Of a DNA stretch of 64,000 nt, positions 1 to 64,000 are shown in pieces; position 1 is the first letter of the stretch; each line of letters opens with the position of its first letter. A program made the translations under genes and the position numbers. This DNA comes from an uncultured Bacteriovoracaceae bacterium. GTDB lineage: Bacteria; Bdellovibrionota; Bacteriovoracia; Bacteriovoracales; Bacteriovoracaceae. A model generated the notes under the pieces. The model was given only the letters and a program-made list of their open reading frames with translations, had not been told where the DNA came from and ran no database searches. The stretch spans positions 1 to 64,000 of the forward strand of contig CATLOT010000009.1 in assembly GCA_950054155.1 (NCBI GenBank), given 5' to 3'.

Positions 1-68
1 ATTATAGGTTGAAGGTTCTAAACGGGTTTGGCTAGGGCTTGAGTGCGGTGTGTTCCACCATGAAGGGA

Positions 69-94
69 TAAGAGTCAGAGTCTAAGAGTCAGAG
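69..94. repeat. Short direct repeat, 12 bp twice
   Basis: The 12-mer TAAGAGTCAGAG occurs at 69-80 and again at 83-94, 14 bases apart start to start, just downstream of the 3' end of the tRNA-Arg gene. Apart from it, I see no gene or clear signal in bases 1-108. It may be an ordinary duplication. Confidence 0.55.
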
Positions 95-108
95 GGAGGT
101 TTGTGAAA

Positions 109-185
109 TGGCGCGGGATGAGGGATTCGAACCCCCGACCAACTGGTTCGAAGCCAGCTACTCTATCCAGCTGAGCTAATCCCGC
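109..185 (-). tRNA. tRNA-Arg (anticodon TCG), CCA encoded
   Basis: The minus strand folds into a complete cloverleaf: acceptor GCGGGAT (185-179) pairs with ATCCCGC (119-113). The anticodon stem GCTGG/CCAGT closes the loop CTTCGAA, which gives anticodon TCG for arginine CGN codons. The T-loop is TTCGAAT, the discriminator base is G, and the 3' CCA is encoded (111-109). The gene lies 15 bp downstream of the DUF368 stop codon, but a promoter-like sequence inside the end of that gene (198-226) suggests it has its own start of transcription. Confidence 0.96.
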
Positions 186-197
186 GCTGAGGTGTTA

Positions 198-226
198 ATT
201 TTAAATTTCCTGGGGCTTATTGTCTA
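198..226 (-). promoter_or_regulatory. Sigma70-type promoter for tRNA-Arg
   Basis: On the minus strand TAGACA (226-221) and TAAAAT (203-198) are separated by exactly 17 bp, each one mismatch from consensus. Transcription would start at about 191, a few bases before the tRNA 5' end at 185. The boxes overlap the last codons and the stop of the DUF368 gene. Confidence 0.6.
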
Positions 227-1193
227 TGTTCTTGTGAGAAACCTTTGCTTCCATAAAGAGAACACCGACGAATCCAAGGACACAAAGACCAATGGCTAAA
301 AGCACAGTGGAGTCAAATGACTCGGGTAAGATATTGGCCTCGCTTAGAATCTTAACCTTGCCACGAACGATTTTCGTTTGGAGGACTTTCTTCCAAGGCC
401 ATACCTTCTTCATTGAGCCCACAAGAATTCCCGTGAGGAAGGCCATTGTCTGTGAGCGGTAATGCTTTAAAAACCAATTGAGAATCCGTGAAAAGCCCGC
501 AACTCCGGTAAGAGATCCGGCCACAAAAGTAAGAAGAATGATAAAATTACCTTCACCAAAAGGATTCTTAACAGCTCCTGTGATGTATTCATATTTTCCT
601 AGAATAAGCAGCAAGAAGGAGCCACTAAGACCTGGCAGGATCATCGCCGAAATCCCGATGATACCACAAAGATAAATAAACCAAGGTGCCGTTGGGGTAT
701 CCACAGGGATTAAACTCACCATCATCCACGCAAAAATGGCACCGAACATAAGAGCAGCAATATTATCAGCCCTCTTCGGGTCCTCGAGTTCACGAAAGAT
801 AACAATGATACTGGCAGCAATAAGACCAAAGAACATTGCCCATGTTGGGATCGGATGTTCTACAATCAAGTAGTGCATGAGCCTTGCTAAAATAAAGATC
901 GCACTGAGCATGCCAAGGACAAGAGGAATTAAAAAGCGAATGTGAACAATACTTACGAAAGCCTTGAGATCAAAGCGCAACAAGGCGCCAATAGAGCGCT
1001 TATTCACACTACCGACAGCATCGAGAAGTCCTTCATAAATACCTGTGATAAATGCAATGGTTCCGCCAGAGACACCTGGGATAAGGTCAGCCACTCCCAT
1101 ACAAAAAGCTTTTAAAAAGAGGGTAATGGCCTCTGCCCTTGTTCTTGGGCCAGGAGAGGAAAAGAAAGCTTCATTCCAATTCTTAGGTTGCAT
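201..1193 (-). CDS. DUF368 family polyprenyl-phosphate translocase (PopT-like)
   Basis: A 330-residue polytopic inner-membrane protein. Members of the DUF368 family (PopT) are known to return undecaprenyl phosphate across the cytoplasmic membrane for reuse in cell-wall and O-antigen synthesis; the role here follows from family membership. The family signature GVADLIPGVSGGT is at residues 33-45. A second, related PGLSGS motif lies near residue 188, consistent with an internally repeated fold. Most of the chain is hydrophobic helices. The ATG lies only 3 nt after the topA stop, so the two are almost certainly cotranscribed. No truncation is visible. Confidence 0.87.
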   Translation of the reverse strand: MQPKNWNEAFFSSPGPRTRAEAITLFLKAFCMGVADLIPGVSGGTIAFITGIYEGLLDAVGSVNKRSIGALLRFDLKAFVSIVHIRFLIPLVLGMLSAIFILARLMHYLIVEHPIPTWAMFFGLIAASIIVIFRELEDPKRADNIAALMFGAIFAWMMVSLIPVDTPTAPWFIYLCGIIGISAMILPGLSGSFLLLILGKYEYITGAVKNPFGEGNFIILLTFVAGSLTGVAGFSRILNWFLKHYRSQTMAFLTGILVGSMKKVWPWKKVLQTKIVRGKVKILSEANILPESFDSTVLLAIGLCVLGFVGVLFMEAKVSHKNIDNKPQEI

Positions 1194-1196
1194 AGC

Positions 1197-3683
1197 TTAC
1201 TCGGCGCTCACTTCTTCTTCCTCTTTTGCAAAAGGAGTTATATCCCAATCAACTTTGTGCTTACACTTAGGACACTGAAGCTGTTTTCCTTCTCGCTTGG
1301 TCTCACGATACGTCATGATTCCATAGCCACAACTTGGGCAGTCATATTCATAGGGCATCGACCAAAGAGCGTTTTCACAGTTAGGGTAATTACTGCACCC
1401 ATAGAAGAACTTCCCATAGCGAGACTTCTTCTCAGCAAACTTACCAACTTTACACTCCGGACAAGTAATTTTGAGGGTATAAGGAAGAGTGGTCTCACAC
1501 TGAGGATACTCCTCACAGCGAACGAAACGTCCATACTTACCAGTCTTCACTTCAAGCTTCTTCCCACAAGTTGGGCAAGGATCGTGAAACCAATTCTTGG
1601 GAAGAATCGTTATCGTTCCATCAAGGGACTTTTTAAAGTCATAAGTCGAATTACAATCGGGGTAATTTGAACAGGCTAAGAACTGACCGTTTCTCCCCCA
1701 TTTAATGGTGTATTCACCATCCTCACACTTCTTACAATTGATCCCAGTGGGGATATTTTGCTTTTTGAGGTTTTTCATCTCCTCTTTAGCTTTTTCAAGT
1801 GTGACTTCAAAGCCTTTCCAAAATTCCTTAAGAACCTTTTTCCAAGTCACCTCTCCTTCTTCAATTTTATCAAGAAGCTCTTCGACCTGGGCTGTAAAGT
1901 CGACGTTCATCACATCGGGAAAGGACTCAATAAGCATTTTACAAACGACCGCTCCTAGCTCCGTGGGAAGAAATCTATTTTCAATTTTTTCTACATAACC
2001 ACGATCCTGAATATTCGAAATAATCGAGGCGTAAGTTGATGGACGACCAATCCCCTTCTCTTCTAAGTCTTTAACGAGAGAAGCTTCGTTGTAGCGAGGA
2101 GGTGGTGAGGTCCAGTGCTCTGTTTCAAGAGCATCTTTAAGGGCTTTGATATTTTCATCAACAATAATCTCAGGAAGGAGACCTGACTTTACATCATTCT
2201 CATTCTCTTCATCATCACCACCTTTCTTTGACCTCTTCTCTGCAGCGGCCTCAAGATAAACGGTTCTAAATCCAGGGAATTTAATAATTGATCCATTTGC
2301 ACGAAAGAAGTGACCTTGGTTTTCAAAAGTCACAGTCGTTTGATCAATAATCGCCTGACTCATCTGAGAAGAGATAAATTTATTCCAAATGAGCTCGTAA
2401 AGTTTTTGCTGCTCGGGCTCTAAGTCTCCTCTCACCTCATCAGGAGTGAAGAGAAGGTTTGTTGGTCTGATAGCCTCGTGGGCATCTTGGACTTTATTGG
2501 AGCCTTTCTTCTTATAGACATTCGGTTCAGTAGGAAGAAAGTCATTTCCATACTTATCTTTGATGAACTCTCTTACCTGCTCAAGAGCTTCAGGAGCTGT
2601 TCTCACAGAGTCCGTTCTCATATAAGTGATGAGACCTTGCATGCCATGGTCTCTTAATTGGATACCTTCATAGAGCTTTTGCGCTACCATCATTGTACGC
2701 TTAGCCGTAAATCCAAGCTTATTCGCAGCTTCCTGTTGAAGCTTTGATGTCGTGAAAGGAGGAGTTGGGTTTTGCTTTCTCTCTCTCTTTTTTACATCCG
2801 TAACGTTATAGGGCTTTCCTTTAACATCGCTGACAATTTTCTTAACAAAGTCCTCTTCAGTCAGTTCCGTCTTCTTTTTAGGCTCTTCTCCATAGTACTT
2901 AAACTCAAACTTAGTGTTTTCCTTTTCCATGACACCAGCAATTGAGTACCACTTCTCGGGAACAAAGGCCTTAATCTCATCTTCGCGCTCAACAATAATT
3001 CTAAGAGCAACAGACTGAACGCGCCCTGCAGAGATTCCCCTTTGCACTTTATCCCAAAGGATCGGAGAAATCTTATAACCCACAAGACGATCGAGAACTC
3101 TTCTCGTCTTTTGGGAATCATACATATGCTTTTTCAAAGTCGCTGGATTGGCGATCGCGTCTTGAACGGCCGTCTTTGTTACGGCGTTAAAGACAACACG
3201 ATGAATTTTTGAAGGCTTGCCAATTTCTTCCGCGAGGTGGTGAGCAATCGCCTCCCCCTCGCGGTCCATATCTGGGGCCAGGTAAATCTTATCTGCCCCT
3301 TTAGCCAATTCTTGAATTCTTTCGATCTTATCTTTCTTACCCGTTATAGGAACCAAATCAATTTCAAAGTTACTTTTGACATCGACTCCCAATTTAGATT
3401 TGGGCAGGTCCTTTATATGGCCATTGGAGGCAACAACTTGATAGCCCTTACCAAGATACTTCTTAATCGTTTTCGCCTTTGAGGGTGATTCCACGATGAC
3501 GAGATCATAGGGACCTTTGGCCCTGGGGGTTGAGGCGGCTTTCTTTGCTGTTTTCTTAGCTGTTTTTTTGGCTGCTTTTTTTGCGGTTTTCTTTGCCGCT
3601 TTCTTAGCAGTTTTCTTTGCAGCTTTTTTAGTAGCTTTCTTAGCCGTCTTCTTAGCGGCTTTCTTAGCTGTTTTTTCCGTCAC
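1197..3683 (-). CDS. topA: DNA topoisomerase I with Lys/Ala-rich N-terminal tail
   Basis: An 828-residue type IA topoisomerase that relaxes negative supercoils. The Toprim domain starts at residue 60 with VESPSKAK (64-71) and carries the metal-binding DMDREGE (138-144). The catalytic tyrosine is Y354 in YMRTDS. Four C-terminal zinc ribbons (pairs such as CPTCG/CEEYPQC and CPECK/CSNYPNC) fill residues ~640-815. The start is GTG with an AAGG sequence 8 nt upstream. Oddly, residues 2-50 are almost only K, A and T in repeats of the KKTAKKAA type, like a histone H1 tail; lysine-rich tails in this family are better known at the C terminus. DUF368 follows 3 nt downstream. Confidence 0.97.
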   Translation of the reverse strand: MTEKTAKKAAKKTAKKATKKAAKKTAKKAAKKTAKKAAKKTAKKTAKKAASTPRAKGPYDLVIVESPSKAKTIKKYLGKGYQVVASNGHIKDLPKSKLGVDVKSNFEIDLVPITGKKDKIERIQELAKGADKIYLAPDMDREGEAIAHHLAEEIGKPSKIHRVVFNAVTKTAVQDAIANPATLKKHMYDSQKTRRVLDRLVGYKISPILWDKVQRGISAGRVQSVALRIIVEREDEIKAFVPEKWYSIAGVMEKENTKFEFKYYGEEPKKKTELTEEDFVKKIVSDVKGKPYNVTDVKKRERKQNPTPPFTTSKLQQEAANKLGFTAKRTMMVAQKLYEGIQLRDHGMQGLITYMRTDSVRTAPEALEQVREFIKDKYGNDFLPTEPNVYKKKGSNKVQDAHEAIRPTNLLFTPDEVRGDLEPEQQKLYELIWNKFISSQMSQAIIDQTTVTFENQGHFFRANGSIIKFPGFRTVYLEAAAEKRSKKGGDDEENENDVKSGLLPEIIVDENIKALKDALETEHWTSPPPRYNEASLVKDLEEKGIGRPSTYASIISNIQDRGYVEKIENRFLPTELGAVVCKMLIESFPDVMNVDFTAQVEELLDKIEEGEVTWKKVLKEFWKGFEVTLEKAKEEMKNLKKQNIPTGINCKKCEDGEYTIKWGRNGQFLACSNYPDCNSTYDFKKSLDGTITILPKNWFHDPCPTCGKKLEVKTGKYGRFVRCEEYPQCETTLPYTLKITCPECKVGKFAEKKSRYGKFFYGCSNYPNCENALWSMPYEYDCPSCGYGIMTYRETKREGKQLQCPKCKHKVDWDITPFAKEEEEVSAE

Positions 3684-3692
3684 TTTTTACAC

Positions 3693-3706
3693 CTTCATTA
3701 ATGAAG
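3693..3706. promoter_or_regulatory. 14-bp perfect palindrome in the topA leader
   Basis: CTTCATTAATGAAG reads the same on both strands and overlaps the AAGG Shine-Dalgarno region of topA, whose GTG start is at 3683. It could be a protein binding site or a small hairpin affecting topA translation. Only the palindrome itself is observed. Confidence 0.35.
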
Positions 3707-3772
3707 CTTTGACTATTAGCGTCTCGCTTCTGGTTTACATACGATAAGTGGGGGGACAAACAAATGAATGTC

Positions 3773-5956
3773 TTATAGTTCGTCAGTATTCAACAACTCG
3801 TCAATTTCTTCAAGGTCAAATTCTGTTAAACCGTAAGGATTCTCTTTTGAGTTAAGATCTTCGTCAAGGAACTTAAGGCCAATTTCACCTTCGATTTCGT
3901 TGAGTGACTCAAAGGCATTGGGGTCAACACCCTTATTGCGCTTCTCAATATAATTGAGATTCTGACTCTCAAGGAACTTGTCTTCATCGACCTTTGCCTC
4001 ATTTAGGGCGCGCTCTGCTTCGAGAATCTCATTCTCAAGCCTCTCAAGCTCTTGAAGATCTTTCTCATGATCTTGAATAATTGACTTCTCGCGTTCTTGT
4101 CTCTCAAGCTCTTCAAGCTCATCCTCTGTAAGCTGCACCTGGTCAGCTTTGTCGAGAAGATCTTGACTCACATCATCTAAACTAAGTTCGATATCAAGCT
4201 CATCAAGGGCCTTGCCTTCAAGGGCGTCAACTTGTTCAAGCATTGTTCTATTCTTATTAGCAAGAGCGAGAGCTGCCTGCTCTTCCGTCTTCGTAAGAGC
4301 GATCGTTCCCATTGGAATTGGCTCACGTGAAAAAGTCACCAGGCCTGTGCCAAAATTATCAGTTAAACTAATGATAGTGACTTCACCAATTTTATAAGTT
4401 GGATCGGGAGTGATTCTCTTTTCGGTTCCCTTATCCATGAAAGAATAGAGCTCAAAAACGGTGCCCATTTCAACACCATCAGCACGACCGCGATCAAGGT
4501 AAACAACATCACCCATTGAAGTACCACCAGCATTAGATTGATACCCACCAATGACTGCTGCTTCAATATTTCTCTTATTAAAGGTCTTAACAATTTTTCC
4601 AATCTTTGGTGTGTAGACAGTGATGCGATCACCTCTTTGCACAAGACCTGAAATTTCTGTGACCTGACACTCCCAGCGATTATTAATCTTCTTCAACGTC
4701 TTAATCTGGGCCCCAATTGTATACTTATAGCCTGCCCTATCAGAGACAGAATGAGTAACCGGGCCGCCTGGAACATAGACGGAGTACAGATCACCTGGCT
4801 TAACTTTAACCGAGCGATCAAAATCCACATAAATTTTGTCATATTGATTCACAAAAATATTTTCGTCACCCTTGGCGCCAATACTTCCCAGGTCCTGAAC
4901 AATATTAGAAGTCACGAAAGTATTGAGAAAGAAACCTTCTTTCACATCGAAAACAATTTTTGAGTCTTTATCAAAGCCACTATCATCGTAGTTCTCTCCG
5001 GGCTCCTGAATAACAATATCAGGAACGGGTGGCTCATAGCCTGAGTAGTCTGACTTTAAATTGGCGTTAGCGATTTTCTTAAGATCATCAAATGTTTCTT
5101 CTGAAGCAAATTGAAAATAAACCCCTTCATCAATGAGTTTCTTTCGCTCTTCAATCCACTTTGGCTTAACGCTATCTCCAAAGTCCCTAAAATTAACATA
5201 GTCATTTGTCTGAGCAAGACTTTGCTTCTTCTGTTTACTTTCAGAGTCTCCAAAATCACCAAGACTCACTTCAGGCATTTTTTCGGTATCCCCTGTTGAG
5301 AAAACCAGAGTCATACCAGGCTCAATTTCGTGAGGGTTTGTAATTTGTGGGTTGAGAGACCAAATTTTAGAGTAATAGAAACCAGAGCCAAAGAGCTTTT
5401 GAGAAATCTTCCAAAGCCAGTCGCCCTTTTGAACAATATACTTATCTATTTGTGATGCTGCCGCAATTTCATCCCACTCTTTGAGAGGAATCTTTCCTTC
5501 TACAAATTTAGAGAGTTCTAGTAGCTCCTTCTCTTCCGGGCCAACATCGAAGATCACAGCAGCGTTAGGTTTAAGAGCATCCACTTCTCCAGACTTATTG
5601 GCACTGGTAAAACTAGGATCATTTACCGTGACCCCATTCTCATCAACTAAGACCTCTTCTTTAGATTCTTCACCACTATTAGATAAACCTTTAAGAGATT
5701 CCTTTGTCTTCTTATCTCCCTTAGGAGCATCTTGAAAAATGATTTCACCAATATCTTCTTTAAGGGACTCGAGATCATCAACCTCTTCTAAATCAGAGAG
5801 GTTAAAATCCTTCTTCCCTGTCTTGGTTTCTTCTTCAATAAGAACATTAACATCGGCGGGATCAAGAAGATCAAGATTATCCACATCTTGTCCTTGCACT
5901 TGGCTAAGAGCTAAGAAAGCGGCAAGAATGAGGATTTTTTGATCTTTAAGAAACAT
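3773..5956 (-). CDS. Exported LysM-domain protein with coiled-coil C terminus
   Basis: A 727-residue exported protein. Residues 1-22 look like a Sec signal peptide, with likely cleavage after VQG. A long acidic, low-complexity stretch (23-165) precedes one LysM peptidoglycan-binding domain at about 173-219 (IVQKGDWLWKISQKLFG through GMTLVF). A middle region (~330-570) with many beta-type segments follows. Residues ~595-685 are Glu/Leu-rich and predicted coiled coil; the C terminus is acidic. It lies 10 nt after the upstream lipoprotein gene, so both probably form one transcript and act together at the cell wall. The exact function is unknown. The Shine-Dalgarno sequence before the ATG is weak. 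Confidence 0.82.
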   Translation of the reverse strand: MFLKDQKILILAAFLALSQVQGQDVDNLDLLDPADVNVLIEEETKTGKKDFNLSDLEEVDDLESLKEDIGEIIFQDAPKGDKKTKESLKGLSNSGEESKEEVLVDENGVTVNDPSFTSANKSGEVDALKPNAAVIFDVGPEEKELLELSKFVEGKIPLKEWDEIAAASQIDKYIVQKGDWLWKISQKLFGSGFYYSKIWSLNPQITNPHEIEPGMTLVFSTGDTEKMPEVSLGDFGDSESKQKKQSLAQTNDYVNFRDFGDSVKPKWIEERKKLIDEGVYFQFASEETFDDLKKIANANLKSDYSGYEPPVPDIVIQEPGENYDDSGFDKDSKIVFDVKEGFFLNTFVTSNIVQDLGSIGAKGDENIFVNQYDKIYVDFDRSVKVKPGDLYSVYVPGGPVTHSVSDRAGYKYTIGAQIKTLKKINNRWECQVTEISGLVQRGDRITVYTPKIGKIVKTFNKRNIEAAVIGGYQSNAGGTSMGDVVYLDRGRADGVEMGTVFELYSFMDKGTEKRITPDPTYKIGEVTIISLTDNFGTGLVTFSREPIPMGTIALTKTEEQAALALANKNRTMLEQVDALEGKALDELDIELSLDDVSQDLLDKADQVQLTEDELEELERQEREKSIIQDHEKDLQELERLENEILEAERALNEAKVDEDKFLESQNLNYIEKRNKGVDPNAFESLNEIEGEIGLKFLDEDLNSKENPYGLTEFDLEEIDELLNTDEL

Positions 5957-5966
5957 AACTTTCTAC

Positions 5967-6722
5967 TTACGCCCCTTGCTCAAAGAAATCATGAAGGATG
6001 GAATAGTATTTTTCTTGTTTACCAACGAGCTTCAACTTCTCACTGCAAACGATCAGACGACCAAGTGTCTTAATAACAAGACCACTAAAAGCATGACGCT
6101 CTAGAATTTCTTCAAAGATTTGTAAGCTAAGATCGTATTCTCCCTGGCTAAAGAGAATTTCACCCATGAGGTATTTCGCTCTGACCACAACCTGCTTTAC
6201 AGGTGACCTCTCAAGTTCTTTTATCAACGTAGTAGCGTTGTCATATTTTCGTTGATTAACAAGGCCTTCTGCCTTTCTTACTTTGGCAATATGATCTTCA
6301 ATCAAACCTGAGTTTATAGTGCCTGTACTCATTGGTTTAAAAGATCTCTGCTGTGCTGCTGGCTGACTTTGAAAAACATCCACTGTTTCAGCAAGTTCGC
6401 TTGTGGACTTAACCTTGTTGAGCTTATCGACGAGAAGGCTTGGGTCCCCTTCCATCTGATTCATCATTTGATTGGCTTCATTTGGCGAAATTTTCTCTAT
6501 CGCTTTTTCCTGAACACCGGAGCTCTGTCTTTCTTTTAAAAGGGCTTCATACTTTTGAGCTAAGGCATCGAACTGGGACTTAGGAACTGTGGCAACGGCC
6601 TGACTTGAACCCTCTTCCTGAGCCTCATCTCCAAATAAACTTCTTCTCGAAGTTACCCACGAGCATGAAGAGAGGAGAATTAGACAGAGCAATAGCGAGA
6701 GAGAGCGAGAAATCCTTTTCAC
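5967..6722 (-). CDS. Repeat-type (TPR-like) lipoprotein
   Basis: About 251 residues from a GTG start at 6722, chosen because GGAGG sits 7 nt upstream and because a classic lipoprotein signal then begins at once. The lipobox LSSC gives lipidated Cys20. Residues ~45-60 look coiled coil. The C-terminal ~110 residues are helical with alternating A/G/L positions (LMGEILFSQGEYDLSLQIFEE is typical), suggesting TPR-like repeats. A longer reading frame from 6764 lacks any ribosome binding site. It precedes the LysM gene by 10 nt and is divergent from the gene at 6829. It may be the partner or assembly factor of the LysM protein. Confidence 0.75.
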   Translation of the reverse strand: MKRISRSLSLLLCLILLSSCSWVTSRRSLFGDEAQEEGSSQAVATVPKSQFDALAQKYEALLKERQSSGVQEKAIEKISPNEANQMMNQMEGDPSLLVDKLNKVKSTSELAETVDVFQSQPAAQQRSFKPMSTGTINSGLIEDHIAKVRKAEGLVNQRKYDNATTLIKELERSPVKQVVVRAKYLMGEILFSQGEYDLSLQIFEEILERHAFSGLVIKTLGRLIVCSEKLKLVGKQEKYYSILHDFFEQGA

Positions 6723-6768
6723 AGTATGTCCTCCATGACATATTAGCGCACAATAGATGTACATTATA

Positions 6769-6796
6769 ATTGTAAGTTATTGCTGAGTGAAGTCAA
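6769..6796 (-). promoter_or_regulatory. Candidate promoter for the lipoprotein-LysM operon
   Basis: On the minus strand TTGACT (6796-6791) and TACAAT (6774-6769) are 16 bp apart, followed directly by a second -10-like TATAAT (6768-6763). Transcription would begin about 35-45 nt before the GTG at 6722. Confidence 0.5.
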
Positions 6797-6828
6797 TGGC
6801 TTAAGTCTATGAAAGAAGGCAAATCATT

Positions 6829-7140
6829 ATGAGCAAACCAGAACCTGAGCTTTTTCATTGGATTTTAAGAGTCCCTAAGGACCAGGCGGCATTCCTCTAT
6901 TTTCAACTGGAGGCCAATGAAGGCCTTTGTTTCTACTCAACTTTAGACCAAAGCCTGAGAGAATCGTTCAGAGATATCGAAATTTTCAGTCCTGCTTCTT
7001 TGGAGAAAGAAGTTCGTCACTTTTTTGAGTCCATGCAAGATCAGGTCTCACCCCTTGTCCTCCTAGAGGAAAAAATTCCTGACTCCGCTAAGGCCGTTGA
7101 AACCTACAGTAAGGGAGGAAAGAAGCAAAATGCGAGATAA
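6829..7140 (+). CDS. Small DUF4911-like protein
   Basis: 103 residues, with GAAGG upstream of the ATG. The stretch WILRVPKDQAAFLYFQLEA followed by EGLCFYSTLD resembles the DUF4911 pattern (a short domain common in Deltaproteobacteria-type genomes that often sits beside housekeeping genes), followed by a helix that would align with its C terminus. I assign it on that likeness only, and no function is known. The stop overlaps the radical SAM start by 11 nt (ATGCGAGATAA), implying translational coupling and a joint role. The last 15 residues are Lys-rich and divergent. Confidence 0.7.
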   Translation: MSKPEPELFHWILRVPKDQAAFLYFQLEANEGLCFYSTLDQSLRESFRDIEIFSPASLEKEVRHFFESMQDQVSPLVLLEEKIPDSAKAVETYSKGGKKQNAR

Positions 7141-7945
7141 GCAAAAAGAAGAAGAAGTTTTCACCAATAAAAGTACGATATATGGGCCGGTTAAGTCTTG
7201 GCGCCTTGGTATGAGTTTAGGTGTAGACCCTATCTTTCAAACAAGCACTTGCTCTTTTAATTGCTTTTACTGCCAACTCGGCCAAATCCAAGATATCACG
7301 GACCGCATAAAGACTTATGTGCCTACTGAAAGAGTCCTCAAAGACTATGAAAATCTTCTCAAAGAGAAGCCACAAATTGACGTGATTACATTCTCAGGCT
7401 CTGGTGAACCAACCCTTGCTGAGAATATTGATGAGATGATTGCTGGAATGAGAAAGCTCACTCCTCACATTCCTCAATATATTTTAACGAATGCTACTGA
7501 ACTCTACCTTCCCCAAGTGAGAGAGAAGATTCTTGATCTGGACACTATTATCGTAAAGATTGATGCTTCCAATGAAGAAACCTTTCAAAGAATCAATCGT
7601 CCTGCTCCCGGTGTTACTCTTAAGAGAGTTCTTGAGGGAATCAAGGCCCTTAAGAAAGAATACAAGGGTAAGATTGAAATTCAGAGCATGTTTATGCCAC
7701 TTAACCATAAAGATATTGATGACTACATTGGCATCATCAAAGAAATCTCTCCTCTGGTGATTCAGCTCAACACTCCTAAAAGACCGTATCCTAGTGAATG
7801 GCATCGTGAGAATAGAGGAAATCACGCCAAGATTTTTGATTATAAAGTGACGGACTTGAAGACGTTAACGCCTCCTCAAGCTCAAGAACTTGAAGATAAG
7901 ATCAGAAAAGAGACAGGACTAGAGGTTCTCTCTATTTACCGCTAG
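7130..7945 (+). CDS. Radical SAM protein
   Basis: 271 residues from ATG 7130. The [4Fe-4S] cluster motif is CSFNCFYC (C41, C45, C48), preceded by GMSLGVDP. SGSGEPT (near residue 86) is the SAM-binding GGE-like motif. The rest fits a compact TIM-barrel without extra cluster domains. The family includes wyosine-type tRNA modification enzymes and many uncharacterised members; the substrate here is unknown. A longer frame from TTG 7097 is possible, but the ATG has a GGGAGG 11 nt upstream and fits the overlap with the upstream gene. It runs 14 bp into the convergent EEP gene. Confidence 0.85.
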   Translation: MRDKQKEEEVFTNKSTIYGPVKSWRLGMSLGVDPIFQTSTCSFNCFYCQLGQIQDITDRIKTYVPTERVLKDYENLLKEKPQIDVITFSGSGEPTLAENIDEMIAGMRKLTPHIPQYILTNATELYLPQVREKILDLDTIIVKIDASNEETFQRINRPAPGVTLKRVLEGIKALKKEYKGKIEIQSMFMPLNHKDIDDYIGIIKEISPLVIQLNTPKRPYPSEWHRENRGNHAKIFDYKVTDLKTLTPPQAQELEDKIRKETGLEVLSIYR

Positions 7946-8924
7946 TCCAATCAAACTCGACATAAACAGGAAAGTGATCAGAGTAGCCCATTTTCTTCTT
8001 CTTTAAGAAGTCAGCCTTTTTAGGAATGCCCACGACCCGAGAGCCCCAAAAGTCTCTCTTCTTATTTGTGTATTCATAAACCCCCGTTGCAAACTCAGGG
8101 GCTATCACTTGGGAACTTTGAGTGGCGAGCGGTCCTCGAAAAAAAACTCTATCCAAATGATTCCAACTCATTTTAGGCGCGTAGAAATAGGTCCCTTTTT
8201 TAAAAACGACTTCATTCATTCCTCCCTTAAGAAGAACCTCTTGATGGAAAGGGTGAGGATTCTCTCTAGGCAAGGTATTAAAATCCCCTATCGCCACCAC
8301 GGCTTCTCCCTTGAGCTTCTCTAGCCGCTCGACAAGCTTGCGTGCTAACACAAGTCTCTTCTCTGTTGGAGAGCGCTGACTTGGCCAGTGGTTTACAAAA
8401 ACGATGAGTTTCTTCTTTTCTTCTTTATTCCTAAGATGAACTTCCAGTAAATTTCGAGTCGCAAAATCAAAGCTCCACTCTTTCTTTTCAATGAGGTCCC
8501 AGACTTTGTCATTAAATAAAAGAGCACTTTGAATTCCTCTTTCATCACTCCCAGAAGTCATCACAACTTTTTTAAGACCAAACTCTTCTCCAAGGCGAAG
8601 GGCGAGCTCTTTGGTTTCAATCTCAACAAGACCCAAGAGACTCGGAGTTTGAGGAGAAGACTTAAGGACCTTTCTTAGAAGCTTTATTCGAGTTGCAATC
8701 TTCTCTTCATTCCAGTCAAGTTTCTTGCAATAACGACGATAGTAATTACTCTTCTCAAGCTTACAATTCTTCTTTAAGGGATCATTCTTTGCAAGATAGG
8801 TGTAATCTCGGTGACCCTTAGTTTGCTTATTATCAAATAAGTTTTGAACATTGTAACTGACAAGAGAAAACGGAGCGGCCTCTATAGAGAAGAGGCCAAA
8901 CCATAAAAGAATAATTTTAGTCAT
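7932..8924 (-). CDS. Exported endonuclease/exonuclease/phosphatase family protein
   Basis: 330 residues from ATG 8924. This start gives a clean signal peptide (MTKIILLWFGLFSIEA) and an 8-nt overlap with the end of bcp. The EEP fold is marked by SYNVQNLF near the N terminus, VEIE (metal-binding Glu), VNHWPSQ, IGDFNTL, HLDRVF and the terminal YSDHFPV (catalytic Asp-His). The family cuts phosphodiester bonds in nucleic acids or phospholipids. An exported member could degrade extracellular or prey DNA, but that is inference. Last gene of the gloB-bcp operon. Confidence 0.85.
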   Translation of the reverse strand: MTKIILLWFGLFSIEAAPFSLVSYNVQNLFDNKQTKGHRDYTYLAKNDPLKKNCKLEKSNYYRRYCKKLDWNEEKIATRIKLLRKVLKSSPQTPSLLGLVEIETKELALRLGEEFGLKKVVMTSGSDERGIQSALLFNDKVWDLIEKKEWSFDFATRNLLEVHLRNKEEKKKLIVFVNHWPSQRSPTEKRLVLARKLVERLEKLKGEAVVAIGDFNTLPRENPHPFHQEVLLKGGMNEVVFKKGTYFYAPKMSWNHLDRVFFRGPLATQSSQVIAPEFATGVYEYTNKKRDFWGSRVVGIPKKADFLKKKKMGYSDHFPVYVEFDWTSGK

Positions 8925-9396
8925 TGAGATTTTCTTTGATCCAATTGAGAACATCATCGTGGTGAGTCTTTGTTTTCACTTTATCAAAGACATGCTTAAG
9001 TTTTCCATCTTTTCCAATGATGAAAGTGGTCCTCAAAATGCCGTCATATTCCTTACCCATAAATTTCTTTGGCCCCCAAGCACCATACTTATCTGCAATT
9101 TTATGATCGGGATCACTCAGAAGATCAAAGTTAAGCCCCTCTTTCTCAATAAACTTCACAAGCCTTTTGGGCTCATCCGGGCTTACTCCAAGAACAACCG
9201 TTTTATTGGCAGAAAACTTTCTCTTGGTGTCTCTAATTCCACAGGCCTGAACAGTACAGCCAGGTGTCATCGCTTTGGGATAGAAATAAAGAACAACATT
9301 CTTCTCCCCTTTAAAGTCTTTGAGGGAAACCTTCTCTCCTTCTTGATTAACGAGAGTAAAAGCAGGTGCTGCCTTACCTACACTTGGAAATGCCAT
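8917..9396 (-). CDS. bcp: Bcp-type thioredoxin-dependent peroxiredoxin
   Basis: 159 residues, the usual length for the atypical 2-Cys (PrxQ/Bcp) class that reduces hydroperoxides with thioredoxin. The active site YPKAMTPGCTVQAC holds the peroxidatic Cys47 and the resolving Cys52 with the typical five-residue spacing. The conserved Thr and the downstream Arg region are present. The start has a GGAG ribosome binding site. The gene lies 21 nt after gloB and overlaps the EEP hydrolase by 8 nt, in a probable detoxification operon. Confidence 0.95.
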   Translation of the reverse strand: MAFPSVGKAAPAFTLVNQEGEKVSLKDFKGEKNVVLYFYPKAMTPGCTVQACGIRDTKRKFSANKTVVLGVSPDEPKRLVKFIEKEGLNFDLLSDPDHKIADKYGAWGPKKFMGKEYDGILRTTFIIGKDGKLKHVFDKVKTKTHHDDVLNWIKENLND

Positions 9397-9417
9397 TTTC
9401 TTCTCCTTTAAAAATAT

Positions 9418-10212
9418 TTACCACTTATTCCTAAGTTGTCTTAATGTTAAAAAGACTTCTTTTCGATTAGACAATTTCCCTTCCCCGTTTTGGGCGAGGC
9501 TCTCTTTTAAATCTTCTGACTCCAACCTAAAAAAGAGATTAATTTCTTTTTCATCTTTGATCGTTGTCGTAACGGGGGAATTTTTCCAATCAATTTCTTT
9601 ATATTTTTGAAGCCATTGAGTGGCCTCATCATTTTGAGGTTCATAGTTGAGAGTAAAGCCTAAGTTATTTCCAAGGTATTCATGACCTGGATAAATCTTT
9701 ATATGATCTTCTAAAGGTTTAAACTTTTTCTCTATCGTTTCAAAGAGAACTTCAGGGTCTCCCCCATTATGGCAATTCCCAACGCCAGCATTAAAGAGAG
9801 TGTCCCCTGTAAATATCGCCTCAATTCTGCCTTGATGCTCCAGAAGGAGGCAAAGATGGGCCATTGTATGCCCCGGGGTATCGACAGCAATTAATTTGGA
9901 TTGTGAGTCCACCTGAATAAAGTCACCATCTTCTAGAAAAACGTCAGCCTCAGCGACTTTTCCCTGAGCCCGGGGGTGAGCATAGACCGGGCATTGAGTC
10001 TTCTTTACTATTAGCTCATTACCTCGAGTATGGTCCCAGTGCTCGTGAGTATTGATGACTCCTTTAACCAGTGCCCCCTCTCTTTGAACAATGTCGAGGC
10101 ACTCTTGCCCATCCCAAGGGTCAAAAATAAAAGCATTTCCCTGCTCTCCGATCACAAAATAGGAGAAGTTTCTCAAATTGGAGTCAGTAAAGTGTTGAAC
10201 AACACGCATCAT
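9418..10212 (-). CDS. gloB: Hydroxyacylglutathione hydrolase (glyoxalase II) family
   Basis: 264 residues of metallo-beta-lactamase fold. The dinuclear metal motif THEHWDH is at 55-61, followed by PGHTMAH (~113), GDTLF (~138) and YPGHEY (~174). These and the C-terminal helical region with NYEPQN match GloB, which hydrolyses S-D-lactoylglutathione in methylglyoxal removal. Two ATG codons stand in tandem at the start. It is first in an operon with bcp and the EEP hydrolase. A related thioesterase of the same family remains possible. Confidence 0.88.
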   Translation of the reverse strand: MMRVVQHFTDSNLRNFSYFVIGEQGNAFIFDPWDGQECLDIVQREGALVKGVINTHEHWDHTRGNELIVKKTQCPVYAHPRAQGKVAEADVFLEDGDFIQVDSQSKLIAVDTPGHTMAHLCLLLEHQGRIEAIFTGDTLFNAGVGNCHNGGDPEVLFETIEKKFKPLEDHIKIYPGHEYLGNNLGFTLNYEPQNDEATQWLQKYKEIDWKNSPVTTTIKDEKEINLFFRLESEDLKESLAQNGEGKLSNRKEVFLTLRQLRNKW

Positions 10213-10300
10213 TGAAGCCTTGGGTTAACATATGAGTCGCTTAAGGCTATTCTTAATAAGTTAGCTTTTCAATAGGTGTATGGCCTAAAGGACTCCATAA

Positions 10301-11563
10301 ATGACACTAGAGACAAAATCCGTAACTCTTCTCTTTGCCTTCTTTCTTCTTTTAAAAACGGTGATCGAAAACTTCCTTGAAACCAAGAATCAAAACCACA
10401 TCCTTCATAACCGCGATGAGGTGCCCGAGAAATTCAAAGATCAAATCACTCTTGAAGAACACCAAAAAGCTGCTGACTATTCTGTGGCCAAAATTAAAGC
10501 CGGTAAAGCCTTTGGACTTGTTGGTCTCGTTATCCTTCTTGGTTGGACTATTGGTGGAGGACTCAGCAAACTTCAATCCCTCGTGACAACATTTGAACTT
10601 AGCCCCATTACGGAGGGGGTCGTTTTTGTTGCCCTCTTCGGTCTCATCAGTACTTTGCTTTCCCTTCCTCAGAGCCTTTACACAACCTTTGTCCTTGAAG
10701 AGAAATTTGGCTTTAACAAGATGACTCCCGCGCTCTTCCTCAAAGACACCCTCAAGGGCTTGATTCTCGGCGCAGTGATCATGCTCCCTCTCTTTGCAGG
10801 TCTCCTTTGGGTGATGCAATCTCTTGGAGACAAGTGGTGGTTCTACGGTTGGGCGCTCTTTACGGCCTTTCAATTCCTGCTCCTTTGGGGCTACCCTCGC
10901 TTTATCGCTCCTCTTTTCAATAAGTTCAATCCTATGGAAGAAGGAGAACATAAGGATCGCGTTATTGGTCTTCTTGAGAGGACTGGCTTTACCAGTAATG
11001 GACTCTTTGTCATGGATGCCAGTATTCGATCGAGCCACGGAAATGCTTACTTTACTGGCTTTGGAAAGAATAAGAGGATCGTTTTCTTTGATACACTTTT
11101 AAAAACATTGGAGCCTGGAGAGGTTGAGGCCGTTCTTGCCCATGAGCTCGGTCACTTTAAGAGAAAGCATATTATTAAGCAGCTCGTTCGTAGTGTTCTT
11201 ATGAGCCTCGCGGCCTTTTATATCCTAGGCCAGCTCATGCAAATGCCTACTTTCTATACTGGCCATGGCGTAGATCAGATGAACCTGCATTTAGCTCTTG
11301 TTCTCTTCGCTCTTGTAAGTGGCGTCTATGTTTTTTGGCTCACTCCCCTTACAAGCGCCATTAGTCGCAAGTATGAGTTTGAAGCTGACGACTTTGCGGC
11401 AAAACACTCTAACGCTCAAGACCTGATCAAAGCCCTGGTCAAACTCTATAAAGATAACGCCAGCACACTTACGCCAGATCCCACCTATTCAGCTTACTAC
11501 CACTCCCATCCCCCAGCGCTAACAAGGGTTGGGCACCTGGAAAAGCTTAGTAATCAGGGCTAA
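10301..11563 (+). CDS. M48 (Ste24-type) membrane zinc metalloprotease
   Basis: 420 residues with several transmembrane segments before and after the catalytic site. The zinc motif HELGH is at 281-285 and the third ligand is E361 in YEFEADDFA, which is the CAAX prenyl protease 1 arrangement. The N-terminal half, with its long insertion and helices at ~70-90, 105-125, 150-172 and 180-198, also fits Ste24. Bacterial Ste24-like proteases act in membrane protein quality control. AAAGGAC precedes the ATG. A 10-bp stem-loop follows 18 nt downstream of the stop. Confidence 0.92.
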   Translation: MTLETKSVTLLFAFFLLLKTVIENFLETKNQNHILHNRDEVPEKFKDQITLEEHQKAADYSVAKIKAGKAFGLVGLVILLGWTIGGGLSKLQSLVTTFELSPITEGVVFVALFGLISTLLSLPQSLYTTFVLEEKFGFNKMTPALFLKDTLKGLILGAVIMLPLFAGLLWVMQSLGDKWWFYGWALFTAFQFLLLWGYPRFIAPLFNKFNPMEEGEHKDRVIGLLERTGFTSNGLFVMDASIRSSHGNAYFTGFGKNKRIVFFDTLLKTLEPGEVEAVLAHELGHFKRKHIIKQLVRSVLMSLAAFYILGQLMQMPTFYTGHGVDQMNLHLALVLFALVSGVYVFWLTPLTSAISRKYEFEADDFAAKHSNAQDLIKALVKLYKDNASTLTPDPTYSAYYHSHPPALTRVGHLEKLSNQG

Positions 11564-11580
11564 TCTGGCCCTAGTTAAAG

Positions 11581-11606
11581 CTGTAAGAAAATTTTTTTTC
11601 TTACAG
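11581..11606. other. Perfect stem-loop after the M48 gene
   Basis: CTGTAAGAAA (11581-11590) is exactly complementary to TTTCTTACAG (11597-11606) around a 6-nt loop. No T-run follows the stem on the plus strand, so it is not a classic intrinsic terminator. It may protect the mRNA 3' end. Confidence 0.5.
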
Positions 11607-11619
11607 AAATGCATTAAGT

Positions 11620-11692
11620 AGTGAAAAATATTCACTTATTGCGGGTCAATAAAAAGCCTCGACTTGATGAAAATCCTTGCACAGGCTAAAAG
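11620..11692 (+). promoter_or_regulatory. Inverted repeat and promoter before the small secreted peptide gene
   Basis: AGTGAA and TTCACT form an inverted repeat (11620-11636). A plausible promoter follows: TTGATG (11664-11669), a 17-bp spacer, and TAAAAG (11687-11692). This would start a transcript ~30 nt before the ATG at 11725. The inverted repeat lies upstream of the -35 and could bind a regulator. Confidence 0.4.
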
Positions 11693-11724
11693 AGTATTAA
11701 GTATTCACAAGCTTTGGAGAGAGT

Positions 11725-11883
11725 ATGAAAACTTTAATCGTTCTATTAACACTTATGAGCTTTGGAGTTGCAGCAGCAAGTCCTGTTGTTTACACAACAA
11801 CTCAAAAGACGACGACAAAGAGACCACCTTCAAGTGATGATGGTCCAGGTGGAGATGATATCCCACCAATTATTCCTCAATAA
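11725..11883 (+). CDS. 52-residue secreted Thr/Pro-rich peptide
   Basis: A short gene of 52 codons with GGAGAG upstream of its ATG. Residues 1-19 form a strong Sec signal peptide (MKTLIVLLTLMSFGVAAAS). The mature part, about 33 residues, starts with a Thr-rich run (VYTTTQKTTTKR) and ends in a Pro/Gly/Asp segment (SSDDGPGGDDIPPIIPQ). It contains no cysteine. It has its own promoter-like sequence and is closed by an excellent terminator 8 nt after the stop, so it is a single-gene unit and probably well expressed. I recognise no family, and the function is unknown. Confidence 0.75.
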   Translation: MKTLIVLLTLMSFGVAAASPVVYTTTQKTTTKRPPSSDDGPGGDDIPPIIPQ

Positions 11884-11891
11884 ATGACATG

Positions 11892-11920
11892 GCCCTTCTT
11901 TTAAGAAGGGCTTTTTTTTT
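11892..11920 (+). terminator. Intrinsic terminator of the small peptide gene
   Basis: GCCCTTCTTTTAAGAAGGGC is a self-complementary stem with a minimal loop, followed directly by nine T residues on the plus strand. Confidence 0.9.
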
Positions 11921-11956
11921 GGTATTGTCTCAGCACACACCACAGGAGACAATCAA

Positions 11957-12343
11957 ATGAATTCTAAAGACTACATCTCAAACGCAATTAAAACCGAATC
12001 AACAGACTTTCAAGCAATGAATCAAAGACTCCAAAATGATGGCAGCAAGAGGCTTCTCCATGCTGGTTTTGGACTCTCTACGGAAGCTGGTGAATTTCTC
12101 GATGCCCTTAAGAAACATATTTTCTATGGAAAAGAACTGGATCGCGTGAATCTTCGTGAAGAACTCGGCGACCTCTTTTGGTACATGGCGATTGCTTGTG
12201 ATGAACTTGATGTTCCCTTTGAAGCTCTTATGCAAAGAAATATTGAAAAGCTAAAAGCGCGCTACGGTGAAAAGTTTAGTGAAGAAAAAGCAGAAAAGAG
12301 AGATCTTGAAACTGAGAGAGAGATTCTCGAGAGAAAGCACTAA
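11957..12343 (+). CDS. MazG-like nucleotide pyrophosphohydrolase
   Basis: 128 residues, one all-alpha MazG/NTP-PPase domain. The Mg-binding acidic residues are E43 and E46 (STEAGEF) and E69 and D72 (EELGD). The single short domain resembles the phage-type and house-cleaning MazG proteins more than the double-domain E. coli MazG. Such enzymes hydrolyse (d)NTPs to the monophosphate and pyrophosphate. GGAG stands before the ATG, 37 nt after the terminator. The stop overlaps the convergent gene's stop in the tetranucleotide CTAA. Confidence 0.87.
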   Translation: MNSKDYISNAIKTESTDFQAMNQRLQNDGSKRLLHAGFGLSTEAGEFLDALKKHIFYGKELDRVNLREELGDLFWYMAIACDELDVPFEALMQRNIEKLKARYGEKFSEEKAEKRDLETEREILERKH

Positions 12344-13011
12344 GCCGCTTTCTTCTTAACTGGCCTTTTAGTAGGTCGTGCACCATCTGATTTAGTGGGG
12401 GCTGCATTCTCTTCAGCTCCCTCTTCATCAAGTGAGCAGTGCTCTTTGAGAAGTTTTTTAATCATCATTAATTCATTCTTAATCGCAGGTGCTTTCTGAT
12501 TCATCTGCATAAGCAGCTTATTGATCTTGTGCTCAAGGAGCTTATTCTGAGCATGAAAGTCTGCCACAGTTTTCGTCATCTCTTTTGTCACTTCAACTTT
12601 TACTCTCGCCTCTAATTCGATGGCAAAAATTTGATTAGAAGCTGCAAACTTTTTGAGCTCATCTCCTAGCTTATAATCCGGACCAATCATCACTTGAGCC
12701 TGCGGTATCTGCTGATACTGCTGAGTTGGTGCTTGAGCAGGCTCAGGCTTTTGTTGCTGTGGTGTTGACGTCTGTTCATGGGGCCTCTGTGCTTTCTCAA
12801 TTGGCTTAACCTTTTGCTGTTGTTCGCTGGGTGTAGCCTTCTCGACTTTGGGCGTGGGCTTGCTCTCCCCTGAAGACGCAGGAGCAGAGTCATCAACTCC
12901 AAAGTCGATGTCTACTTCTTCGACGACTTGATTCTTTTTGCGCTCGGCTTCCTCCCGAGCTTTGATTTCCTCGTCGTCTTCAAACTCAATGTCGAGTTTA
13001 TTCACACCCAA
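12340..13011 (-). CDS. Hypothetical Gln/Pro-rich protein with a coiled coil
   Basis: 223 residues from TTG 13011, supported by AGGAG 5 nt upstream; GTG 13005 is an alternative. Three parts are visible: an acidic N terminus with a repeated DIEF/DIDF motif (6-9 and 34-37), a disordered Q/P-rich linker (~45-105), and a helical region (~112-190) that is probably coiled coil (ANQIFAIELEARVKVEVTKE). The C terminus is basic (RPTKRPVKKKAA). There is no signal peptide or transmembrane helix, so it is cytoplasmic. No family is recognised. A scaffold or adaptor role is possible but unsupported. Confidence 0.72.
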   Translation of the reverse strand: MGVNKLDIEFEDDEEIKAREEAERKKNQVVEEVDIDFGVDDSAPASSGESKPTPKVEKATPSEQQQKVKPIEKAQRPHEQTSTPQQQKPEPAQAPTQQYQQIPQAQVMIGPDYKLGDELKKFAASNQIFAIELEARVKVEVTKEMTKTVADFHAQNKLLEHKINKLLMQMNQKAPAIKNELMMIKKLLKEHCSLDEEGAEENAAPTKSDGARPTKRPVKKKAA

Positions 13012-13191
13012 ATGGGCTCCTTCCTTTTCACACCCCTAGAGAAAGACCAAGGGCTTCGATTGCTTATCGGCCATTTTTAACGAAAGTTTAAGGGCTTAGC
13101 TGACTAAAAGGGAATGTTTATGGCCATAACTCCCTAATATTGGGAAAATATCAAGGAATCTGAGAACTTTTTTGAGCTGGGAGGAGAAAAA

Positions 13192-13851
13192 GTGCCTAAA
13201 TTAACGATTTTTGATTGTGCCATCAAGCACAGCAGCGAGGCCTGTGCCGATAGACTCGCCAGTTCATTGAACTTTGATTACCAGCTTATTAGACCCCCAA
13301 AGGAGGGTTTAAATAATTTTAAAGAAAGTACGACCACAGACCTCATTATTATATTCGGCTCGGCTTCCAATGTAGAAGATCGTCTGAAGTGGCAAGAAGA
13401 GCTCGCCGAGATTTGCTATCGCCAACTCAAAAAGGGAACACCAGTCCTTGGTCTCTGCTTTGGTCATCAACTGATGGCGGATCGTTTTGGCGGCGAAGTT
13501 TTTAAGGCTGAGAGAGAATTTAAAGGCATAAGGAAAGTCACCATAACCCATAGTGGGTTTGGCCTAAAAAAATCTGAAGAGTTTAACCTCTTTGTAGCCC
13601 ATAGCTTCCAGGTCAATCCTGACCGTCTTGGTGAACTCAAACTCCTCGCCACAAGTGAGGACTCTCCTGTTGATGGGCTTTATCATCCTGAGCTTCCCTA
13701 TCTCGGCTTTCAAGGTCATCCTGAGGGAAGCCGCTTATTCTATGACAGAGACATTTCACCAGACGCTCTTCTTGATGAGGAGGATATTAATTTAGGTCTA
13801 AAAGATGGTCTCTCTTTAATGGCGAGCGTTCTTAAGAGCTACTTAAAATAA
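13192..13851 (+). CDS. Class I glutamine amidotransferase-like protein
   Basis: 219 residues from GTG 13192 with GGGAGGAG upstream. The Cys-His-Glu triad is intact: nucleophile C89 in LGLCFGHQL, then H176 and E178 in FQGHPEGS. It stands alone without a synthetase partner, like the GuaA-like stand-alone amidotransferases that act on small glutamyl compounds. The substrate is unknown. The 180-bp region upstream holds an imperfect palindrome around TAATATT (near 13128-13146). The 3' end overlaps the convergent GAF gene by 13 bp. Confidence 0.85.
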   Translation: MPKLTIFDCAIKHSSEACADRLASSLNFDYQLIRPPKEGLNNFKESTTTDLIIIFGSASNVEDRLKWQEELAEICYRQLKKGTPVLGLCFGHQLMADRFGGEVFKAEREFKGIRKVTITHSGFGLKKSEEFNLFVAHSFQVNPDRLGELKLLATSEDSPVDGLYHPELPYLGFQGHPEGSRLFYDRDISPDALLDEEDINLGLKDGLSLMASVLKSYLK

Positions 13852-14507
13852 GGAAAGCTCTTACAGTACTCTTTCAGTCTATCCTCAATATCAGTACTAA
13901 AGGCGTTGAGTTGATTGCAATCAATATCAAGCTCAGCAATCATCTCCCCTTGGGGGCTAAGGAGAGGAATGATTAATTCACTCTTGGTTTTTAAACTACA
14001 TGCGATATGTCTGTCGTCCTGATGAACATCAGCGACATTAACCACTCTCTCCTCTCTAAGGGCAAGCCCACAAAGACCTCTCTCAAGGGGGATCACTTGA
14101 TGATCGGTGTATTCTCCAAAGTAGGCACCTAAGAAAAGGTCTGTGTTCTCATGACCAAGGAAATGATTAGCCTTGTAGTAGATTCCAATCCAATCACATA
14201 CCTTATCTTCTAATTTCTTAGCTCCCATCACCCAATCAAAGAGTTCCTTTGAGTAATGGCCAAGGCCCGCTTTCTTCTCAAGGTAGAGATGGGGAGCAAG
14301 TCTCCCTGCTAACTCTTTGGCTTCTTCTTGACTCAAGTGAGTTGAAAGGTAACCAAGGGTCTCTCCATCAAAATCTATCGCATCTCGCTCTCGAGAGAAT
14401 TGTTGATCAGATCCAAAGAGAGCATCGCCAAACTCTAGTCGAAACCCCTCAACTTCTTTTCCAAGAAGGGCGCTTAAAAAACTTTGATCTATTGAAAACT
14501 TGCTCAT
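13839..14507 (-). CDS. GAF-domain protein related to free Met-R-sulfoxide reductase
   Basis: 222 residues from ATG 14507, chosen because this gives a 4-bp ATGA overlap with the upstream gene. The first ~85 residues are unassigned. The C-terminal ~125 residues form a GAF domain closely resembling fRMsr (YebR): RGLCGLA with C146 and DVHQDDRHIAC with C170 match the two key cysteines, and SELIIPL follows. The extra N-terminal cysteine of the E. coli enzyme (in its KPAC segment) is replaced here by YTDHQ. Activity on free methionine-R-sulfoxide is therefore plausible but not assured. It probably shares a transcript with the hydrolase upstream. Confidence 0.8.
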   Translation of the reverse strand: MSKFSIDQSFLSALLGKEVEGFRLEFGDALFGSDQQFSRERDAIDFDGETLGYLSTHLSQEEAKELAGRLAPHLYLEKKAGLGHYSKELFDWVMGAKKLEDKVCDWIGIYYKANHFLGHENTDLFLGAYFGEYTDHQVIPLERGLCGLALREERVVNVADVHQDDRHIACSLKTKSELIIPLLSPQGEMIAELDIDCNQLNAFSTDIEDRLKEYCKSFPYFK

Positions 14508-15394
14508 AAATAATCCAAAAAACAATCCTTGAGGTGCTCAAAATAAGGTAGCCGATACTTTTCTATCTCGTTATGAATTTCATGAAAAGCTCCGTCAAAG
14601 ACTTTTAGATCAAATGACTTTTCAATATAAGTAAAATAGTCAATGAGGCTCTTAGGGCAAACAATTTTATCACCAGAGCCGACCGAGACGTAGGATGAGC
14701 AATTGACGTTTAAAGGCTTGTTAAAGGTCTCACCTGAACACTTGACCATCTCTAAAATCAATTTCGTATGAAGGGTTAAATGATTACGCGTATCTTCTCG
14801 ATATCGCTGGGCCACGAGGGGATCATGACTCAAGTAATTGAGGTCAACCAGCCCCCCCAGTCTAACCGAGAGAGGACTTTTTGCGAGAGCACCAAAGAGG
14901 GCGTGGGGAGCCACTTTTACAATCCCACCACCAGGACCGCCGAAACCGACAGGGGGAGCATTCAAATAGACTTTCTCGGGATAGAAGTCCTCACTCACCT
15001 TTCTCTGCATATAGCTTGAGGTGATGAGCGCCCCCATACTATGACCAAAGAGACTGTAGCGCTCAATTCGAAAGCGCTTTCTAAGATAATTTAAAAGCTG
15101 ATCAAGATCTTCAATATAATCTTGGAAGTCATGGATATAGGCATCCTCACCCATGGAAAGACCATGGCCACGCAGATCATAGAAGAAGAGGTTGAACTTA
15201 CTTCCCAATATTTCTTTTAGGTAGTGATGGCGACCAAGATGCTCACCAATTCCATGGGTCACAATCAACCACTGGGGATGGCCCTTTTCATAGACCTCAG
15301 CATGAATTTCAATATCATCCTGTAACTTAATAAAGAACTCTTCACCCTTCATATCATCCGACCCTTTTTCTCGTTTTTTAGAGTTGCCCTTCAT
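14504..15394 (-). CDS. Alpha/beta hydrolase, monoacylglycerol-lipase type
   Basis: About 296 residues from ATG 15394; a TTG at 15409 is an alternative and the site is weakly marked. The fold is clear: oxyanion segment VTHGIGEH, the strand FFYDLRGHGLS, nucleophile elbow GHSMG, an acidic residue in VSVGSGDK, and a late histidine in GAFHEIHNE. The layout matches Serine aminopeptidase S33 / lysophospholipase L2-type enzymes. No signal peptide is seen. It overlaps the fRMsr-like gene by 4 bp. The substrate (lysophospholipid or monoglyceride) is inferred from family only. Confidence 0.85.
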   Translation of the reverse strand: MKGNSKKREKGSDDMKGEEFFIKLQDDIEIHAEVYEKGHPQWLIVTHGIGEHLGRHHYLKEILGSKFNLFFYDLRGHGLSMGEDAYIHDFQDYIEDLDQLLNYLRKRFRIERYSLFGHSMGALITSSYMQRKVSEDFYPEKVYLNAPPVGFGGPGGGIVKVAPHALFGALAKSPLSVRLGGLVDLNYLSHDPLVAQRYREDTRNHLTLHTKLILEMVKCSGETFNKPLNVNCSSYVSVGSGDKIVCPKSLIDYFTYIEKSFDLKVFDGAFHEIHNEIEKYRLPYFEHLKDCFLDYL

Positions 15395-15450
15395 CGCTTT
15401 CTCTTTCAACCTAACTAGACAAGCCTACAGACCATGGTACACTTTTGAGC

Positions 15451-15825
15451 ATGTATTGTCCTAAATGTTTAAATGAGACCCTCTTTATTAAACCAAAAGG
15501 GGTCATCGATATCTATATCAATGGCAAAAAGCGCGATAATGGTCGCTTCCTCTATAATATTGAAGAGTCTGAAAAAGAACAGCTCATTGCTGACTTCAAA
15601 CTCAAATGCGAAGAGTTTTTTAAGTGGTATTCTCAATTTAATAATCAGGACCCCATCGAATACGTCGAGCTTCTCACCGTTGATGTTAAATGTGAGAACT
15701 CGTGTAAGTTCTCCCCTCTTGAGCGCTTTAGTGCCGTCGATATTATTGTTAAGCGCTCACTTATCGAAGAGATTCTTAAGGAGCTTGGAGAAAAATATAA
15801 GATGAGAATTGCTCTTAAAGTTTAG
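15451..15825 (+). CDS. Hypothetical protein with N-terminal Cys pair
   Basis: 124 residues from ATG 15451; no convincing Shine-Dalgarno sequence is present. It opens with YCPKC, half of a zinc-ribbon-like site, and has a second pair further on (VKCENSC), so it may bind one zinc. The middle is helical and rich in acidic residues (EEFFKWYSQF); the C terminus is helical. It is cytoplasmic by prediction. No family is recognised. Its stop overlaps the stop of the diheme lipoprotein in the tetranucleotide TTAG. Confidence 0.72.
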   Translation: MYCPKCLNETLFIKPKGVIDIYINGKKRDNGRFLYNIEESEKEQLIADFKLKCEEFFKWYSQFNNQDPIEYVELLTVDVKCENSCKFSPLERFSAVDIIVKRSLIEEILKELGEKYKMRIALKV

Positions 15826-16979
15826 TTAAACTCGAGATCCCACCACGTCTGAAATTCACTACAAGGTGAATTATTCTTATTCCCACAGATATTACCACCA
15901 GGATGGTTTTCTCCCATATGAGAGCCCGAGGGCATGTTGATCATCTCATTATTCATCGCTGTTCCCCCATTGGCAGGACTAGGACTAATAAGATTGGCAT
16001 AGTTTTGATCGTAACTAAAAGCGTGGCAACTCGCACATTGATTATCAAGGATTGGCTTCACCGTATTCGTGTAATAGTTGTAGCCAAGGATCGTTTGAAT
16101 ATACGCTGTAAAGGTATAGGGCGAACCTTGAAGTTCGACTTCCTCGCTCGTTTGAGGATCTACGGCATAAGCATAGAGCAAATACTGCTGACCATCTCTA
16201 TAAATTGAAGGGATATAAAAGGAGTACGCATGGGAGCCGGCAATGCCCCCATTAAAGCCAACTTCGCTGGCAGAAAAAGGTGTATTATTTAAGAGAATCC
16301 CGGCACCTGTTGGCCCATCAAGATAAAAGTTTACTCCCACAATTGTACTTGGATTTGTTGTATCTCCTGCATAGCCCGTGACCTTCCCCGTCGAGGAAAC
16401 TAAAGACACCATTCCCGTCAGACCATTTACTGGATTGGGAGGTGTTGTCGTCCCTCCTCCAGTAGAGCCCATTTCTTGTGCGTACCAATCTTGAAGGTTT
16501 TGGCATATAGGGGAGCTTCCCCCACACTGATTTCCACCAGAGTGAGCAATCATACCTTGTACTTTTTGAACTAATTCATTATTGGTTGCCGTCGTTCCAT
16601 TGAGAAGCTTAACCCTCATTTGATTATAATCATAAATACTCAAAGGTCCTGGAAGAGGTGGATTATTAACTGGCTCTGTATGACAAATCATACAGCGACT
16701 TTGAAAAGCTGGTTTCACAGTTGTCTCAAAGAACTCTTCCCCTGCCGATAAACTTGGTGTCGTCGGTGTTGGAATCGTTGGCGCCGGTACACTTGGAGCT
16801 GTTGGGCTCGTTGGAGTGGACGTCGTCTCCGTACTTGAAAAAGAACTTCCCGAACTCTTTGTTGGTGATTTTGGCGCTTCAATTACGCAATGATTGAAGG
16901 CCCCTAGCATTACTCCTAGGGAAATCATGGTCATGAGGACTCTTGGGAAATCTCTATTCTTTTTATTTTTTTCTTCCAT
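15822..16979 (-). CDS. Exported diheme (CxxCH) protein with two similar modules
   Basis: 385 residues from ATG 16979 (AAGGG just upstream). The N terminus has a hydrophobic segment ending in FNHC, a possible lipidation site although the lipobox is poor. A Ser/Thr/Pro linker follows (~40-75). Heme motifs CMICH (96-100) and CASCH (315-319) each begin a similar module: VKP upstream, then NNE, then a His/Gly-rich segment with paired cysteines (GGNQCG...ICQ and GGNICG...PCS), and a closing W-rich end. Between them is a ~120-residue beta-rich domain. Likely a periplasmic or surface electron carrier, with redox partner unknown. Adjacent to the 212-bp repeats. Confidence 0.78.
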   Translation of the reverse strand: MEEKNKKNRDFPRVLMTMISLGVMLGAFNHCVIEAPKSPTKSSGSSFSSTETTSTPTSPTAPSVPAPTIPTPTTPSLSAGEEFFETTVKPAFQSRCMICHTEPVNNPPLPGPLSIYDYNQMRVKLLNGTTATNNELVQKVQGMIAHSGGNQCGGSSPICQNLQDWYAQEMGSTGGGTTTPPNPVNGLTGMVSLVSSTGKVTGYAGDTTNPSTIVGVNFYLDGPTGAGILLNNTPFSASEVGFNGGIAGSHAYSFYIPSIYRDGQQYLLYAYAVDPQTSEEVELQGSPYTFTAYIQTILGYNYYTNTVKPILDNQCASCHAFSYDQNYANLISPSPANGGTAMNNEMINMPSGSHMGENHPGGNICGNKNNSPCSEFQTWWDLEFN

Positions 16980-17005
16980 AGCCCTTAACTTGTCGGCAAA
17001 CAAAA

Positions 17006-17431
17006 ATTTCCCTTTAAAAACTGACCTACCTAATTGGAGCTAGCCGCATAAAGATAACAAGAAAGGTAATGATTCTAGAGCCTTAAATACTCACTGACCC
17101 TCTTCATCAGAGAGCCCCACAGGCTTTTTAAGTGAACTCCAATTAGAATGGTAAACCACTGAAATTACCTACCTTTTATTGAAATTAAAAACTGAGCACC
17201 ATTTAGAGGGGTCAGTTATTTCCCTTTAAAAACTGACCTACCTAATTGGAGCTAGCCGCATAAAGATAACAAAAAAGGTAATGATTCTAGAGCCTTAAAT
17301 ACTCACTGACCCTCTTCATCAGAGAGCCCAACAGGCTATTTAAGTGAACTCCAATTAGAATGGCAAACTATTGAAATTACGTACCTTTTATTGAAATTAA
17401 AAACTGAGCACCATTTAGAGGGGTCAGTTAT
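17006..17431. repeat. Two tandem copies of a 212-bp unit with internal inverted repeats
   Basis: The segment 17006-17217 is repeated at 17218-17430 with a period of 212 bp and only about seven substitutions (for example near 17061/17273 and 17126/17338). Each unit opens with AAACTGACC and closes with GGGGTCAGTTA, which are inverted repeats. Nested inside are CTAATTGGAG and CTCCAATTAG, also inverted. There is no open reading frame of note. The terminal layout resembles a MITE or the trimmed ends of an insertion sequence (TGACC/GGTCA ends occur in IS21-type elements). It fills the whole gap between the diheme gene and the hydrolase, whose stop codon TGA lies at the very edge. Confidence 0.85.
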
Positions 17432-18444
17432 CAGGTTTCACCAATGAATTTTTTGATTTGAACGAGGGCACGACTGCGAATATCGTCATTCTCACTCAGA
17501 ACTTCGTGACGAGACTCTTTAAGGCGAATAATACGACAATTCGTCACCTCATGAGCAAACTGATCTTGAGCGCGAGAGCAAACGAGAGCATCTTTCTCCG
17601 CCTGCATTAACAAAATAGGGACACTCAGTTTTTCTCGTTGTTTTTGAATCCGCCTCGTCAGCTTTATCCCCTCACTCACCCACCCAAGAGTGGGAGCACC
17701 CATTCGAAGCTGGGGGTAACGTTTTTCAACCTCAAGATGATAGTGGAATCTTTCAAGTGAACTTGTTCTGAGATTTTCCTCAAAGCTCTCTCTAATATCT
17801 GTGAGGTTTCGATAGAGGGGACGCTTATCCCAGTTAAGGAACTTTGCTCCCTCGAGGGCGGCACGGGCAATAATTTCAGGAACACCGCGTGTTTTTATCT
17901 TTAGCATCGCCGAAGCAAGGATCATGCCTTGAAAAAGTGAGTCCTCTTCAATTTGAGCAAGGGTGCCAATAGCTGCCCCCATCGAGTGGCCAAGCAAAAG
18001 ACATTTCTTATAGTGCTTAAGGTCTTTGAAGTGCTTCACGACAAATTTAAGATCACTTACATAGTCAAAAGAGTTTTCAATATGGCCGTGATCAAGACAA
18101 TGGGAATAGCGCTCACTAAAGCCTTGTCCCCTGTGATCGAGAACCAGAAAGTCGAAACCACTCCCTTTACAGTCGCTAAGAAACTCCGCATATTTGAGAC
18201 TAGATTCACCTCGCCCGGGAGAAATAACCAGAAGCTTTTTGTTTTTGGATTCGCTAAAGTAGCGAGCATGGAGAGAGCCATAACCTTTTCGGAAAAAGAA
18301 ATGACTCCGGCCTTGGGTCCAATAATCTTGAGTCGCTTCCTCAAGCTTATTGATAAGAGCATCATCAACTATCTCTAAATGAGATTGAGTTGTTTTTTCC
18401 TCTAATTCAACGCCTCTTGAATCTTGTTGAGATAATGGCACCAT
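17431..18444 (-). CDS. Alpha/beta hydrolase, lysophospholipase L2-like
   Basis: 337 residues. The core carries VISPGRGESS (oxyanion region), the strand LVLDHRGQGFSER, the nucleophile motif GHSMGAA, the late acid in MQAEKDALV and the catalytic-type histidine in SRHEVL. This order matches PldB-type lysophospholipases. The ~45 N-terminal residues are polar and precede the domain, with no signal peptide. The ATG at 18444 has no strong ribosome binding site. It ends immediately at the 212-bp repeat array, so its terminator may have been displaced. It is a paralogue-like partner of the hydrolase at 14504. Confidence 0.84.
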   Translation of the reverse strand: MVPLSQQDSRGVELEEKTTQSHLEIVDDALINKLEEATQDYWTQGRSHFFFRKGYGSLHARYFSESKNKKLLVISPGRGESSLKYAEFLSDCKGSGFDFLVLDHRGQGFSERYSHCLDHGHIENSFDYVSDLKFVVKHFKDLKHYKKCLLLGHSMGAAIGTLAQIEEDSLFQGMILASAMLKIKTRGVPEIIARAALEGAKFLNWDKRPLYRNLTDIRESFEENLRTSSLERFHYHLEVEKRYPQLRMGAPTLGWVSEGIKLTRRIQKQREKLSVPILLMQAEKDALVCSRAQDQFAHEVTNCRIIRLKESRHEVLSENDDIRSRALVQIKKFIGET

Positions 18445-18521
18445 GAAGACATTTTAATTCTTATCAAGTCTCTTGGTAACCGCTAAAATAAGCGGCAGAA
18501 ATTTCAACCCACGGAAATCAA

Positions 18522-19781
18522 ATGAAAATCCTCATCACTCTCCTCTCGCTTCTTCTTTTTGGCTGTTCTCAATACACTGTTCACCAAGATAACACCCATA
18601 TCACAACCAACAAAAATCAAGACCACCCCTATGTTGTTATGATCAGTATTGATGGCTTTCGCCACGATTTTATAAAAATGTACGACCCACCTTTTTTAAG
18701 TTCTATTGTGAAGAAGGGCATTCAAGCACAAAGACTTACCCCAGCCTTTCCGAGTAAGACCTTCCCCAATCACTACTCTCTCGTCACAGGAATGTATCCC
18801 GGTAGTCATGGGCTTATCGCGAATCGCTTTAAAGATCCTGAGTGGAATGAGAATTATCGTTTAGGTGATAATGAGACCACAAGAAATGGCAAATGGTACG
18901 GGGGAACTCCCCTCTGGCTTGAGACTCAAAATCAGGGGCTCCTCAGTGCCAGCTTCTTTTGGGTGGGAAGTGATGCCAATATACAAGGCCGATATCCCAA
19001 TTACTATATTCCCTACGATCATGGTCTCGACAATAAACTGAGAACTCAGCAAATAACAGAGTGGCTAAAAATGAGTCCACAACAAAGGCCTCACCTTCTT
19101 CATCTTTATTTTAGTGACGTTGATAGTATGGGCCATCGCTATGGACCAAAGAGTGATGAAGTTAAAGAAGCTGTCCTTAGAATTGATAAACTCATAGGTG
19201 ATATGGCCTCAGACATTGATCGCTTAAACCTCCCTGTCAATTTCGTTATCGTGTCTGACCATGGCATGACGGCAATTGAAAATGCTAAGAAAGTCTATTT
19301 AAGAAACTTCATGGACACTTCTCTGGCAGAGTTTCAAGAGAGAGGCCCTCTTACCTTCATTTATGTCAAAGAGAAGAAGAATATCAAGCAGGTCAAAAAA
19401 TCACTGAGAAAGGTTCCTTTTACGCAGGTCATGAGTCGCAAAGATTTACCACCGAGCTATCATCTTGCTCATAATAAGAGGGCCGGTGATCTTGTCCTCT
19501 TGGCCGAACCCGGAGCTTATATCTATCCCCATAAAACACCTCCGACAAATCCTGTGAAAGAGGGCATAAGTGGAGGAACCCATGGCTATGATCCCTATCT
19601 CTCAAAAGATATGGGAGGAATTTTTCTCGCTTACGGGCCTCAAGTCAAACGAGCAGGACTTATCAAGACGATTGATAATATCCACGTCTACCCCTTTGTT
19701 TTGGACCTTCTCGGTTTAAAACAAAAGAAAGGAATTGATGGGGATCCCTATATTCTGTCTGGTTATAAGTTAGCACCTTAA
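18522..19781 (+). CDS. Lipidated nucleotide pyrophosphatase/phosphodiesterase
   Basis: 419 residues. Lipoprotein signal with lipobox LLFGC (Cys15). The alkaline-phosphatase superfamily core follows: metal-binding D44 in MISIDGFR, catalytic T80 in FPSKTFPNHYSLVTG, then YFSDVDSMGHRYG and VSDHGM and the last GGTHGYDP with metal-ligand His. This is the NPP (type I phosphodiesterase) arrangement, so it probably hydrolyses nucleotide or lysophospholipid phosphodiesters on the cell surface. In a scavenging or predatory lifestyle it could salvage nucleotides; that is inference. It ends 5 bp before the convergent YceI gene. Confidence 0.9.
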   Translation: MKILITLLSLLLFGCSQYTVHQDNTHITTNKNQDHPYVVMISIDGFRHDFIKMYDPPFLSSIVKKGIQAQRLTPAFPSKTFPNHYSLVTGMYPGSHGLIANRFKDPEWNENYRLGDNETTRNGKWYGGTPLWLETQNQGLLSASFFWVGSDANIQGRYPNYYIPYDHGLDNKLRTQQITEWLKMSPQQRPHLLHLYFSDVDSMGHRYGPKSDEVKEAVLRIDKLIGDMASDIDRLNLPVNFVIVSDHGMTAIENAKKVYLRNFMDTSLAEFQERGPLTFIYVKEKKNIKQVKKSLRKVPFTQVMSRKDLPPSYHLAHNKRAGDLVLLAEPGAYIYPHKTPPTNPVKEGISGGTHGYDPYLSKDMGGIFLAYGPQVKRAGLIKTIDNIHVYPFVLDLLGLKQKKGIDGDPYILSGYKLAP

Positions 19782-19786
19782 AGGAG

Positions 19787-20743
19787 CTACTTAAAGTACT
19801 TGGAATAGCCCATATAGGGAGCCACTGCAATCGCTGCAAAGAAGATGATGGAGTAAAGAATTGTATCACTAAGAAGTTCAGCCTTTACCTCCGACATCTT
19901 CTTTTCAAAGACCTCGATGAGCCACTTCTTTAGATAAAAGCCCCCGACAAGAAGCCCGACACAAGCGAAGAAGCCAATAACGAACTCATAAACACTTCGC
20001 CACATTTCACCTTTCTCAACACGAGGTTCTGATGCGGTGGTGACTTTCTTTTTTTCAGGAGAGAATTCTTTTTTTTTTACTACTGAGACTGATTCGATGT
20101 CTGTCGTCGTTCCCTTTTTAACTTCTTTCTTATTGAGATAGAAGCGACTAAAGGCTGCTCTTGTGTCAGTGGGATTAGCTTCTATGACAATTTCAAGTTT
20201 AACTTTGTCGCCAACAATATATCCCCCATTATCCATGGTCTTATTCCACGAGATTCCAAAATCTTTACGATTCAACTCGCCACTAGCGGTCACAAAGAGG
20301 CTCTTTTTTTTCTTATCTATTGGATCTTGATGAATTCCTTTCCAATCAAGATCAAAACTTTGCTCTTTTGTCACACCTCTCATCGTAAGTAATCCATCAA
20401 TTTTGACCGGCTTACCCGATTGGTAATGAACTTTCTTGCCCACAAATTTCATTTCAGGATATTCAGAGACATGGAAGAAGTCTTTTCTGTGAAGATGGGC
20501 GTCTCTCTTTGAGTCACGCGTGTTAATGCTTTTCACCTTGATTGAGAATTCGAGATCGGAAATCTGATTACTCTCAGCATCGAATTCAAAGACACCTTTA
20601 AAGTCTTCAAAAGCCCCTTTGACCACAGAGATTTTCATGTAGTCGACTTCAAAATTAACAAAACTATGCTGGGTGTTAACTTCAAAAGTCTTAGCCAAGG
20701 AAGAGAATGTCATTATTGAGAATATTAAAAACCACACTTTCAC
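19787..20743 (-). CDS. YceI-family protein with C-terminal membrane segment
   Basis: 318 residues from GTG 20743, in a GTGA overlap with the EVE gene. A signal peptide (cleavage near SLAKT) leads into a YceI lipocalin-like beta-barrel (~20-195): FEVNTQHSFVNFEV, VKSINTRDSKRDAHL and the GDKVKLEI end are typical. Family members bind isoprenoid-like lipids in the periplasm. Unusually, a Lys/Glu linker and two hydrophobic helices (~248-268 and ~293-313) follow, anchoring the domain in the membrane. Last gene of the speD-speE-EVE operon. Confidence 0.86.
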   Translation of the reverse strand: MKVWFLIFSIMTFSSLAKTFEVNTQHSFVNFEVDYMKISVVKGAFEDFKGVFEFDAESNQISDLEFSIKVKSINTRDSKRDAHLHRKDFFHVSEYPEMKFVGKKVHYQSGKPVKIDGLLTMRGVTKEQSFDLDWKGIHQDPIDKKKKSLFVTASGELNRKDFGISWNKTMDNGGYIVGDKVKLEIVIEANPTDTRAAFSRFYLNKKEVKKGTTTDIESVSVVKKKEFSPEKKKVTTASEPRVEKGEMWRSVYEFVIGFFACVGLLVGGFYLKKWLIEVFEKKMSEVKAELLSDTILYSIIFFAAIAVAPYMGYSKYFK

Positions 20744-21207
20744 TTGCCTGCTCCTAATTTACAAATATGCTTAAACTCCGTGCTCTTCACTGGAGTGATA
20801 CTTAAGCGGTTCCCTTTTTGTAGGATCTTCATTTCACTGAGTTTCGTTTCCTCTTTCAATTGATCGAGTGAAATATAGTTTTGAAATACAGACTGAAATT
20901 TAACATCGATGAGAAACCACCTCGGTTTTTCTTTTGTCGCCTTCTCATCAAAATACTTACTGCTTTTCTTAAATTGCAGAGGGTCCGGATAGGGCTCACT
21001 GGCCACAGTCATAGTGCCAGCGATCCCCGGTGGTTTCGTATTGGAATGATAGAAAAGAATTTCATCGCCGACTTTCATTTCATCACGCATGAAGTTCCTT
21101 GCTTGATAATTCCTCACCCCCGTCCAAGCTTCTACTTTTACCTTTTTGAGGTCGTGTATAGAAAACTCATCAGGCTCAGATTTCATCAACCAATACTTCT
21201 TAGCCAT
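20740..21207 (-). CDS. EVE-domain protein
   Basis: 155 residues, a single EVE (PUA-like) domain as in human THYN1. Key segments are YWLMKSEPDEFSI at the N terminus, WTGVRNYQARNFMRD, GDEILFYHSN and the PGIAG turn. EVE domains recognise modified bases in DNA or RNA; stand-alone bacterial members are of uncertain role. It starts 2 nt after speE and overlaps YceI by 4 bp, so it is part of the polyamine operon. Confidence 0.92.
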   Translation of the reverse strand: MAKKYWLMKSEPDEFSIHDLKKVKVEAWTGVRNYQARNFMRDEMKVGDEILFYHSNTKPPGIAGTMTVASEPYPDPLQFKKSSKYFDEKATKEKPRWFLIDVKFQSVFQNYISLDQLKEETKLSEMKILQKGNRLSITPVKSTEFKHICKLGAGK

Positions 21208-21209
21208 TT

Positions 21210-22076
21210 CTAATCCTTAAGCCACTTGGAGAGCCTTTTGCGCTGAAATGTTGGGATTGCAAAAGAGCCTCTATGAATTCCTTCATTATAATACTCAAAC
21301 TCTAACTCACTAGCAGCAACCCTTGCATCATCGAAATCTTTGACAGGGTGATACTTTTTAGAAGCAAAAGTAAATGACCAAAGACCTCCTGGGTATGTGA
21401 GGTTGCTAAAGTTATAAATAGAAACGATTGGAAAAGTATCGCTCACAATATTAACCAATTTATTTTGCATCTCTTCTTGATAGAAGGGACTCTCTCCCTG
21501 ACTGACAACAATACCATCATCACTCAAGCACGCATAAATATCTTCATAGAACTCATGACCAAAGAGTGGCTGTGCCGGTCCAATAGGATCAGTGCTATCA
21601 ACGATAATGACATCAAACTTAGTGCCTTTAGCGCGGGATTGTTTAACAAACTCAACCCCATCTCCAATGATAAGATCAATTCTCTCATCATTTAATTGAG
21701 AACTTGTTTGAGGGATGAATTCCTTACATGCATTCACGACCATTTCATCGATTTCGACCATAGTGCATTTTTCGACATTTGTATGACGAATTACTTCTCT
21801 GGCCGTACCACCATCTCCCCCACCAATGACAAGAACATTCTTAGGGTTGGGATGAACAAAGAGAGGAACGTGGGTAATCATATCATGGTAAACAAACTCA
21901 TCTCTTTCGGTCACCATAATGAGTCCGTCATTAAGGAGCATCTTTCCATGTCCTTTAGTCTCAACAACATCGACAGACTGAAACTCACTCTTTCCAGAGA
22001 AGAGAGTTTTCTCAACCTTTAAGCGTAGCCCTAAGAAATCTTCGAGCTTCTCTTCAATCCATAATTCTGAGTTCAT
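21210..22076 (-). CDS. speE: Spermidine synthase
   Basis: 288 residues, the usual length. It transfers aminopropyl from decarboxylated SAM to putrescine. Visible motifs are the N-terminal beta domain ending in GHGKMLLNDGL, the dcSAM-binding VIGGGDGGTAREV, the catalytic region IIVDSTDPIGPA with its gate-keeping Asp, and YPGGLWSFT. A Shine-Dalgarno AAGGA precedes the ATG, 13 nt after speD. Together they form a complete route from SAM plus putrescine to spermidine; no putrescine-forming enzyme is in the window. Confidence 0.95.
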   Translation of the reverse strand: MNSELWIEEKLEDFLGLRLKVEKTLFSGKSEFQSVDVVETKGHGKMLLNDGLIMVTERDEFVYHDMITHVPLFVHPNPKNVLVIGGGDGGTAREVIRHTNVEKCTMVEIDEMVVNACKEFIPQTSSQLNDERIDLIIGDGVEFVKQSRAKGTKFDVIIVDSTDPIGPAQPLFGHEFYEDIYACLSDDGIVVSQGESPFYQEEMQNKLVNIVSDTFPIVSIYNFSNLTYPGGLWSFTFASKKYHPVKDFDDARVAASELEFEYYNEGIHRGSFAIPTFQRKRLSKWLKD

Positions 22077-22089
22077 TTAGTATCCTTTT

Positions 22090-23031
22090 TTATATGAGTT
22101 CTTTGTAACGGTATACTTTTTCTGGTGAGTCCATTCTCTTATTGTAGTAGCGAAAGTGAACATCATAACCAACATTAATCTGGTCAGCGACATGAATGGT
22201 CTTCATGTAGGTCGATCCAAAATCAAATTCTGTTGAGCAGTTAAAAGTCATGACATCAAAAGAGAAAGGTCTCAAAATTTCTAAGATTTGATGAAGGAGC
22301 ACTTGGCTCTTTTCACAAATCTTTAAATTTGTTTCAAAGCTGATGTAAGGACTTGTCTCTTGTGGAGTGACGTGAATGGTAAAGTAGTCTTCTCCCCTAA
22401 TCCCATTAAGAGAGTAGCCGTAGGGTTTAAAGACAAAGTCATCGAGGTTAAAGTCTGGAAGAATTTTTTCTAACTGAAAGAAGTCTCTTATCTCTTCTTT
22501 CGTAAGATCTTCACGAGTTAAGAAGCTAATCACTTCAGGTGCCATATCGTACATCAGAAGCTCACAGGTGCGATCGCCTGCGATAGGCTTATATTCTTTC
22601 GTAGTATAAAAGAGTTGAGTGTGGTGACTATGCATTTTGCCAAGGCGAATGGCTTCTCCATCAAGAAGCTTTCCGAGTCTCTTAGCATCGGCAATAAAGT
22701 CTGAAGGCTGTAAGTGAGAGCGGTATTCATTCTTTCGTTGAAAGAAGAGACACTCCACATTGTCAGCTCCCACCTCTTCGATAAATGTTACCGCAGATTC
22801 AATGAGTTTCGTTTGTCCGCAAGTAAGCATCAATAGGCGGTCATCCCAAACAAAGAGGCTTGACTCACTTAAAAGGTAGGCTGTCTGCTTATCATTTTCG
22901 ACAGTCGAGAGAATGGTTGCTTCACATTGACTGACAAGCTTCTCCCAGAATTCCTTTGGTCGCTTATTAAGCGGTTGGAGTTCTGGGCCAACAATAATCT
23001 CTAATTTCTTTTCCGCACCTTCAAAGAACAC
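22090..23031 (-). CDS. speD: Eukaryotic-type S-adenosylmethionine decarboxylase
   Basis: 313 residues from GTG 23031 (GGGG 7 nt upstream). It is the pyruvoyl proenzyme that makes decarboxylated SAM, but of the eukaryotic class: FFEGAEKKLEI at the N terminus, self-cleavage site LSESSLF (between E56 and S57), CGQT with C71, GYSLNG with S205 and YFTIHVTP with H218 follow the human enzyme in order and spacing. Bacterial SpeD proteins are normally of the shorter E. coli or Bacillus classes. It is first in the operon with speE. Confidence 0.93.
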   Translation of the reverse strand: MFFEGAEKKLEIIVGPELQPLNKRPKEFWEKLVSQCEATILSTVENDKQTAYLLSESSLFVWDDRLLMLTCGQTKLIESAVTFIEEVGADNVECLFFQRKNEYRSHLQPSDFIADAKRLGKLLDGEAIRLGKMHSHHTQLFYTTKEYKPIAGDRTCELLMYDMAPEVISFLTREDLTKEEIRDFFQLEKILPDFNLDDFVFKPYGYSLNGIRGEDYFTIHVTPQETSPYISFETNLKICEKSQVLLHQILEILRPFSFDVMTFNCSTEFDFGSTYMKTIHVADQINVGYDVHFRYYNKRMDSPEKVYRYKELI

Positions 23032-23093
23032 AGGCGATCCCCTTCAAAATTTAGTATGGCATCAAGATACCAACATTAAGGGGTTTTGTGGAA

Positions 23094-23483
23094 TTAAAAA
23101 AGGGCTGTCATGCCATTGCAACTCGCCGTTTTGAAGTTAAAGAAGCTGTAAACTTTTTTAATACGAATCGAGCGCAATTGATTTCTTACGATTTTTCCGG
23201 AGACAGTGACTTTAGTCTTTCCTCTCGCAGAGAAGAACTCCTTAAAGTACTCAAAGTCACTCTTAGCTTCAGTATTATTAAAAGCACTGAAGGGAACCAC
23301 CTCACTTGCTTCTTCTTCACCCTTCTTATCAAAAACAGTAAAGCGAAGCTGATTATCTCCCTCTAAGGACACTTCAACTCCACAACGTGAACCTTCTCCG
23401 AGGTAAGCCCCAGTAATATCAACGATATCCGCATTCGCGTGAGCACAAAAGAGAATGACAAGTGCAGTAACTATTGATTTCAT
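23094..23483 (-). CDS. Small exported protein
   Basis: 129 residues. A signal peptide (residues 1-18, MKSIVTALVILFCAHANA) is followed by a small beta-rich domain with two cysteines (SRCGVEV and ASCNGM) that could form one disulfide. No family is recognised. The strong Shine-Dalgarno GAGGAGG, 7 nt before the ATG, is completely paired in a hairpin (23488-23517), so translation is probably controlled or the gene depends on read-through from the lipoprotein gene upstream. It lies 63 nt from speD. Confidence 0.78.
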   Translation of the reverse strand: MKSIVTALVILFCAHANADIVDITGAYLGEGSRCGVEVSLEGDNQLRFTVFDKKGEEEASEVVPFSAFNNTEAKSDFEYFKEFFSARGKTKVTVSGKIVRNQLRSIRIKKVYSFFNFKTASCNGMTALF

Positions 23484-23517
23484 AAAAAAACCTCCTCAAG
23501 GGTATAGGAGGAGGTTT
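23484..23517 (-). promoter_or_regulatory. Hairpin that looks like a terminator and hides a ribosome binding site
   Basis: On the minus strand AAACCTCCTC (23517-23508) and GAGGAGGTTT (23497-23488) form a perfect 10-bp stem with a 10-nt loop, followed by a T-run to 23484 and then directly by the ATG at 23483. The right arm contains the Shine-Dalgarno sequence of that gene. The same element could end transcription of the 418-residue lipoprotein gene. Confidence 0.8.
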
Positions 23518-23564
23518 ACGCTTTTGGTCATTTGATTGGCCAGTGGCCTGTAAAATTTCTCTAT

Positions 23565-24821
23565 TTAATCCTGAGCTTGGTAAATACAATTCATCAACTT
23601 ACCGAAATTACTACCCGTTGAATTCTGAAGAGGTCCGTAGTGATTATACGCCCACCCAGCATAAAAGTGCGGCGTCACACAGCGCTGATCTGAACTCTTG
23701 AGACCCGATCCTTGCCTATTGTCAGGGTGGGTGTTTCTCGACTTTGAAGAGTTCACTTGAACCGAAAAAGTCTGAAGAAGTTTATGCACTCCACAGTAGG
23801 CATTAAAGTGCTGAAGAGATGAGCCCACGGTTCTCACCATTTGACCACGATCCCCTCTTCCTAATTTACAGCTAGGAAAATCTCGGTCCCACTGGCGAAA
23901 ACACGGATTGATATTTCCGGTGTAGGTGGGGGTGAATTGAAAGAGTCCTATGTTGTAACGACTTGCCTCAGACTGAGCAGGGTCATCATAGAATTTTACC
24001 CCTGCAGGTTTTCTGTAACCAGAAGGAGCCAGTCTACCCGCCACACTATAAGATGAACTCGTATCTGCCGTCGACAAGCTTTCCGTATAGGCAAGACAAC
24101 CAAAGAAGCGCCCCCATAGCTTGGCAAACTTTTCTTTTCCCTGTTCGTCGCCGTTTAAGGCCTGAGAACGATAAGCATTGTGATCATCAGCAAATCTCTG
24201 AGCGAGATTTATCGCGCTTGTGCTTGGTATATTTCTTACCGTACTTGAGAGAGTTGTCCTCGTCACCCTACACAGCGGGTGAGAAAGAAGTCCTACAGGA
24301 AAATAAGACGAATCATTTGAGGACATGCCATAGAAAGAGGCAATGCCCTGGAGTTGGACCTTCTGCGCATTACTAAGAACATCTACAAAGTAGCCTATCG
24401 CATCGGCAAAGCGATTATTATTTTCAAGGGGGCTATGACAGTCATCTCCTCTTGAAAAATTTTCGCTACTTCTGAACTTACTGAGTTCATCATTATTATT
24501 CACATCGTCCACAGCTCGGGCGATAAAGTCTGCGTTAATCCTCCAATCAAAGCTCGTGCCTTGATCTCCTCCGTCTGTCTGATCGTCTCCAGAATCGTCT
24601 CCGGTATCATCACCAGGATCAGGCTCCTGAGGGTCAGGTTCCTGGGGATCATCGTCCTGAACAGGGTCATCATCACTTGCGGGATCCCGTCCGTCAGATC
24701 CATCATCATCTTGCTGCTGACACGCGGCAAGATCAGGATTCTGGGCACAGTCTTCAGGTGTGCACGAGGTAAAACTTAGGCTGTAGCCTCCAAGGAGTAA
24801 CATTAGGATTAATTTTCTCAT
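23565..24821 (-). CDS. Asp-rich lipoprotein, possibly lysozyme-like
   Basis: 418 residues. The lipoprotein signal ends at LSFTSC. Residues ~37-87 are a disordered Asp/Pro/Gly stalk (DDDP, QEPDP repeats) of the kind that lifts a domain off the outer membrane. The rest is globular with about ten cysteines. CLAYTES (near residue 245) followed about 45 residues later by YNIGLFQFTP resembles the Glu and GLxQ elements of lytic transglycosylase (SLT) folds. I suggest peptidoglycan cleavage only tentatively. No neighbours share its strand except the small gene downstream of the hairpin. Confidence 0.72.
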   Translation of the reverse strand: MRKLILMLLLGGYSLSFTSCTPEDCAQNPDLAACQQQDDDGSDGRDPASDDDPVQDDDPQEPDPQEPDPGDDTGDDSGDDQTDGGDQGTSFDWRINADFIARAVDDVNNNDELSKFRSSENFSRGDDCHSPLENNNRFADAIGYFVDVLSNAQKVQLQGIASFYGMSSNDSSYFPVGLLSHPLCRVTRTTLSSTVRNIPSTSAINLAQRFADDHNAYRSQALNGDEQGKEKFAKLWGRFFGCLAYTESLSTADTSSSYSVAGRLAPSGYRKPAGVKFYDDPAQSEASRYNIGLFQFTPTYTGNINPCFRQWDRDFPSCKLGRGDRGQMVRTVGSSLQHFNAYCGVHKLLQTFSVQVNSSKSRNTHPDNRQGSGLKSSDQRCVTPHFYAGWAYNHYGPLQNSTGSNFGKLMNCIYQAQD

Positions 24822-24938
24822 AAAGGCTTATCGCTTCAGCCTTTAATTTCCTTAAACCCCTGTGTTAATGGGCTTCTCGAGTGACAAGAATTGCCGCCTA
24901 TAGAGCACCATGCCTTATCCTTAAAGATGTTTTAAGTT

Positions 24939-24979
24939 AAGTTAATTGTCCGAAATTAATTAACTTTGCCTGTTATAAA
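24939..24979 (+). promoter_or_regulatory. tldD promoter with overlapping inverted repeat
   Basis: AAGTTAATT (24939-24947) and AATTAACTT (24958-24966) form a perfect 9-bp inverted repeat with a 10-bp spacer. An extended -10 element TGTTATAAA (24971-24979) follows, about 20 nt before the tldD ATG at 24999. The inverted repeat covers the -35 region, so it may be an operator. Confidence 0.45.
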
Positions 24980-24998
24980 CAGACTAAAAGGAGTGGTT

Positions 24999-26375
24999 AT
25001 GGACAAAGCTAGTCTTAAAGAAATTCTCCGCCAATCGGATCACTACTGTGAACTGAGAAGCCAACAAAACAAGGCCCATGTCCTTGCTTTTCTCAACGGA
25101 GACTTGGTCCAAAACCAAGAAACCTCTGATGCTGGTCTCTCCTGTCGGATCTATAATCAAGGGGGATGGGGTTTTGCGAGCTCTTCCCTTCGCTCTTTAG
25201 AAGGAGCTCAAAATGTCCTCTCAAAGGCAGAATCAAACGCTGCTTTCATGGCGAAAATTGAGGGGCAAAGTTCAATGGAACTTCCTCAGAATTCTTTTCA
25301 ATACGAGAGGACTTATTCTGGAAAAGGAAATCTCACCACAAAAGAGCAAGTTGAATTCCTCGCAGAGCTCAATGCTCTTGTCCAAAAGAACTTCTCTGAT
25401 CTTAAATCAGTAAAGCTGATCATCGCCTTTCACGAATTAGAAAAAACTCTTGTGAACTCTCTTGGTTCTGAAGCCCATCATATTTTACCAAGAACATCTT
25501 TTTACACAGACTTCTCCTATGAGCACGAAGGTGAAGTTTCATCCCTCATGGGCTTTCACGGTGACTATGGAAGAACGGCTGACATCCTTACCAATCCAGA
25601 AGACTTTCTTGAAAATCTTGAGACTCAATATAAGCAAGTCAAAGATAAGGCCCATGGCATCCATGCTCAAGGGGGTATCAAAGACTGTATTATTTCCCCA
25701 GAGGTGACAGGTGTTCTTGCCCACGAGGCCATAGGCCATCCTGCAGAAGCTGACCTTGTTAAGGCCGGAAGTGTTGCTGGTAACTATATTGGCGAAAAGG
25801 TCGCAAGTGACCTCGTCACAATGGTTGACTACGCCCATACCTATAACTCTAAAGAACTTCCCGTCCCAGTCTATATTGATGATGAAGGTGTTGAAGCTGT
25901 TGATGCTCCCCTTATTGAAGACGGTGTCTTTAAAGGCTTTATGAATAATAGAGAACTTGCAAAGCACTACGGTCATCTTCCAACAGGAAATGCACGCGCC
26001 TATGACTACTCCGATGAACCCTTGATCCGTATGAGAAATACCATCATTCACCCTGGAAAGAGTAAGCTCGAAGATATGATCGGAGCTATTGAAGATGGCT
26101 ACTACTTTATCCAACGCTCAAATGGACAAGCTGACCTCACCAGTGAGTTTATGTTCGGAGTCACGATGGGTTACGAAATTAAAAATGGAAAACTAGGAAA
26201 GGCCATAAAAGACACAACAATTTCAGGTGTTGCCTTTGAAATGCTTAAAACGGTCGATATGGTCAGTGATGAATTTCACGTGGGCACGACTGGTTTTTGC
26301 GGCAAGAAGCAGAGAATGATCGTCTCCCATGGTGGTCCCTCTCTTAAATGTAAAGTTCACGTAGGAGGTCGTTAA
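24999..26375 (+). CDS. tldD: Metalloprotease subunit TldD
   Basis: 458 residues from ATG 24999, chosen because AAGGAG lies 6 nt upstream; the frame is open further but without such a site. The zinc motif HEAIGHPAEAD (about 241-251) is the TldD HExxxH signature. The C-terminal half carries YDYSDEPLIRMRNT and the closing GGPSL. TldD pairs with TldE to form a cylindrical protease that degrades or trims unfolded peptides, including ribosomally made modified peptides. The TldE gene follows in a TAATG overlap. Confidence 0.95.
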   Translation: MDKASLKEILRQSDHYCELRSQQNKAHVLAFLNGDLVQNQETSDAGLSCRIYNQGGWGFASSSLRSLEGAQNVLSKAESNAAFMAKIEGQSSMELPQNSFQYERTYSGKGNLTTKEQVEFLAELNALVQKNFSDLKSVKLIIAFHELEKTLVNSLGSEAHHILPRTSFYTDFSYEHEGEVSSLMGFHGDYGRTADILTNPEDFLENLETQYKQVKDKAHGIHAQGGIKDCIISPEVTGVLAHEAIGHPAEADLVKAGSVAGNYIGEKVASDLVTMVDYAHTYNSKELPVPVYIDDEGVEAVDAPLIEDGVFKGFMNNRELAKHYGHLPTGNARAYDYSDEPLIRMRNTIIHPGKSKLEDMIGAIEDGYYFIQRSNGQADLTSEFMFGVTMGYEIKNGKLGKAIKDTTISGVAFEMLKTVDMVSDEFHVGTTGFCGKKQRMIVSHGGPSLKCKVHVGGR

Positions 26376-27667
26376 TGACAACTCATATTGAAACTATTTC
26401 TAAAGAAACCCTTGCTGAGCTTCTTAAGGCTGGCATCAAAGAAGGCTCCGTCAGCACAAGTGTGACTAACTTTGATGAATTGGTTTTTGAGAATGATTCC
26501 TTCACTCTTCTTCGCTCTGCCGATGAGAATGCTCTTAATCTCACAGCACTCAATGAAGGAAAGAAAGGTTCATTTTCAATGAATCAGCTCAATCCCCAGG
26601 GGTTAAAGGCTGCTGTTGAAAAGACCGCTGAAATGGCCGCTGCTGCCAAGGAAGATTCAGCCTTTGCAATGGCACCAGGACCTAAGAAAATGAATTTTGA
26701 TCATGGCCCTAAAGTCGCTGATCGAGAGGCCATGAGAGACTTAATCACCGACTTTGTTCAAAAGACGAAAAAGCAGTATCCAGAGATTGGACTTCGCTCC
26801 GTTACGGTAAAGTTCCTTGAAGGAAGGACCCACTTTGAAAATAGTAATGGTGTAGAAGCGAATATAAGAAAAGGCTATTACTCCTTTAGTGCGCTCTTTA
26901 ACGCTCAAAAAGGCGACAATTCATCCTCGATGAATTACGACGGACTCTCGTTCACAGACTTTAATCTGGATCTTTTAAGCGAAGAAAAGTTTGGTAAGGT
27001 CTTTGCCGACACAATCGCTCACCTTGATGCGAAGAAGTATGGAAAGAATCACACTGGAAAAGCGATCTTTATGCCAAGCTGCTGGAATACCTTTATTCAA
27101 TTTGGTTTGGCCCATCTGAGCACCGGACAACTTGTCGCACAGACAAGTCGCCTTGAAGGAAAGAGAGGCGAAAAAGTCGCAAGTCCCTTATTCCATCTTG
27201 AATCTCGCCCGCAGGACTCTCTCTTTGCAAACCCTAACTTCTTAACTTCTGACGGTATTGAAACCGAAAATCAAGTCATCTTTGATCAAGGTGTCCTCAA
27301 GACTTACCTTCTCGATCTCTATGGCAAGAATAAGCTTAATGAAGAGAAGGTCTCTAACTTTTCAAGCCGCCTCTACATGCCTAAAGGACAATCTTCTCTA
27401 GACGAAATGATTAAAGGTATCGATGAAGGTATTCTTATAGGACGCTTCTCAGGAGGCTACCCCAATGCCAATGGAGACTTTAGTGGTATCGCTAAGAATA
27501 GTTTTCTTATAAAGAATGGTAAAATCGAGATGGCCCTAAGCGAGACCATGATTTCAGGTAATGTCTTTGATGTTTATGAGAAGATCTATGCGACCAGCAA
27601 AGAAGTCTATGAAAATGGTACGTGCCACCTTCCCTATGTTGCCAGTGATGGCATCACGATAAGCTAG
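26375..27667 (+). CDS. pmbA: TldE/PmbA protease subunit
   Basis: 430 residues. It is homologous in layout to TldD but lacks the HExxxH zinc site, as expected for the non-catalytic TldE/PmbA partner. Family segments include FENSNGVEANIRKG, FMPSCWNTF and the C-terminal GGYPNANGDFSGIAKNSF with NGKIE. The ATG overlaps the tldD stop by one base, indicating coupled, equimolar translation. Its TAG stop shares CTAG with the convergent kinase gene. No peptide precursor gene is adjacent. Confidence 0.94.
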   Translation: MTTHIETISKETLAELLKAGIKEGSVSTSVTNFDELVFENDSFTLLRSADENALNLTALNEGKKGSFSMNQLNPQGLKAAVEKTAEMAAAAKEDSAFAMAPGPKKMNFDHGPKVADREAMRDLITDFVQKTKKQYPEIGLRSVTVKFLEGRTHFENSNGVEANIRKGYYSFSALFNAQKGDNSSSMNYDGLSFTDFNLDLLSEEKFGKVFADTIAHLDAKKYGKNHTGKAIFMPSCWNTFIQFGLAHLSTGQLVAQTSRLEGKRGEKVASPLFHLESRPQDSLFANPNFLTSDGIETENQVIFDQGVLKTYLLDLYGKNKLNEEKVSNFSSRLYMPKGQSSLDEMIKGIDEGILIGRFSGGYPNANGDFSGIAKNSFLIKNGKIEMALSETMISGNVFDVYEKIYATSKEVYENGTCHLPYVASDGITIS

Positions 27668-28170
27668 TTGAAATGGGGATGCTTAAAAAGAGCACTCCCC
27701 TTTTTGATTTTGATAAGAGGAGTATTCGGATACTCCTCTTTTATTTTGGACTCTAATAACTTTCCGTGAGCACCATTAAACTTATAGGTAAGCCAAAATA
27801 AGTCACGATTAAACCGCTCTGGACAATTCTGTGGTCGACTAATTTTTCTTCCAATCCCAAGAGAGCGTAAGAACTGACGCCAACAAGATATCCATGGAGA
27901 TGGTGTTAAGAAGATAACCAGATCCGCATGGGGCAACCTCTCATTAAGAGTGGAACCAAAATTTCCGTCCATTACCCACTGCTCTTTTTGAGCTAAATGG
28001 GCACAAATTTTTCTAAACTCTAAAAGTGGTAGAGGACTCCAGTCCTTTGACCAGTAATAATGATCAAGAACGATCAGTTCAAGGTTAAACTTCTCAGAGA
28101 GCTCTAGACTGAGAGCAGACTTACCGCTTCCCGGTGCACCTAGAACTAAAATTCTTTTAAAATGATTCAA
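27664..28170 (-). CDS. Small P-loop kinase (FlaR / adenylate-kinase-like)
   Basis: 168 residues from TTG 28170. The Walker A motif GAPGSGKS is at residues 11-18, which fixes the start near this codon. VLDHYYW, WVMDGNFG and a distal LVIFLTPS strand match the family annotated as DNA topology modulation protein FlaR, whose true substrate is unknown. The TTG forms a 4-bp TTGA overlap with the stop of a 49-residue gene upstream, so translation is probably coupled. It ends in a shared CTAG with tldE. Confidence 0.82.
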   Translation of the reverse strand: MNHFKRILVLGAPGSGKSALSLELSEKFNLELIVLDHYYWSKDWSPLPLLEFRKICAHLAQKEQWVMDGNFGSTLNERLPHADLVIFLTPSPWISCWRQFLRSLGIGRKISRPQNCPERFNRDLFWLTYKFNGAHGKLLESKIKEEYPNTPLIKIKKGSALFKHPHFN

Positions 28171-28316
28171 CCAGCTTTGACCTTTGTCTCAATCAGTTTT
28201 TGAAGGGCTTCCTCTTCGGTTTCTCCCTTCTTTGGAAGTTCTTTTTGCATTCTTTGAGCTTCTCTTTCAAGACTCATTAGCTCAAGAAGAAGTTTTGCTG
28301 CAAGTTGGTATGTCAT
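28167..28316 (-). CDS. 49-residue helical protein coupled to the kinase
   Basis: Fifty codons including the stop. GGGAGG lies 5 nt before the ATG at 28316, one of the best Shine-Dalgarno sites here. The protein begins MTYQLAAKLLLELMSLERE and is entirely helical and charged with no signal peptide; the second half is Lys/Glu-rich. No family is recognised. The downstream kinase starts within its stop codon (TTGA), so it may be a leader that controls kinase translation, a kinase partner, or both. A tandem palindrome lies 15 bp upstream. Confidence 0.72.
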   Translation of the reverse strand: MTYQLAAKLLLELMSLEREAQRMQKELPKKGETEEEALQKLIETKVKAG

Positions 28317-28330
28317 TTCTTCCTCCCTTC

Positions 28331-28370
28331 TGGTTTGATTAATTAAACCATGGTTTGATTAGCCAAACAA
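28331..28370. promoter_or_regulatory. Tandem operator-like palindromes
   Basis: Two adjoining 20-bp units: TGGTTTGATTAATTAAACCA (28331-28350, perfect TGGTTT/AAACCA ends) and TGGTTTGATTAGCCAAACAA (28351-28370, the same core with weaker right arm). On the minus strand TTGTTT and TTTAAT lie about 17 bp apart across them, as a promoter would. The region lies between the 49-residue gene and the divergent permease, so one regulator could control both. Confidence 0.65.
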
Positions 28371-28418
28371 GCGGTTTTTTTATGCCTTTTCTCAGCTAAA
28401 TCTCTCATAATAGGCTTC

Positions 28419-29618
28419 ATGGGCCGACTCACTCAATTAAAAGTACTTTTCGCCTCCCTCTATTTCGTTCAAGGGGGGGCCATTAGCTATATTTCACTCT
28501 TTCAAAAGCCCTATCTTCACCAAAACCAGGTGGACACCCAAACGATTGCCCTATTAAGCTCCCTTCTCATTTTGCCCTTTGTCCTAAAAATACTATTTGG
28601 CTTACTCAGTGATCGCATTCCCTTTACCAAATGGGGTAAGCGAAAACCCCTCATGGTCCTTGGATTAAGCTTAGCCTGCTTATCCTTCTTCCTCTGTAGT
28701 CTTTTTAGTCCAAAGGATGCTCTCCTCGCCTACAGTGTCTGTGTCATAAGTGCGAGCTTCTTTGTTGCTTTCTTTGATGCTGCAACAGATGGACTGGCCA
28801 TTGATTGTGTTGAAGAAAGGGATCAAGGAAAAATTCAAGCAGCGATGGTCGCTGGAAAAGCTCTAGGTGTTATCGTCCTTAGTTTATCAATCGGTCAGCT
28901 AGTCCATATGCATGGCTATCCCTTTGTCTTTTCCTCTATCGCCATAATCTTTCTGCTTCCCTTGGCCATGACTTTTACTATTAAAGAGAGACCTACCGAC
29001 CTCTTAACTGAAACCAAGGTCAATTACTCTAAAGCTCCACTACTTCTTCTCTCGCTTTACGGTATTCTCTATAGTGTCGTCAGTTTTGGAAGTGATGGTC
29101 TCATCACCCTTTACCTGGTTAAAACTTTTCAACTCAAAGAAAATGCAATTGGAAATTTCGGCTCTCTTCGGGGAACAGGCGCCATTGCAGGAAGCCTTCT
29201 CTGTGGCCTTTTCTACTCACAACAGAGAAAAGCAGCCTCTCTTTTTCTCAACTTCATAGGCCTTCTTATCCTTGCTCTTGGAGTCCTCTGCTTGAGCTTT
29301 CTATTGAATCAATCTAATTTTCTGCCCATAGCACTTATTTGGGGAGCGATATGGGGTTTTCAGGAGGTATGCTTCCTTACTCTAGTCATGCACTATCTTA
29401 AAGGCACAGGTTCAGCTTTTGCCTTTGCTTCACTGATGGCAATGGCCAATCTCGGAACAGCTTTAGGAGAAGGTGTCGCCACCTCTTTAACTGAATATTA
29501 TAGCTTCTCTAGAGTATTTCTTTTCTTAGCTCTTTCCACTTTCCTTCCAGCAACGATTCTCCTTATTCTTCATCAAAGACAGAGTCGATATAACGACGAA
29601 TCACGGGATTCGCTTTAA
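28419..29618 (+). CDS. MFS permease, AmpG-like
   Basis: 399 residues with twelve predicted membrane helices. GLLSDRIPFTKWGKRKP (about 61-77) is the MFS loop 2-3 motif in the form typical of AmpG muropeptide permeases and acetyl-CoA (PAT) transporters, and FFDAATDGLAID follows it. AmpG imports anhydromuropeptides for wall recycling; substrate here is inferred from this resemblance. No strong ribosome binding site is seen before ATG 28419. Its last 56 bp overlap the convergent phosphatidyltransferase gene. Confidence 0.83.
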   Translation: MGRLTQLKVLFASLYFVQGGAISYISLFQKPYLHQNQVDTQTIALLSSLLILPFVLKILFGLLSDRIPFTKWGKRKPLMVLGLSLACLSFFLCSLFSPKDALLAYSVCVISASFFVAFFDAATDGLAIDCVEERDQGKIQAAMVAGKALGVIVLSLSIGQLVHMHGYPFVFSSIAIIFLLPLAMTFTIKERPTDLLTETKVNYSKAPLLLLSLYGILYSVVSFGSDGLITLYLVKTFQLKENAIGNFGSLRGTGAIAGSLLCGLFYSQQRKAASLFLNFIGLLILALGVLCLSFLLNQSNFLPIALIWGAIWGFQEVCFLTLVMHYLKGTGSAFAFASLMAMANLGTALGEGVATSLTEYYSFSRVFLFLALSTFLPATILLILHQRQSRYNDESRDSL

Positions 29619-30108
29619 TAAGAGTCTTAAAACTTAGGAGTTCTAGGAATGTGGCCAGAGGATAAAAAATAAAAGGCAGTGCAATTTCACTCATCCCTCT
29701 TCCTAAGGGTGGCGCCTCTCTTAAAAGAATATCTTTTAAGAGAAAGAAAAAGAAAACCAACCAAGTCATAGCACTTCTAAACTGAAAAGCTCCTCTCCTA
29801 TGAGAAAGGGAAAAGGATTCCATAAAAACCCTCAGAAATATCATAAAGCTTAACCACCACGGTAAATTACCAAGAACATAAAAAGAAAGAGTGAAAGTGA
29901 ACTCTGAAAAGAGATCACAAGTTCTATCTAGGAAGCTTCCCATTCTATGGGAGCCGAATTTTCTCGCCGCCCATCCATCAAGAATATCACTTACGCCACT
30001 AAGGATGAGAAAGAGGAGTGCCAGAAGAGGCTCACCTTCAGCAAAGAAGAAGACCCCCAATAAGGATAGAGGGAGCCGGATTAAGGAAAGCCCATTGGCC
30101 AGATTCAT
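29563..30108 (-). CDS. CDP-alcohol phosphatidyltransferase
   Basis: 181 residues, multi-pass membrane. The catalytic motif is DILDGWAAR (41-49) then GSFLDRTCD (57-65), with all four aspartates and both glycines; the AR-to-G spacing is seven residues, one less than in E. coli PgsA. The size and the motif fit the PgsA/CLS-type enzymes that join CDP-diacylglycerol to an alcohol in phospholipid synthesis. The alcohol substrate cannot be told from the sequence. Its C terminus is encoded antisense to the end of the permease gene. Confidence 0.87.
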   Translation of the reverse strand: MNLANGLSLIRLPLSLLGVFFFAEGEPLLALLFLILSGVSDILDGWAARKFGSHRMGSFLDRTCDLFSEFTFTLSFYVLGNLPWWLSFMIFLRVFMESFSLSHRRGAFQFRSAMTWLVFFFFLLKDILLREAPPLGRGMSEIALPFIFYPLATFLELLSFKTLIKANPVIRRYIDSVFDEE

Positions 30109-30296
30109 GACACTATTTTAACCGATATTAAGGTCTCCAGTGTCTTTATTTAGACCAATCCTCGTAAGCCACTGAAATTAAACTAAAGTAAGTGTACATA
30201 ATTTTAACACCCTCTTCATGCACCATGTCATTCTTACTCAATTTCACAAATGTGAGCCAGGAAACGGTAAAAATAAGGATCACAGGAGAATATTGC

Positions 30297-31115
30297 ATGA
30301 AGTTAGTTCTACTTATTTTGTTGACACTATCGTCAACTGCTTATGCCCAAAGTTCAGCTCAGCTACAAGCAGAGCTTGGAAAGAAACAACCCCGTTTGTG
30401 GGGGGCAACCCTTATTAATACAACTTCAGTATCTGCCTTAAATCCAGGTGATCCCAGAGGAACTCTTAACCACACGATGACGGCCATGTTTCGCTACAAG
30501 CTTCCTTGGTTTAACTTTCGTGTCATGGGTTCTGGAAACAAAGACCTAAACGGTTCACGACAAGACCGCTTTACGAGTGCCTTTATTGAAGCTTCAACTC
30601 CGGTAGGCTTCCTTTCTAACGACAGTGTAACAACGATCTTTCAAGGAAGACTTCATCCTGCAGTCAATGATGAAAGAAGAGAACAAGAATCACACCAAGG
30701 CGCCGTTTCTGCTGGTCTACTTTATATCGTTAGTCTTCCTAATCCCAAGTTTCAGATTATTGGGATCACAAGGGTAACGAAGAATATCCATGAATTCGAA
30801 ATCAACAGAAGCTTTGGAGAGAATACGTCAGTATCAGCTATGGGTTACGCAGCCCTTTCCTACTTTCCCGCAGCGAAATGGGAAGTCAGCGGTAACGTCA
30901 CCTTCCTTCAGGGCTATGACTATAGAGGTGAATCAAAAGAAAACCTCACTTACCTCGGTCAAAGTCTAAGTTACAACCATAGCCGAAACCTCATCATGAC
31001 CTTTGGCCATGAGCTTGGTGGAAGAACCTATGGCTATGACCAAAACAATCTTGATGTCGCTCTCTTTGATGAGGACAAATCAAGTTTTTACGCAAGCTTT
31101 ACCCTTAATTATTAA
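30297..31115 (+). CDS. Probable outer-membrane beta-barrel protein
   Basis: 272 residues from ATG 30297, where AGGAG stands upstream and a signal peptide (MKLVLLILLTLSSTAYAQS) begins; a longer frame lacks both. The mature part alternates short polar and aromatic strands (ATLINTTSV, AMFRYKLPW, VTFLQGYDY) and ends in the aromatic residue Y of FYASFTLNY, as in BAM-dependent outer-membrane barrels. No family is recognised. It lies 32 nt before the giant metzincin lipoprotein and probably shares its transcript. Confidence 0.72.
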   Translation: MKLVLLILLTLSSTAYAQSSAQLQAELGKKQPRLWGATLINTTSVSALNPGDPRGTLNHTMTAMFRYKLPWFNFRVMGSGNKDLNGSRQDRFTSAFIEASTPVGFLSNDSVTTIFQGRLHPAVNDERREQESHQGAVSAGLLYIVSLPNPKFQIIGITRVTKNIHEFEINRSFGENTSVSAMGYAALSYFPAAKWEVSGNVTFLQGYDYRGESKENLTYLGQSLSYNHSRNLIMTFGHELGGRTYGYDQNNLDVALFDEDKSSFYASFTLNY

Positions 31116-31147
31116 TACATAAGACAAATAAAGAACTGAGAACAACC

Positions 31148-34100
31148 ATGAAAAAAAGAGAAACTATGACAAATTCAAAAAATCTTCTCAAATCACTCAC
31201 AGCTCTTTCAGCACTCCTGATCGTTGGATGTGCTAAAGAGAAGCCGTATGATATTCAGTACAAGGAAGTTAAACTCCTTGAAAAGAGTAATATCGTTACG
31301 GAAGAAACAATCACGATGAAAAATGGTGAAGTTGTAACGAAGCCTGTTGAGTACCTCTACGTTCCAATGACTCTTGGAACACCTATGAACGTCACTGATG
31401 CTGATCCTTTTTACCAAGGACAAGAAAAAGTCGTAAGACTTGCTTGGTCCGAAGAAGGACTCGAGGTTCTTGAAATCGAGAGAGACGCTCGTTTCCAAGA
31501 CAACGACCTCAATGAGTACCCTGTTCTCACAATCCCTGGTGACTATAAAGCCTTCCGTTGTCAGGAGGATGCTTACGGTGATTGTACTAACAAGGAAGAG
31601 GAAAATAACGAGCTTGAGTGGTATCAAAAGACATCATTCCTTCCTAAGTTTGAGGATATCAAAGAGCGTGAAATCAATGAACTTGATATCTTTACTCTTA
31701 ACGATGGTTCATGTCTCTCTGAGGAAGCCAAGAAAGTTGTTGATTATGAGATGACTCAAGGTGTGATCAACGTTGAACTTGAGACAACTTATAAAGTGAA
31801 TAAAGGAAACTTCTTTTGTTTCTTTAGAAGCTTCTACGATGATCAACTTAATACGAATGGCTTTAGAGTACGTCAGTTCTACTCTCTTGTTCGTCTCGAT
31901 TCAATTGCCTCAAAAGACTACGAGCCGGTAGCTTACCCAGAGCCAGATCATGACTCATTTGGATTCTTCGCTCGTGAAGAGCAAGTTCTTAATGGTGACT
32001 TTGATCGTTCACGTAAGGAAAAGAAAATCCTTATGGAAAGATGGAATCCAAAGCGTGAGAATAATGAACTTGTTTACCACCTGAGCCCAGAGTTCTCTAA
32101 GCCAGAAAATAAATTTATCTTAGATGCGACAATTGAAGCTGTTGATGTCATGAATAAAGAAATGGCCTCTGTTAACGTGCCTTTTCAAATTGTTCTTAAA
32201 GAGCAACCAGATCCAACAAAAGCTGTAAGCGTTGGTGACCTTCGCTACACTTCACTTGTTCTTATCGAAGACCCACTTGCCAATGGTCTTCTCGGATATG
32301 GCCCCGCAGTCTCTAACCCCTACACAGGTGAGATCCTTAAGGCCCATGCAAATATGTACCTCGGTGTTCTTAAGTCACAAACACGCTGGATTTACCAAGC
32401 GGCTGTTGACCTTACTGAGGAAAAATACAACGAAGCTAATCCTACAGAAGGTCTAGCACCTGGAACTATTACAGTTGATCCAAACACTATTACAAACCTA
32501 CCTAAAGGTCTTGCGATCTCAAACTTCCCTAACCTTGTTCAGCAGAACTTTGCTGAGTACATGGCCTCTCTTCAACAAGATGAAGGTGATGACCAAGGTG
32601 AAGACGAAGAAACAGATGGTCCAACAACAGAGACAGACCCTGAAGAAGATCAAGGTCCTACAGTTGCGACAGAAGGTGAAGCGGGCGAAGACCAAACTGA
32701 CGGAAAAAAGGTTACTGACCTCAGAAGACTCAATGAGAAAGCACGTCATATTGGTCATTCACATGGTCTGGCTGAATTTGACGAGTCGAAACTTCATGGA
32801 ACGACAGCTCAAAGAATCAATACACTTCTTGAGCAAAGAATCCATAAGAAGAATAACCTTAAAGCATCAATCCTTCTTAAGAAACTTAAAGAAGACGGTG
32901 AATTAACTCAAGAGATGGAAGAACTTCTTAAAGAGGAAGCTCGTCTTGACCGCTACGCTGAAAACAATGCTCTCGCGGTAGAATTCTTCCCCATCGGTGG
33001 GACATCGAAGGTGATTTACCCTGAGCTTCTAGCCATTAGTGGTATCCAAACTGAAAAAGGAACTCTAAAGAAGTGGGATGATCTCTCAGATGCTCAAAAA
33101 GAGGCTGCTCAGAAAGTAATCGTAAAAAGTTCTTATAAGGCAACTCTTATCCACGAACTAGGCCACAACCTCGGACTCCGTCACAATTTCATGGGGTCAT
33201 GGGATAAGGACAACTTTTACACCGACGAAGAAGCTCGTGAGCTTGGAATGGAAGCAGCTCCTGCTTACTCTTCAATCATGGATTACTCTTTTAGTGAGTT
33301 CAATCAACTCAAAGCCTTTGGTAAATACGATCTTGCCGCCCTTCGTTTTGGATATGCAAGAGAAGTAGAAGTTGTTGAAGGTGATCAAGTTAAAGTTGAG
33401 AAGATTACAGGTACGATGACTGAATTTGAAGAGAACCTTCCTTCTGGAGTGGAGAGAAAGGCTTACGAGTTCTGTACAGATGAGAACGCTGGTCTCTCTT
33501 CAATTTGTAACCGCTTTGACGAAGGAACTTCACTTGTAGAAGTAACCAATCACCTGATCGAGCGTTACAAGAATAACTATAAGTACAGAAACTTTCGTGA
33601 TGGACGTCTTGATTTCTCTGCCTATGAGCTTCCTGGTTATATCTTCGCGAGAAAGAGAGAATTCACAAGAATCCGTGACGTTCTAGAAGAGTATGAATTC
33701 TTCGTAGGAATCTTTGGTCAGGGACTTATGAGTGAAGGTTGTTCACCACAACAAGAAGCTCAATTCCCAGTATGTCGTATGATTCGTGATCGTATTGACT
33801 CTGTGGCAGTAGCTGGAGAATTCTTCATCGAGACATTACTTGTTCCTGATCATACTTGTGCTCTTGCCCTTCCGACTAATGACAAGGTTGTGGTTGAGTA
33901 TAGAAAGCTTTCTGAAATCTATGACGGTATCAAGTTTAATATCGATCATGTAACGACAAGCTGTTTTGATGAAGCTGTTACTGAAGCCCTTGCTAACCCA
34001 GATCAAGGCGAAAGAGCTCTGAAAGTAGTTGGCGAAGTTGGTAAGTTCTTAAATGGCTTTAAAGATACAGACCCTAACTACAAGTATGTAACAGACCGTT

Positions 34101-35107
34101 TTGTTCTTGGCGTGTGGCCTGATAAAGTAATGGCAATGGATGCCCTCTTTAAGAGAACATGGGGAAAATCAAATACAGACCGTGGGCATATGTCACTTAT
34201 GGACATTCCTGCTATCCGTAGCCGAGCTCTTCCCATTGTTGAGCACTTTGTAAGAGGGAGACCACTTGAGCTGTTCTTACCTTTTAAGACGGCTGATAAT
34301 AAAAGCTTTGTAGCTCCTTACGCAATTGGTACTGACTACACAATTAACCCAGTAGAAGATGCCTTCTCATGGTTAAGAGATTACCTCGGTCTTCCTAGAG
34401 AAGGTGGGCAAGCTGATTTCGCGACAGTTGCTCTAAAGCAAACTCGCACAGGAGTAGACTTTGGTGTTGAGTACGAAGAGGCAGCATTTGAAACAAGTAA
34501 CCTTACTGCGATCATTAAAACGCCTGGCTTTGTAGCGGAACAAAATAGAAATCCGGATGAAGTTCACTTCTTTGATAGCAAGACACGTGTGACATACAGT
34601 GCAAATGAGTACACACCGATTGCCAGAATGATGCTTGTTGCAATTACAAAGTTTGATCTTCTTGAGGAAGCTGGTCGTGAACTCGTTGTTGCTGTCCTAG
34701 GAAGAAGAGCAGGTAAACCAGCTGCACCCGCAATGCTTTCTGAGTTTGAAAGACTATTCTGGGAAAATGTTGAGGTTGAAACGATGGATATTCTCATCAA
34801 TATCTCTCGCCAAGGCGGTGGTCTTAACGAGCAGGTTGTCATGCAGAATTTTGGTCCAGTTGTAGGACAGGCCATCATGGAAGTCTTTGCCAAAGGAACA
34901 CAGGCAATGGTTAACATTAAAGAAGCGATCATTGAGCTTCAGAACACTCCAAGAGATGGTGCGACTGAAGTAGAAAAAGAGCTCTTTAATATCGATCTTC
35001 AGATTCTTAGCCAGTACGCAACAGGTGTACTTGATCAAGAAGTTGTTGATTACCAGATTAAGCAAATTAGAAAGATGCCAAACTTTCTTAATGCTCCCAT
35101 CAGATAA
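31148..35107 (+). CDS. Large lipidated zinc metalloprotease (metzincin)
   Basis: 1319 residues. The lipobox is LIVGC near residue 28. The zinc motif HELGHNLGLRH (H669, H673, H679) and the Met-turn SIMDYS (M711) define a metzincin; the surrounding layout resembles bacterial proteins annotated as zinc-dependent metalloprotease with DUF5117/DUF4953 regions. Between residues ~475 and 520 lies an acidic linker rich in E, D and T, so the N-terminal ~470 residues may be a separable prodomain. The C-terminal ~550 residues are helical and unassigned. It is followed by a strong terminator. A surface or prey-directed protease is likely by inference. Confidence 0.9.
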   Translation: MKKRETMTNSKNLLKSLTALSALLIVGCAKEKPYDIQYKEVKLLEKSNIVTEETITMKNGEVVTKPVEYLYVPMTLGTPMNVTDADPFYQGQEKVVRLAWSEEGLEVLEIERDARFQDNDLNEYPVLTIPGDYKAFRCQEDAYGDCTNKEEENNELEWYQKTSFLPKFEDIKEREINELDIFTLNDGSCLSEEAKKVVDYEMTQGVINVELETTYKVNKGNFFCFFRSFYDDQLNTNGFRVRQFYSLVRLDSIASKDYEPVAYPEPDHDSFGFFAREEQVLNGDFDRSRKEKKILMERWNPKRENNELVYHLSPEFSKPENKFILDATIEAVDVMNKEMASVNVPFQIVLKEQPDPTKAVSVGDLRYTSLVLIEDPLANGLLGYGPAVSNPYTGEILKAHANMYLGVLKSQTRWIYQAAVDLTEEKYNEANPTEGLAPGTITVDPNTITNLPKGLAISNFPNLVQQNFAEYMASLQQDEGDDQGEDEETDGPTTETDPEEDQGPTVATEGEAGEDQTDGKKVTDLRRLNEKARHIGHSHGLAEFDESKLHGTTAQRINTLLEQRIHKKNNLKASILLKKLKEDGELTQEMEELLKEEARLDRYAENNALAVEFFPIGGTSKVIYPELLAISGIQTEKGTLKKWDDLSDAQKEAAQKVIVKSSYKATLIHELGHNLGLRHNFMGSWDKDNFYTDEEARELGMEAAPAYSSIMDYSFSEFNQLKAFGKYDLAALRFGYAREVEVVEGDQVKVEKITGTMTEFEENLPSGVERKAYEFCTDENAGLSSICNRFDEGTSLVEVTNHLIERYKNNYKYRNFRDGRLDFSAYELPGYIFARKREFTRIRDVLEEYEFFVGIFGQGLMSEGCSPQQEAQFPVCRMIRDRIDSVAVAGEFFIETLLVPDHTCALALPTNDKVVVEYRKLSEIYDGIKFNIDHVTTSCFDEAVTEALANPDQGERALKVVGEVGKFLNGFKDTDPNYKYVTDRFVLGVWPDKVMAMDALFKRTWGKSNTDRGHMSLMDIPAIRSRALPIVEHFVRGRPLELFLPFKTADNKSFVAPYAIGTDYTINPVEDAFSWLRDYLGLPREGGQADFATVALKQTRTGVDFGVEYEEAAFETSNLTAIIKTPGFVAEQNRNPDEVHFFDSKTRVTYSANEYTPIARMMLVAITKFDLLEEAGRELVVAVLGRRAGKPAAPAMLSEFERLFWENVEVETMDILINISRQGGGLNEQVVMQNFGPVVGQAIMEVFAKGTQAMVNIKEAIIELQNTPRDGATEVEKELFNIDLQILSQYATGVLDQEVVDYQIKQIRKMPNFLNAPIR

Positions 35108-35114
35108 ATAAAGG

Positions 35115-35142
35115 AAGGCCTCGAAAGAGGCCTTTTTTTTTT
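35115..35142 (+). terminator. Intrinsic terminator after the metzincin
   Basis: AAGGCCTC and GAGGCCTT form an 8-bp stem around the stable GAAA tetraloop and are followed by eight further T residues. It ends just before the convergent stop codon at 35146. Confidence 0.95.
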
Positions 35143-35145
35143 GCT

Positions 35146-35937
35146 TTAAATAGGCGTTCCAAAAAGGCAGTAACGAACAACTTTAAAAGCTTCTTCCTTC
35201 TCCCTCTTTGTCAGAAAAGGACCCACAGTCTTCCAGATATTAATCTGATCTCTTAAAGGAAGCTTACAAACCCCCACTCCACTCTTGATATAGCAGCCAG
35301 GATGAAAGTTGAGGGTAAATTCCGTTATATGAGAGCAAGTCTTCGCTGAGTTCTCACTCTTAGGACAATTTCCTTTTAAGCTACACTCTTCAAAAAGACC
35401 TTTTTGCAGACAGACCATAACAGTGTAAATCCACTCTTCACCTTTGGCACTAAAGCGACCTTTGTTAATATTCTCTTTATAGGCTTTGCATGTAGGTCGC
35501 GCCAGTTCTTGAAAGTAAGGTACATCTACATCCATACAACGATACTGCTCTTCCATGCATTTATAGTAGTCACAATCCGTGCTTGGGTAGCAGTGGCGCT
35601 GATCGAGGCCATCTGTGAAAATACGCTGCGACCCTTCGAAGTGGAGGCAATCCCCCTCAGGACAAAGGCCGAGTTGCTTCTGAGCGGCCTTAAAATAGTC
35701 CCCCTCTAAGTCCAGATTGAGGTCTCTAATAAGCCTCTCTGTTGTGGGCTGAGGCCTCTTTGTTTTTCGGACAGACACAGATTCCCCTGAGAGGTCAAAA
35801 AGCCTTAGGCGCTCTTTTAAAAGCTCCACTTGCCCTCTATCAAGCCCATCATAAAGTCCCTCACCAGCTGATGCGCCATAGAGAGAAGTGCTTAATAGAC
35901 AGAGAGCCCCGAAAAGAAAGCCACTAATTCTTCTCAT
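35146..35937 (-). CDS. Exported Cys-rich protein, last gene of the RimK cassette
   Basis: 263 residues from ATG 35937, preceded by AAGGA and starting a clean signal peptide ([18 protein letters not shown], cleavage after GASA). The mature protein has fourteen cysteines, an even number that suits disulfides; many are paired (GLCPEGDC, STDCDYYKC, EECSLKGNC, YIKSGVGVC). No family is recognised. It overlaps the aspartoacylase-like gene by 14 bp, so it is translated from the same operon as the peptide ligase and protease. Confidence 0.78.
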   Translation of the reverse strand: MRRISGFLFGALCLLSTSLYGASAGEGLYDGLDRGQVELLKERLRLFDLSGESVSVRKTKRPQPTTERLIRDLNLDLEGDYFKAAQKQLGLCPEGDCLHFEGSQRIFTDGLDQRHCYPSTDCDYYKCMEEQYRCMDVDVPYFQELARPTCKAYKENINKGRFSAKGEEWIYTVMVCLQKGLFEECSLKGNCPKSENSAKTCSHITEFTLNFHPGCYIKSGVGVCKLPLRDQINIWKTVGPFLTKREKEEAFKVVRYCLFGTPI

Positions 35938-36946
35938 CCATTCCTTCTTCATCATAAACATCCTCAAACTCCTCAAGGTCACCTTCATCTTCAAAATAAG
36001 CGATATGAAACATGGCATCCCCTTGATTAACGAGGGGTAAAGAACTCATCCCCACAATCAGGCCATCCATCGTGGCATTCACTCTTCCGACAATTTGACC
36101 AAAGGGATCCGTAATAACGGCAATTTCCTCACCCTTTGAAATCGTCTCCCCTAATTTCTTCGTTGTCTGATAGGAGCCACTATGAGGGGCCCTAAGCCAC
36201 TGGCTTCCCTCAGCGATGAAAACTTTCTTTTGGGCAGATTTTTTCCGGCGACGATTTTTAATCATGCCAATATGTTCAAGAACGGAGAGGCAACCCTTAA
36301 CACCGGTCTTAATAGTGCTATCATCAAAGCGCAGGGCCTCGCCCCCTTCATAAAGGAGAATCTTCACTCCCTCTTTACGAGCAGCCTCACGCAGACTGCC
36401 ATCTCTTAATCTGGAGTTAACGACAACAGGTGCCCCAAAGCTTTTAACAAGCTCCTCAGTCTCTTCATCTCGCATATCAGCTCGAATCTGAGGATAGTTC
36501 TGACGATTAATTGCTCCCGTGTGCAAGTCAATGCCATACTGACAGTGGCGCACAATCTCCTTCATAAAGAGATGGGCCATTCTTCCCGCTAAAGATCCAT
36601 TCATCCTTCCGGGAAAACTACGATTAAGATCGCGACGATCAGGAAGGTAGCGTGACTTAGCATTATAACCAAAGACATTCACGATTGGGGCTAAGATCAA
36701 AGTTCCCTTAATATTCTTAAGGGCAGAATTATTACGTAATTTTTTAATAATTTCGATGCCATTAATTTCATCACCATGAATCGCTGCACTAATAAAAACA
36801 GTAGGTCCATCAAGCTTGCCATGAATAATCTCAAGTGGAATCGATATCTTTGTTAAATCAAAGAGAGCGGCGACATCCAATTCGACAAATTGTCTGGTGC
36901 CAATAGGAATGCTCTTTCCTCCGATTTTAAAAGGAGGACGACTCAC
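35924..36946 (-). CDS. Succinylglutamate desuccinylase/aspartoacylase family protein
   Basis: 340 residues from GTG 36946, with a GAGG-type site upstream and a GTGA overlap with rimK. Zinc ligands are H57 and E60 in HGDEINGIE, with the third His in IDLHTGA (~142). The M14-like carboxypeptidase domain ends near 245; the last ~90 residues include a lipoyl-like beta domain ([18 protein letters not shown]) and an acidic tail. The family cleaves N-acyl or peptide bonds of amino acids. In this cassette it may remove or trim the tails made by RimK. Confidence 0.88.
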
Positions 36947-37851
36947 CCCTCACCTCTGGTGCGGTTAGTTCTCTTTTCACGCACAGCCCTTTCAACAAAT
37001 TCAATAACCTTCTTTGCGACATTGATTTCACTCACGCGCTCAATCCCTTCAAGTCCAGGTGAAGAGTTGACCTCCATGATTGAAGGGCCATGGTTGGAGC
37101 GTAGAATATCAACTCCAGCAACATTTAGCCCCATGGCCTTCGCGGCTTCAACAGCTGTTCTTCTCTCTTCTTTAGTAATTTTAACCCTCTCACCGTGGCC
37201 TCCCTGATGGAGATTAGAGCGAAACTCTCCTGGCTTTCCTTGCCTCTTCATCGATGCCACCACACGATCACCAACAACAAAGCAGCGGATATCAGCCCCT
37301 TTTGCTTCAGAGACAAATTCCTGCACAAGAAAGTGAGCATTGAGACCACGAAGAAGGTCGATCACACTTTCAGCGGCCTTTTCATTATCGGCGAGAACAA
37401 CACCCTTTCCTTGCGTTCCTTCAAGCATTTTAATCACGCAAGGTGCGCCTCCAACGGCATCAATAAGGTTATTCGTCATCTTGGTTGAGTGGGCAAAGCC
37501 AGTCACAGGTAAACCGAGACCTTTTTTGGAAAGAATCTGAAGACTTCTTAACTTGTCGCGAGACCGACTAATGGCCACAGAAGTATTTGTCGCAAAGACC
37601 CCACTCATTTCGAACTGTCTTAAAATAGCTGTGCCATAGAAAGTAACAGATTGGCCGATACGGGGAATAACAGCATCATAATAGTCGAGGACTTCGTCTT
37701 TATAGTGAACTCTTGGCTTAGCACTAGCGATATTCACCCAACATTTGAGAGGATCAACAATTTCAACATCGTGACCCGCATTCTTGGCCTCTTCAACCAA
37801 GCGCATAGTGGAATAAAGTTTAGGTCCGCGAGAGAGAATACATAATTTCAT
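36943..37851 (-). CDS. rimK: RimK-type ATP-grasp amino acid ligase
   Basis: 302 residues. ATP-grasp fold with the RimK hallmarks: [20 protein letters not shown] at the N terminus, [25 protein letters not shown] (ATP-binding Lys), [18 protein letters not shown], and the metal-binding [21 protein letters not shown]. RimK adds glutamates to the C terminus of ribosomal protein S6 in E. coli; other members make peptide tails on small molecules. ATGA overlaps link it to both neighbours, so the three proteins are made together. Confidence 0.93.
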
Positions 37852-38303
37852 TCAATTTCTTCCTTGAAGCGTTTTATATCTTTTGGATAACTTAAAAAAC
37901 TATGGCTGACATCAACGATAAAGCGCTTTGAAAGTGCTTCTCGACCGAGGAGCAGCCGAAACCCCATCATATCCCTATTCACCAGAGTTACCTCGGTAAG
38001 AAAGTGGCGACCAGCAACCACGACATTGGTTAGGATGACAGGACGTCTTGTCTCGGTTCCAACAGAGCTCTTCACATTACGATACTCAATAAGGGGTGCC
38101 ACCACACGAGTCATATTCTTCTTACTTCGCTGATGAGGAAGAATATCAAAGGCGACATATTCAACTTTTCTTTTGGTGAATGTCTCAATATTGAAGGCAT
38201 GAAGAGCTGAGGTTTTCGCACCCGTATCGATTTTTGCTTTCATCGGAAATTCTGAAATGTCGGGAAAGAAGACCATCTCCCGCCAACCAATAATTGTCTT
38301 CAC
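37848..38303 (-). CDS. RimB-like retropepsin-type protease
   Basis: 151 residues from GTG 38303 with AAGGAG 5 nt upstream. The aspartic-protease-like motif [13 protein letters not shown] (D26, G28) and LLGREAL near the end define the family labelled ATP-dependent zinc protease (Pfam Zn_protease), which includes RimB of Pseudomonas. RimB modulates RimK and glutamylated S6. First gene of the four-gene operon; it is joined to rimK by ATGA. Confidence 0.9.
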
Positions 38304-38387
38304 CTAAACTCCTTAGGGGGGTTTAATTTGTGAAGAAATTATAACGAGAGAAATCTATTATGACGAATAAGTTTGACGCTGCGTAAA

Positions 38388-38924
38388 CTAGAAAACTTCG
38401 ACTTCAGTACTTTGGGGACTAGAGAGGTATTCCACCTGAAATACACCTGAATCACACCAAATGGCCTGGGCACGACCAAACTCGCCCCCTTCAGTTTTAT
38501 TAAAGAAAACCATAGGGTAACGCGTTCCATCCTGACACAGAGAGCGAAACTTCCTTCTTAGACTCATCGAATCAAAGCTATCCACAAGATTATAAACTGA
38601 GCGAGAAGTCAAAGTGACGTAATTCTTTTGAGAGAGAAAATCAAAGAGAAAGTAAGGATCAAGCTGATCACCGGCTACAATTGAGCGACCCATCTCTTGA
38701 AAGGCGTAGGTCATCGCAATGGAAGTTCCCACACAATTCTTACAGACTTTCTCTTCCGTCATACAAGCCATGTGTCCCTGACAGAAGTTTTGACAGACAG
38801 TCTCATCTTCCTCACATGAAACATGAATCATCTTTCGAGACACCATAGTCCACTCGGTAGAGAGGTTCAAAGCAAATGAATTCAAAACGATAAATGAGCA
38901 AAGAAGGAAGAAGAAGACTCTCAT
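38388..38924 (-). CDS. Exported Cys-rich protein, fifth gene of the secreted cluster
   Basis: 178 residues. Signal peptide MRVFFFLLCSFIVLNSFA. The mature part has eight cysteines, six of them within 32 residues (SCEEDETVC, NFCQGHMAC, VCKNC), which suggests a compact disulfide-linked knot at the N terminus. The remainder is mixed and ends in the beta-like segment VFQVEYL. No family is recognised. It overlaps the 919-residue gene upstream by ATGA, so the two are made together. Confidence 0.75.
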   Translation of the reverse strand: MRVFFFLLCSFIVLNSFALNLSTEWTMVSRKMIHVSCEEDETVCQNFCQGHMACMTEEKVCKNCVGTSIAMTYAFQEMGRSIVAGDQLDPYFLFDFLSQKNYVTLTSRSVYNLVDSFDSMSLRRKFRSLCQDGTRYPMVFFNKTEGGEFGRAQAIWCDSGVFQVEYLSSPQSTEVEVF

Positions 38925-41680
38925 TTCAATACTCCTTTACAACTTGCCGGAATCTCCATGCGACTAAAGCGACAGCTTGATTGACGATCATCTCCTCCAC
39001 TGCGCTCATAAGTTCTTACACGAATCGGCTTATCACATTGGCTATGGGTAAAAGTACCCCAGCCATTATTATTAAGATTAAAGCTAGTGATAAAGCCATT
39101 TGTCTTCTCACGAACTTTCTCACTAACTACCTGAGCACAAGAATTAAGGCAACTCTTGCCCTTTCTAAGACTATGAACACAACTCTTTGGAATTTCACCA
39201 TAGAGAGCTTTAGTTTCATAAGCATCATAGGGATGAACTACCCATGAGCGTGGAATATTGAAGGGATCTTTAAGTGCTTTATAGAGATTATAAATTCCGC
39301 GCACGAGAAAGAAAACCGGCCCTACATTTTGAGAAGCAAATGCAACGACACCACTCATACTTTCAAAGTTAAGGCTACAGCTAAGACACTCCGAGTGACC
39401 GCTCTCACCATTTGCACCAATATCACTAGCACTATTTACATTGAGGTTATACTCACGCTCTGACTGACAGGCCCCAACAGTGATGCCTGTAAATCTAAGG
39501 TGCGCAAGAGGATTTCGAGGGTTTCTATTCACAGAAACCGCACAAGGAACACCCGTCAAAGGTCCAAAGTCAGCAGTAATAGAGGTTAAGATCTTCTCTT
39601 TTGAATAACGTGTATCGTATTCAATTTTACCGTCTTTAACGAGTTCACGAAAGCTGGTCACCATTCTCGGTTGAAGGTCAGCCTTTGTATAAATCATCCC
39701 AGGAACAAAGGCTGAAGCAGCTGTTTGCCCCATATCCCAGATAAAGCTAAAGAGTGTTGAACGTGTCTTAAACCACGGATCATAGACCTTACAGGCTGTA
39801 CGCTCAGCATAGGGATTAAAAAGATCTGGAGACTTAATCTTCTGCTCGAGACTCCAAAAAGTAGATGCATATTGTGTTGCTGAATAGAGAGCAAGAGTCG
39901 CCTCAATTGTTTTTCTGGCGCAATCACTGGCATGGGCACAAATGATATCCCCAGCGTCTTGAGTTTCAGTAAACTGAGGAAAAGCAATGAGAGGACGCTT
40001 CGTCTTCACATATTCGCTAATTCTCTCATCATAATTTGATTTAACTTTGTGCTCATAAACCTTAGCCGTATACCAAGGAGAAAAACCTTCACGAGCGAGT
40101 TCAAAGTCGTCATCCCAAACATCGTGTTGCTTAAGGTTGTAACAGGCCTTATTAACGGCATCGCCAAGCTTCATAAAGTAAGCAAAGTTATCTCTGGTAC
40201 TGACCGTTGAGATCTGTGAAGTGAGTCCATCAACGATCTCAGAGTTCTCAAGAATTTCAAGATTCCCACGGATAAAGGACCACTTCTCATGCTGAGAAAA
40301 ACTAAACTCACTACAGAGGTAGTAGAGCTCATTCTTTTCCTCAAGACTAAGCTCAGCCTTGTTTCCAGAAAGTAGCTTTCCCTTAAACTGCTGATCAAGA
40401 AGAGTGAGAAGTTTCTCTACAGAGATACTATTCGTTAAAAAGTTAAAGTGATTAATCCCTTTAATGAGTCGCTTCTTCATCAGAGCACGAGAGCTTGAAA
40501 GGTTTCCAGAGAAAGCCTCTAGCCACTTCGATGCACTCGTATGAGCGGCAAGATCCAGTTCATCAACATTCACTGAAGGGATCATGTCTTCAATGAGGTC
40601 GTCATCTGGCCCATTAGGGGTTTGAGAAAGTATATCAAGTTCTAAGGCATTTTCTCTAAAATCTTCCTTAGCAAATTCACGAATTGAATTGAGGGCCAAT
40701 CGGTCACCATCACACTTGGCAGGAGAAAGAGAGCGACAGCCGTTGGGAACAAGCATGACACTTTCTTCGAGATTCACTCCAGTAAAGAGAGGTCCAAAAG
40801 GATAGGCCATTGCCTCCATCTCAGGAGCTTTTCTAAAAGCATAACTCAGATAAATCTTTACACTATTCCAGTAGTCAAAGCCCTTCTTTTCCCATCTTTC
40901 TTTCCTAAAGAGGCTCTTCTCACGAAGATCGGGAAGTCCAAGCTCAAATGCTGCGACTTGAAGATTCTCTTGAGCTTCAAAGTCGTCACAACGAGCAAAT
41001 TTTTGTTTTCTATCAGCTACGGCATCAGCGATAGATTCAAGCGCTCCTCTAGTGGGCTTCGTTCCAAAGAGATGAGCCTGAAGAGGGCTAAACTTCTTAA
41101 GATAAGCACAATTCATCTCACGAGGAGCGTCCTTATTATAATCTTTTTCGGTGATATAACTCTCTCGAGAGTGGTAGTTATCAACTTCAAAGAACTTTAA
41201 GTATTTTGATCCCGCACTTCTCTTACTTGAAGCAATGGCCCAAATATCATCTAAGTAATCATCAAGAGCAGCACAGTATTCACCCATACGACAAGAGCGC
41301 ATAATGCTCTTATAGCGAGAAGGGATATGACTTTCAGTTCTAGTAAGATCACTCGGAAGAAGAGGAAGTTCACGGTTAACGAGTCTCTGATGAATAAGAT
41401 TCATGAGAGAGAGAACACTAAAACGAAATCTCTCGATTCCAAGTTTTGTTGTCTCTTCAACATCTCCGCCTTGAAATTTGGCGAGACGGTAAACCGCCTT
41501 CGCCGCATCAACATTGGAGATTAAAAGAAAAGCCTTTTTTGTAGGCTTCCCACTTTCGAGCGCACATTTAGCGCGGTTCGAAAACTTCAACGGTTGGAGG
41601 TCAAAACTAGGCGCCTCATAAGTGGCATTTGCACTTATCGTACTTACTGCAATAAATAGGGCCGCCAATAGTTGTTTCAA
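38921..41680 (-). CDS. Large exported orphan protein (919 residues)
   Basis: The start is TTG 41680: GGAGG lies 5 nt upstream and a signal peptide (MKQLLAALFIAVSTISANA) begins there, whereas no ATG is available in the longer frame. The mature ~900 residues are mostly helical and rich in charged and aromatic residues, with cysteines spread singly in the first 700. The last ~170 residues are different: Cys-rich (SECLSCSLNF, SCVHSLRKGKSCLNSC, SSCRFSRMEIPASC), with a hydrophobic stretch near residue 805. I recognise no domain. It precedes and overlaps the Cys-rich gene at 38388. Confidence 0.82.
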   Translation of the reverse strand: MKQLLAALFIAVSTISANATYEAPSFDLQPLKFSNRAKCALESGKPTKKAFLLISNVDAAKAVYRLAKFQGGDVEETTKLGIERFRFSVLSLMNLIHQRLVNRELPLLPSDLTRTESHIPSRYKSIMRSCRMGEYCAALDDYLDDIWAIASSKRSAGSKYLKFFEVDNYHSRESYITEKDYNKDAPREMNCAYLKKFSPLQAHLFGTKPTRGALESIADAVADRKQKFARCDDFEAQENLQVAAFELGLPDLREKSLFRKERWEKKGFDYWNSVKIYLSYAFRKAPEMEAMAYPFGPLFTGVNLEESVMLVPNGCRSLSPAKCDGDRLALNSIREFAKEDFRENALELDILSQTPNGPDDDLIEDMIPSVNVDELDLAAHTSASKWLEAFSGNLSSSRALMKKRLIKGINHFNFLTNSISVEKLLTLLDQQFKGKLLSGNKAELSLEEKNELYYLCSEFSFSQHEKWSFIRGNLEILENSEIVDGLTSQISTVSTRDNFAYFMKLGDAVNKACYNLKQHDVWDDDFELAREGFSPWYTAKVYEHKVKSNYDERISEYVKTKRPLIAFPQFTETQDAGDIICAHASDCARKTIEATLALYSATQYASTFWSLEQKIKSPDLFNPYAERTACKVYDPWFKTRSTLFSFIWDMGQTAASAFVPGMIYTKADLQPRMVTSFRELVKDGKIEYDTRYSKEKILTSITADFGPLTGVPCAVSVNRNPRNPLAHLRFTGITVGACQSEREYNLNVNSASDIGANGESGHSECLSCSLNFESMSGVVAFASQNVGPVFFLVRGIYNLYKALKDPFNIPRSWVVHPYDAYETKALYGEIPKSCVHSLRKGKSCLNSCAQVVSEKVREKTNGFITSFNLNNNGWGTFTHSQCDKPIRVRTYERSGGDDRQSSCRFSRMEIPASCKGVLK

Positions 41681-41706
41681 CTTAACCTCCAAAACCAAAG
41701 ATAGAT

Positions 41707-42243
41707 TTATTTACCAGTCTGCATCGTACAACCAGAAGCTTTGCTCATAATTGTAGTGTAGAACATGATCATTGCTTCATCAGCAGGAGTAAAACCACGA
41801 CGAGTTCCACCCTCTTCAGTCATAAGACCGTACATGTAGCGATTAACCGCGTAGTATACAGAGCGAGGAACGTTGATTCTTTGAACACAGTTTCCACGAC
41901 CGTACTTAACTTGAACTCCCCAGTAATCACGAGGACAGCTGTCACAAGTTGAATCAGAACCACCAGTATAGATATTTGTTGTTGAACCTGAGCTTGAAGC
42001 CGATCCTTCACCAACGTTAAAAGAAACTTCCCAACCACCGTAAGTGTTGCTTACGCTGTGAAGAGTACAAACACCTGCATGACAAGCAACTTCTGCATCT
42101 CTATCGATTGCAAGAAGAATTTGGCTGTCACCAAATCTTTCAAATTCAAATTCATCTTCTCCACCGCCAAACATGTCGTCGATAGAACCAGCTGTTACAC
42201 TTACGCTCAAAAGAAGAGCAAGCATAAGAAGTACGTTTTTCAT
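41707..42243 (-). CDS. Exported orphan protein with acidic N terminus
   Basis: 178 residues, AAGGAG before the ATG. After the signal peptide (cleavage near TAG/SID) the mature protein starts with an acidic aromatic segment (DDMFGGGEDEFEFERFGD), which recalls the acidic tail at the C terminus of the protein encoded just upstream. A Gly/Ser stretch with CDSCPRDYWG and GNCVQRINV lies in the middle. The end (ADEAMIMFYTTIMSKASGC) is helical. No family is recognised. It lies between two larger cluster genes, with gaps of 22 and 26 nt. Confidence 0.75.
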   Translation of the reverse strand: MKNVLLMLALLLSVSVTAGSIDDMFGGGEDEFEFERFGDSQILLAIDRDAEVACHAGVCTLHSVSNTYGGWEVSFNVGEGSASSSGSTTNIYTGGSDSTCDSCPRDYWGVQVKYGRGNCVQRINVPRSVYYAVNRYMYGLMTEEGGTRRGFTPADEAMIMFYTTIMSKASGCTMQTGK

Positions 42244-42265
42244 CTTAAAATCTCCTTAAATATAT

Positions 42266-43882
42266 TTAGAGGATATCACCCCAATCAAAATCATCATCTT
42301 CATCGTCATCGTCACTCTGGTTGCCACATGTTGCTGTCGCAACACTTTCTTGGTTCCAGGTTTTATCGGTAACGATATTACTTTTACGACTTCCCTTAAT
42401 AAGGTTAACGTCGAAATCACCATTATTCTTTTCTTCTAATTCAAAACGAGCCGTTAGATTAACAAAGCCAACACCTGAATCTTTACAGCTACTCTCACCT
42501 GTTCCACACATACGATCATAGAAAGGTGGCCAAAAAGTATTATCCAGCTTCGATTGCCAAGTAACGAGAGCTCTCGATAAAGCGTTAAGCTCAGAGTTCT
42601 CAAAGCTTAGATTTCTAATCAGCGGAACCTCAGGTACATCACCTGTTCTTCCAATCCTACTAATGAGTGGAATTAAATTGATATTTCCGCTTCGTGAGAG
42701 TGGTCCGATATAATTTCTTTCAAAACGAAGCTCTCTTTTTACTCTCCCTTGAAAGTAAGAGAAATCGAGGTCTGGCTCTCTAAAGTTAGCCTCAATTTCA
42801 TAAAGACTCCCTTCACGAAGTAGTCCTTTTGGTACAGAGATCCCCATCCCATAAAGAACACCTTGATATTGACCAGAGGCCACAGACCCATCGTGCCAAA
42901 GCTTCAGAAACTCACGTTTCCCATTTACCACTTCATAGAGAGAAAACTCTCCTACAATCGGTTGTGAAAAGTCACAGGGAGATGTACAGAGATTGCCCAC
43001 ACAAGTTCTCTCACAACGTGTATTCGCCACGAGAGGGACGAGAATCTCATCGCTAAGGTCCCCCAATGGACGGACAGAGATCTCTCCAAAGTAGAGGTCT
43101 GCACCTTTCCATACGGTAGGCCACTTGGGGCGCTCAACACCAAAGTCCTCAGAGAGCTCAAGAGTACCTTCTGGCGGAGTTATACTGAATCTCATTTGCG
43201 TTGTAGATAGCGCAGTAAGATCAGAAGAGAAGCCTGAGGCGTCTCCTGCAATATAGGTATTAAGAAGGCCATTGTAATCAGCAAGAATTGTTTCTTTTTG
43301 ACCTAATATATCTTTATCAATACAGCTCTCTTTGACGTCGAGGTGAATTGATATCGTTGATTTTTGACTTGGTTGTATATAGCAAAAGGGCCCACTGAAG
43401 TCGTAGCTCCATTTGCTTAGTTTTTTGACTGTACAGCCTGGTTGATTTACGGGAACTTTAAGACCCGTCTTTTCGTTAAGCTCAGTAACTTGCATGACAA
43501 TGCATCGGTTAAAGAACTCTCTTTTTTGCTTCATTTTATTAAAGCGCTCTTCAGCAGTTTCTTTATCTTCAAATGGATTATTCTCAAGGCGACACTCTAT
43601 TCCTTCCTCTTGGGGAGTGAAGTTGAAGCCGGTGACGTCATTTGTAAGAACAAGACTCTCAAGACCAAGACCAATCATAATATACTTATTACCACTAGCC
43701 GTTCCCTCACAATTTTCAAGAGAGATACTTGGTCGGTCATCAAGAAGTCTTTTTGATGTGTAGAACTTTCTAATCCCCTTTTCGAGATCGACATGGAAAT
43801 TTAATTCCTTGGGTGCACTAGGCTCACATGAAAGGCTCATCCAAGATAGTGACAGCAATGTAAGGGCGATTAGTAGTTTCAT
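42266..43882 (-). CDS. Exported orphan protein with poly-Asp C terminus
   Basis: 538 residues, GAGG 5 nt before the ATG. The signal sequence ends at SLSC, a doubtful lipidation site. The mature part looks beta-rich, with cysteines in groups (CERTCVGNLCTSPC near the middle; GTGESSCKDSG late), and ends in a run of aspartates (SDDDDEDDDFDWGDIL). Such a tail could bind cations or a partner. No family is recognised. It follows a terminator-like hairpin after the first cluster gene, so its expression is probably lower than that of the 288-residue protein. Confidence 0.78.
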   Translation of the reverse strand: MKLLIALTLLSLSWMSLSCEPSAPKELNFHVDLEKGIRKFYTSKRLLDDRPSISLENCEGTASGNKYIMIGLGLESLVLTNDVTGFNFTPQEEGIECRLENNPFEDKETAEERFNKMKQKREFFNRCIVMQVTELNEKTGLKVPVNQPGCTVKKLSKWSYDFSGPFCYIQPSQKSTISIHLDVKESCIDKDILGQKETILADYNGLLNTYIAGDASGFSSDLTALSTTQMRFSITPPEGTLELSEDFGVERPKWPTVWKGADLYFGEISVRPLGDLSDEILVPLVANTRCERTCVGNLCTSPCDFSQPIVGEFSLYEVVNGKREFLKLWHDGSVASGQYQGVLYGMGISVPKGLLREGSLYEIEANFREPDLDFSYFQGRVKRELRFERNYIGPLSRSGNINLIPLISRIGRTGDVPEVPLIRNLSFENSELNALSRALVTWQSKLDNTFWPPFYDRMCGTGESSCKDSGVGFVNLTARFELEEKNNGDFDVNLIKGSRKSNIVTDKTWNQESVATATCGNQSDDDDEDDDFDWGDIL

Positions 43883-43891
43883 TCAATCCTC

Positions 43892-43925
43892 AAAAAAAGA
43901 ATTGGAGGGGAATAATCCCCTCCAA
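43892..43925 (-). terminator. Internal terminator/attenuator in the secreted cluster
   Basis: On the minus strand TTGGAGGGGA and TCCCCTCCAA form a perfect 10-bp stem with a 4-nt loop, then TTC and seven T residues (43898-43892). It lies 14 nt after the stop of the first gene and 10 nt before the start of the second, so it should cut transcription between them. Confidence 0.8.
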
Positions 43926-43938
43926 AGATATGCTTAAA

Positions 43939-44805
43939 TTATTCTGCAGCTGGCTCGTCAAATGATGTGTAAGTACAAACTCTTGCAGCTTGCTTAGTCC
44001 ATCTTCTGATTGAAGCAAGACCTGTAGTGTTTGCTTCTCTGAAGTAGTAACGAATTTTACACTTCTCAAGATCTTTAGTGATGTTTTTCTTAGCGTAGTT
44101 AAGAATGTCTGATGAACCAAATGCAGTCCAGTTAGACTCTTGCTCAGTTACCCAGTTACCGTTCCCTTTTGCTTTACAGCTAGTGATCGTTTTAACTTCA
44201 AGCCCAGAAAGTTGCTCGTAGTTGTAACCACCATTGTTGGGGAGAAGGTCAGTGATTGTAACTTGCTTGTCGTGTGCCCAGTTGATTGTAGTCCCTTGGT
44301 AGTTGTAAGCAATTTGAGTTGCTTTAAAACAAACGTCTAGGAAGTAAACCGCACCATATCTCTCAGAACCTAGGTTAAACTTAAGGCTTGAAAGCTCTTT
44401 TCCAAAAGCTTGGTCGTTGTTGAAAAGTTGGTTGAATGAGTTAAGACCAGCTTCTTTAGTGTCAGTGTTAGCACCGTCACCGATTTCTCCGTGATCTGCC
44501 CAGTTTCTGTAAGAAGAAGTGAAGTAATCAAGTCTGTACTCACCTTGACCAGAGTTGTTAAGAGTGTCACCAGTACAAACACAGTTACACTGTTCACCAG
44601 AAGTACAAGTACCTGGGTTACAAGATCTTTCTGGGTTGTCTCTTTCGTAACATACACGACCTTCGTAACCTTGGTGCATAAGACCAGCGTTACAAGCGTA
44701 GATGTCAGAACCAGAAGAGAAGATGTCTAGTTTGAAAGTAAGAGAAATTGCGTGTGCATTTGTCGTAAGGAATAGTCCTACAACAAGAGCGAGAAGAGTT
44801 TTCAT
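43939..44805 (-). CDS. Exported Cys-rich protein, first gene of the secreted cluster
   Basis: 288 residues from ATG 44805, where GGAGA stands upstream and a signal peptide (MKTLLALVVGLFLTTNAHA) begins; 16 further residues would be possible but lack a site. The mature protein has eleven cysteines, five packed in SCNPGTCTSGEQCNCVC. Aromatic residues abound (YRLDYFTSSYRNWADH, IAYNYQGTTINWAHD). A helical Lys-rich segment lies near the end. No family is recognised. An AT-rich TATATATA stretch ~60 nt upstream could be its promoter; the terminator downstream makes it the best-expressed gene of the cluster. Confidence 0.78.
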   Translation of the reverse strand: MKTLLALVVGLFLTTNAHAISLTFKLDIFSSGSDIYACNAGLMHQGYEGRVCYERDNPERSCNPGTCTSGEQCNCVCTGDTLNNSGQGEYRLDYFTSSYRNWADHGEIGDGANTDTKEAGLNSFNQLFNNDQAFGKELSSLKFNLGSERYGAVYFLDVCFKATQIAYNYQGTTINWAHDKQVTITDLLPNNGGYNYEQLSGLEVKTITSCKAKGNGNWVTEQESNWTAFGSSDILNYAKKNITKDLEKCKIRYYFREANTTGLASIRRWTKQAARVCTYTSFDEPAAE

Positions 44806-45005
44806 GTTGTCTCCATAAAAAAAAGTGTGAATAAATATATGTGTTGGCGGCATATATATAAGATTATCTGACGGATTGCCACTACTAATTCATTTAATTT
44901 TAGTTAGGGTAGTTTTTTCACAAAAACGCTCTTTGATTCTTCACGAAAGCTTCACAAGTGAAGATATTTCTTATTTCTATTGACAGGAAAAGGCGAAAAT
45001 AAGGC

Positions 45006-45036
45006 AAAAAAAAAGCCACTCCGAAGAGTGGCTTTT
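45006..45036 (-). terminator. Terminator of tRNA-Val
   Basis: On the minus strand AAGCCACTC and GAGTGGCTT pair around a TTCG tetraloop, followed by a run of T residues (45015-45006 region). It lies 10 nt after the tRNA 3' end. Confidence 0.9.
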
Positions 45037-45045
45037 CATATAATC

Positions 45046-45120
45046 TGGTGGGCGTGGCAGGGATTGAACCTGCGACATCTGCCTTGTAAGGGCAGCGCTC
45101 TCCCACTGAGCTACACGCCC
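45046..45120 (-). tRNA. tRNA-Val (anticodon TAC), CCA encoded
   Basis: The minus strand gives acceptor GGGCGTG/CACGCCC, D-arm GCTCAGTGGGAGAGC, anticodon stem CTGCC/GGCAG with loop CTTACAA (anticodon TAC, valine), T-loop TTCAATC and a discriminator A followed by the encoded CCA. It has its own strong promoter and terminator, and follows the lon terminator. Confidence 0.97.
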
Positions 45121-45146
45121 GATTCTGGAATGATTCGGTGAAGAGC

Positions 45147-45175
45147 AATTTATTGAATCTTAAGAATTTTGTCAA
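45147..45175 (-). promoter_or_regulatory. Strong promoter of tRNA-Val
   Basis: TTGACA (45175-45170, perfect consensus) and TAAATT (45152-45147) are 17 bp apart on the minus strand, placing the start near 45140, about 20 nt before the tRNA. Confidence 0.85.
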
Positions 45176-45195
45176 CCAAAATTCAAGGGCTTTGC

Positions 45196-45226
45196 AAAAA
45201 AAAAGGCCCTCATTTCGAGGGCCTTT
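45196..45226 (-). terminator. Intrinsic terminator of lon
   Basis: On the minus strand AAAGGCCCTC and GAGGGCCTTT form a 10-bp stem with a 5-nt loop, followed by a T-run down to 45196. It lies 23 nt after the lon stop and upstream of the tRNA-Val promoter. Confidence 0.93.
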
Positions 45227-45248
45227 GGTATTCATTGTTTCATTGACT

Positions 45249-47660
45249 TTAGTTGGCCACTTGGCTGGGATCTCCCTCGCCTTTAAGGACTTTAAGACCT
45301 ACAACCTGCATGAACTTCTCTGGCTGAGTAAGTTCAAGGGCGACTTTAAGAACCTCTTCCACCTGAGTACAAGGAATAACGTTAATTCCCGTTTTAATCT
45401 CTTGTGGGATATCAGCAAGGTCTTTTGCATTCTTCGCTGGGATGAGAACCGTTGTCACCCCCGCTTGTTTAGCGGCAAGAAGCTTCTCTTTAAGGCCACC
45501 AATCGGAAGAACGCGACCACGGATTGTCACCTCTCCTGTCATAGCAACATTTTGCTGAACTTTTATCCCCGTAATGGCCGAGGTCAGAGCTGTCACCATT
45601 GTAATACCAGCCGATGGACCATCCTTGGGAGTAGCTCCTTCCGGAACATGGATGTGAATATCGTGCTTATCATACCACTCTGCCTCGATTCCAAGACGGT
45701 CACTAATAGAGCGAACATAGCTTAGAGCGGCTCTTGCAGATTCCTGCATGACATCCCCGAGCTTACCTGTAATTTGGATTTGTCCCTTACCTGGCGTCGT
45801 TACCACTTCAATATGAAGGAGCTCTCCTCCCACTGAAGTCCACGCGAGACCATTGACAAGACCAACTTGTGGTTCATTCTCTGTATCAGTATCTGTAAAT
45901 TTCTTAGGTCCCAGGTATTTAGGAAGAAGCTTAGAAGTTACTTTAAACTTCTTCCCTTCCTCGTGCTCCTTCTCGACTACCTCTGTAGCAATTTTTCTGC
46001 ATACAGTATTGAGGAGTCGTTCATAGCCACGAACACCGGCTTCTTTAGTCCAACCGCGAATGATCTCAACGGCGACCTTATCACCCATTTGAACTTCGTA
46101 GTTCTCAAGACCATTATTCTTAGCCGCCTTTGGTAGAAGATAATTCTTTCCAATTTGCAGCTTTTCTTGAGGGGTGTAGCCGGCAACATTGATGATTTCC
46201 ATACGATCACGAAGAGGACCCGGAACTCTTGAGAGATCATTCGCCGTCATGACAAACATAACTTTTGAAAGATCGTACTCAACTTCAATATAGTGATCAC
46301 CAAAATTCTTATTTTGCTCAGGATCGAGGACCTCAAGCATAGCAGCTGATGGGTCCCCTCTCATATCAGATGTCATTTTATCAATTTCATCAAGAAGGAT
46401 AACAGGATTTGAAGTTCCCGCTTTCTTTAAAGCATTGATGATCTTACCAGGCATCGCCCCAACATAGGTACGGCGGTGTCCACGAATTTCTGATTCATCT
46501 CTAACACCACCAAGACTGATTCTTTGAAAGCTTCTTCCAAGAGAGTCAGCCAGTGAGCGAGCAATTGACGTTTTACCAACACCTGGAGGACCTGCAAGAC
46601 AGAGAATCGTTCCACGTCCCTCTTCCTTAAGAAGTGAGCGAACCGCGAGATACTCGACAATTCTATCTTTAACATCCTTCATTCCATAGTGATGCTCTTC
46701 AAGAACTTCACGAGCATGCTTCACAGAATTATTATCTTCAGTGTACTCAAACCATGGAAGGTTGAGCATCCAATCAACATAGTTTCTCACGACAGCAGCC
46801 TCTGCTGACATTGGAGACATTGATTTAAGTTTTTTGATCTCTTTATAAACGCGCTCTTTTGCTTCTTTAGGCATTTGCTTGGCTTCGAGCTTCTCTTCCA
46901 TCTCTTGGATTTCAGACTTCTCATCTTTCTGACCAAGTTCTTTTTGAATCGCGTTCATCTGCTCGTTGAGATAGTACTCTTTTTGGCTCTTTTCCATTTG
47001 TGTTTTCACACGTGAGCGAATTCTTCTCTCAACATTAATAATTTCAATCTCACCTTGCATCTTCTCAAGAAGAAGACGAAGTCTTTTTTCTACATCAGTT
47101 GCCTCAAGGATTTCCTGCTTCTCAGGAATTTTCATGGAGAGGTGGGCAACAATAATATCTGCCAAACGTGAAGGATCAGTAATTGAGGAGATACTCATAA
47201 GAAGTTCTGGTGGAATCCTCTTATTAAGTTTCACATACTGCTCAAAGATACTCTTGATGCTTCTCATGGTTGCTTCAAGGTTGACAGCGCTATCTGTATT
47301 AGAAAGACACTTACTCACACTTGCCCAGTAACCTTCGGGTGAAGCTTCGAACTCATCAATCTTTGCTCTGTACTTCCCTTCGATCAGAACTTTTACCGTG
47401 TTGTCTGGAAGTCTTAACATCTGAATGATGTTTACAACGGTACCTACAGTGTAGATGTCTTCTCTGTCAGGGTTGAGAACACTCGCATCTTTTTGAGTCA
47501 CGAGAAAGAGTTCATTATTATTAGCTGCAGCTTCTTCAAGTGCGGCAATCGATTTTTCCCTACCGACAAAGAGTGGCACCACCATGTGGGGGAAAATAAT
47601 CACATCTCTAAGTGGGAGTAGAGGAAAGCGGCTATTGCTCGATTTCGAATTTCCAGACAT
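45249..47660 (-). CDS. lon: ATP-dependent protease Lon
   Basis: 803 residues from ATG 47660, chosen because AGGAGG lies 5 nt upstream; a 16-residue extension exists but has no such site. The order is the LAN substrate domain (LPLRDVIIFPHMVVPLFVGR), coiled coil, AAA+ module with Walker A GPPGVGKT (357-364) and VILLDEIDKM, and the Ser-Lys protease domain with S683 in DGPSAGITM. Lon degrades damaged and regulatory proteins. It follows clpP and clpX but is separated from them by a terminator, so it is likely transcribed alone. Confidence 0.97.
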   Translation of the reverse strand: MSGNSKSSNSRFPLLPLRDVIIFPHMVVPLFVGREKSIAALEEAAANNNELFLVTQKDASVLNPDREDIYTVGTVVNIIQMLRLPDNTVKVLIEGKYRAKIDEFEASPEGYWASVSKCLSNTDSAVNLEATMRSIKSIFEQYVKLNKRIPPELLMSISSITDPSRLADIIVAHLSMKIPEKQEILEATDVEKRLRLLLEKMQGEIEIINVERRIRSRVKTQMEKSQKEYYLNEQMNAIQKELGQKDEKSEIQEMEEKLEAKQMPKEAKERVYKEIKKLKSMSPMSAEAAVVRNYVDWMLNLPWFEYTEDNNSVKHAREVLEEHHYGMKDVKDRIVEYLAVRSLLKEEGRGTILCLAGPPGVGKTSIARSLADSLGRSFQRISLGGVRDESEIRGHRRTYVGAMPGKIINALKKAGTSNPVILLDEIDKMTSDMRGDPSAAMLEVLDPEQNKNFGDHYIEVEYDLSKVMFVMTANDLSRVPGPLRDRMEIINVAGYTPQEKLQIGKNYLLPKAAKNNGLENYEVQMGDKVAVEIIRGWTKEAGVRGYERLLNTVCRKIATEVVEKEHEEGKKFKVTSKLLPKYLGPKKFTDTDTENEPQVGLVNGLAWTSVGGELLHIEVVTTPGKGQIQITGKLGDVMQESARAALSYVRSISDRLGIEAEWYDKHDIHIHVPEGATPKDGPSAGITMVTALTSAITGIKVQQNVAMTGEVTIRGRVLPIGGLKEKLLAAKQAGVTTVLIPAKNAKDLADIPQEIKTGINVIPCTQVEEVLKVALELTQPEKFMQVVGLKVLKGEGDPSQVAN

Positions 47661-47737
47661 TGTACCTCCTGTACGGCAGTCGATTTCACAAAACCCCGAC
47701 TCCTCCATGACTCCGCGGGTTTTGAAGTCTTATAATT

Positions 47738-47767
47738 ATTTTACCCCTATTCTTCTTTCGAATTCAA
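47738..47767 (-). promoter_or_regulatory. Candidate lon promoter
   Basis: TTGAAT (47767-47762) and TAAAAT (47743-47738) lie 18 bp apart on the minus strand, about 75 nt before the lon ATG. The 296 bases between clpX and lon hold only this, the clpX terminator and the lon leader; I see no gene there. Confidence 0.4.
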
Positions 47768-47878
47768 AAAAAATTTAGCGGTGTTTATTTCCCAGAAAAA
47801 CTTTCTATTTACAGAGCGTCTAGGCCCTATTGATGGGCCAATTAAGCGATCTAAGGGGCTCTAGGGCCTATGTTAGAC

Positions 47879-47911
47879 AAAAAAAAGCTGTCATTTTAAA
47901 TGACAGCTTTT
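47879..47911 (-). terminator. Terminator of clpX
   Basis: AAAAGCTGTCATTT and its complement AAATGACAGCTTTT (47883-47896 / 47898-47911) form a long stem, followed on the minus strand by T residues to 47879. The flanking runs make it usable in either direction. Confidence 0.9.
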
Positions 47912-47956
47912 GTGAGTTGATAAAAATTTAAAGGCCGTTCTAAAAAGCCGAGTCTT

Positions 47957-49258
47957 TTAGGCTGACTCGATATTCTTCTTAGGAAAGCTTGTCCCCTCTT
48001 CCTTCTTGGGCTGAATTCTTTCTCCTTCCAGTAACTTAGGAGACTCTGTGCCAAGAATTGAGGCCTTAGTAACAAGTACCTTATTAATTTTGTCATTTGA
48101 GGGAATGTCGTACATCACATCAAGCATTGTTTGCTCAAGGATGGCACGAAGCCCACGAGCACCGGTCTTTTTCTTAATGGCAATTTTTGCCACCTCAACG
48201 AGAGCGTCCTCATCGAACTCGAGCATAATCCCGTCCATCTCAAAAAGACTTTGGTATTGCTTAGTAATCGCATTCTTTGGTTCTTTAAGAATTCTTACGA
48301 GCGCTTCCTCATCAAGTTCTTGAAGAAGAGCATTCACAGGAAGTCGACCGATGAATTCAGGAATAAGACCAAACTTAGTAAGGTCTTCCGCTTCAATTCC
48401 CCCAAGCTTCTCAACAACTGATTGCTCAGCTTCTTCAGCCTTAGCCGTAAGACCCATAGGTCTCTTCGTCATTCTCTTTTCAATAATTTTATCTAGTCCT
48501 ACAAAAGCACCAGCAACGATGAAGAGAATATTCTTCGTGTTTACTTGGATAAACTCTTGCTGAGGATGCTTTCTTCCCCCTTTAGGAGGTACAGAAGCCA
48601 CTGTCCCTTCAACAAGCTTAAGAAGTGCTTGCTGAACACCCTCACCAGAAACGTCTCTAGTGATTGAAGGATTTTCTGACTTTCTCGCAATCTTATCAAT
48701 TTCGTCAATGTAGACAATCCCACGCTCTGCTCTTTCAACATCGTAGTCACAAGCTTGAAGAAGGTTAAGGATGATATTTTCCACATCCTCTCCCACATAG
48801 CCCGCTTCTGTTAATGATGTTGCATCAGCAATAGCAAAAGGAACATTGAGATACTTTGCAAGTGACTGAGCAATCAGAGTCTTACCAGAACCTGTTGGCC
48901 CAGCCAGAAGGATATTAGACTTGGCCAATTCAACCGCATCCTTACCTTTTGCTCCACCGTAGCTAATTCTCTTGTAATGGTTATGAACCGCAACCGAGAT
49001 AATCTTCTTAGCTCTATCTTGACCAATAACATAGTTATCAAGATGAACCTTAATCTCATGAGGCTTTGGAACATTATCAAGTGAAGCTTTCGTCGTATTC
49101 TTTAACGAATCCTCAAAGATGATGTCATTACAAAGCTCAATACACTCATCACAGATATAAACACCTGGACCAGCAATAAGCTTCTTAACTTCCTTTTGCG
49201 ACTTACCACAAAAGTTACAATGGAGTGTGCTGTTGTAAGCGCCTTTTTCTTTGGCCAT
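47957..49258 (-). CDS. clpX: ClpX, ATPase subunit of ClpXP
   Basis: 433 residues. The zinc-binding domain has C14, C17, C36 and C39 (LHCNFC and YICDEC). The AAA+ core has Walker A GPTGSGKT (120-127), [15 protein letters not shown] and the pore-type GYVGEDVE. The C-terminal small domain ends in a polar tail. ClpX unfolds tagged substrates and feeds ClpP. The gene follows clpP by 38 nt, with a small AT-rich stem-loop in the gap and AAAGGA before the ATG. Confidence 0.98.
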
Positions 49259-49296
49259 TATTTATCCTTTTATTTCTCAATTAAATTGAGAGTTTC

Positions 49297-49944
49297 TTAT
49301 GCTTTAACTTTACCTTTTGGATTAATCACCTGATCAATAAGACCCATCTCAACCGCTTTCATCGGGTCAAGGTAATTATCTCTATCCGTCCACTCTTCGA
49401 TCTGTTCTTTAGACATGTCTTTTGGCGAGTGCTTAATATAGATGCCATTGAGCTGATCTTTTAGAGTTTGGATCTCATTGGCTTGAATTTGAATATCAGA
49501 ACACTGTCCACGCGCTCCACCGAGAGGTTGGTGGATCATAATTCTTGAGTGAGGCATGGCATGTCTGTAACCAGCTTCACCAGCACTAAGAAGAAGTGAA
49601 CCCATCGACGCTGCCATACCCACGCAGTAGGTGTAAACAGGACAAGAGATGTGTTGCATAATGTCGTAGATCCCAAGTCCCGCATAAACAGAACCACCGG
49701 GGCTATTAATGTAAAAGTGAATTGGCTCCTCAGGTCCACTCTGCTCTAAGAAGAGCATTTGAGCGATAAGAAGATTGGCCACAACATCATTAACTTGTGT
49801 TCCAAGAAAAACAATACGGTCAATAAGAAGACGAGAGTAGATATCGTACTGTCTCTCACCTCTAGCCGTTTGCTCAATTACAATCGGATTTGGAACATGC
49901 ATCGAAGGAAAGGGCCCTCTTCCGTTTGAGTCATCATTCATCAT
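49297..49944 (-). CDS. clpP: ClpP protease subunit
   Basis: 215 residues with the full catalytic triad: S113 in [10 protein letters not shown]138 in IMIHQPLGG and an Asp near residue 187 (TDRDNYL). The oxyanion-binding region [11 protein letters not shown] is intact. The N terminus is ~15 residues longer than mature ClpP and is probably a propeptide that is removed. First gene of the clpP-clpX unit. Confidence 0.98.
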
Positions 49945-50333
49945 TTTTAAGCTCCTACTATTCGTTCAGCCTCTCTTATTCAAAGGAATAAAAGAATCGA
50001 CTGGTCAAAATCGTTGATTTCATTAAAGCGTTTCGTCTTATTGAGTCCACATCTTTAGCTTAATAGAATAAAAGTGGGAGAAAATTGTGACAAGGCTTGG
50101 AGCAACCTAGGTGTCTAAAATTGCACGTTTTTCTCTTATACTTGAGCTTTTCACTCTTGCGCGCAGCCAAAATTAAATCTTCTTTTGTTTTTCCCCTCTC
50201 CATAACCCCGGGCACCTTGCTAATGTCTAGGCCTTTTTCTATCGTTCTTTCTAAAAAGTTAGGGCAAAATAGCCGTATTTTAACGACACTCAATGGATCT
50301 CATTGATCCTTCAATTTTTTTAAGGAGACTTCT
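49945..50333. other. Intergenic region between clpP and ahpC
   Basis: 389 bases without a gene I can support, holding the divergent promoters. Near the ahpC end GGATC and GATCC (50295-50299 / 50305-50309) form a small hairpin, then a T-run and AAGGAG (the ahpC ribosome binding site). No clear -35/-10 pair for either gene could be chosen with confidence. Confidence 0.5.
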
Positions 50334-50939
50334 ATGACTACTGAAAACACGACTCCATGGACTCTTGTTGGTCAAAAAGCACCAGACTTCAAAGGTATGG
50401 CAGTAATTAATGGTGACATTAAAGAAATTTCACTCGCTGACTATAAAGGTAAGTGGAAAGTTCTTTTCTTCTACCCACTCGACTTCACTTTTGTTTGTCC
50501 TACAGAGCTTGTTGCTTTTTCTGACAAAATTGAAATGTACCAAAAACTTGGTTGTGAAGTGATTGGTTGTTCAATCGATTCTGAATTCTCTCACCTTAAG
50601 TGGACTCAAACTCCAGTTAATGAAGGTGGAGTTGGCGAACTTAAGTACCCTCTTCTTGCTGACGTTACAAAGAAGATTGCTACAGATTACGGCTGTCTTA
50701 TGGACGGAGCTGTTGCTTTCCGTGCAACATACATTATTGACGATCAAGATGTTGTTCAACACATGAGTATCAACAACCTTTCTGTTGGTAGAAATGTTGA
50801 AGAATTTGCTCGTCTTGTTGCTGGTTACCAGTACACAGCTAAGCACGGTGAAGTATGTCCTGCTGGTTGGTCAGAAGGTGCTGATACAATGAAGCCAGAT
50901 CCAACAGGATCAAAAGAGTACTTCTCTAAGCTTAAGTAA
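50334..50939 (+). CDS. Typical 2-Cys peroxiredoxin (AhpC/Prx1 type)
   Basis: 201 residues. Peroxidatic C55 in DFTFVCPTE and resolving C175 in HGEVCPAGW place it in the typical 2-Cys Prx1 subfamily, which removes H2O2 and organic hydroperoxides as an obligate dimer or decamer. AAGGAG precedes the ATG. No ahpF neighbour is present, so reduction probably comes from thioredoxin. A strong terminator follows, and the codon use looks highly biased, consistent with abundant expression. ahpC is a common name for such genes. Confidence 0.95.
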   Translation: MTTENTTPWTLVGQKAPDFKGMAVINGDIKEISLADYKGKWKVLFFYPLDFTFVCPTELVAFSDKIEMYQKLGCEVIGCSIDSEFSHLKWTQTPVNEGGVGELKYPLLADVTKKIATDYGCLMDGAVAFRATYIIDDQDVVQHMSINNLSVGRNVEEFARLVAGYQYTAKHGEVCPAGWSEGADTMKPDPTGSKEYFSKLK

Positions 50940-50967
50940 TTCACTCTTAAAAGTATTACTAATAAGG

Positions 50968-50992
50968 CCCCTTTACGAGGGGCTTTTTTTTA
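50968..50992 (+). terminator. Terminator of the peroxiredoxin gene
   Basis: GCCCCT and AGGGGC pair around TTACG and are followed by eight T residues on the plus strand. Confidence 0.92.
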
Positions 50993-51015
50993 TCTCAAAC
51001 ACTTAATGGTTCTCC

Positions 51016-51636
51016 ATGAAGCTTAAAAGAAATGGCACTCAGTTTTCTCCCCTCTTTATCATGGCCCATGGTGCTGGCGCACCCATGGATTCTGACTGGA
51101 TGAATGACTTAACAGAGATCCTCGTCTCCCATGAAATTCAAGTCATCCGTTTTGAATTTCCCTATATGGAAGAGAGAAGACACTCCGGCACCAAAAAACC
51201 CCCTAATGCCAAGAAGATACTTCTTGAAACCTGGAAAGAAGTTATAGCCAAAGTAAGGAACGAACATCCCGACTCACCTCTTTATATTGGAGGAAAGTCC
51301 ATGGGAGGTAGAATGGCCAGTCTTATTGCAGATGAAGAGGGCGTAACAGGCTTAATTGCACTTGGCTTTCCCTTTCATGCACCAGGAAAAGGGCCCAAGG
51401 ACCGTATTGATCATCTCCTCACTCTTGAATGTCCAACTCTTATTGTGCAGGGAACTCGTGACACGATGGGGAGCAAGGAAGAATGCGATTCCTATCCCCT
51501 TTCAAAAAAGATACAATTTCATTGGTTAGAAGATGGGGATCATAGCTGGAAACCGAGAAAAAAGTCCGGACACACCCTTGCTGAGCATATGCAAGAAGCG
51601 GGTGAAATGATCGCCCAATTTATAAGGAAGAAATAA
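51016..51636 (+). CDS. KANL3/TEX30-type alpha/beta hydrolase
   Basis: 206 residues, a short alpha/beta hydrolase. MAHGAGAPMDS marks the oxyanion region, GGKSMGGRMAS the nucleophile elbow with a GxSxGG pattern, IVQGTRDTMG the acid and DGDHSWK the final histidine. This matches the family of small dienelactone-like hydrolases related to human TEX30. The substrate is unknown. It joins the DedA gene with no gap (TAA then ATG). Confidence 0.84.
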   Translation: MKLKRNGTQFSPLFIMAHGAGAPMDSDWMNDLTEILVSHEIQVIRFEFPYMEERRHSGTKKPPNAKKILLETWKEVIAKVRNEHPDSPLYIGGKSMGGRMASLIADEEGVTGLIALGFPFHAPGKGPKDRIDHLLTLECPTLIVQGTRDTMGSKEECDSYPLSKKIQFHWLEDGDHSWKPRKKSGHTLAEHMQEAGEMIAQFIRKK

Positions 51637-52263
51637 ATGGAAGCCTTCTTAGACTTTGTTCAAGCTAATGTGACCCTTGCCCCCTATGCTTTCTTGGGCC
51701 TTCTCATTCTTGCAGGTTTTAATATTCCTATAAGTGAAGACCTTATGCTCCTTAGCTCTGCTCTTATCGCTATCAAAAATCCCCACCTTAAGTATGAACT
51801 CTTTGCAGGGGTCTTCCTTGGTGCCTATATCTCTGATCTCATTTGTTACGGCTTCATGGGCCGCTTTCTCGGTCCCAAAATCTTTCAGATAAAATTCTTT
51901 GCCAATATGATTTCACAAGAAAAGTTGGATAAGATTAATTCTTTCTACGCTAAGTACGGCGTGGCCACACTAATAATTGGTCGCTTTATTCCTTTTGGTG
52001 TTCGCAATGCTCTCTTTCTCACTGCCGGTCTTGGAAAAATGAATGCAGTGAAGTTTGCTCTTTGTGATCTCATCGCTTGCACCATTAGCTGTGTTTTCTT
52101 TTTCTGGCTCTATTTTACCTATGGTGAAAGCGTTATCGATCTCGTCAAAAAAGGAAATATGATTCTCTTTGCTCTCTTTGCAGCCGCTCTAACAGGCTGG
52201 TTTATTCATAAGAAAGTTCAAGCAAAGAAAGAGCTAAGTTCGCCAACGGAAACTAAAAACTGA
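51637..52263 (+). CDS. DedA-family membrane protein
   Basis: 208 residues with four to five membrane helices. The DedA/VTT domain is marked by a reentrant-type N terminus (PISEDLMLL), YISDLICYGFMGRFLG and the conserved GRFIPFGVRNALFLTAG with its key arginines. Family members flip or recycle membrane lipids including undecaprenyl phosphate and phosphatidylethanolamine; this one cannot be assigned a lipid. AAGGAAG precedes the start, which follows the hydrolase stop directly. Confidence 0.9.
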   Translation: MEAFLDFVQANVTLAPYAFLGLLILAGFNIPISEDLMLLSSALIAIKNPHLKYELFAGVFLGAYISDLICYGFMGRFLGPKIFQIKFFANMISQEKLDKINSFYAKYGVATLIIGRFIPFGVRNALFLTAGLGKMNAVKFALCDLIACTISCVFFFWLYFTYGESVIDLVKKGNMILFALFAAALTGWFIHKKVQAKKELSSPTETKN

Positions 52264-52434
52264 CATTTCACATTTGTAAGTCACTGTTTTCTAGTAATAA
52301 CTTAATTCTACAGGCTTATTGGTACTCCTTGTCATGGGTAAAAAGTTCACCAGTAAAAACACTACCTTGAAAAGGGGTGTTTAAGCTGACAAAACCACAT
52401 TCGCAGGAAAAAATTTGGCAAGGAAAGAAATTAA

Positions 52435-52740
52435 GTGAACACACAAAATGGACATGAAGAAAATGTCGTAAGCCTTGAAAACGCAAAGGCCCAGAAAGCA
52501 GCTGAAGTAGAGAATGACTCCCTCTCTCGTTACTTTCAAGTTCTTAGTTTTTCAGAGCTTCTTGAAGAGACATCTCAACTTATTGAAGAGCTCAATAAGA
52601 AAGGCTCCACCAAAGAGATCATCAATAAATCAAAACTTCTTCTTAAGGAATTTGGTCTTAGGATCAAGAACTCTAAGGGCTTAAGTGAAAACTTCCTTAG
52701 GATGAGAGACGAGCTTGAAAATAAGCTCTCCATCTTCTAA
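52435..52740 (+). CDS. Hypothetical helical protein
   Basis: 101 residues from GTG 52435 with AAGGAAAG 7 nt upstream. The chain is polar and helical (LEETSQLIEELNKKG), without signal peptide or membrane segment, and could be a small coiled-coil adaptor. No family is recognised. 171 bases separate it from the DedA gene. The stop overlaps the convergent gene's stop in CTAA. Confidence 0.68.
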   Translation: MNTQNGHEENVVSLENAKAQKAAEVENDSLSRYFQVLSFSELLEETSQLIEELNKKGSTKEIINKSKLLLKEFGLRIKNSKGLSENFLRMRDELENKLSIF

Positions 52741-53489
52741 GGACTTGTTGGATCAATCGATAGGCCAAGAATATTTTTTACAAGGTCAATATCCTTCTTA
52801 AAGATATTCTTTGCCTCACCACTTCTATTAAGCTCACGAATTCTCTTATTCACGAACTTCAATACTTTTTCCATCCCCTTCCCCTTACGTATTCCAATCG
52901 TCACTTCCGTGGTACTTATCGCTTGAGGATAGGCTTTAATATTTTTTAATCCCATATCTCTTGCCTTTCGCGTACAGGAGAGAATTTCTCCTAAGAAATA
53001 ATCGACTCTCCCCTTTAGCAACATTTTTAAACAGGAGTTATCAGAGGATGTTTTAACAATTTGAATATCCTTGGAAAACGCTGAAGTATCGTAAAGGTAA
53101 CCATCAGTGATACAGATCCTCCCTTTAGTCGGAACTTCCTTGATTTCATTTAAGGCAAAGAGATACTCATCTTTATAAAAGTAGATGTCTGAATTATAGA
53201 ATCCCTCTTTCACTCTCGCCTTATTTGTCGGAATGAAGCCATCAGCCTTTCCGTCCAAAAAGAGCTTATAGGAGCGTCTTGGAGGAAGGACATCAACCTC
53301 GACATCCCATGGGGAGTCTTTAAAAATCAGGTGTAAATAATCGACAAATGTCCCTGTTCCTTTAGAGAGGATAAACTTAGGTATCTCAAAGGAGTTGAAT
53401 TTGAGCACCTCTTTAGCCAGAGCACACTGAAAATTGAGAGAACAGAGAAGAATAAAGGTTTTAAATAGATTCAAGCGACTGGTAATCAT
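52737..53489 (-). CDS. Periplasmic binding protein-like (SBP_bac_3 type)
   Basis: 250 residues from ATG 53489, the start that gives a signal peptide (MITSRLNLFKTFILLCSL, cleavage after CALA). The mature part has the amino-acid-binding fold pattern: VLPPRRSYKLFLDGKADGF, the hinge region and RVDYFLGEILSC. The FYNSDIYFYKDEYLFA segment is typical of family 3 solute-binding proteins in Bdellovibrio-like genomes, often without a transporter. There is no ABC permease next to it. It overlaps the PilZ gene by 29 bp. Confidence 0.78.
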   Translation of the reverse strand: MITSRLNLFKTFILLCSLNFQCALAKEVLKFNSFEIPKFILSKGTGTFVDYLHLIFKDSPWDVEVDVLPPRRSYKLFLDGKADGFIPTNKARVKEGFYNSDIYFYKDEYLFALNEIKEVPTKGRICITDGYLYDTSAFSKDIQIVKTSSDNSCLKMLLKGRVDYFLGEILSCTRKARDMGLKNIKAYPQAISTTEVTIGIRKGKGMEKVLKFVNKRIRELNRSGEAKNIFKKDIDLVKNILGLSIDPTSP

Positions 53490-54027
53490 GAAGGGCCTTA
53501 AGACGTAGCTTTGCAAGTTGTTCCGTAGAATCATAGCCAAGAAGTTCAGCGGTCTTTCTGACGAGATCCACTTTGTTAGACTTTTGCCCTCGCCCTTCAA
53601 ATAGGCCAAGGTAATAAATGAGGTTCTTTCCATAACGAGAGACGTATTGGCTAATCAATTGCTTTTCAAGAAGGCCCGGATTAACGAATTCACAACCAAT
53701 TTTAGTGGCAAAGATTTTATCAACTTCAGAAAACCCCTCAAAGGAGCGCACAATTCGCGCTTTCATACGAATAACCTTTCTCTCCATCTGCTCAATATCA
53801 AGATTAAGTAAAACCTCAGGGTGAAGCAGGGAGAACTCCGGAAAGTCGATCAATGAAAACATCAGAGGAAGAGCATTCACAGGAGGAACGCTAGGCAAAT
53901 GATCGAGCAAAATCCCTCCTTCACTAATATTGAGGAGCTGGGCCTTAAGAACATAGTCCTCCATTATATAAAGGGAGCTAGTCTTAAGAGGAGCCCGTAA
54001 ATATTCGCGCTTAAATCTTAAACCCAT
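53461..54027 (-). CDS. PilZ-domain protein
   Basis: 188 residues. The c-di-GMP-binding signature is present in order: RxxxR as REYLR (7-11) and NISEGG (about 33-38), in a ~110-residue beta-barrel. The C-terminal ~60 residues are helical and unassigned. PilZ proteins act as c-di-GMP receptors that alter motility or secretion. It follows phoH by 3 nt and overlaps the periplasmic binding protein gene. Confidence 0.85.
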   Translation of the reverse strand: MGLRFKREYLRAPLKTSSLYIMEDYVLKAQLLNISEGGILLDHLPSVPPVNALPLMFSLIDFPEFSLLHPEVLLNLDIEQMERKVIRMKARIVRSFEGFSEVDKIFATKIGCEFVNPGLLEKQLISQYVSRYGKNLIYYLGLFEGRGQKSNKVDLVRKTAELLGYDSTEQLAKLRLKALHDYQSLESI

Positions 54028-54030
54028 AGT

Positions 54031-55350
54031 TTAAAGAAGATGAGAGGCAGCCTCTGAGAGGGCCGATCTTTCTCCATGAGTAAGAATGGTATGAGCGACA
54101 ATCGACTCTGACTTCATATTCTCTAGGCAATAGACCAGGCCATTATTAACTTCATCAAGATAAGGGCTATCAATCTGGTAGGGATCACCGGTCAGAACGA
54201 TCTTAGTTCCCTCACCTGCACGAGTAATAATTGTCTTAACCTCATGAGGAGAAAGGTTTTGCGCCTCATCCACAATAAGGTACTGGCCAGGGATCGAGCG
54301 ACCACGAATATAAGTTAAGGGTTCGATATGAAGGAGCCCATGATTAATGAGATCTTCATAGCTTGCGGAACCATCCGTTCGGTACTGGCCAAAGAGAAAG
54401 TCCATATTATCAAAAATAGGCTGCATCCATGGGCCAAGCTTTTCATTGACGTCCCCTGGAAGGTAACCAAGGTCACGCCCCATCGGCTGAATAGGTCTTG
54501 AAACAAGGAGACGACTATATTTCTCATCACCGACAGTTTTTTCAAGTCCTGCGGCAATGGCCATGAGAGTCTTCCCTGTTCCCGCTTTACCGACAAGAGA
54601 AACCAAATTAATTTCATCATTTAAAAGAGCATCAAAAGCAAATTGCTGTTCAATATTCTTAGGATAGATTCCCCACACTCCCTCACGAAGATTAACAAGA
54701 GGGACCACACCCTTTTTCTTGCCATCAAAACGCCCAAGAACTCTGCGACGATCATTTCCAGGCAGTTGAAGGATGAAGTACTCGTTAGGAGTCACTTGAT
54801 CTGCTTCCAATCCAAGATCGGCAACAGGAAGAAATCTTTCACTTTCAAAAAAGGAAAGAAGGGCCTCTTCACACTCTACAGTTCTTTGTCCGGTATAGAG
54901 TTCCTCAAGCGTAACATCTTGAGCACCATAATCTTCAGCGTTGACCCCAAGAACATCCGCCTTAAGACGAAGGTTAATATCTTTAGTTATTAAGGTGGTA
55001 TTTTCTCCCTTATCTTTACAAGAAAGAGCAGCCCCCAAAATGATATTGTCGTTGATACCAAGATCGATGGGACTTTTACCTTCCATCGACATCTTTGTAT
55101 CTACGGCCAGAAAGAGTTTCCCGCCATTATCAAGATCAACTCCCGAAACAAGAGGTCCCTTATTTCTGAGGTCATCGATAATACGCGAAAAGTGTCGGGC
55201 ATTTCGGCCATTCTCATTTTGGTCTTTCTTAAAGCGATCAACCTCTTCAACAACGATGAGGGGAATAACAACTTTATTTTTACCGAATTTTTGAATGGAC
55301 TGGGGATCAAATAGTATAACGTTTGTGTCTAGTACGAATGTTTTATCCAA
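54031..55350 (-). CDS. PIN-PhoH ATPase (PhoH2 type)
   Basis: 439 residues from TTG 55350, set by GGAGG 9 nt upstream and because the PIN domain begins immediately (FVLDTNVILFD). PIN occupies ~1-130 with acidic residues at LDTN, EEVD and the late DINLR region. PhoH ATPase follows, with Walker A GKAGTGKT (254-261) and ILVDEAQN-type LIVDEAQN. PIN-PhoH proteins unwind and cleave RNA. The gene begins an operon with PilZ and the binding protein. Confidence 0.93.
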   Translation of the reverse strand: MDKTFVLDTNVILFDPQSIQKFGKNKVVIPLIVVEEVDRFKKDQNENGRNARHFSRIIDDLRNKGPLVSGVDLDNGGKLFLAVDTKMSMEGKSPIDLGINDNIILGAALSCKDKGENTTLITKDINLRLKADVLGVNAEDYGAQDVTLEELYTGQRTVECEEALLSFFESERFLPVADLGLEADQVTPNEYFILQLPGNDRRRVLGRFDGKKKGVVPLVNLREGVWGIYPKNIEQQFAFDALLNDEINLVSLVGKAGTGKTLMAIAAGLEKTVGDEKYSRLLVSRPIQPMGRDLGYLPGDVNEKLGPWMQPIFDNMDFLFGQYRTDGSASYEDLINHGLLHIEPLTYIRGRSIPGQYLIVDEAQNLSPHEVKTIITRAGEGTKIVLTGDPYQIDSPYLDEVNNGLVYCLENMKSESIVAHTILTHGERSALSEAASHLL

Positions 55351-55386
55351 TTAGATTTTCCTCCATGAAGGCTCATTAAAATTGTA

Positions 55387-55462
55387 GGCAATTAACTCTG
55401 GAATTGCCAAATAAAAGGGACTTCTTTGCTCTCTGCCCAAGAATGAGCATTCTTCGTAAAAT
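55387..55462. promoter_or_regulatory. Two palindromes between phoH and the outer-membrane gene
   Basis: GGCAATT (55387-55393) and AATTGCC (55402-55408) form one inverted repeat. A second, AAGAATG / CATTCTT with a 2-bp centre (55439-55454), lies directly before TAAAAT (55457-55462), a possible -10 box for the gene at 55510. Both look like operator sites. Confidence 0.45.
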
Positions 55463-55509
55463 AGTATTGAGTCAGGGAGGAATAACCAACCCCCCTACTC
55501 AGGGATTAA

Positions 55510-56658
55510 ATGTTTAAAGTTCTTGTCGTCATATTTCTTAGCCTCCTCACGCTTAAGAGCAATGCTGCCTTCACTTTTCTCAATCGAAGTAGTGAAGGCC
55601 TCATGATGGGCGATGCTTTTTTAACTCTGGCCGATGATGAGATGACCCTCTTCTATAATCCAGCGGCACTGGGAAGAAATCGAGGAATTAGCCTCATCCC
55701 CTTAAAACCAATTGTGGCCCTGCCTGATGTTTTGGATAAGGAGTTAAGCCTTAATAATCCTTCGATAGGTATAAGTGATCGCTTCAAAGATTTTCCCGAT
55801 GAGCCAGAGCTCATTGCTGATCGCCTCTTAGGCTATCCCGTTTACTTTGAGCTTGGAGCGGCTCCTGCCGTAAAGATGCTTAACTTTGGCTTTAACCTCT
55901 TTGCCGTCCAAAAAACAAGTCTCGATCTTCAAAATGCAATCCACCCCGTGCTCAACGTCGACTATCGTCTTGATCGCGGTTTTATTGCAGGCTATGCCTT
56001 GAATTTTGGAAACGGGGGAAGCGGGCGAAATCCACAAGGTCATCGCTCAACTCTAGGACTTGGGCTAAAAACGATGAACCGCCAAGGCTTCTCTAATACC
56101 CTTGACCTTTTTGGAACAGACATTCTCGATATCATCCAAGATGTCGATAATTTTCAAGATATCCGCAGAGGTCTTGGATACTCAAAAGGCTCTGGATTTG
56201 GCTTTGATTTAGGTTACGAATACAACTACTTCAAGGGACCGACACGAGTAACCTTCGGCCTCTCCTGGCTTGATATCGGAGATACATCCTTTAGCTTAGA
56301 TGAAGGAACACAAAAAGTTCCCGTGCAGGCCCAGTCTTTAAATTTTGGGACCAGTTGGAATCAGGACTTTGGTCCCCTGGACTATTCACTTGCGGTTGAT
56401 TACTCAAATGTCCTGGACACACAAAGCGCAGGTCTCTCTAAATTAAAAATCGGAGCGCGCGCGCGTTTTCCGCTCTTTAGTCTTTATACTGGCTGGAATG
56501 GTGGCTATACATCCTTCGGGCTTGGTCTGAATCTCTTTTTATTAGATATTAAGATTGGCTTCTATGGCGTTGAGCTTGGCAGAACATTTCGCCAAGAAGA
56601 AGGTAAGAGAACGGTCATTACCATCTCCTTGGCCGAAATTGGTCTCGATGCTTTTTAG
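55510..56658 (+). CDS. Outer-membrane protein, PorV/TraF-like
   Basis: 382 residues, signal peptide MFKVLVVIFLSLLTLKSNA. Then SSEGLMMGDAFLTLADDEMTLFYNPAALG, the NPA-type motif seen in PorV/TraF and FadL-like barrels. The remainder alternates beta strands (FGFDLGYEY, VTFGLSWLDIG, LYTGWNGGYT) and ends with F, as outer-membrane barrels do. Probably a channel or surface barrel; the substrate is unknown. Its stop shares TTAG with the convergent aminotransferase. Confidence 0.8.
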   Translation: MFKVLVVIFLSLLTLKSNAAFTFLNRSSEGLMMGDAFLTLADDEMTLFYNPAALGRNRGISLIPLKPIVALPDVLDKELSLNNPSIGISDRFKDFPDEPELIADRLLGYPVYFELGAAPAVKMLNFGFNLFAVQKTSLDLQNAIHPVLNVDYRLDRGFIAGYALNFGNGGSGRNPQGHRSTLGLGLKTMNRQGFSNTLDLFGTDILDIIQDVDNFQDIRRGLGYSKGSGFGFDLGYEYNYFKGPTRVTFGLSWLDIGDTSFSLDEGTQKVPVQAQSLNFGTSWNQDFGPLDYSLAVDYSNVLDTQSAGLSKLKIGARARFPLFSLYTGWNGGYTSFGLGLNLFLLDIKIGFYGVELGRTFRQEEGKRTVITISLAEIGLDAF

Positions 56659-57896
56659 GAATTTGAGTCTGTCTCCAAGAGGAATTTCATAATAATATCA
56701 ATGGCCTCTTTAAAAGGCTCTTTCTCTGACACTAAACTTAGACGAGCTGTATTGGGAGAGCCAAAGGCAACCCCAGGGACCATAGCAATACCGTACTCTT
56801 CAAGAAGCTCCTCACAAATATCATAAGAGTAGTCCTCTTTCTCTTCTTTCGCCTTATACTTTTCAATCACTGGTGTTTGAGAAAAGTCGATTAAATAGTA
56901 GAAAGCTGAGGTTGGCTGGTACCAAACATGGCCTAGTTTATGATCACTTAAGGCCTCCCCTAGTATTTCAGCATTAGCCCTTAAGTGTTTCTTGATTGGC
57001 TCTAAAAATACCGGAATTTGATTGAAATCAAACTGAGTTAAGGCCCGTTGAACAAGGGAGTTTGCCCCCGATGTCGTCTGCCCCTGAAGAGTATTAATCG
57101 CTTTAGCAAGGGTCTTCGGTGCAATCGTATAACCTATTCTTAAGCCCGTTGAAGCCAGAGTTTTAGAGATCCCATCGACAATCACAGTTCTCTCTAAGAG
57201 CTCTGGGCGGTGCTGGTAAAAGTAAGTGGGCTTGGGATCGTAATAATAGAGCTGATAGTAAATTTCATCTGAGATAATGGTAATCTCTGGATACTTAACC
57301 ATAATGTCAGCAAAGGCCTGCATCCAATCATCTCTGTAGTGAGTTCCTGTAGGATTGTTGGGGCTATTGACCACAACAATTTTAGTCTTATCCGTTATCT
57401 TTCTTTCAAACTCTTCAAGTGAGGGAATAAAAACATCAAAAGGGCTTGTCTCGACAATAACAGGATTCGCCCCACAGAACTTGACCATCTCTGGATAGCT
57501 CACCCAATAAGGGGAAAACATAATGACTTCATCACCGTGATCAAGAAGGGCCCCAAAGATATTTGTTAAACAGTGCTTACCACCATTAGAGACAACAACA
57601 TCAAATTCTGTTCCCTCCCCCGCGTTTGAAAGATTCACTCCCCGCGTTTCTTGGAAATTATCAATGATCTTTTTCTTCAACTCAGGGTAGCCAGCGACAG
57701 GACTGTATTGGAATGATTTAATAAAGTCACTTTCACTGCGAATAAGATCAACAAAGCTATTCATTGGACGAAAAGGAAGTTGTCCTGCAGTCAGGTTATA
57801 AACCTTCTTTCCTTGAGCCGCCAAATCAACGGCCTTCGCATTTAATTTAAGAGTAATGCTTTCAGAGATTTTTTGTACTCTTGCGCTTAATTTCAT
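56655..57896 (-). CDS. Class I aminotransferase (aspartate aminotransferase-like)
   Basis: 413 residues from ATG 57896, where GAGGAG stands just upstream. PLP-dependent fold type I: SPYWVSYPEM, VVNSPNNPTGTHY, ISDEIYYQLYY and the Schiff-base lysine K245 in VDGISKTLASTGLRIGY, with the substrate-binding Arg near the end (ARLSLV). This is the I-gamma type aspartate/aromatic family. Its specific substrate is uncertain. It shares its end with the outer-membrane gene. Confidence 0.92.
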   Translation of the reverse strand: MKLSARVQKISESITLKLNAKAVDLAAQGKKVYNLTAGQLPFRPMNSFVDLIRSESDFIKSFQYSPVAGYPELKKKIIDNFQETRGVNLSNAGEGTEFDVVVSNGGKHCLTNIFGALLDHGDEVIMFSPYWVSYPEMVKFCGANPVIVETSPFDVFIPSLEEFERKITDKTKIVVVNSPNNPTGTHYRDDWMQAFADIMVKYPEITIISDEIYYQLYYYDPKPTYFYQHRPELLERTVIVDGISKTLASTGLRIGYTIAPKTLAKAINTLQGQTTSGANSLVQRALTQFDFNQIPVFLEPIKKHLRANAEILGEALSDHKLGHVWYQPTSAFYYLIDFSQTPVIEKYKAKEEKEDYSYDICEELLEEYGIAMVPGVAFGSPNTARLSLVSEKEPFKEAIDIIMKFLLETDSNS

Positions 57897-57929
57897 CTCT
57901 CTTCTCCTCAAGAATTAGGGGGGTTGGGT

Positions 57930-58400
57930 TTATTTGTTGGTTAGTTGAGATAAAATGGCGGGTGGAACGAAGTCTTCAACGTTACGCCCATACTTATAAA
58001 GCTCTTTCACGAGGGAAGAGGAAACAAAGTAGTGTTTTCCTCCCGTTGGAAGAAAGAAGGTATCAATCTCGCTGTAGAGATTATTATTCATTGAAGCCAT
58101 TTGAAATTCCATTTCAAAGTCTCCCGTGGGTCTTAAGCCTCTTACAATGGCATTAATTTGATGTTTCTTGGCATATTCAACAATGAGACCATTCCATGAA
58201 TCAACCTTTGCCCTCGGCTCATCTTTAAGATGCTCTTGAATCATTTCCACTCGTTGGTCTTTAGAAAATAAGGCCTTCTTAGCCGGAGAGACCGCGACGA
58301 GAACAGTAATTTCATCAAAGACCCTTAGGGCTCTTTTTAAAATATCATCATGGCCCAAGGTAAAAGGATCAAAGGTCCCCGGGTAAATCGCAGTCTTCAT
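57930..58400 (-). CDS. coaD: Phosphopantetheine adenylyltransferase
   Basis: 156 residues, the usual length. The nucleotidyltransferase motif TLGH (14-17, in PGTFDPFTLGH) and the C-terminal YFVSSSLVKEL, corresponding to the ISSTxVR signature, are present. It makes dephospho-CoA from phosphopantetheine. GAGGAG precedes the ATG. It follows rsmD by 54 nt, a common arrangement. Confidence 0.97.
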   Translation of the reverse strand: MKTAIYPGTFDPFTLGHDDILKRALRVFDEITVLVAVSPAKKALFSKDQRVEMIQEHLKDEPRAKVDSWNGLIVEYAKKHQINAIVRGLRPTGDFEMEFQMASMNNNLYSEIDTFFLPTGGKHYFVSSSLVKELYKYGRNVEDFVPPAILSQLTNK

Positions 58401-58454
58401 AGACTCTCCTCAAATAGGTGGTGAGCCTATTCTAACGAAAGCGCAATGTCTTTG

Positions 58455-59027
58455 TCATTGATTCTTAAAGACAGCAAAGTAACTTGTCCCCTGACTATAG
58501 ACCTTATCTGGCGCAAAGCCTTGCTCCTGCCAAAAGCTTTGGCCCAGCCCCTTTTGAGTATCTGACTCAATCCATATATCGCACTGTGAAAACTCCTTAA
58601 GAAGAAGGAGACCTACATCTTGATAGATTTTATGCATTTCATAAGGGGGGTCGAGAAAGAGTATCGTTGGGCCATCTACTTTTAAGCTCTGGCAAAACTT
58701 TTCCACTTTGGAGCGTACTAACTTAAGGGGTCTGTGAGTCACCTCTTCACTCAAGTCACTCTTTAATGCCCTAAGATTTTGCTCTATCGCCTTTTGAGCA
58801 TTCTTTTCGACTTCCACGAGGGTCACCCTACTCGCACCACGTGACCATGCTTCGATTCCCATGGCCCCAGAGCCCGCACAGAGGTCAATGAAGTGAAAAC
58901 CACTCAAGTCTTGATAGGCATCAAAAATTCTTCTTTTTAAGAGAACAGAGGTCGGTCGTGTTTTGTCGCCCTTAGGAACGAAAAGGGACCGGCTTTTCAC
59001 CAGTCCCCCAAGTACTTTTATAGTCAT
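58455..59027 (-). CDS. rsmD: 16S rRNA guanine-966 N2-methyltransferase RsmD
   Basis: 190 residues. Start IKVLGGLVKSRSLFVP and the conserved TRPTSVLLKRRIFD are RsmD hallmarks. SAM binding is at DLCAGSGAMG (48-57) and catalysis at DPPY (126-129). It methylates G966 of 16S rRNA in the 30S subunit. It stands immediately before coaD. Confidence 0.95.
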   Translation of the reverse strand: MTIKVLGGLVKSRSLFVPKGDKTRPTSVLLKRRIFDAYQDLSGFHFIDLCAGSGAMGIEAWSRGASRVTLVEVEKNAQKAIEQNLRALKSDLSEEVTHRPLKLVRSKVEKFCQSLKVDGPTILFLDPPYEMHKIYQDVGLLLLKEFSQCDIWIESDTQKGLGQSFWQEQGFAPDKVYSQGTSYFAVFKNQ

Positions 59028-59058
59028 TTTGTGACTTTATCTATTTTCAAACGATTTA

Positions 59059-59619
59059 TTAAGCTGCTTTTTTACCAGCATCTTTGCTTTGAACAGGCAC
59101 AGAGAATTTGACTCCACCGGCCATGCTTACTTCGCAACCCTCTTCTCTAAGGCTGAGATGAACACCGGCCATTTCCACGACGAGAGAACCATCCACAACA
59201 TTGACAGTTGCTGTCTCGCTTCCAATAGAGAAATTTAGCTCCATATTCATCTGACCACCGCCAGAAAAAGACATATGACCCGCTTCGCCACTCGTTGTAG
59301 CGACAGGCTTTAAGGCCACGACATTATCTTCATTGCTTTCAGTTGCTTCTGGCTCTGTTGGTGTTGCTTCTGACTCATAGGCTTCCGCTTCAGCACTAAA
59401 GTCTTCAACTTCCTCTTCAGCGACCTCTTGAGGAGCTTCCTGAGACGCATGAACTTCTTCAGTCTCTGCCGGAGCCTCTGAAACACTTTCAGTTGCTGCA
59501 TCTTGCGGCGTATCAGACTCTTCTACGAACTCTTTTTCGAGATTTTCGATCTCATTCATAATGTCCTGAAGCTCTGCATCGTTAAAACTTTGTTCCGTGT
59601 TATTGTCCTGATCTGACAT
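59059..59619 (-). CDS. Acidic protein with a C-terminal beta domain
   Basis: 186 residues from ATG 59619, with GGAGG upstream. The first ~110 residues are strongly acidic, full of E, A, S and T repeats (EAPAETEEV, EEEVEDFSAEAEAYE), and probably disordered. The last ~75 residues contain a small beta domain: MSFSGGGQMNMELNFSIG, TVNVVDGSLVVEMAG and CEVSMAGGVKFSVP. It ends in KKAA. No signal peptide, no family known; it lies 32 nt from rsmD on the same strand. Confidence 0.75.
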   Translation of the reverse strand: MSDQDNNTEQSFNDAELQDIMNEIENLEKEFVEESDTPQDAATESVSEAPAETEEVHASQEAPQEVAEEEVEDFSAEAEAYESEATPTEPEATESNEDNVVALKPVATTSGEAGHMSFSGGGQMNMELNFSIGSETATVNVVDGSLVVEMAGVHLSLREEGCEVSMAGGVKFSVPVQSKDAGKKAA

Positions 59620-59896
59620 CTTGGCCTCCAAATATACAACCAGAAGTTTAGCTCTCTATCGGTCTATTTCGTGGGAGGCTTTAACTTTTTAATTCTCTGA
59701 CACCCCACTCCGGTATAATCATCCCTAAAGTGTCATTTTTTTGTCGAAAAAGTATCATCTTACACTTCGGATGTTATTGTTTTTCCTCCTTTCTTTCATG
59801 ACAATCTGACTTCATTTACGTTAAATTTCTTACCCACAACAAATGACAGTGAACAAAAGATCAAAATGAAAGATCAGCAATATTGGGAGCTTAGAC

Positions 59897-62767
59897 TTGT
59901 CTAAACGCGGCTTTCGCGCCAATTCTTGGCTCCAAAACATGAACGGGAATCTTCCCCTAGAAGGCGACTTACACCCTTCTGAGAATGATTCTTACAGCTT
60001 TGAAAGAAGTGCTCTTCCTCCTCTGCCACAGGAGAAGGCAGGCTTCTCTCCAAGCCGCTATCTCATACCAGGTTGGTCTGGATCTTCACTATTCACGAAA
60101 TCAGCTATCGCCGTCAAAAAACTTCAAGAAAGCCTTTGGGAAGATGCCAGCAGCTGTTTTAAAACAATGGGTGGTTTTCCAAGAAGCCTCTCCCTTGCCA
60201 TTCATAATGAATTTATTTCTTTTATTGAAAGACAAGGAATAGCGATAACAAGTGAGCTTAGTGAATTAAAGAAGCTTGAAAATTTTTGGGCCCACCTCAT
60301 TAAGGTCAGTAACGCGAAAGATGATTCCCCTCACAAAGAAATTCTTGAAAGCTTTATCGAACTCTATAGCTTTCGTGTGGCCACAAACTTTCTCTTTCGC
60401 CTTAAGTTTCTTGTCACTTATGCCAATGCTACGGGCTTTGAATATAGCCGCAGTCATATCCTCAACCCGAGTAGCTTTGCTCAACAGCTCTTTAGACGAG
60501 GCTCCACCCATGAGATAACCTGTGAAGCCTTCAAAATAAATCAGTACTCTTGGTATCGACCTTGTGAAAGGCTTGCTCTGGAGATTGAAAAGCTCATTCC
60601 AAGCTTTCAAGAACTCTCCGTTACCCAACTGATGAAAATCAATTGCTATCGTGGTTTTAACGACTGCCAAAAATCAATTCGCTTTGAGGATGATTCTTAT
60701 AGCCATGCCCTTTCTCACAAGAGCTTTGGCCGCTTCATTAGTCAGCTTCTGATCTTTTTTCCAATTTGGAATTCCCAAGAGAAGTTTCAATACCCTCGTG
60801 AGAAGTTTACTCTACGCCCAGAAGTCCTCAACACTCTTTTCACTGGGGACAATGTCGAAAGCCTCGGTCAAAGCCATTGGCTCTCTCAAGAGTCGAACCT
60901 CAACAAGTCATGGAGTGAAATTCTCTGCCCCGAGTTTGCGGCAAATGAGAAAAATGGCAACACCTTTGTTAAACTCACCCAAGAACTTCAGTTTCTTACC
61001 TTCTTAGTCGATTTTTCAAATGGCAAGAAGATGAATACGAGAGAACTTCTTTCAAGAGTGACAAGAGAGAAGTTTAAAAAGACCAAAGAGCAACTCGGTC
61101 AGTTCAGTCTTTTTTCTAATAAAGAATTAGCCTACGATCGTATTGTTCTCAATGTCTCAAAGCTACCAAAGAAAAATCCTCATCATTTCCTTACTCAAAA
61201 GATCCTCTCTCAAAAGGACTCTCTTCTTGACCAAGGCTACATGGTTGTTATGTCCAACCAAAAGCTCTTTGTCCCCAGTCAATCAAAGAAGGTTTCACTG
61301 CTTCTTAAAGACTTTAAAATTGAAGGAGTTTTTAATTTAGAGAAACTTAAAGGCAAGGGAGAGGTCACAAACTTCATCTATATTCTCAAGAAGCGTATCG
61401 GGACTCAGTTTAATAAAGATCTTCTTAAGCTTGATCCCTCCTCACTTGTTTCTAAAGATGAGAATCCCCAAGAGTCATGCTTTACTCTTCGCTTTTCAGG
61501 TGAGCTCAAACAGTTCCTTCACTTTGAGGCAGTGGTATCAGAGATCCAGCAGTTCTTTATGAAGAAGTCGAGTTTTTCGACCTCTATGTATCATCAAAAT
61601 CTAGACTATGACCTCGCTTTTGAATTCCACCAAGATGCTATTATCGATGGCAAGCTTTTAAGCTCTTTGTCTGGGGATAATGATCACATTACTCACCCTC
61701 ACTTTTTTAAGAATCTCACGAAAAGCTCTATCCCCTTTGAAAGTCTTTTCACTGTGGATGACCTCGATGCTCCTAACCGCAATAATCTAAAGCAAAGTCT
61801 ACTCGGTAGCGCTAATCGCTCCCGCCACTCGGGTAGCCACCAGATTCTTATTGTCGATCTTAAGGACCCGCTTTATCCAAGAATTGAGTTGTGCCCTAGC
61901 TCGACTTACTCGGCTAAGAGACAAGAGTATGGCGAGGCCTTTTACAATTATTACAGCATTACTCAAAAGCACCCTCAATTTAACTATAATCTCCTACGCT
62001 CTTTCTTTGAGTCACCCATTGGTGAGCAAATTGTCCAAATCTGTCTTAGAGGAGGAGTGAGTAAAATTAAGGGGCGTCTGCGCTCTTTGCTTATCCCTAA
62101 GTTCTTAGCAGAAGGCATTAATCTTGAGCAAAGTGACTTTGCCTCTTCTTTTCTTCTCAAGCTGACAGAAAAAGAAATTCTCGAATCTGATCCAAAGCAC
62201 TTTTCTATAAAAGTAACCAATGAGATTACAGAGCTTCAGGCTAAGAAAGGCAACAGCCTCTGGGCCTATATGAGCCTCCTCATTCATACACGTAAGTCGC
62301 TAGCCCTTACTCTAGAAAATAGCCAAGAAACCAAGAAAAGCGGTCTTGGCCTTAATAGCCCTATGGCCCTTGAGTCCCTCATGGAGCTTGAAACCTTTTG
62401 TGTCTACCCCAACGAAGAGGTTTTCACTGAGCTTCTTATTGATAGAAAAGAAGATCTAGATCGCCCTTTTTCTTCAACTAGTCTAACCCATGGCGACTCA
62501 CCTCTTCTTGAAGTCTTTTCAGGAAATGAAGTTCTCATTAAGTTTCACGCTGAAATTGAGCTCCTTCAATTTATAGACTTTGTCCTCTCTCAAGCCTCTG
62601 GCCATAGTCTCCTAAGCCTCCTTCAAAATCTCTATATTCCGAGACTCTCTGAACTAAAGGAGCTCAGCCTTAAGGTCAAAAACTCAAGAGACTCTCTTAA
62701 AGAGCTTCTCAATAATTTAGATGGGCTCATCCACCGCGAATTCACTGACGTTCTTACTCGAGTATAA
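59897..62767 (+). CDS. N6-adenine methyltransferase / HsdS-like protein lacking catalytic motifs
   Basis: 956 residues from TTG 59897, with GGGAG 7 nt upstream (ATG 59939 is a fallback). Residues ~1-300 are unassigned. Residues ~400-500 follow the HsdM/N6-adenine-methylase pattern: YDRIVLN, then KILSQKDSLLDQGYMVVM, IEGVFNLEKLKG and FIYILKK, matching the strands after motif IV and the terminal LP-rich part. The catalytic NPPY is replaced by NVSK (419-422) and I find no motif I glycine-rich loop. Residues ~600-735 resemble an HsdS target-recognition domain, ending GGVSKIKGRLRSLLIPKF (about 718-735). The last ~200 residues are helical. It is probably a pseudo-methyltransferase; assignment is by pattern, not search. 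Confidence 0.75.
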   Translation: MSKRGFRANSWLQNMNGNLPLEGDLHPSENDSYSFERSALPPLPQEKAGFSPSRYLIPGWSGSSLFTKSAIAVKKLQESLWEDASSCFKTMGGFPRSLSLAIHNEFISFIERQGIAITSELSELKKLENFWAHLIKVSNAKDDSPHKEILESFIELYSFRVATNFLFRLKFLVTYANATGFEYSRSHILNPSSFAQQLFRRGSTHEITCEAFKINQYSWYRPCERLALEIEKLIPSFQELSVTQLMKINCYRGFNDCQKSIRFEDDSYSHALSHKSFGRFISQLLIFFPIWNSQEKFQYPREKFTLRPEVLNTLFTGDNVESLGQSHWLSQESNLNKSWSEILCPEFAANEKNGNTFVKLTQELQFLTFLVDFSNGKKMNTRELLSRVTREKFKKTKEQLGQFSLFSNKELAYDRIVLNVSKLPKKNPHHFLTQKILSQKDSLLDQGYMVVMSNQKLFVPSQSKKVSLLLKDFKIEGVFNLEKLKGKGEVTNFIYILKKRIGTQFNKDLLKLDPSSLVSKDENPQESCFTLRFSGELKQFLHFEAVVSEIQQFFMKKSSFSTSMYHQNLDYDLAFEFHQDAIIDGKLLSSLSGDNDHITHPHFFKNLTKSSIPFESLFTVDDLDAPNRNNLKQSLLGSANRSRHSGSHQILIVDLKDPLYPRIELCPSSTYSAKRQEYGEAFYNYYSITQKHPQFNYNLLRSFFESPIGEQIVQICLRGGVSKIKGRLRSLLIPKFLAEGINLEQSDFASSFLLKLTEKEILESDPKHFSIKVTNEITELQAKKGNSLWAYMSLLIHTRKSLALTLENSQETKKSGLGLNSPMALESLMELETFCVYPNEEVFTELLIDRKEDLDRPFSSTSLTHGDSPLLEVFSGNEVLIKFHAEIELLQFIDFVLSQASGHSLLSLLQNLYIPRLSELKELSLKVKNSRDSLKELLNNLDGLIHREFTDVLTRV

Positions 62768-62806
62768 TTCCCCCCCATCTCTTTAATATTCCTTTAAAAT
62801 AAGACT

Positions 62807-64000
62807 ATGTCAGAGAGCGAGAAAGTCTGGGAACTTCATCATACTATTTATAAGCAACTACGAAAAAGAGCACAAAGCCTAGAGGGTGAAGTGTCTAAAG
62901 AGCTCAAAAGTTATGAGCGCAATCAAAGAAAGTTTGCAAGCCGAGAATTTACAGGGGCAACCCATGAAGAGCTCTTCTCCTCCATTCGGGATAGTCATGT
63001 CGTCTTTCTTGGTGACTTTCATAGTTTTGATCAAAATAGTAGAAATCTAGAGCGCCTCACAAGAGAGCTGATCAAACAAAAGAAGAAGTTCTGCTTAGGC
63101 GTTGAACTTGTCCACGAAGAACATCAATCAGTCATCGAGCAATACTTAAATCGACAAATCACAGAGCTTGAATTTCTTGAAAGTATTGACTATCACGAGA
63201 CCTGGCGTTTTCCTTGGACCTATTATCGCCCTTTCTTTGAGATGGCCCGCCACCATAACCTCCCTATTGTCGCCATCAACTCCTCAGGAAATCTTGATCA
63301 AAGAGACGAGCGCGCTTCAGAGATTCTAAAAAACTTTATTCTAAGAAATCCAAATGAAAGGCTTCTTGTTCTCATCGGAGAACTTCATATTGTTCCCAAT
63401 AAACTCCCTCTCAAGCTCAAAAAGGCCGTTGCTAATTTAGTGCCTCATTATCGAGACACCATTATTCATCAAAACTTAGATGAGGTTTATTGGAAAATAC
63501 ATGAACTTGAAATTGAAAAACACAATCGTATTATAAAGTTTAGTGATCAAGAGTTTTCCCTGCAGACATCACCTCCTTGGATAAAGTACGAAAGTATCAT
63601 CTATTGGCATGAGAACCTCTCTGATGACCCCGAATTTGAACTTCATGACTATTTGATGGATACGGGGATTCTCAATCTTCACTCCAATGTTCCTGAAAAC
63701 TTCCTCTTTCTCTGTGAAAAGATTATGACTGCCTTAAACTTGCAAGTTTATGCAGAGGAGATGGAGGACTTTAATCTCTATGAGCACCAAAACTTAAGCC
63801 TTATCCTCGATAAGGTTGGACGCCTTCCCAAAGCGACTTTAAGTAATTTCCTCAAGAAACTCGTTGCTACCGGACGCGTTTTTCGCATCCCGTTTTCAAA
63901 TAACTATTACTGCTCATCCTACTCCATCAATCGCATGAGTTTTCTCTGTGGTCTTCATTTACAAGATATTTGTATCCGCAAACAAGATATCAATTACGAG
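62807..64000 (+). CDS. ChaN-like protein, 3' end beyond the window
   Basis: Starts at ATG 62807 and is open to the last base (398 codons so far). The N-terminal helix (~1-45) is charged. VVFLGDFHSFDQN (about 65-77) and LVLIGELHIVP (187-196) are the two conserved segments of the ChaN-like (Pfam Cofac_haem_bdg) fold, with histidines H72 and H194. ETWRFPWTYYRPFFEMAR lies between. Some members bind haem or metals as lipoproteins, but this protein has no signal peptide, so its role may differ. Residues beyond ~260 look like an extra domain of unknown type. Confidence 0.78.
   Translation, partial: MSESEKVWELHHTIYKQLRKRAQSLEGEVSKELKSYERNQRKFASREFTGATHEELFSSIRDSHVVFLGDFHSFDQNSRNLERLTRELIKQKKKFCLGVELVHEEHQSVIEQYLNRQITELEFLESIDYHETWRFPWTYYRPFFEMARHHNLPIVAINSSGNLDQRDERASEILKNFILRNPNERLLVLIGELHIVPNKLPLKLKKAVANLVPHYRDTIIHQNLDEVYWKIHELEIEKHNRIIKFSDQEFSLQTSPPWIKYESIIYWHENLSDDPEFELHDYLMDTGILNLHSNVPENFLFLCEKIMTALNLQVYAEEMEDFNLYEHQNLSLILDKVGRLPKATLSNFLKKLVATGRVFRIPFSNNYYCSSYSINRMSFLCGLHLQDICIRKQDINYE

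Follow-up and report, generated by a model that had tools for sequence, protein, structure and literature searches.

A conserved, catalytically empty methylase/TRD-type protein of the Bacteriovoracaceae with a candidate sliding-clamp-binding peptide

What can a protein built like a DNA methylase do once the catalytic motifs of a methylase are gone? This question is raised by a large gene of an uncultured Bacteriovoracaceae bacterium, located near the end of the window, that is, the whole stretch of 64,000 nucleotides analysed here (assembly GCA_950054155.1, contig CATLOT010000009.1). An earlier note had described its product as a pseudo-methyltransferase with an HsdS-like domain, probably functional in a new role, such as DNA binding or defence sensing. 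The literature searches carried out yielded nothing on this protein. The account with the best support is that the Bacteriovoracaceae have domesticated it as a non-catalytic DNA-recognition protein; to the more specific reading, in which this methylase/specificity-derived core protein is tethered to the sliding clamp by a Q-x-x-L-F peptide, we assign a probability of roughly 0.45.

59897..62767, + strand: whole gene, encoding a non-catalytic methylase/TRD-type protein of 956 amino acids with a TTG start (open reading frame, homologues, omega)

The open reading frame fills exactly this interval without interruption, in agreement with the earlier statement that it contains no frameshift. Its TTG start codon is preceded by GGGAG, which resembles a ribosome-binding site, and is supported by the homologues, nearly all of which begin at the same place, mostly with TTG or GTG, with the conserved N-terminus M-x-K-x-x-F-x-A-x-x-W-L. 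The weak start codon (59897-59899 in the window) is itself conserved: among 68 homologues with a clear N-terminus (from loci L001-L110), 48 start with TTG and 9 with GTG, versus 11 with ATG. This may hold expression at a low level.

No convincing match was obtained in sequence searches of Pfam, NCBIfam or the PDB, either with the protein alone or as an alignment, and none of 30 family members matched Pfam. When compared by hhalign with 82 HsdM and 25 HsdS sequences, the best E-values were about 0.03-0.2, which are not significant, with the top alignments in the expected register. The fold was approached through two AlphaFold models, built with window and related-locus sequences as input, one for the window protein (pLDDT 84) and the other for a homologue 29% identical to it (pLDDT 85). 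Both models contain a class I methylase fold and a C-terminal TRD, and significant Foldseek matches are of that kind. Against the PDB, the window protein reaches an E-value of 3.9e-6 and the distant homologue 3.1e-6, and all PDB matches of the two models with E <0.001 are methylases, nearly all of them N6-adenine DNA methylases or their complexes, including M.BseCI, CamA, HsdM proteins, PacII, BpuSI, BsaXI, and BREX BrxX/PglX. Among viral models, the best matches are giant-virus methylase/specificity proteins, aligned over the full length (E 9e-10). The TM-scores remain low (about 0.2), since the alignments extend over several domains; the type of fold can thus be taken as firm, but not the details of its geometry. 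The protein is predicted to combine a gamma-class N6-adenine methylase fold with HsdS-like DNA-recognition halves, in the following layout:

59912..59932, + strand: N-terminal short motif F-x-A-x-x-W-L, residues 6-12 (W11 conserved at 0.99, variable flanks)
60032..60796, + strand: helical N-terminal domain, residues 46-300 (AlphaFold model)
60797..61396, + strand: degenerate Rossmann-type methylase core, residues 301-500 (model, Foldseek, domain conservation)
61397..62131, + strand: first TRD-like region, residues about 501-745, with approximate boundaries (model, Foldseek matches to TRD-bearing methylases)
62132..62356, + strand: helical spacer resembling the central conserved region of HsdS, residues about 746-820 (model)
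62357..62644, + strand: second, smaller TRD-like region, residues about 821-916 (model)
62645..62764, + strand: long helix at the C-terminus, comparable to the second conserved helix in HsdS, residues 917-956 (model, helix at 917-954)

The first of these elements, possibly a second docking peptide, is followed by a disordered stretch (residues 14-45, with pLDDT <50 for 14-40). No other domain of the family is as well conserved as the core at 301-500; strand beta3 of the methylase fold is absent from it in both models, strands having been assigned from the order of elements. The second TRD-like region falls in register with TRD2 of HsdS in hhalign (E about 0.05, not significant). The likeness to type I/IIG methylases and to HsdS claimed by the earlier note holds at the level of the predicted fold and fails at the level of sequence, where no profile reached significance. 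That note had named a structure with neither a methylase nor a TRD fold as evidence against its reading; the models give the opposite result.

The loss of the catalytic motifs has been followed in an alignment of 81 sequences, comprising the window protein and 80 homologues. Two sites typical of methylases are occupied by motifs of the family's own:

60839..60892, + strand: family motif F-x-G-D-x-L-x-S-L-x-x-S-H-W-L-A-Q-E, residues 315-332, where SAM motif I is expected (81-sequence column counts)
61151..61186, + strand: N-V-S-K-L-P-K-K-N-P-H-H, residues 419-430, replacing the catalytic NPPY motif IV (column counts)

At the position of motif IV, the window protein reads YDRIVLNVSK, in which NVSK corresponds to N419-K422 (61151-61162); the sequence after it resembles motifs V-VIII. 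The replacement of NPPY by NVSK and the lack of a SAM-binding loop, both pointed out previously, extend to the whole alignment: a [DNS]PP[YFWH] tetrapeptide is absent anywhere in 81/81 sequences, and a G-x-G type SAM loop is absent from region 301-361 in all 81. In their place, the family shows at the motif IV site the nearly invariant consensus N-L-x-x-[LF]-P-K-x-N-P-H-H (N419, P424, and K425 in 80/81 sequences each, and N427 in 81/81), and the motif at residues 315-332 is likewise nearly invariant. Close active homologues retaining NPPY, which would mark the gene as a recent dead copy, were looked for among the 80 aligned homologues and none keeps it; since the motifs are missing from all sequences, a recent dead copy of an active enzyme has been ruled out. 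The motif loss, together with the near-invariant motifs of its own and the best-conserved core, argues for a definite function other than standard methyl transfer.

The distribution of the gene was determined in 59 related genomes and then, with a profile, in 369 genomes from across the phylum. In the family, which comprises Bacteriovoracaceae, Halobacteriovorax and relatives, the profile search detected it in 125/129 genomes, and it was found in none of the 240 genomes from elsewhere in the phylum. Completeness is 56-88% for the four family genomes that lack a match, and all 73 family genomes with at least 90% completeness and at most 5% contamination have one. No relatives were found in the viral contigs searched. 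The gene is nearly always single-copy. Two genomes (G078 and G125) hold two full-length matches each; G078 is 9% contaminated, so these double matches may represent mixtures rather than paralogues. In a reduced family genome of 1.6 Mb, the gene is kept only in strongly diverged form, in a frame of 769 aa whose matches are weak and partial (G034:C32:4767-6152).

The surroundings of the gene are also conserved. In most loci, aspC, coaD, rsmD, and a small unknown gene lie on one strand, with the pseudo-methylase gene divergent from them and often followed by a ChaN-like gene, a conserved protein, and a TonB-like gene. The gene aspC is present in 72/80 loci and rsmD in 71/80, some loci ending early. 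The immediate upstream neighbour is listed for context only:

59059..59631, - strand: divergent small conserved gene, constant upstream neighbour (adjoins the pseudo-methylase gene in 69/80 loci)

This small gene encodes an acidic protein of 190 aa with a conserved N-terminal segment (FNDAELQDIMNEIE) and a glycine-rich, strand-like C-terminus, for which Pfam yielded a sub-threshold match only and no convincing family. For close homologue pairs of the pseudo-methylase gene, omega (Nei-Gojobori) is about 0.01-0.07, values that are rough because several pairs have high dS. The gene is vertically inherited in a fixed housekeeping neighbourhood; it belongs to the core genes, is subject to strong purifying selection, and is neither a relic nor a mobile defence gene. 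Conservation and purifying selection in relatives had been proposed as a check on the earlier reading, and both are found. Along with the fold in two models and the family-wide motif loss, they bear out the description of a pseudo-methyltransferase with an HsdS-like domain that probably functions in a new role.

As for what this role may be, a clue is provided by a short peptide that was noticed after the fact:

61100..61114, + strand: Q-F-S-L-F, residues 402-406, candidate beta-sliding-clamp-binding peptide (disordered loop, conservation, DnaE likeness)

The bacterial clamp-binding consensus is QL[S/D]LF or QxxLF, with positions 1, 4, and 5 being critical (PMC12309361). In the family, Q402 is conserved in 78/81 sequences, a relaxed Q-x-x-[LMIF]-[FL] in 71/81, and the strict Q..[LM]F in 24/81, the third position of the relaxed form being most often S or N, and one large clade carries QxLLL instead. 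Both models leave the loop unstructured, in the position expected for strand beta3, and its flanks differ among homologues in sequence as well as in length; W11 and Q402 stand out as residues conserved within otherwise variable, disordered stretches. Neighbouring gene families were used as the null, and the seven well-sampled ones show no conserved QxxLF-type motif (best 0.43). The window genome encodes DnaN, the sliding clamp, as well as a DnaE with GQVSLF and an ImuB-like protein with QLSLF. Across the family, DnaE mostly carries GQ[VSTIG][SN]LF, and within the same genus LGQVSLF in DnaE is near-identical to LGQFSLF or LGQFNLF in the pseudo-methylase. Patterns of the form X..[LIMF][FLM] that begin with another residue are also conserved in folded regions of the protein (E363, H600, and N454), which makes the QxxLF pattern weak when taken alone. 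Its position coincides with that of motif III/strand beta3, of which it could thus be a structural leftover. On sequence and models together, we give a clamp tether through this peptide somewhat less than even odds. To our knowledge, no clamp client with the framework of a catalytically empty methylase/TRD protein has been described.

According to these data, it can be proposed that a single-chain protein of methylase-plus-specificity (HsdM-HsdS-like) architecture would have ceased to transfer methyl groups no later than in the common ancestor of the family, and would have been recruited as a core, non-catalytic DNA-recognition protein. Its putative TRD-like halves would still bind DNA, recognising sequence or structure, which is plausible. 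The Q-x-x-L-F peptide would dock on the beta sliding clamp, holding the protein at replication forks or on freshly replicated DNA, and there the protein would mark, organise or survey the new DNA instead of methylating it. Within this proposal, the supported part consists of the predicted fold, the family-wide motif loss, the new invariant motifs, vertical inheritance, and purifying selection. The full scenario, in which a single domestication, in the ancestor of this predatory family, turned a restriction-type methylase into a non-enzymatic, replisome-associated DNA-recognition protein riding the sliding clamp, is put forward tentatively, as something that falls short of an even chance.

Several other explanations have been weighed. 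The resemblance of the fold to HsdM, BpuSI, and BREX BrxX/PglX would suit a defence-related sensor or a remnant of a restriction or BREX system, yet the gene is nearly always single-copy, vertically inherited, universal in the family and fixed among housekeeping genes, a PADLOC scan gave no meaningful match, and the viral contigs searched yielded no relative. Moreover, there is no HsdR partner at the locus, whose genes are aspC, coaD, rsmD, the small unknown gene, and the ChaN-like and TonB-like genes, and the whole window genome lacks matches to PF02384 (HsdM) or PF01420 (HsdS) at E <= 0.001, so that neither a restriction system nor a defence island is involved. The earlier remark that no restriction subunit lies nearby is confirmed, and defence sensing loses its footing; a restriction, BREX or defence remnant is rejected on this evidence, and, like a sensor of this kind, is very improbable. 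We see just as little prospect for an active methylase with unrecognised motifs: G317 and an acidic residue at 346 are placed in a way reminiscent of motifs I and II, but the GxG loop and any NPPY-like tetrapeptide are missing from 81/81 sequences, and strand beta3 from both models. A replacement for missing mismatch repair was also considered and ruled out, MutL being present.

Two further possibilities retain the ancient core and differ in its use. The same non-catalytic core protein could bind chromosomal DNA or act as a regulator with no link to the clamp, QxxLF being a remnant of motif III/beta3 or an internal packing element. The peptide does lie at the expected place of motif III, 11-16 residues before YDRIVLN, and many homologues depart from the strict clamp motif; nevertheless, the disorder of the segment in both models and its variable flanks are unusual for a packed strand, and Q at position 1 with S or N at position 3 suits clamp peptides, so we regard this alternative as rather unlikely, though it is the strongest of those considered. 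Less probable still is a repurposed enzyme, in which F-x-G-D...S-H-W-L-A-Q-E and N-L-x-x-L-P-K-x-N-P-H-H would build, within the former methylase cleft, a new active site or a pocket for a ligand. Such a site would fit the high conservation of the core and its many invariant polar residues (H327, Q331, N419, K425, N427, and H430), but these may serve structure or binding, no known enzyme motif was recognised, and there is no family or PDB sequence match.

The clamp-tethered, non-catalytic DNA-recognition protein that we favour can be set beside several known systems. M.BseCI and CamA from Clostridioides difficile, the best or near-best PDB matches, share the predicted catalytic core followed by a TRD; compared with them, the pseudo-methylase lacks motif I, the NPPY of motif IV and strand beta3, adds a helical N-domain and a second TRD-like half, and is longer (956 versus about 550-580 aa). 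As with CamA (PMC8187626), its gene is an orphan that belongs to the core genes of a single clade. HsdM-HsdS and giant-virus HsdM-HsdS-like fusions show the same domain order (helical domain, methylase core, TRD, helical spacer, TRD, long helix), whereas the pseudo-methylase differs from type I HsdM-HsdS in being one chain, without the motifs or HsdR, encoded by a chromosomal core gene, and with no significant sequence similarity. BREX BrxX/PglX, a Foldseek match of the second model (E 3.1e-6), is also a large single-chain methylase with a TRD; in contrast, the pseudo-methylase has no BREX genes around it, no catalytic motifs and a different distribution. The clamp clients DnaE and ImuB present a short QxxLF-type peptide in a flexible segment, which the candidate peptide of the pseudo-methylase resembles, clamp binding by the latter being only predicted, and CrfC is an example of a non-polymerase client (PMC6374313). 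One class I methyltransferase, Bd1029, has been reported as common to intraperiplasmic predators (PMC11656739); it is shared with Bdellovibrio, unlike the pseudo-methylase gene, which was not found outside its own family.

New with respect to the first reading are the family-wide conservation and the clamp-binding-like motif. The domesticated orphan bacterial methylases Dam, CcrM, and CamA remain enzymes; compared with them, a methylase/TRD protein that is catalytically empty and universally retained is unusual, and this one was invisible to Pfam, NCBIfam, and PDB sequence searches. If the clamp binding is true, predators that grow and divide within their prey would possess a replication-associated protein of a new kind. 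Eukaryotic DNMT1 is a clamp-recruited methylase, of which the pseudo-methylase would be a bacterial counterpart without catalysis.

Two other observations concern genes elsewhere in this genome. The ImuB-like protein, a Y-family member, adjoins a second DnaE-type polymerase (L125 and L120, G000:C15), as in the ImuB-DnaE2 mutasome cassette. In addition, the same contig encodes, about 9.5 kb after the window ends (L124:14511-14897, - strand), a protein of 128 aa made up almost entirely of K-K-A-T-K-K-K-V-A-K repeats, which resembles histone H1-type bacterial chromatin proteins.
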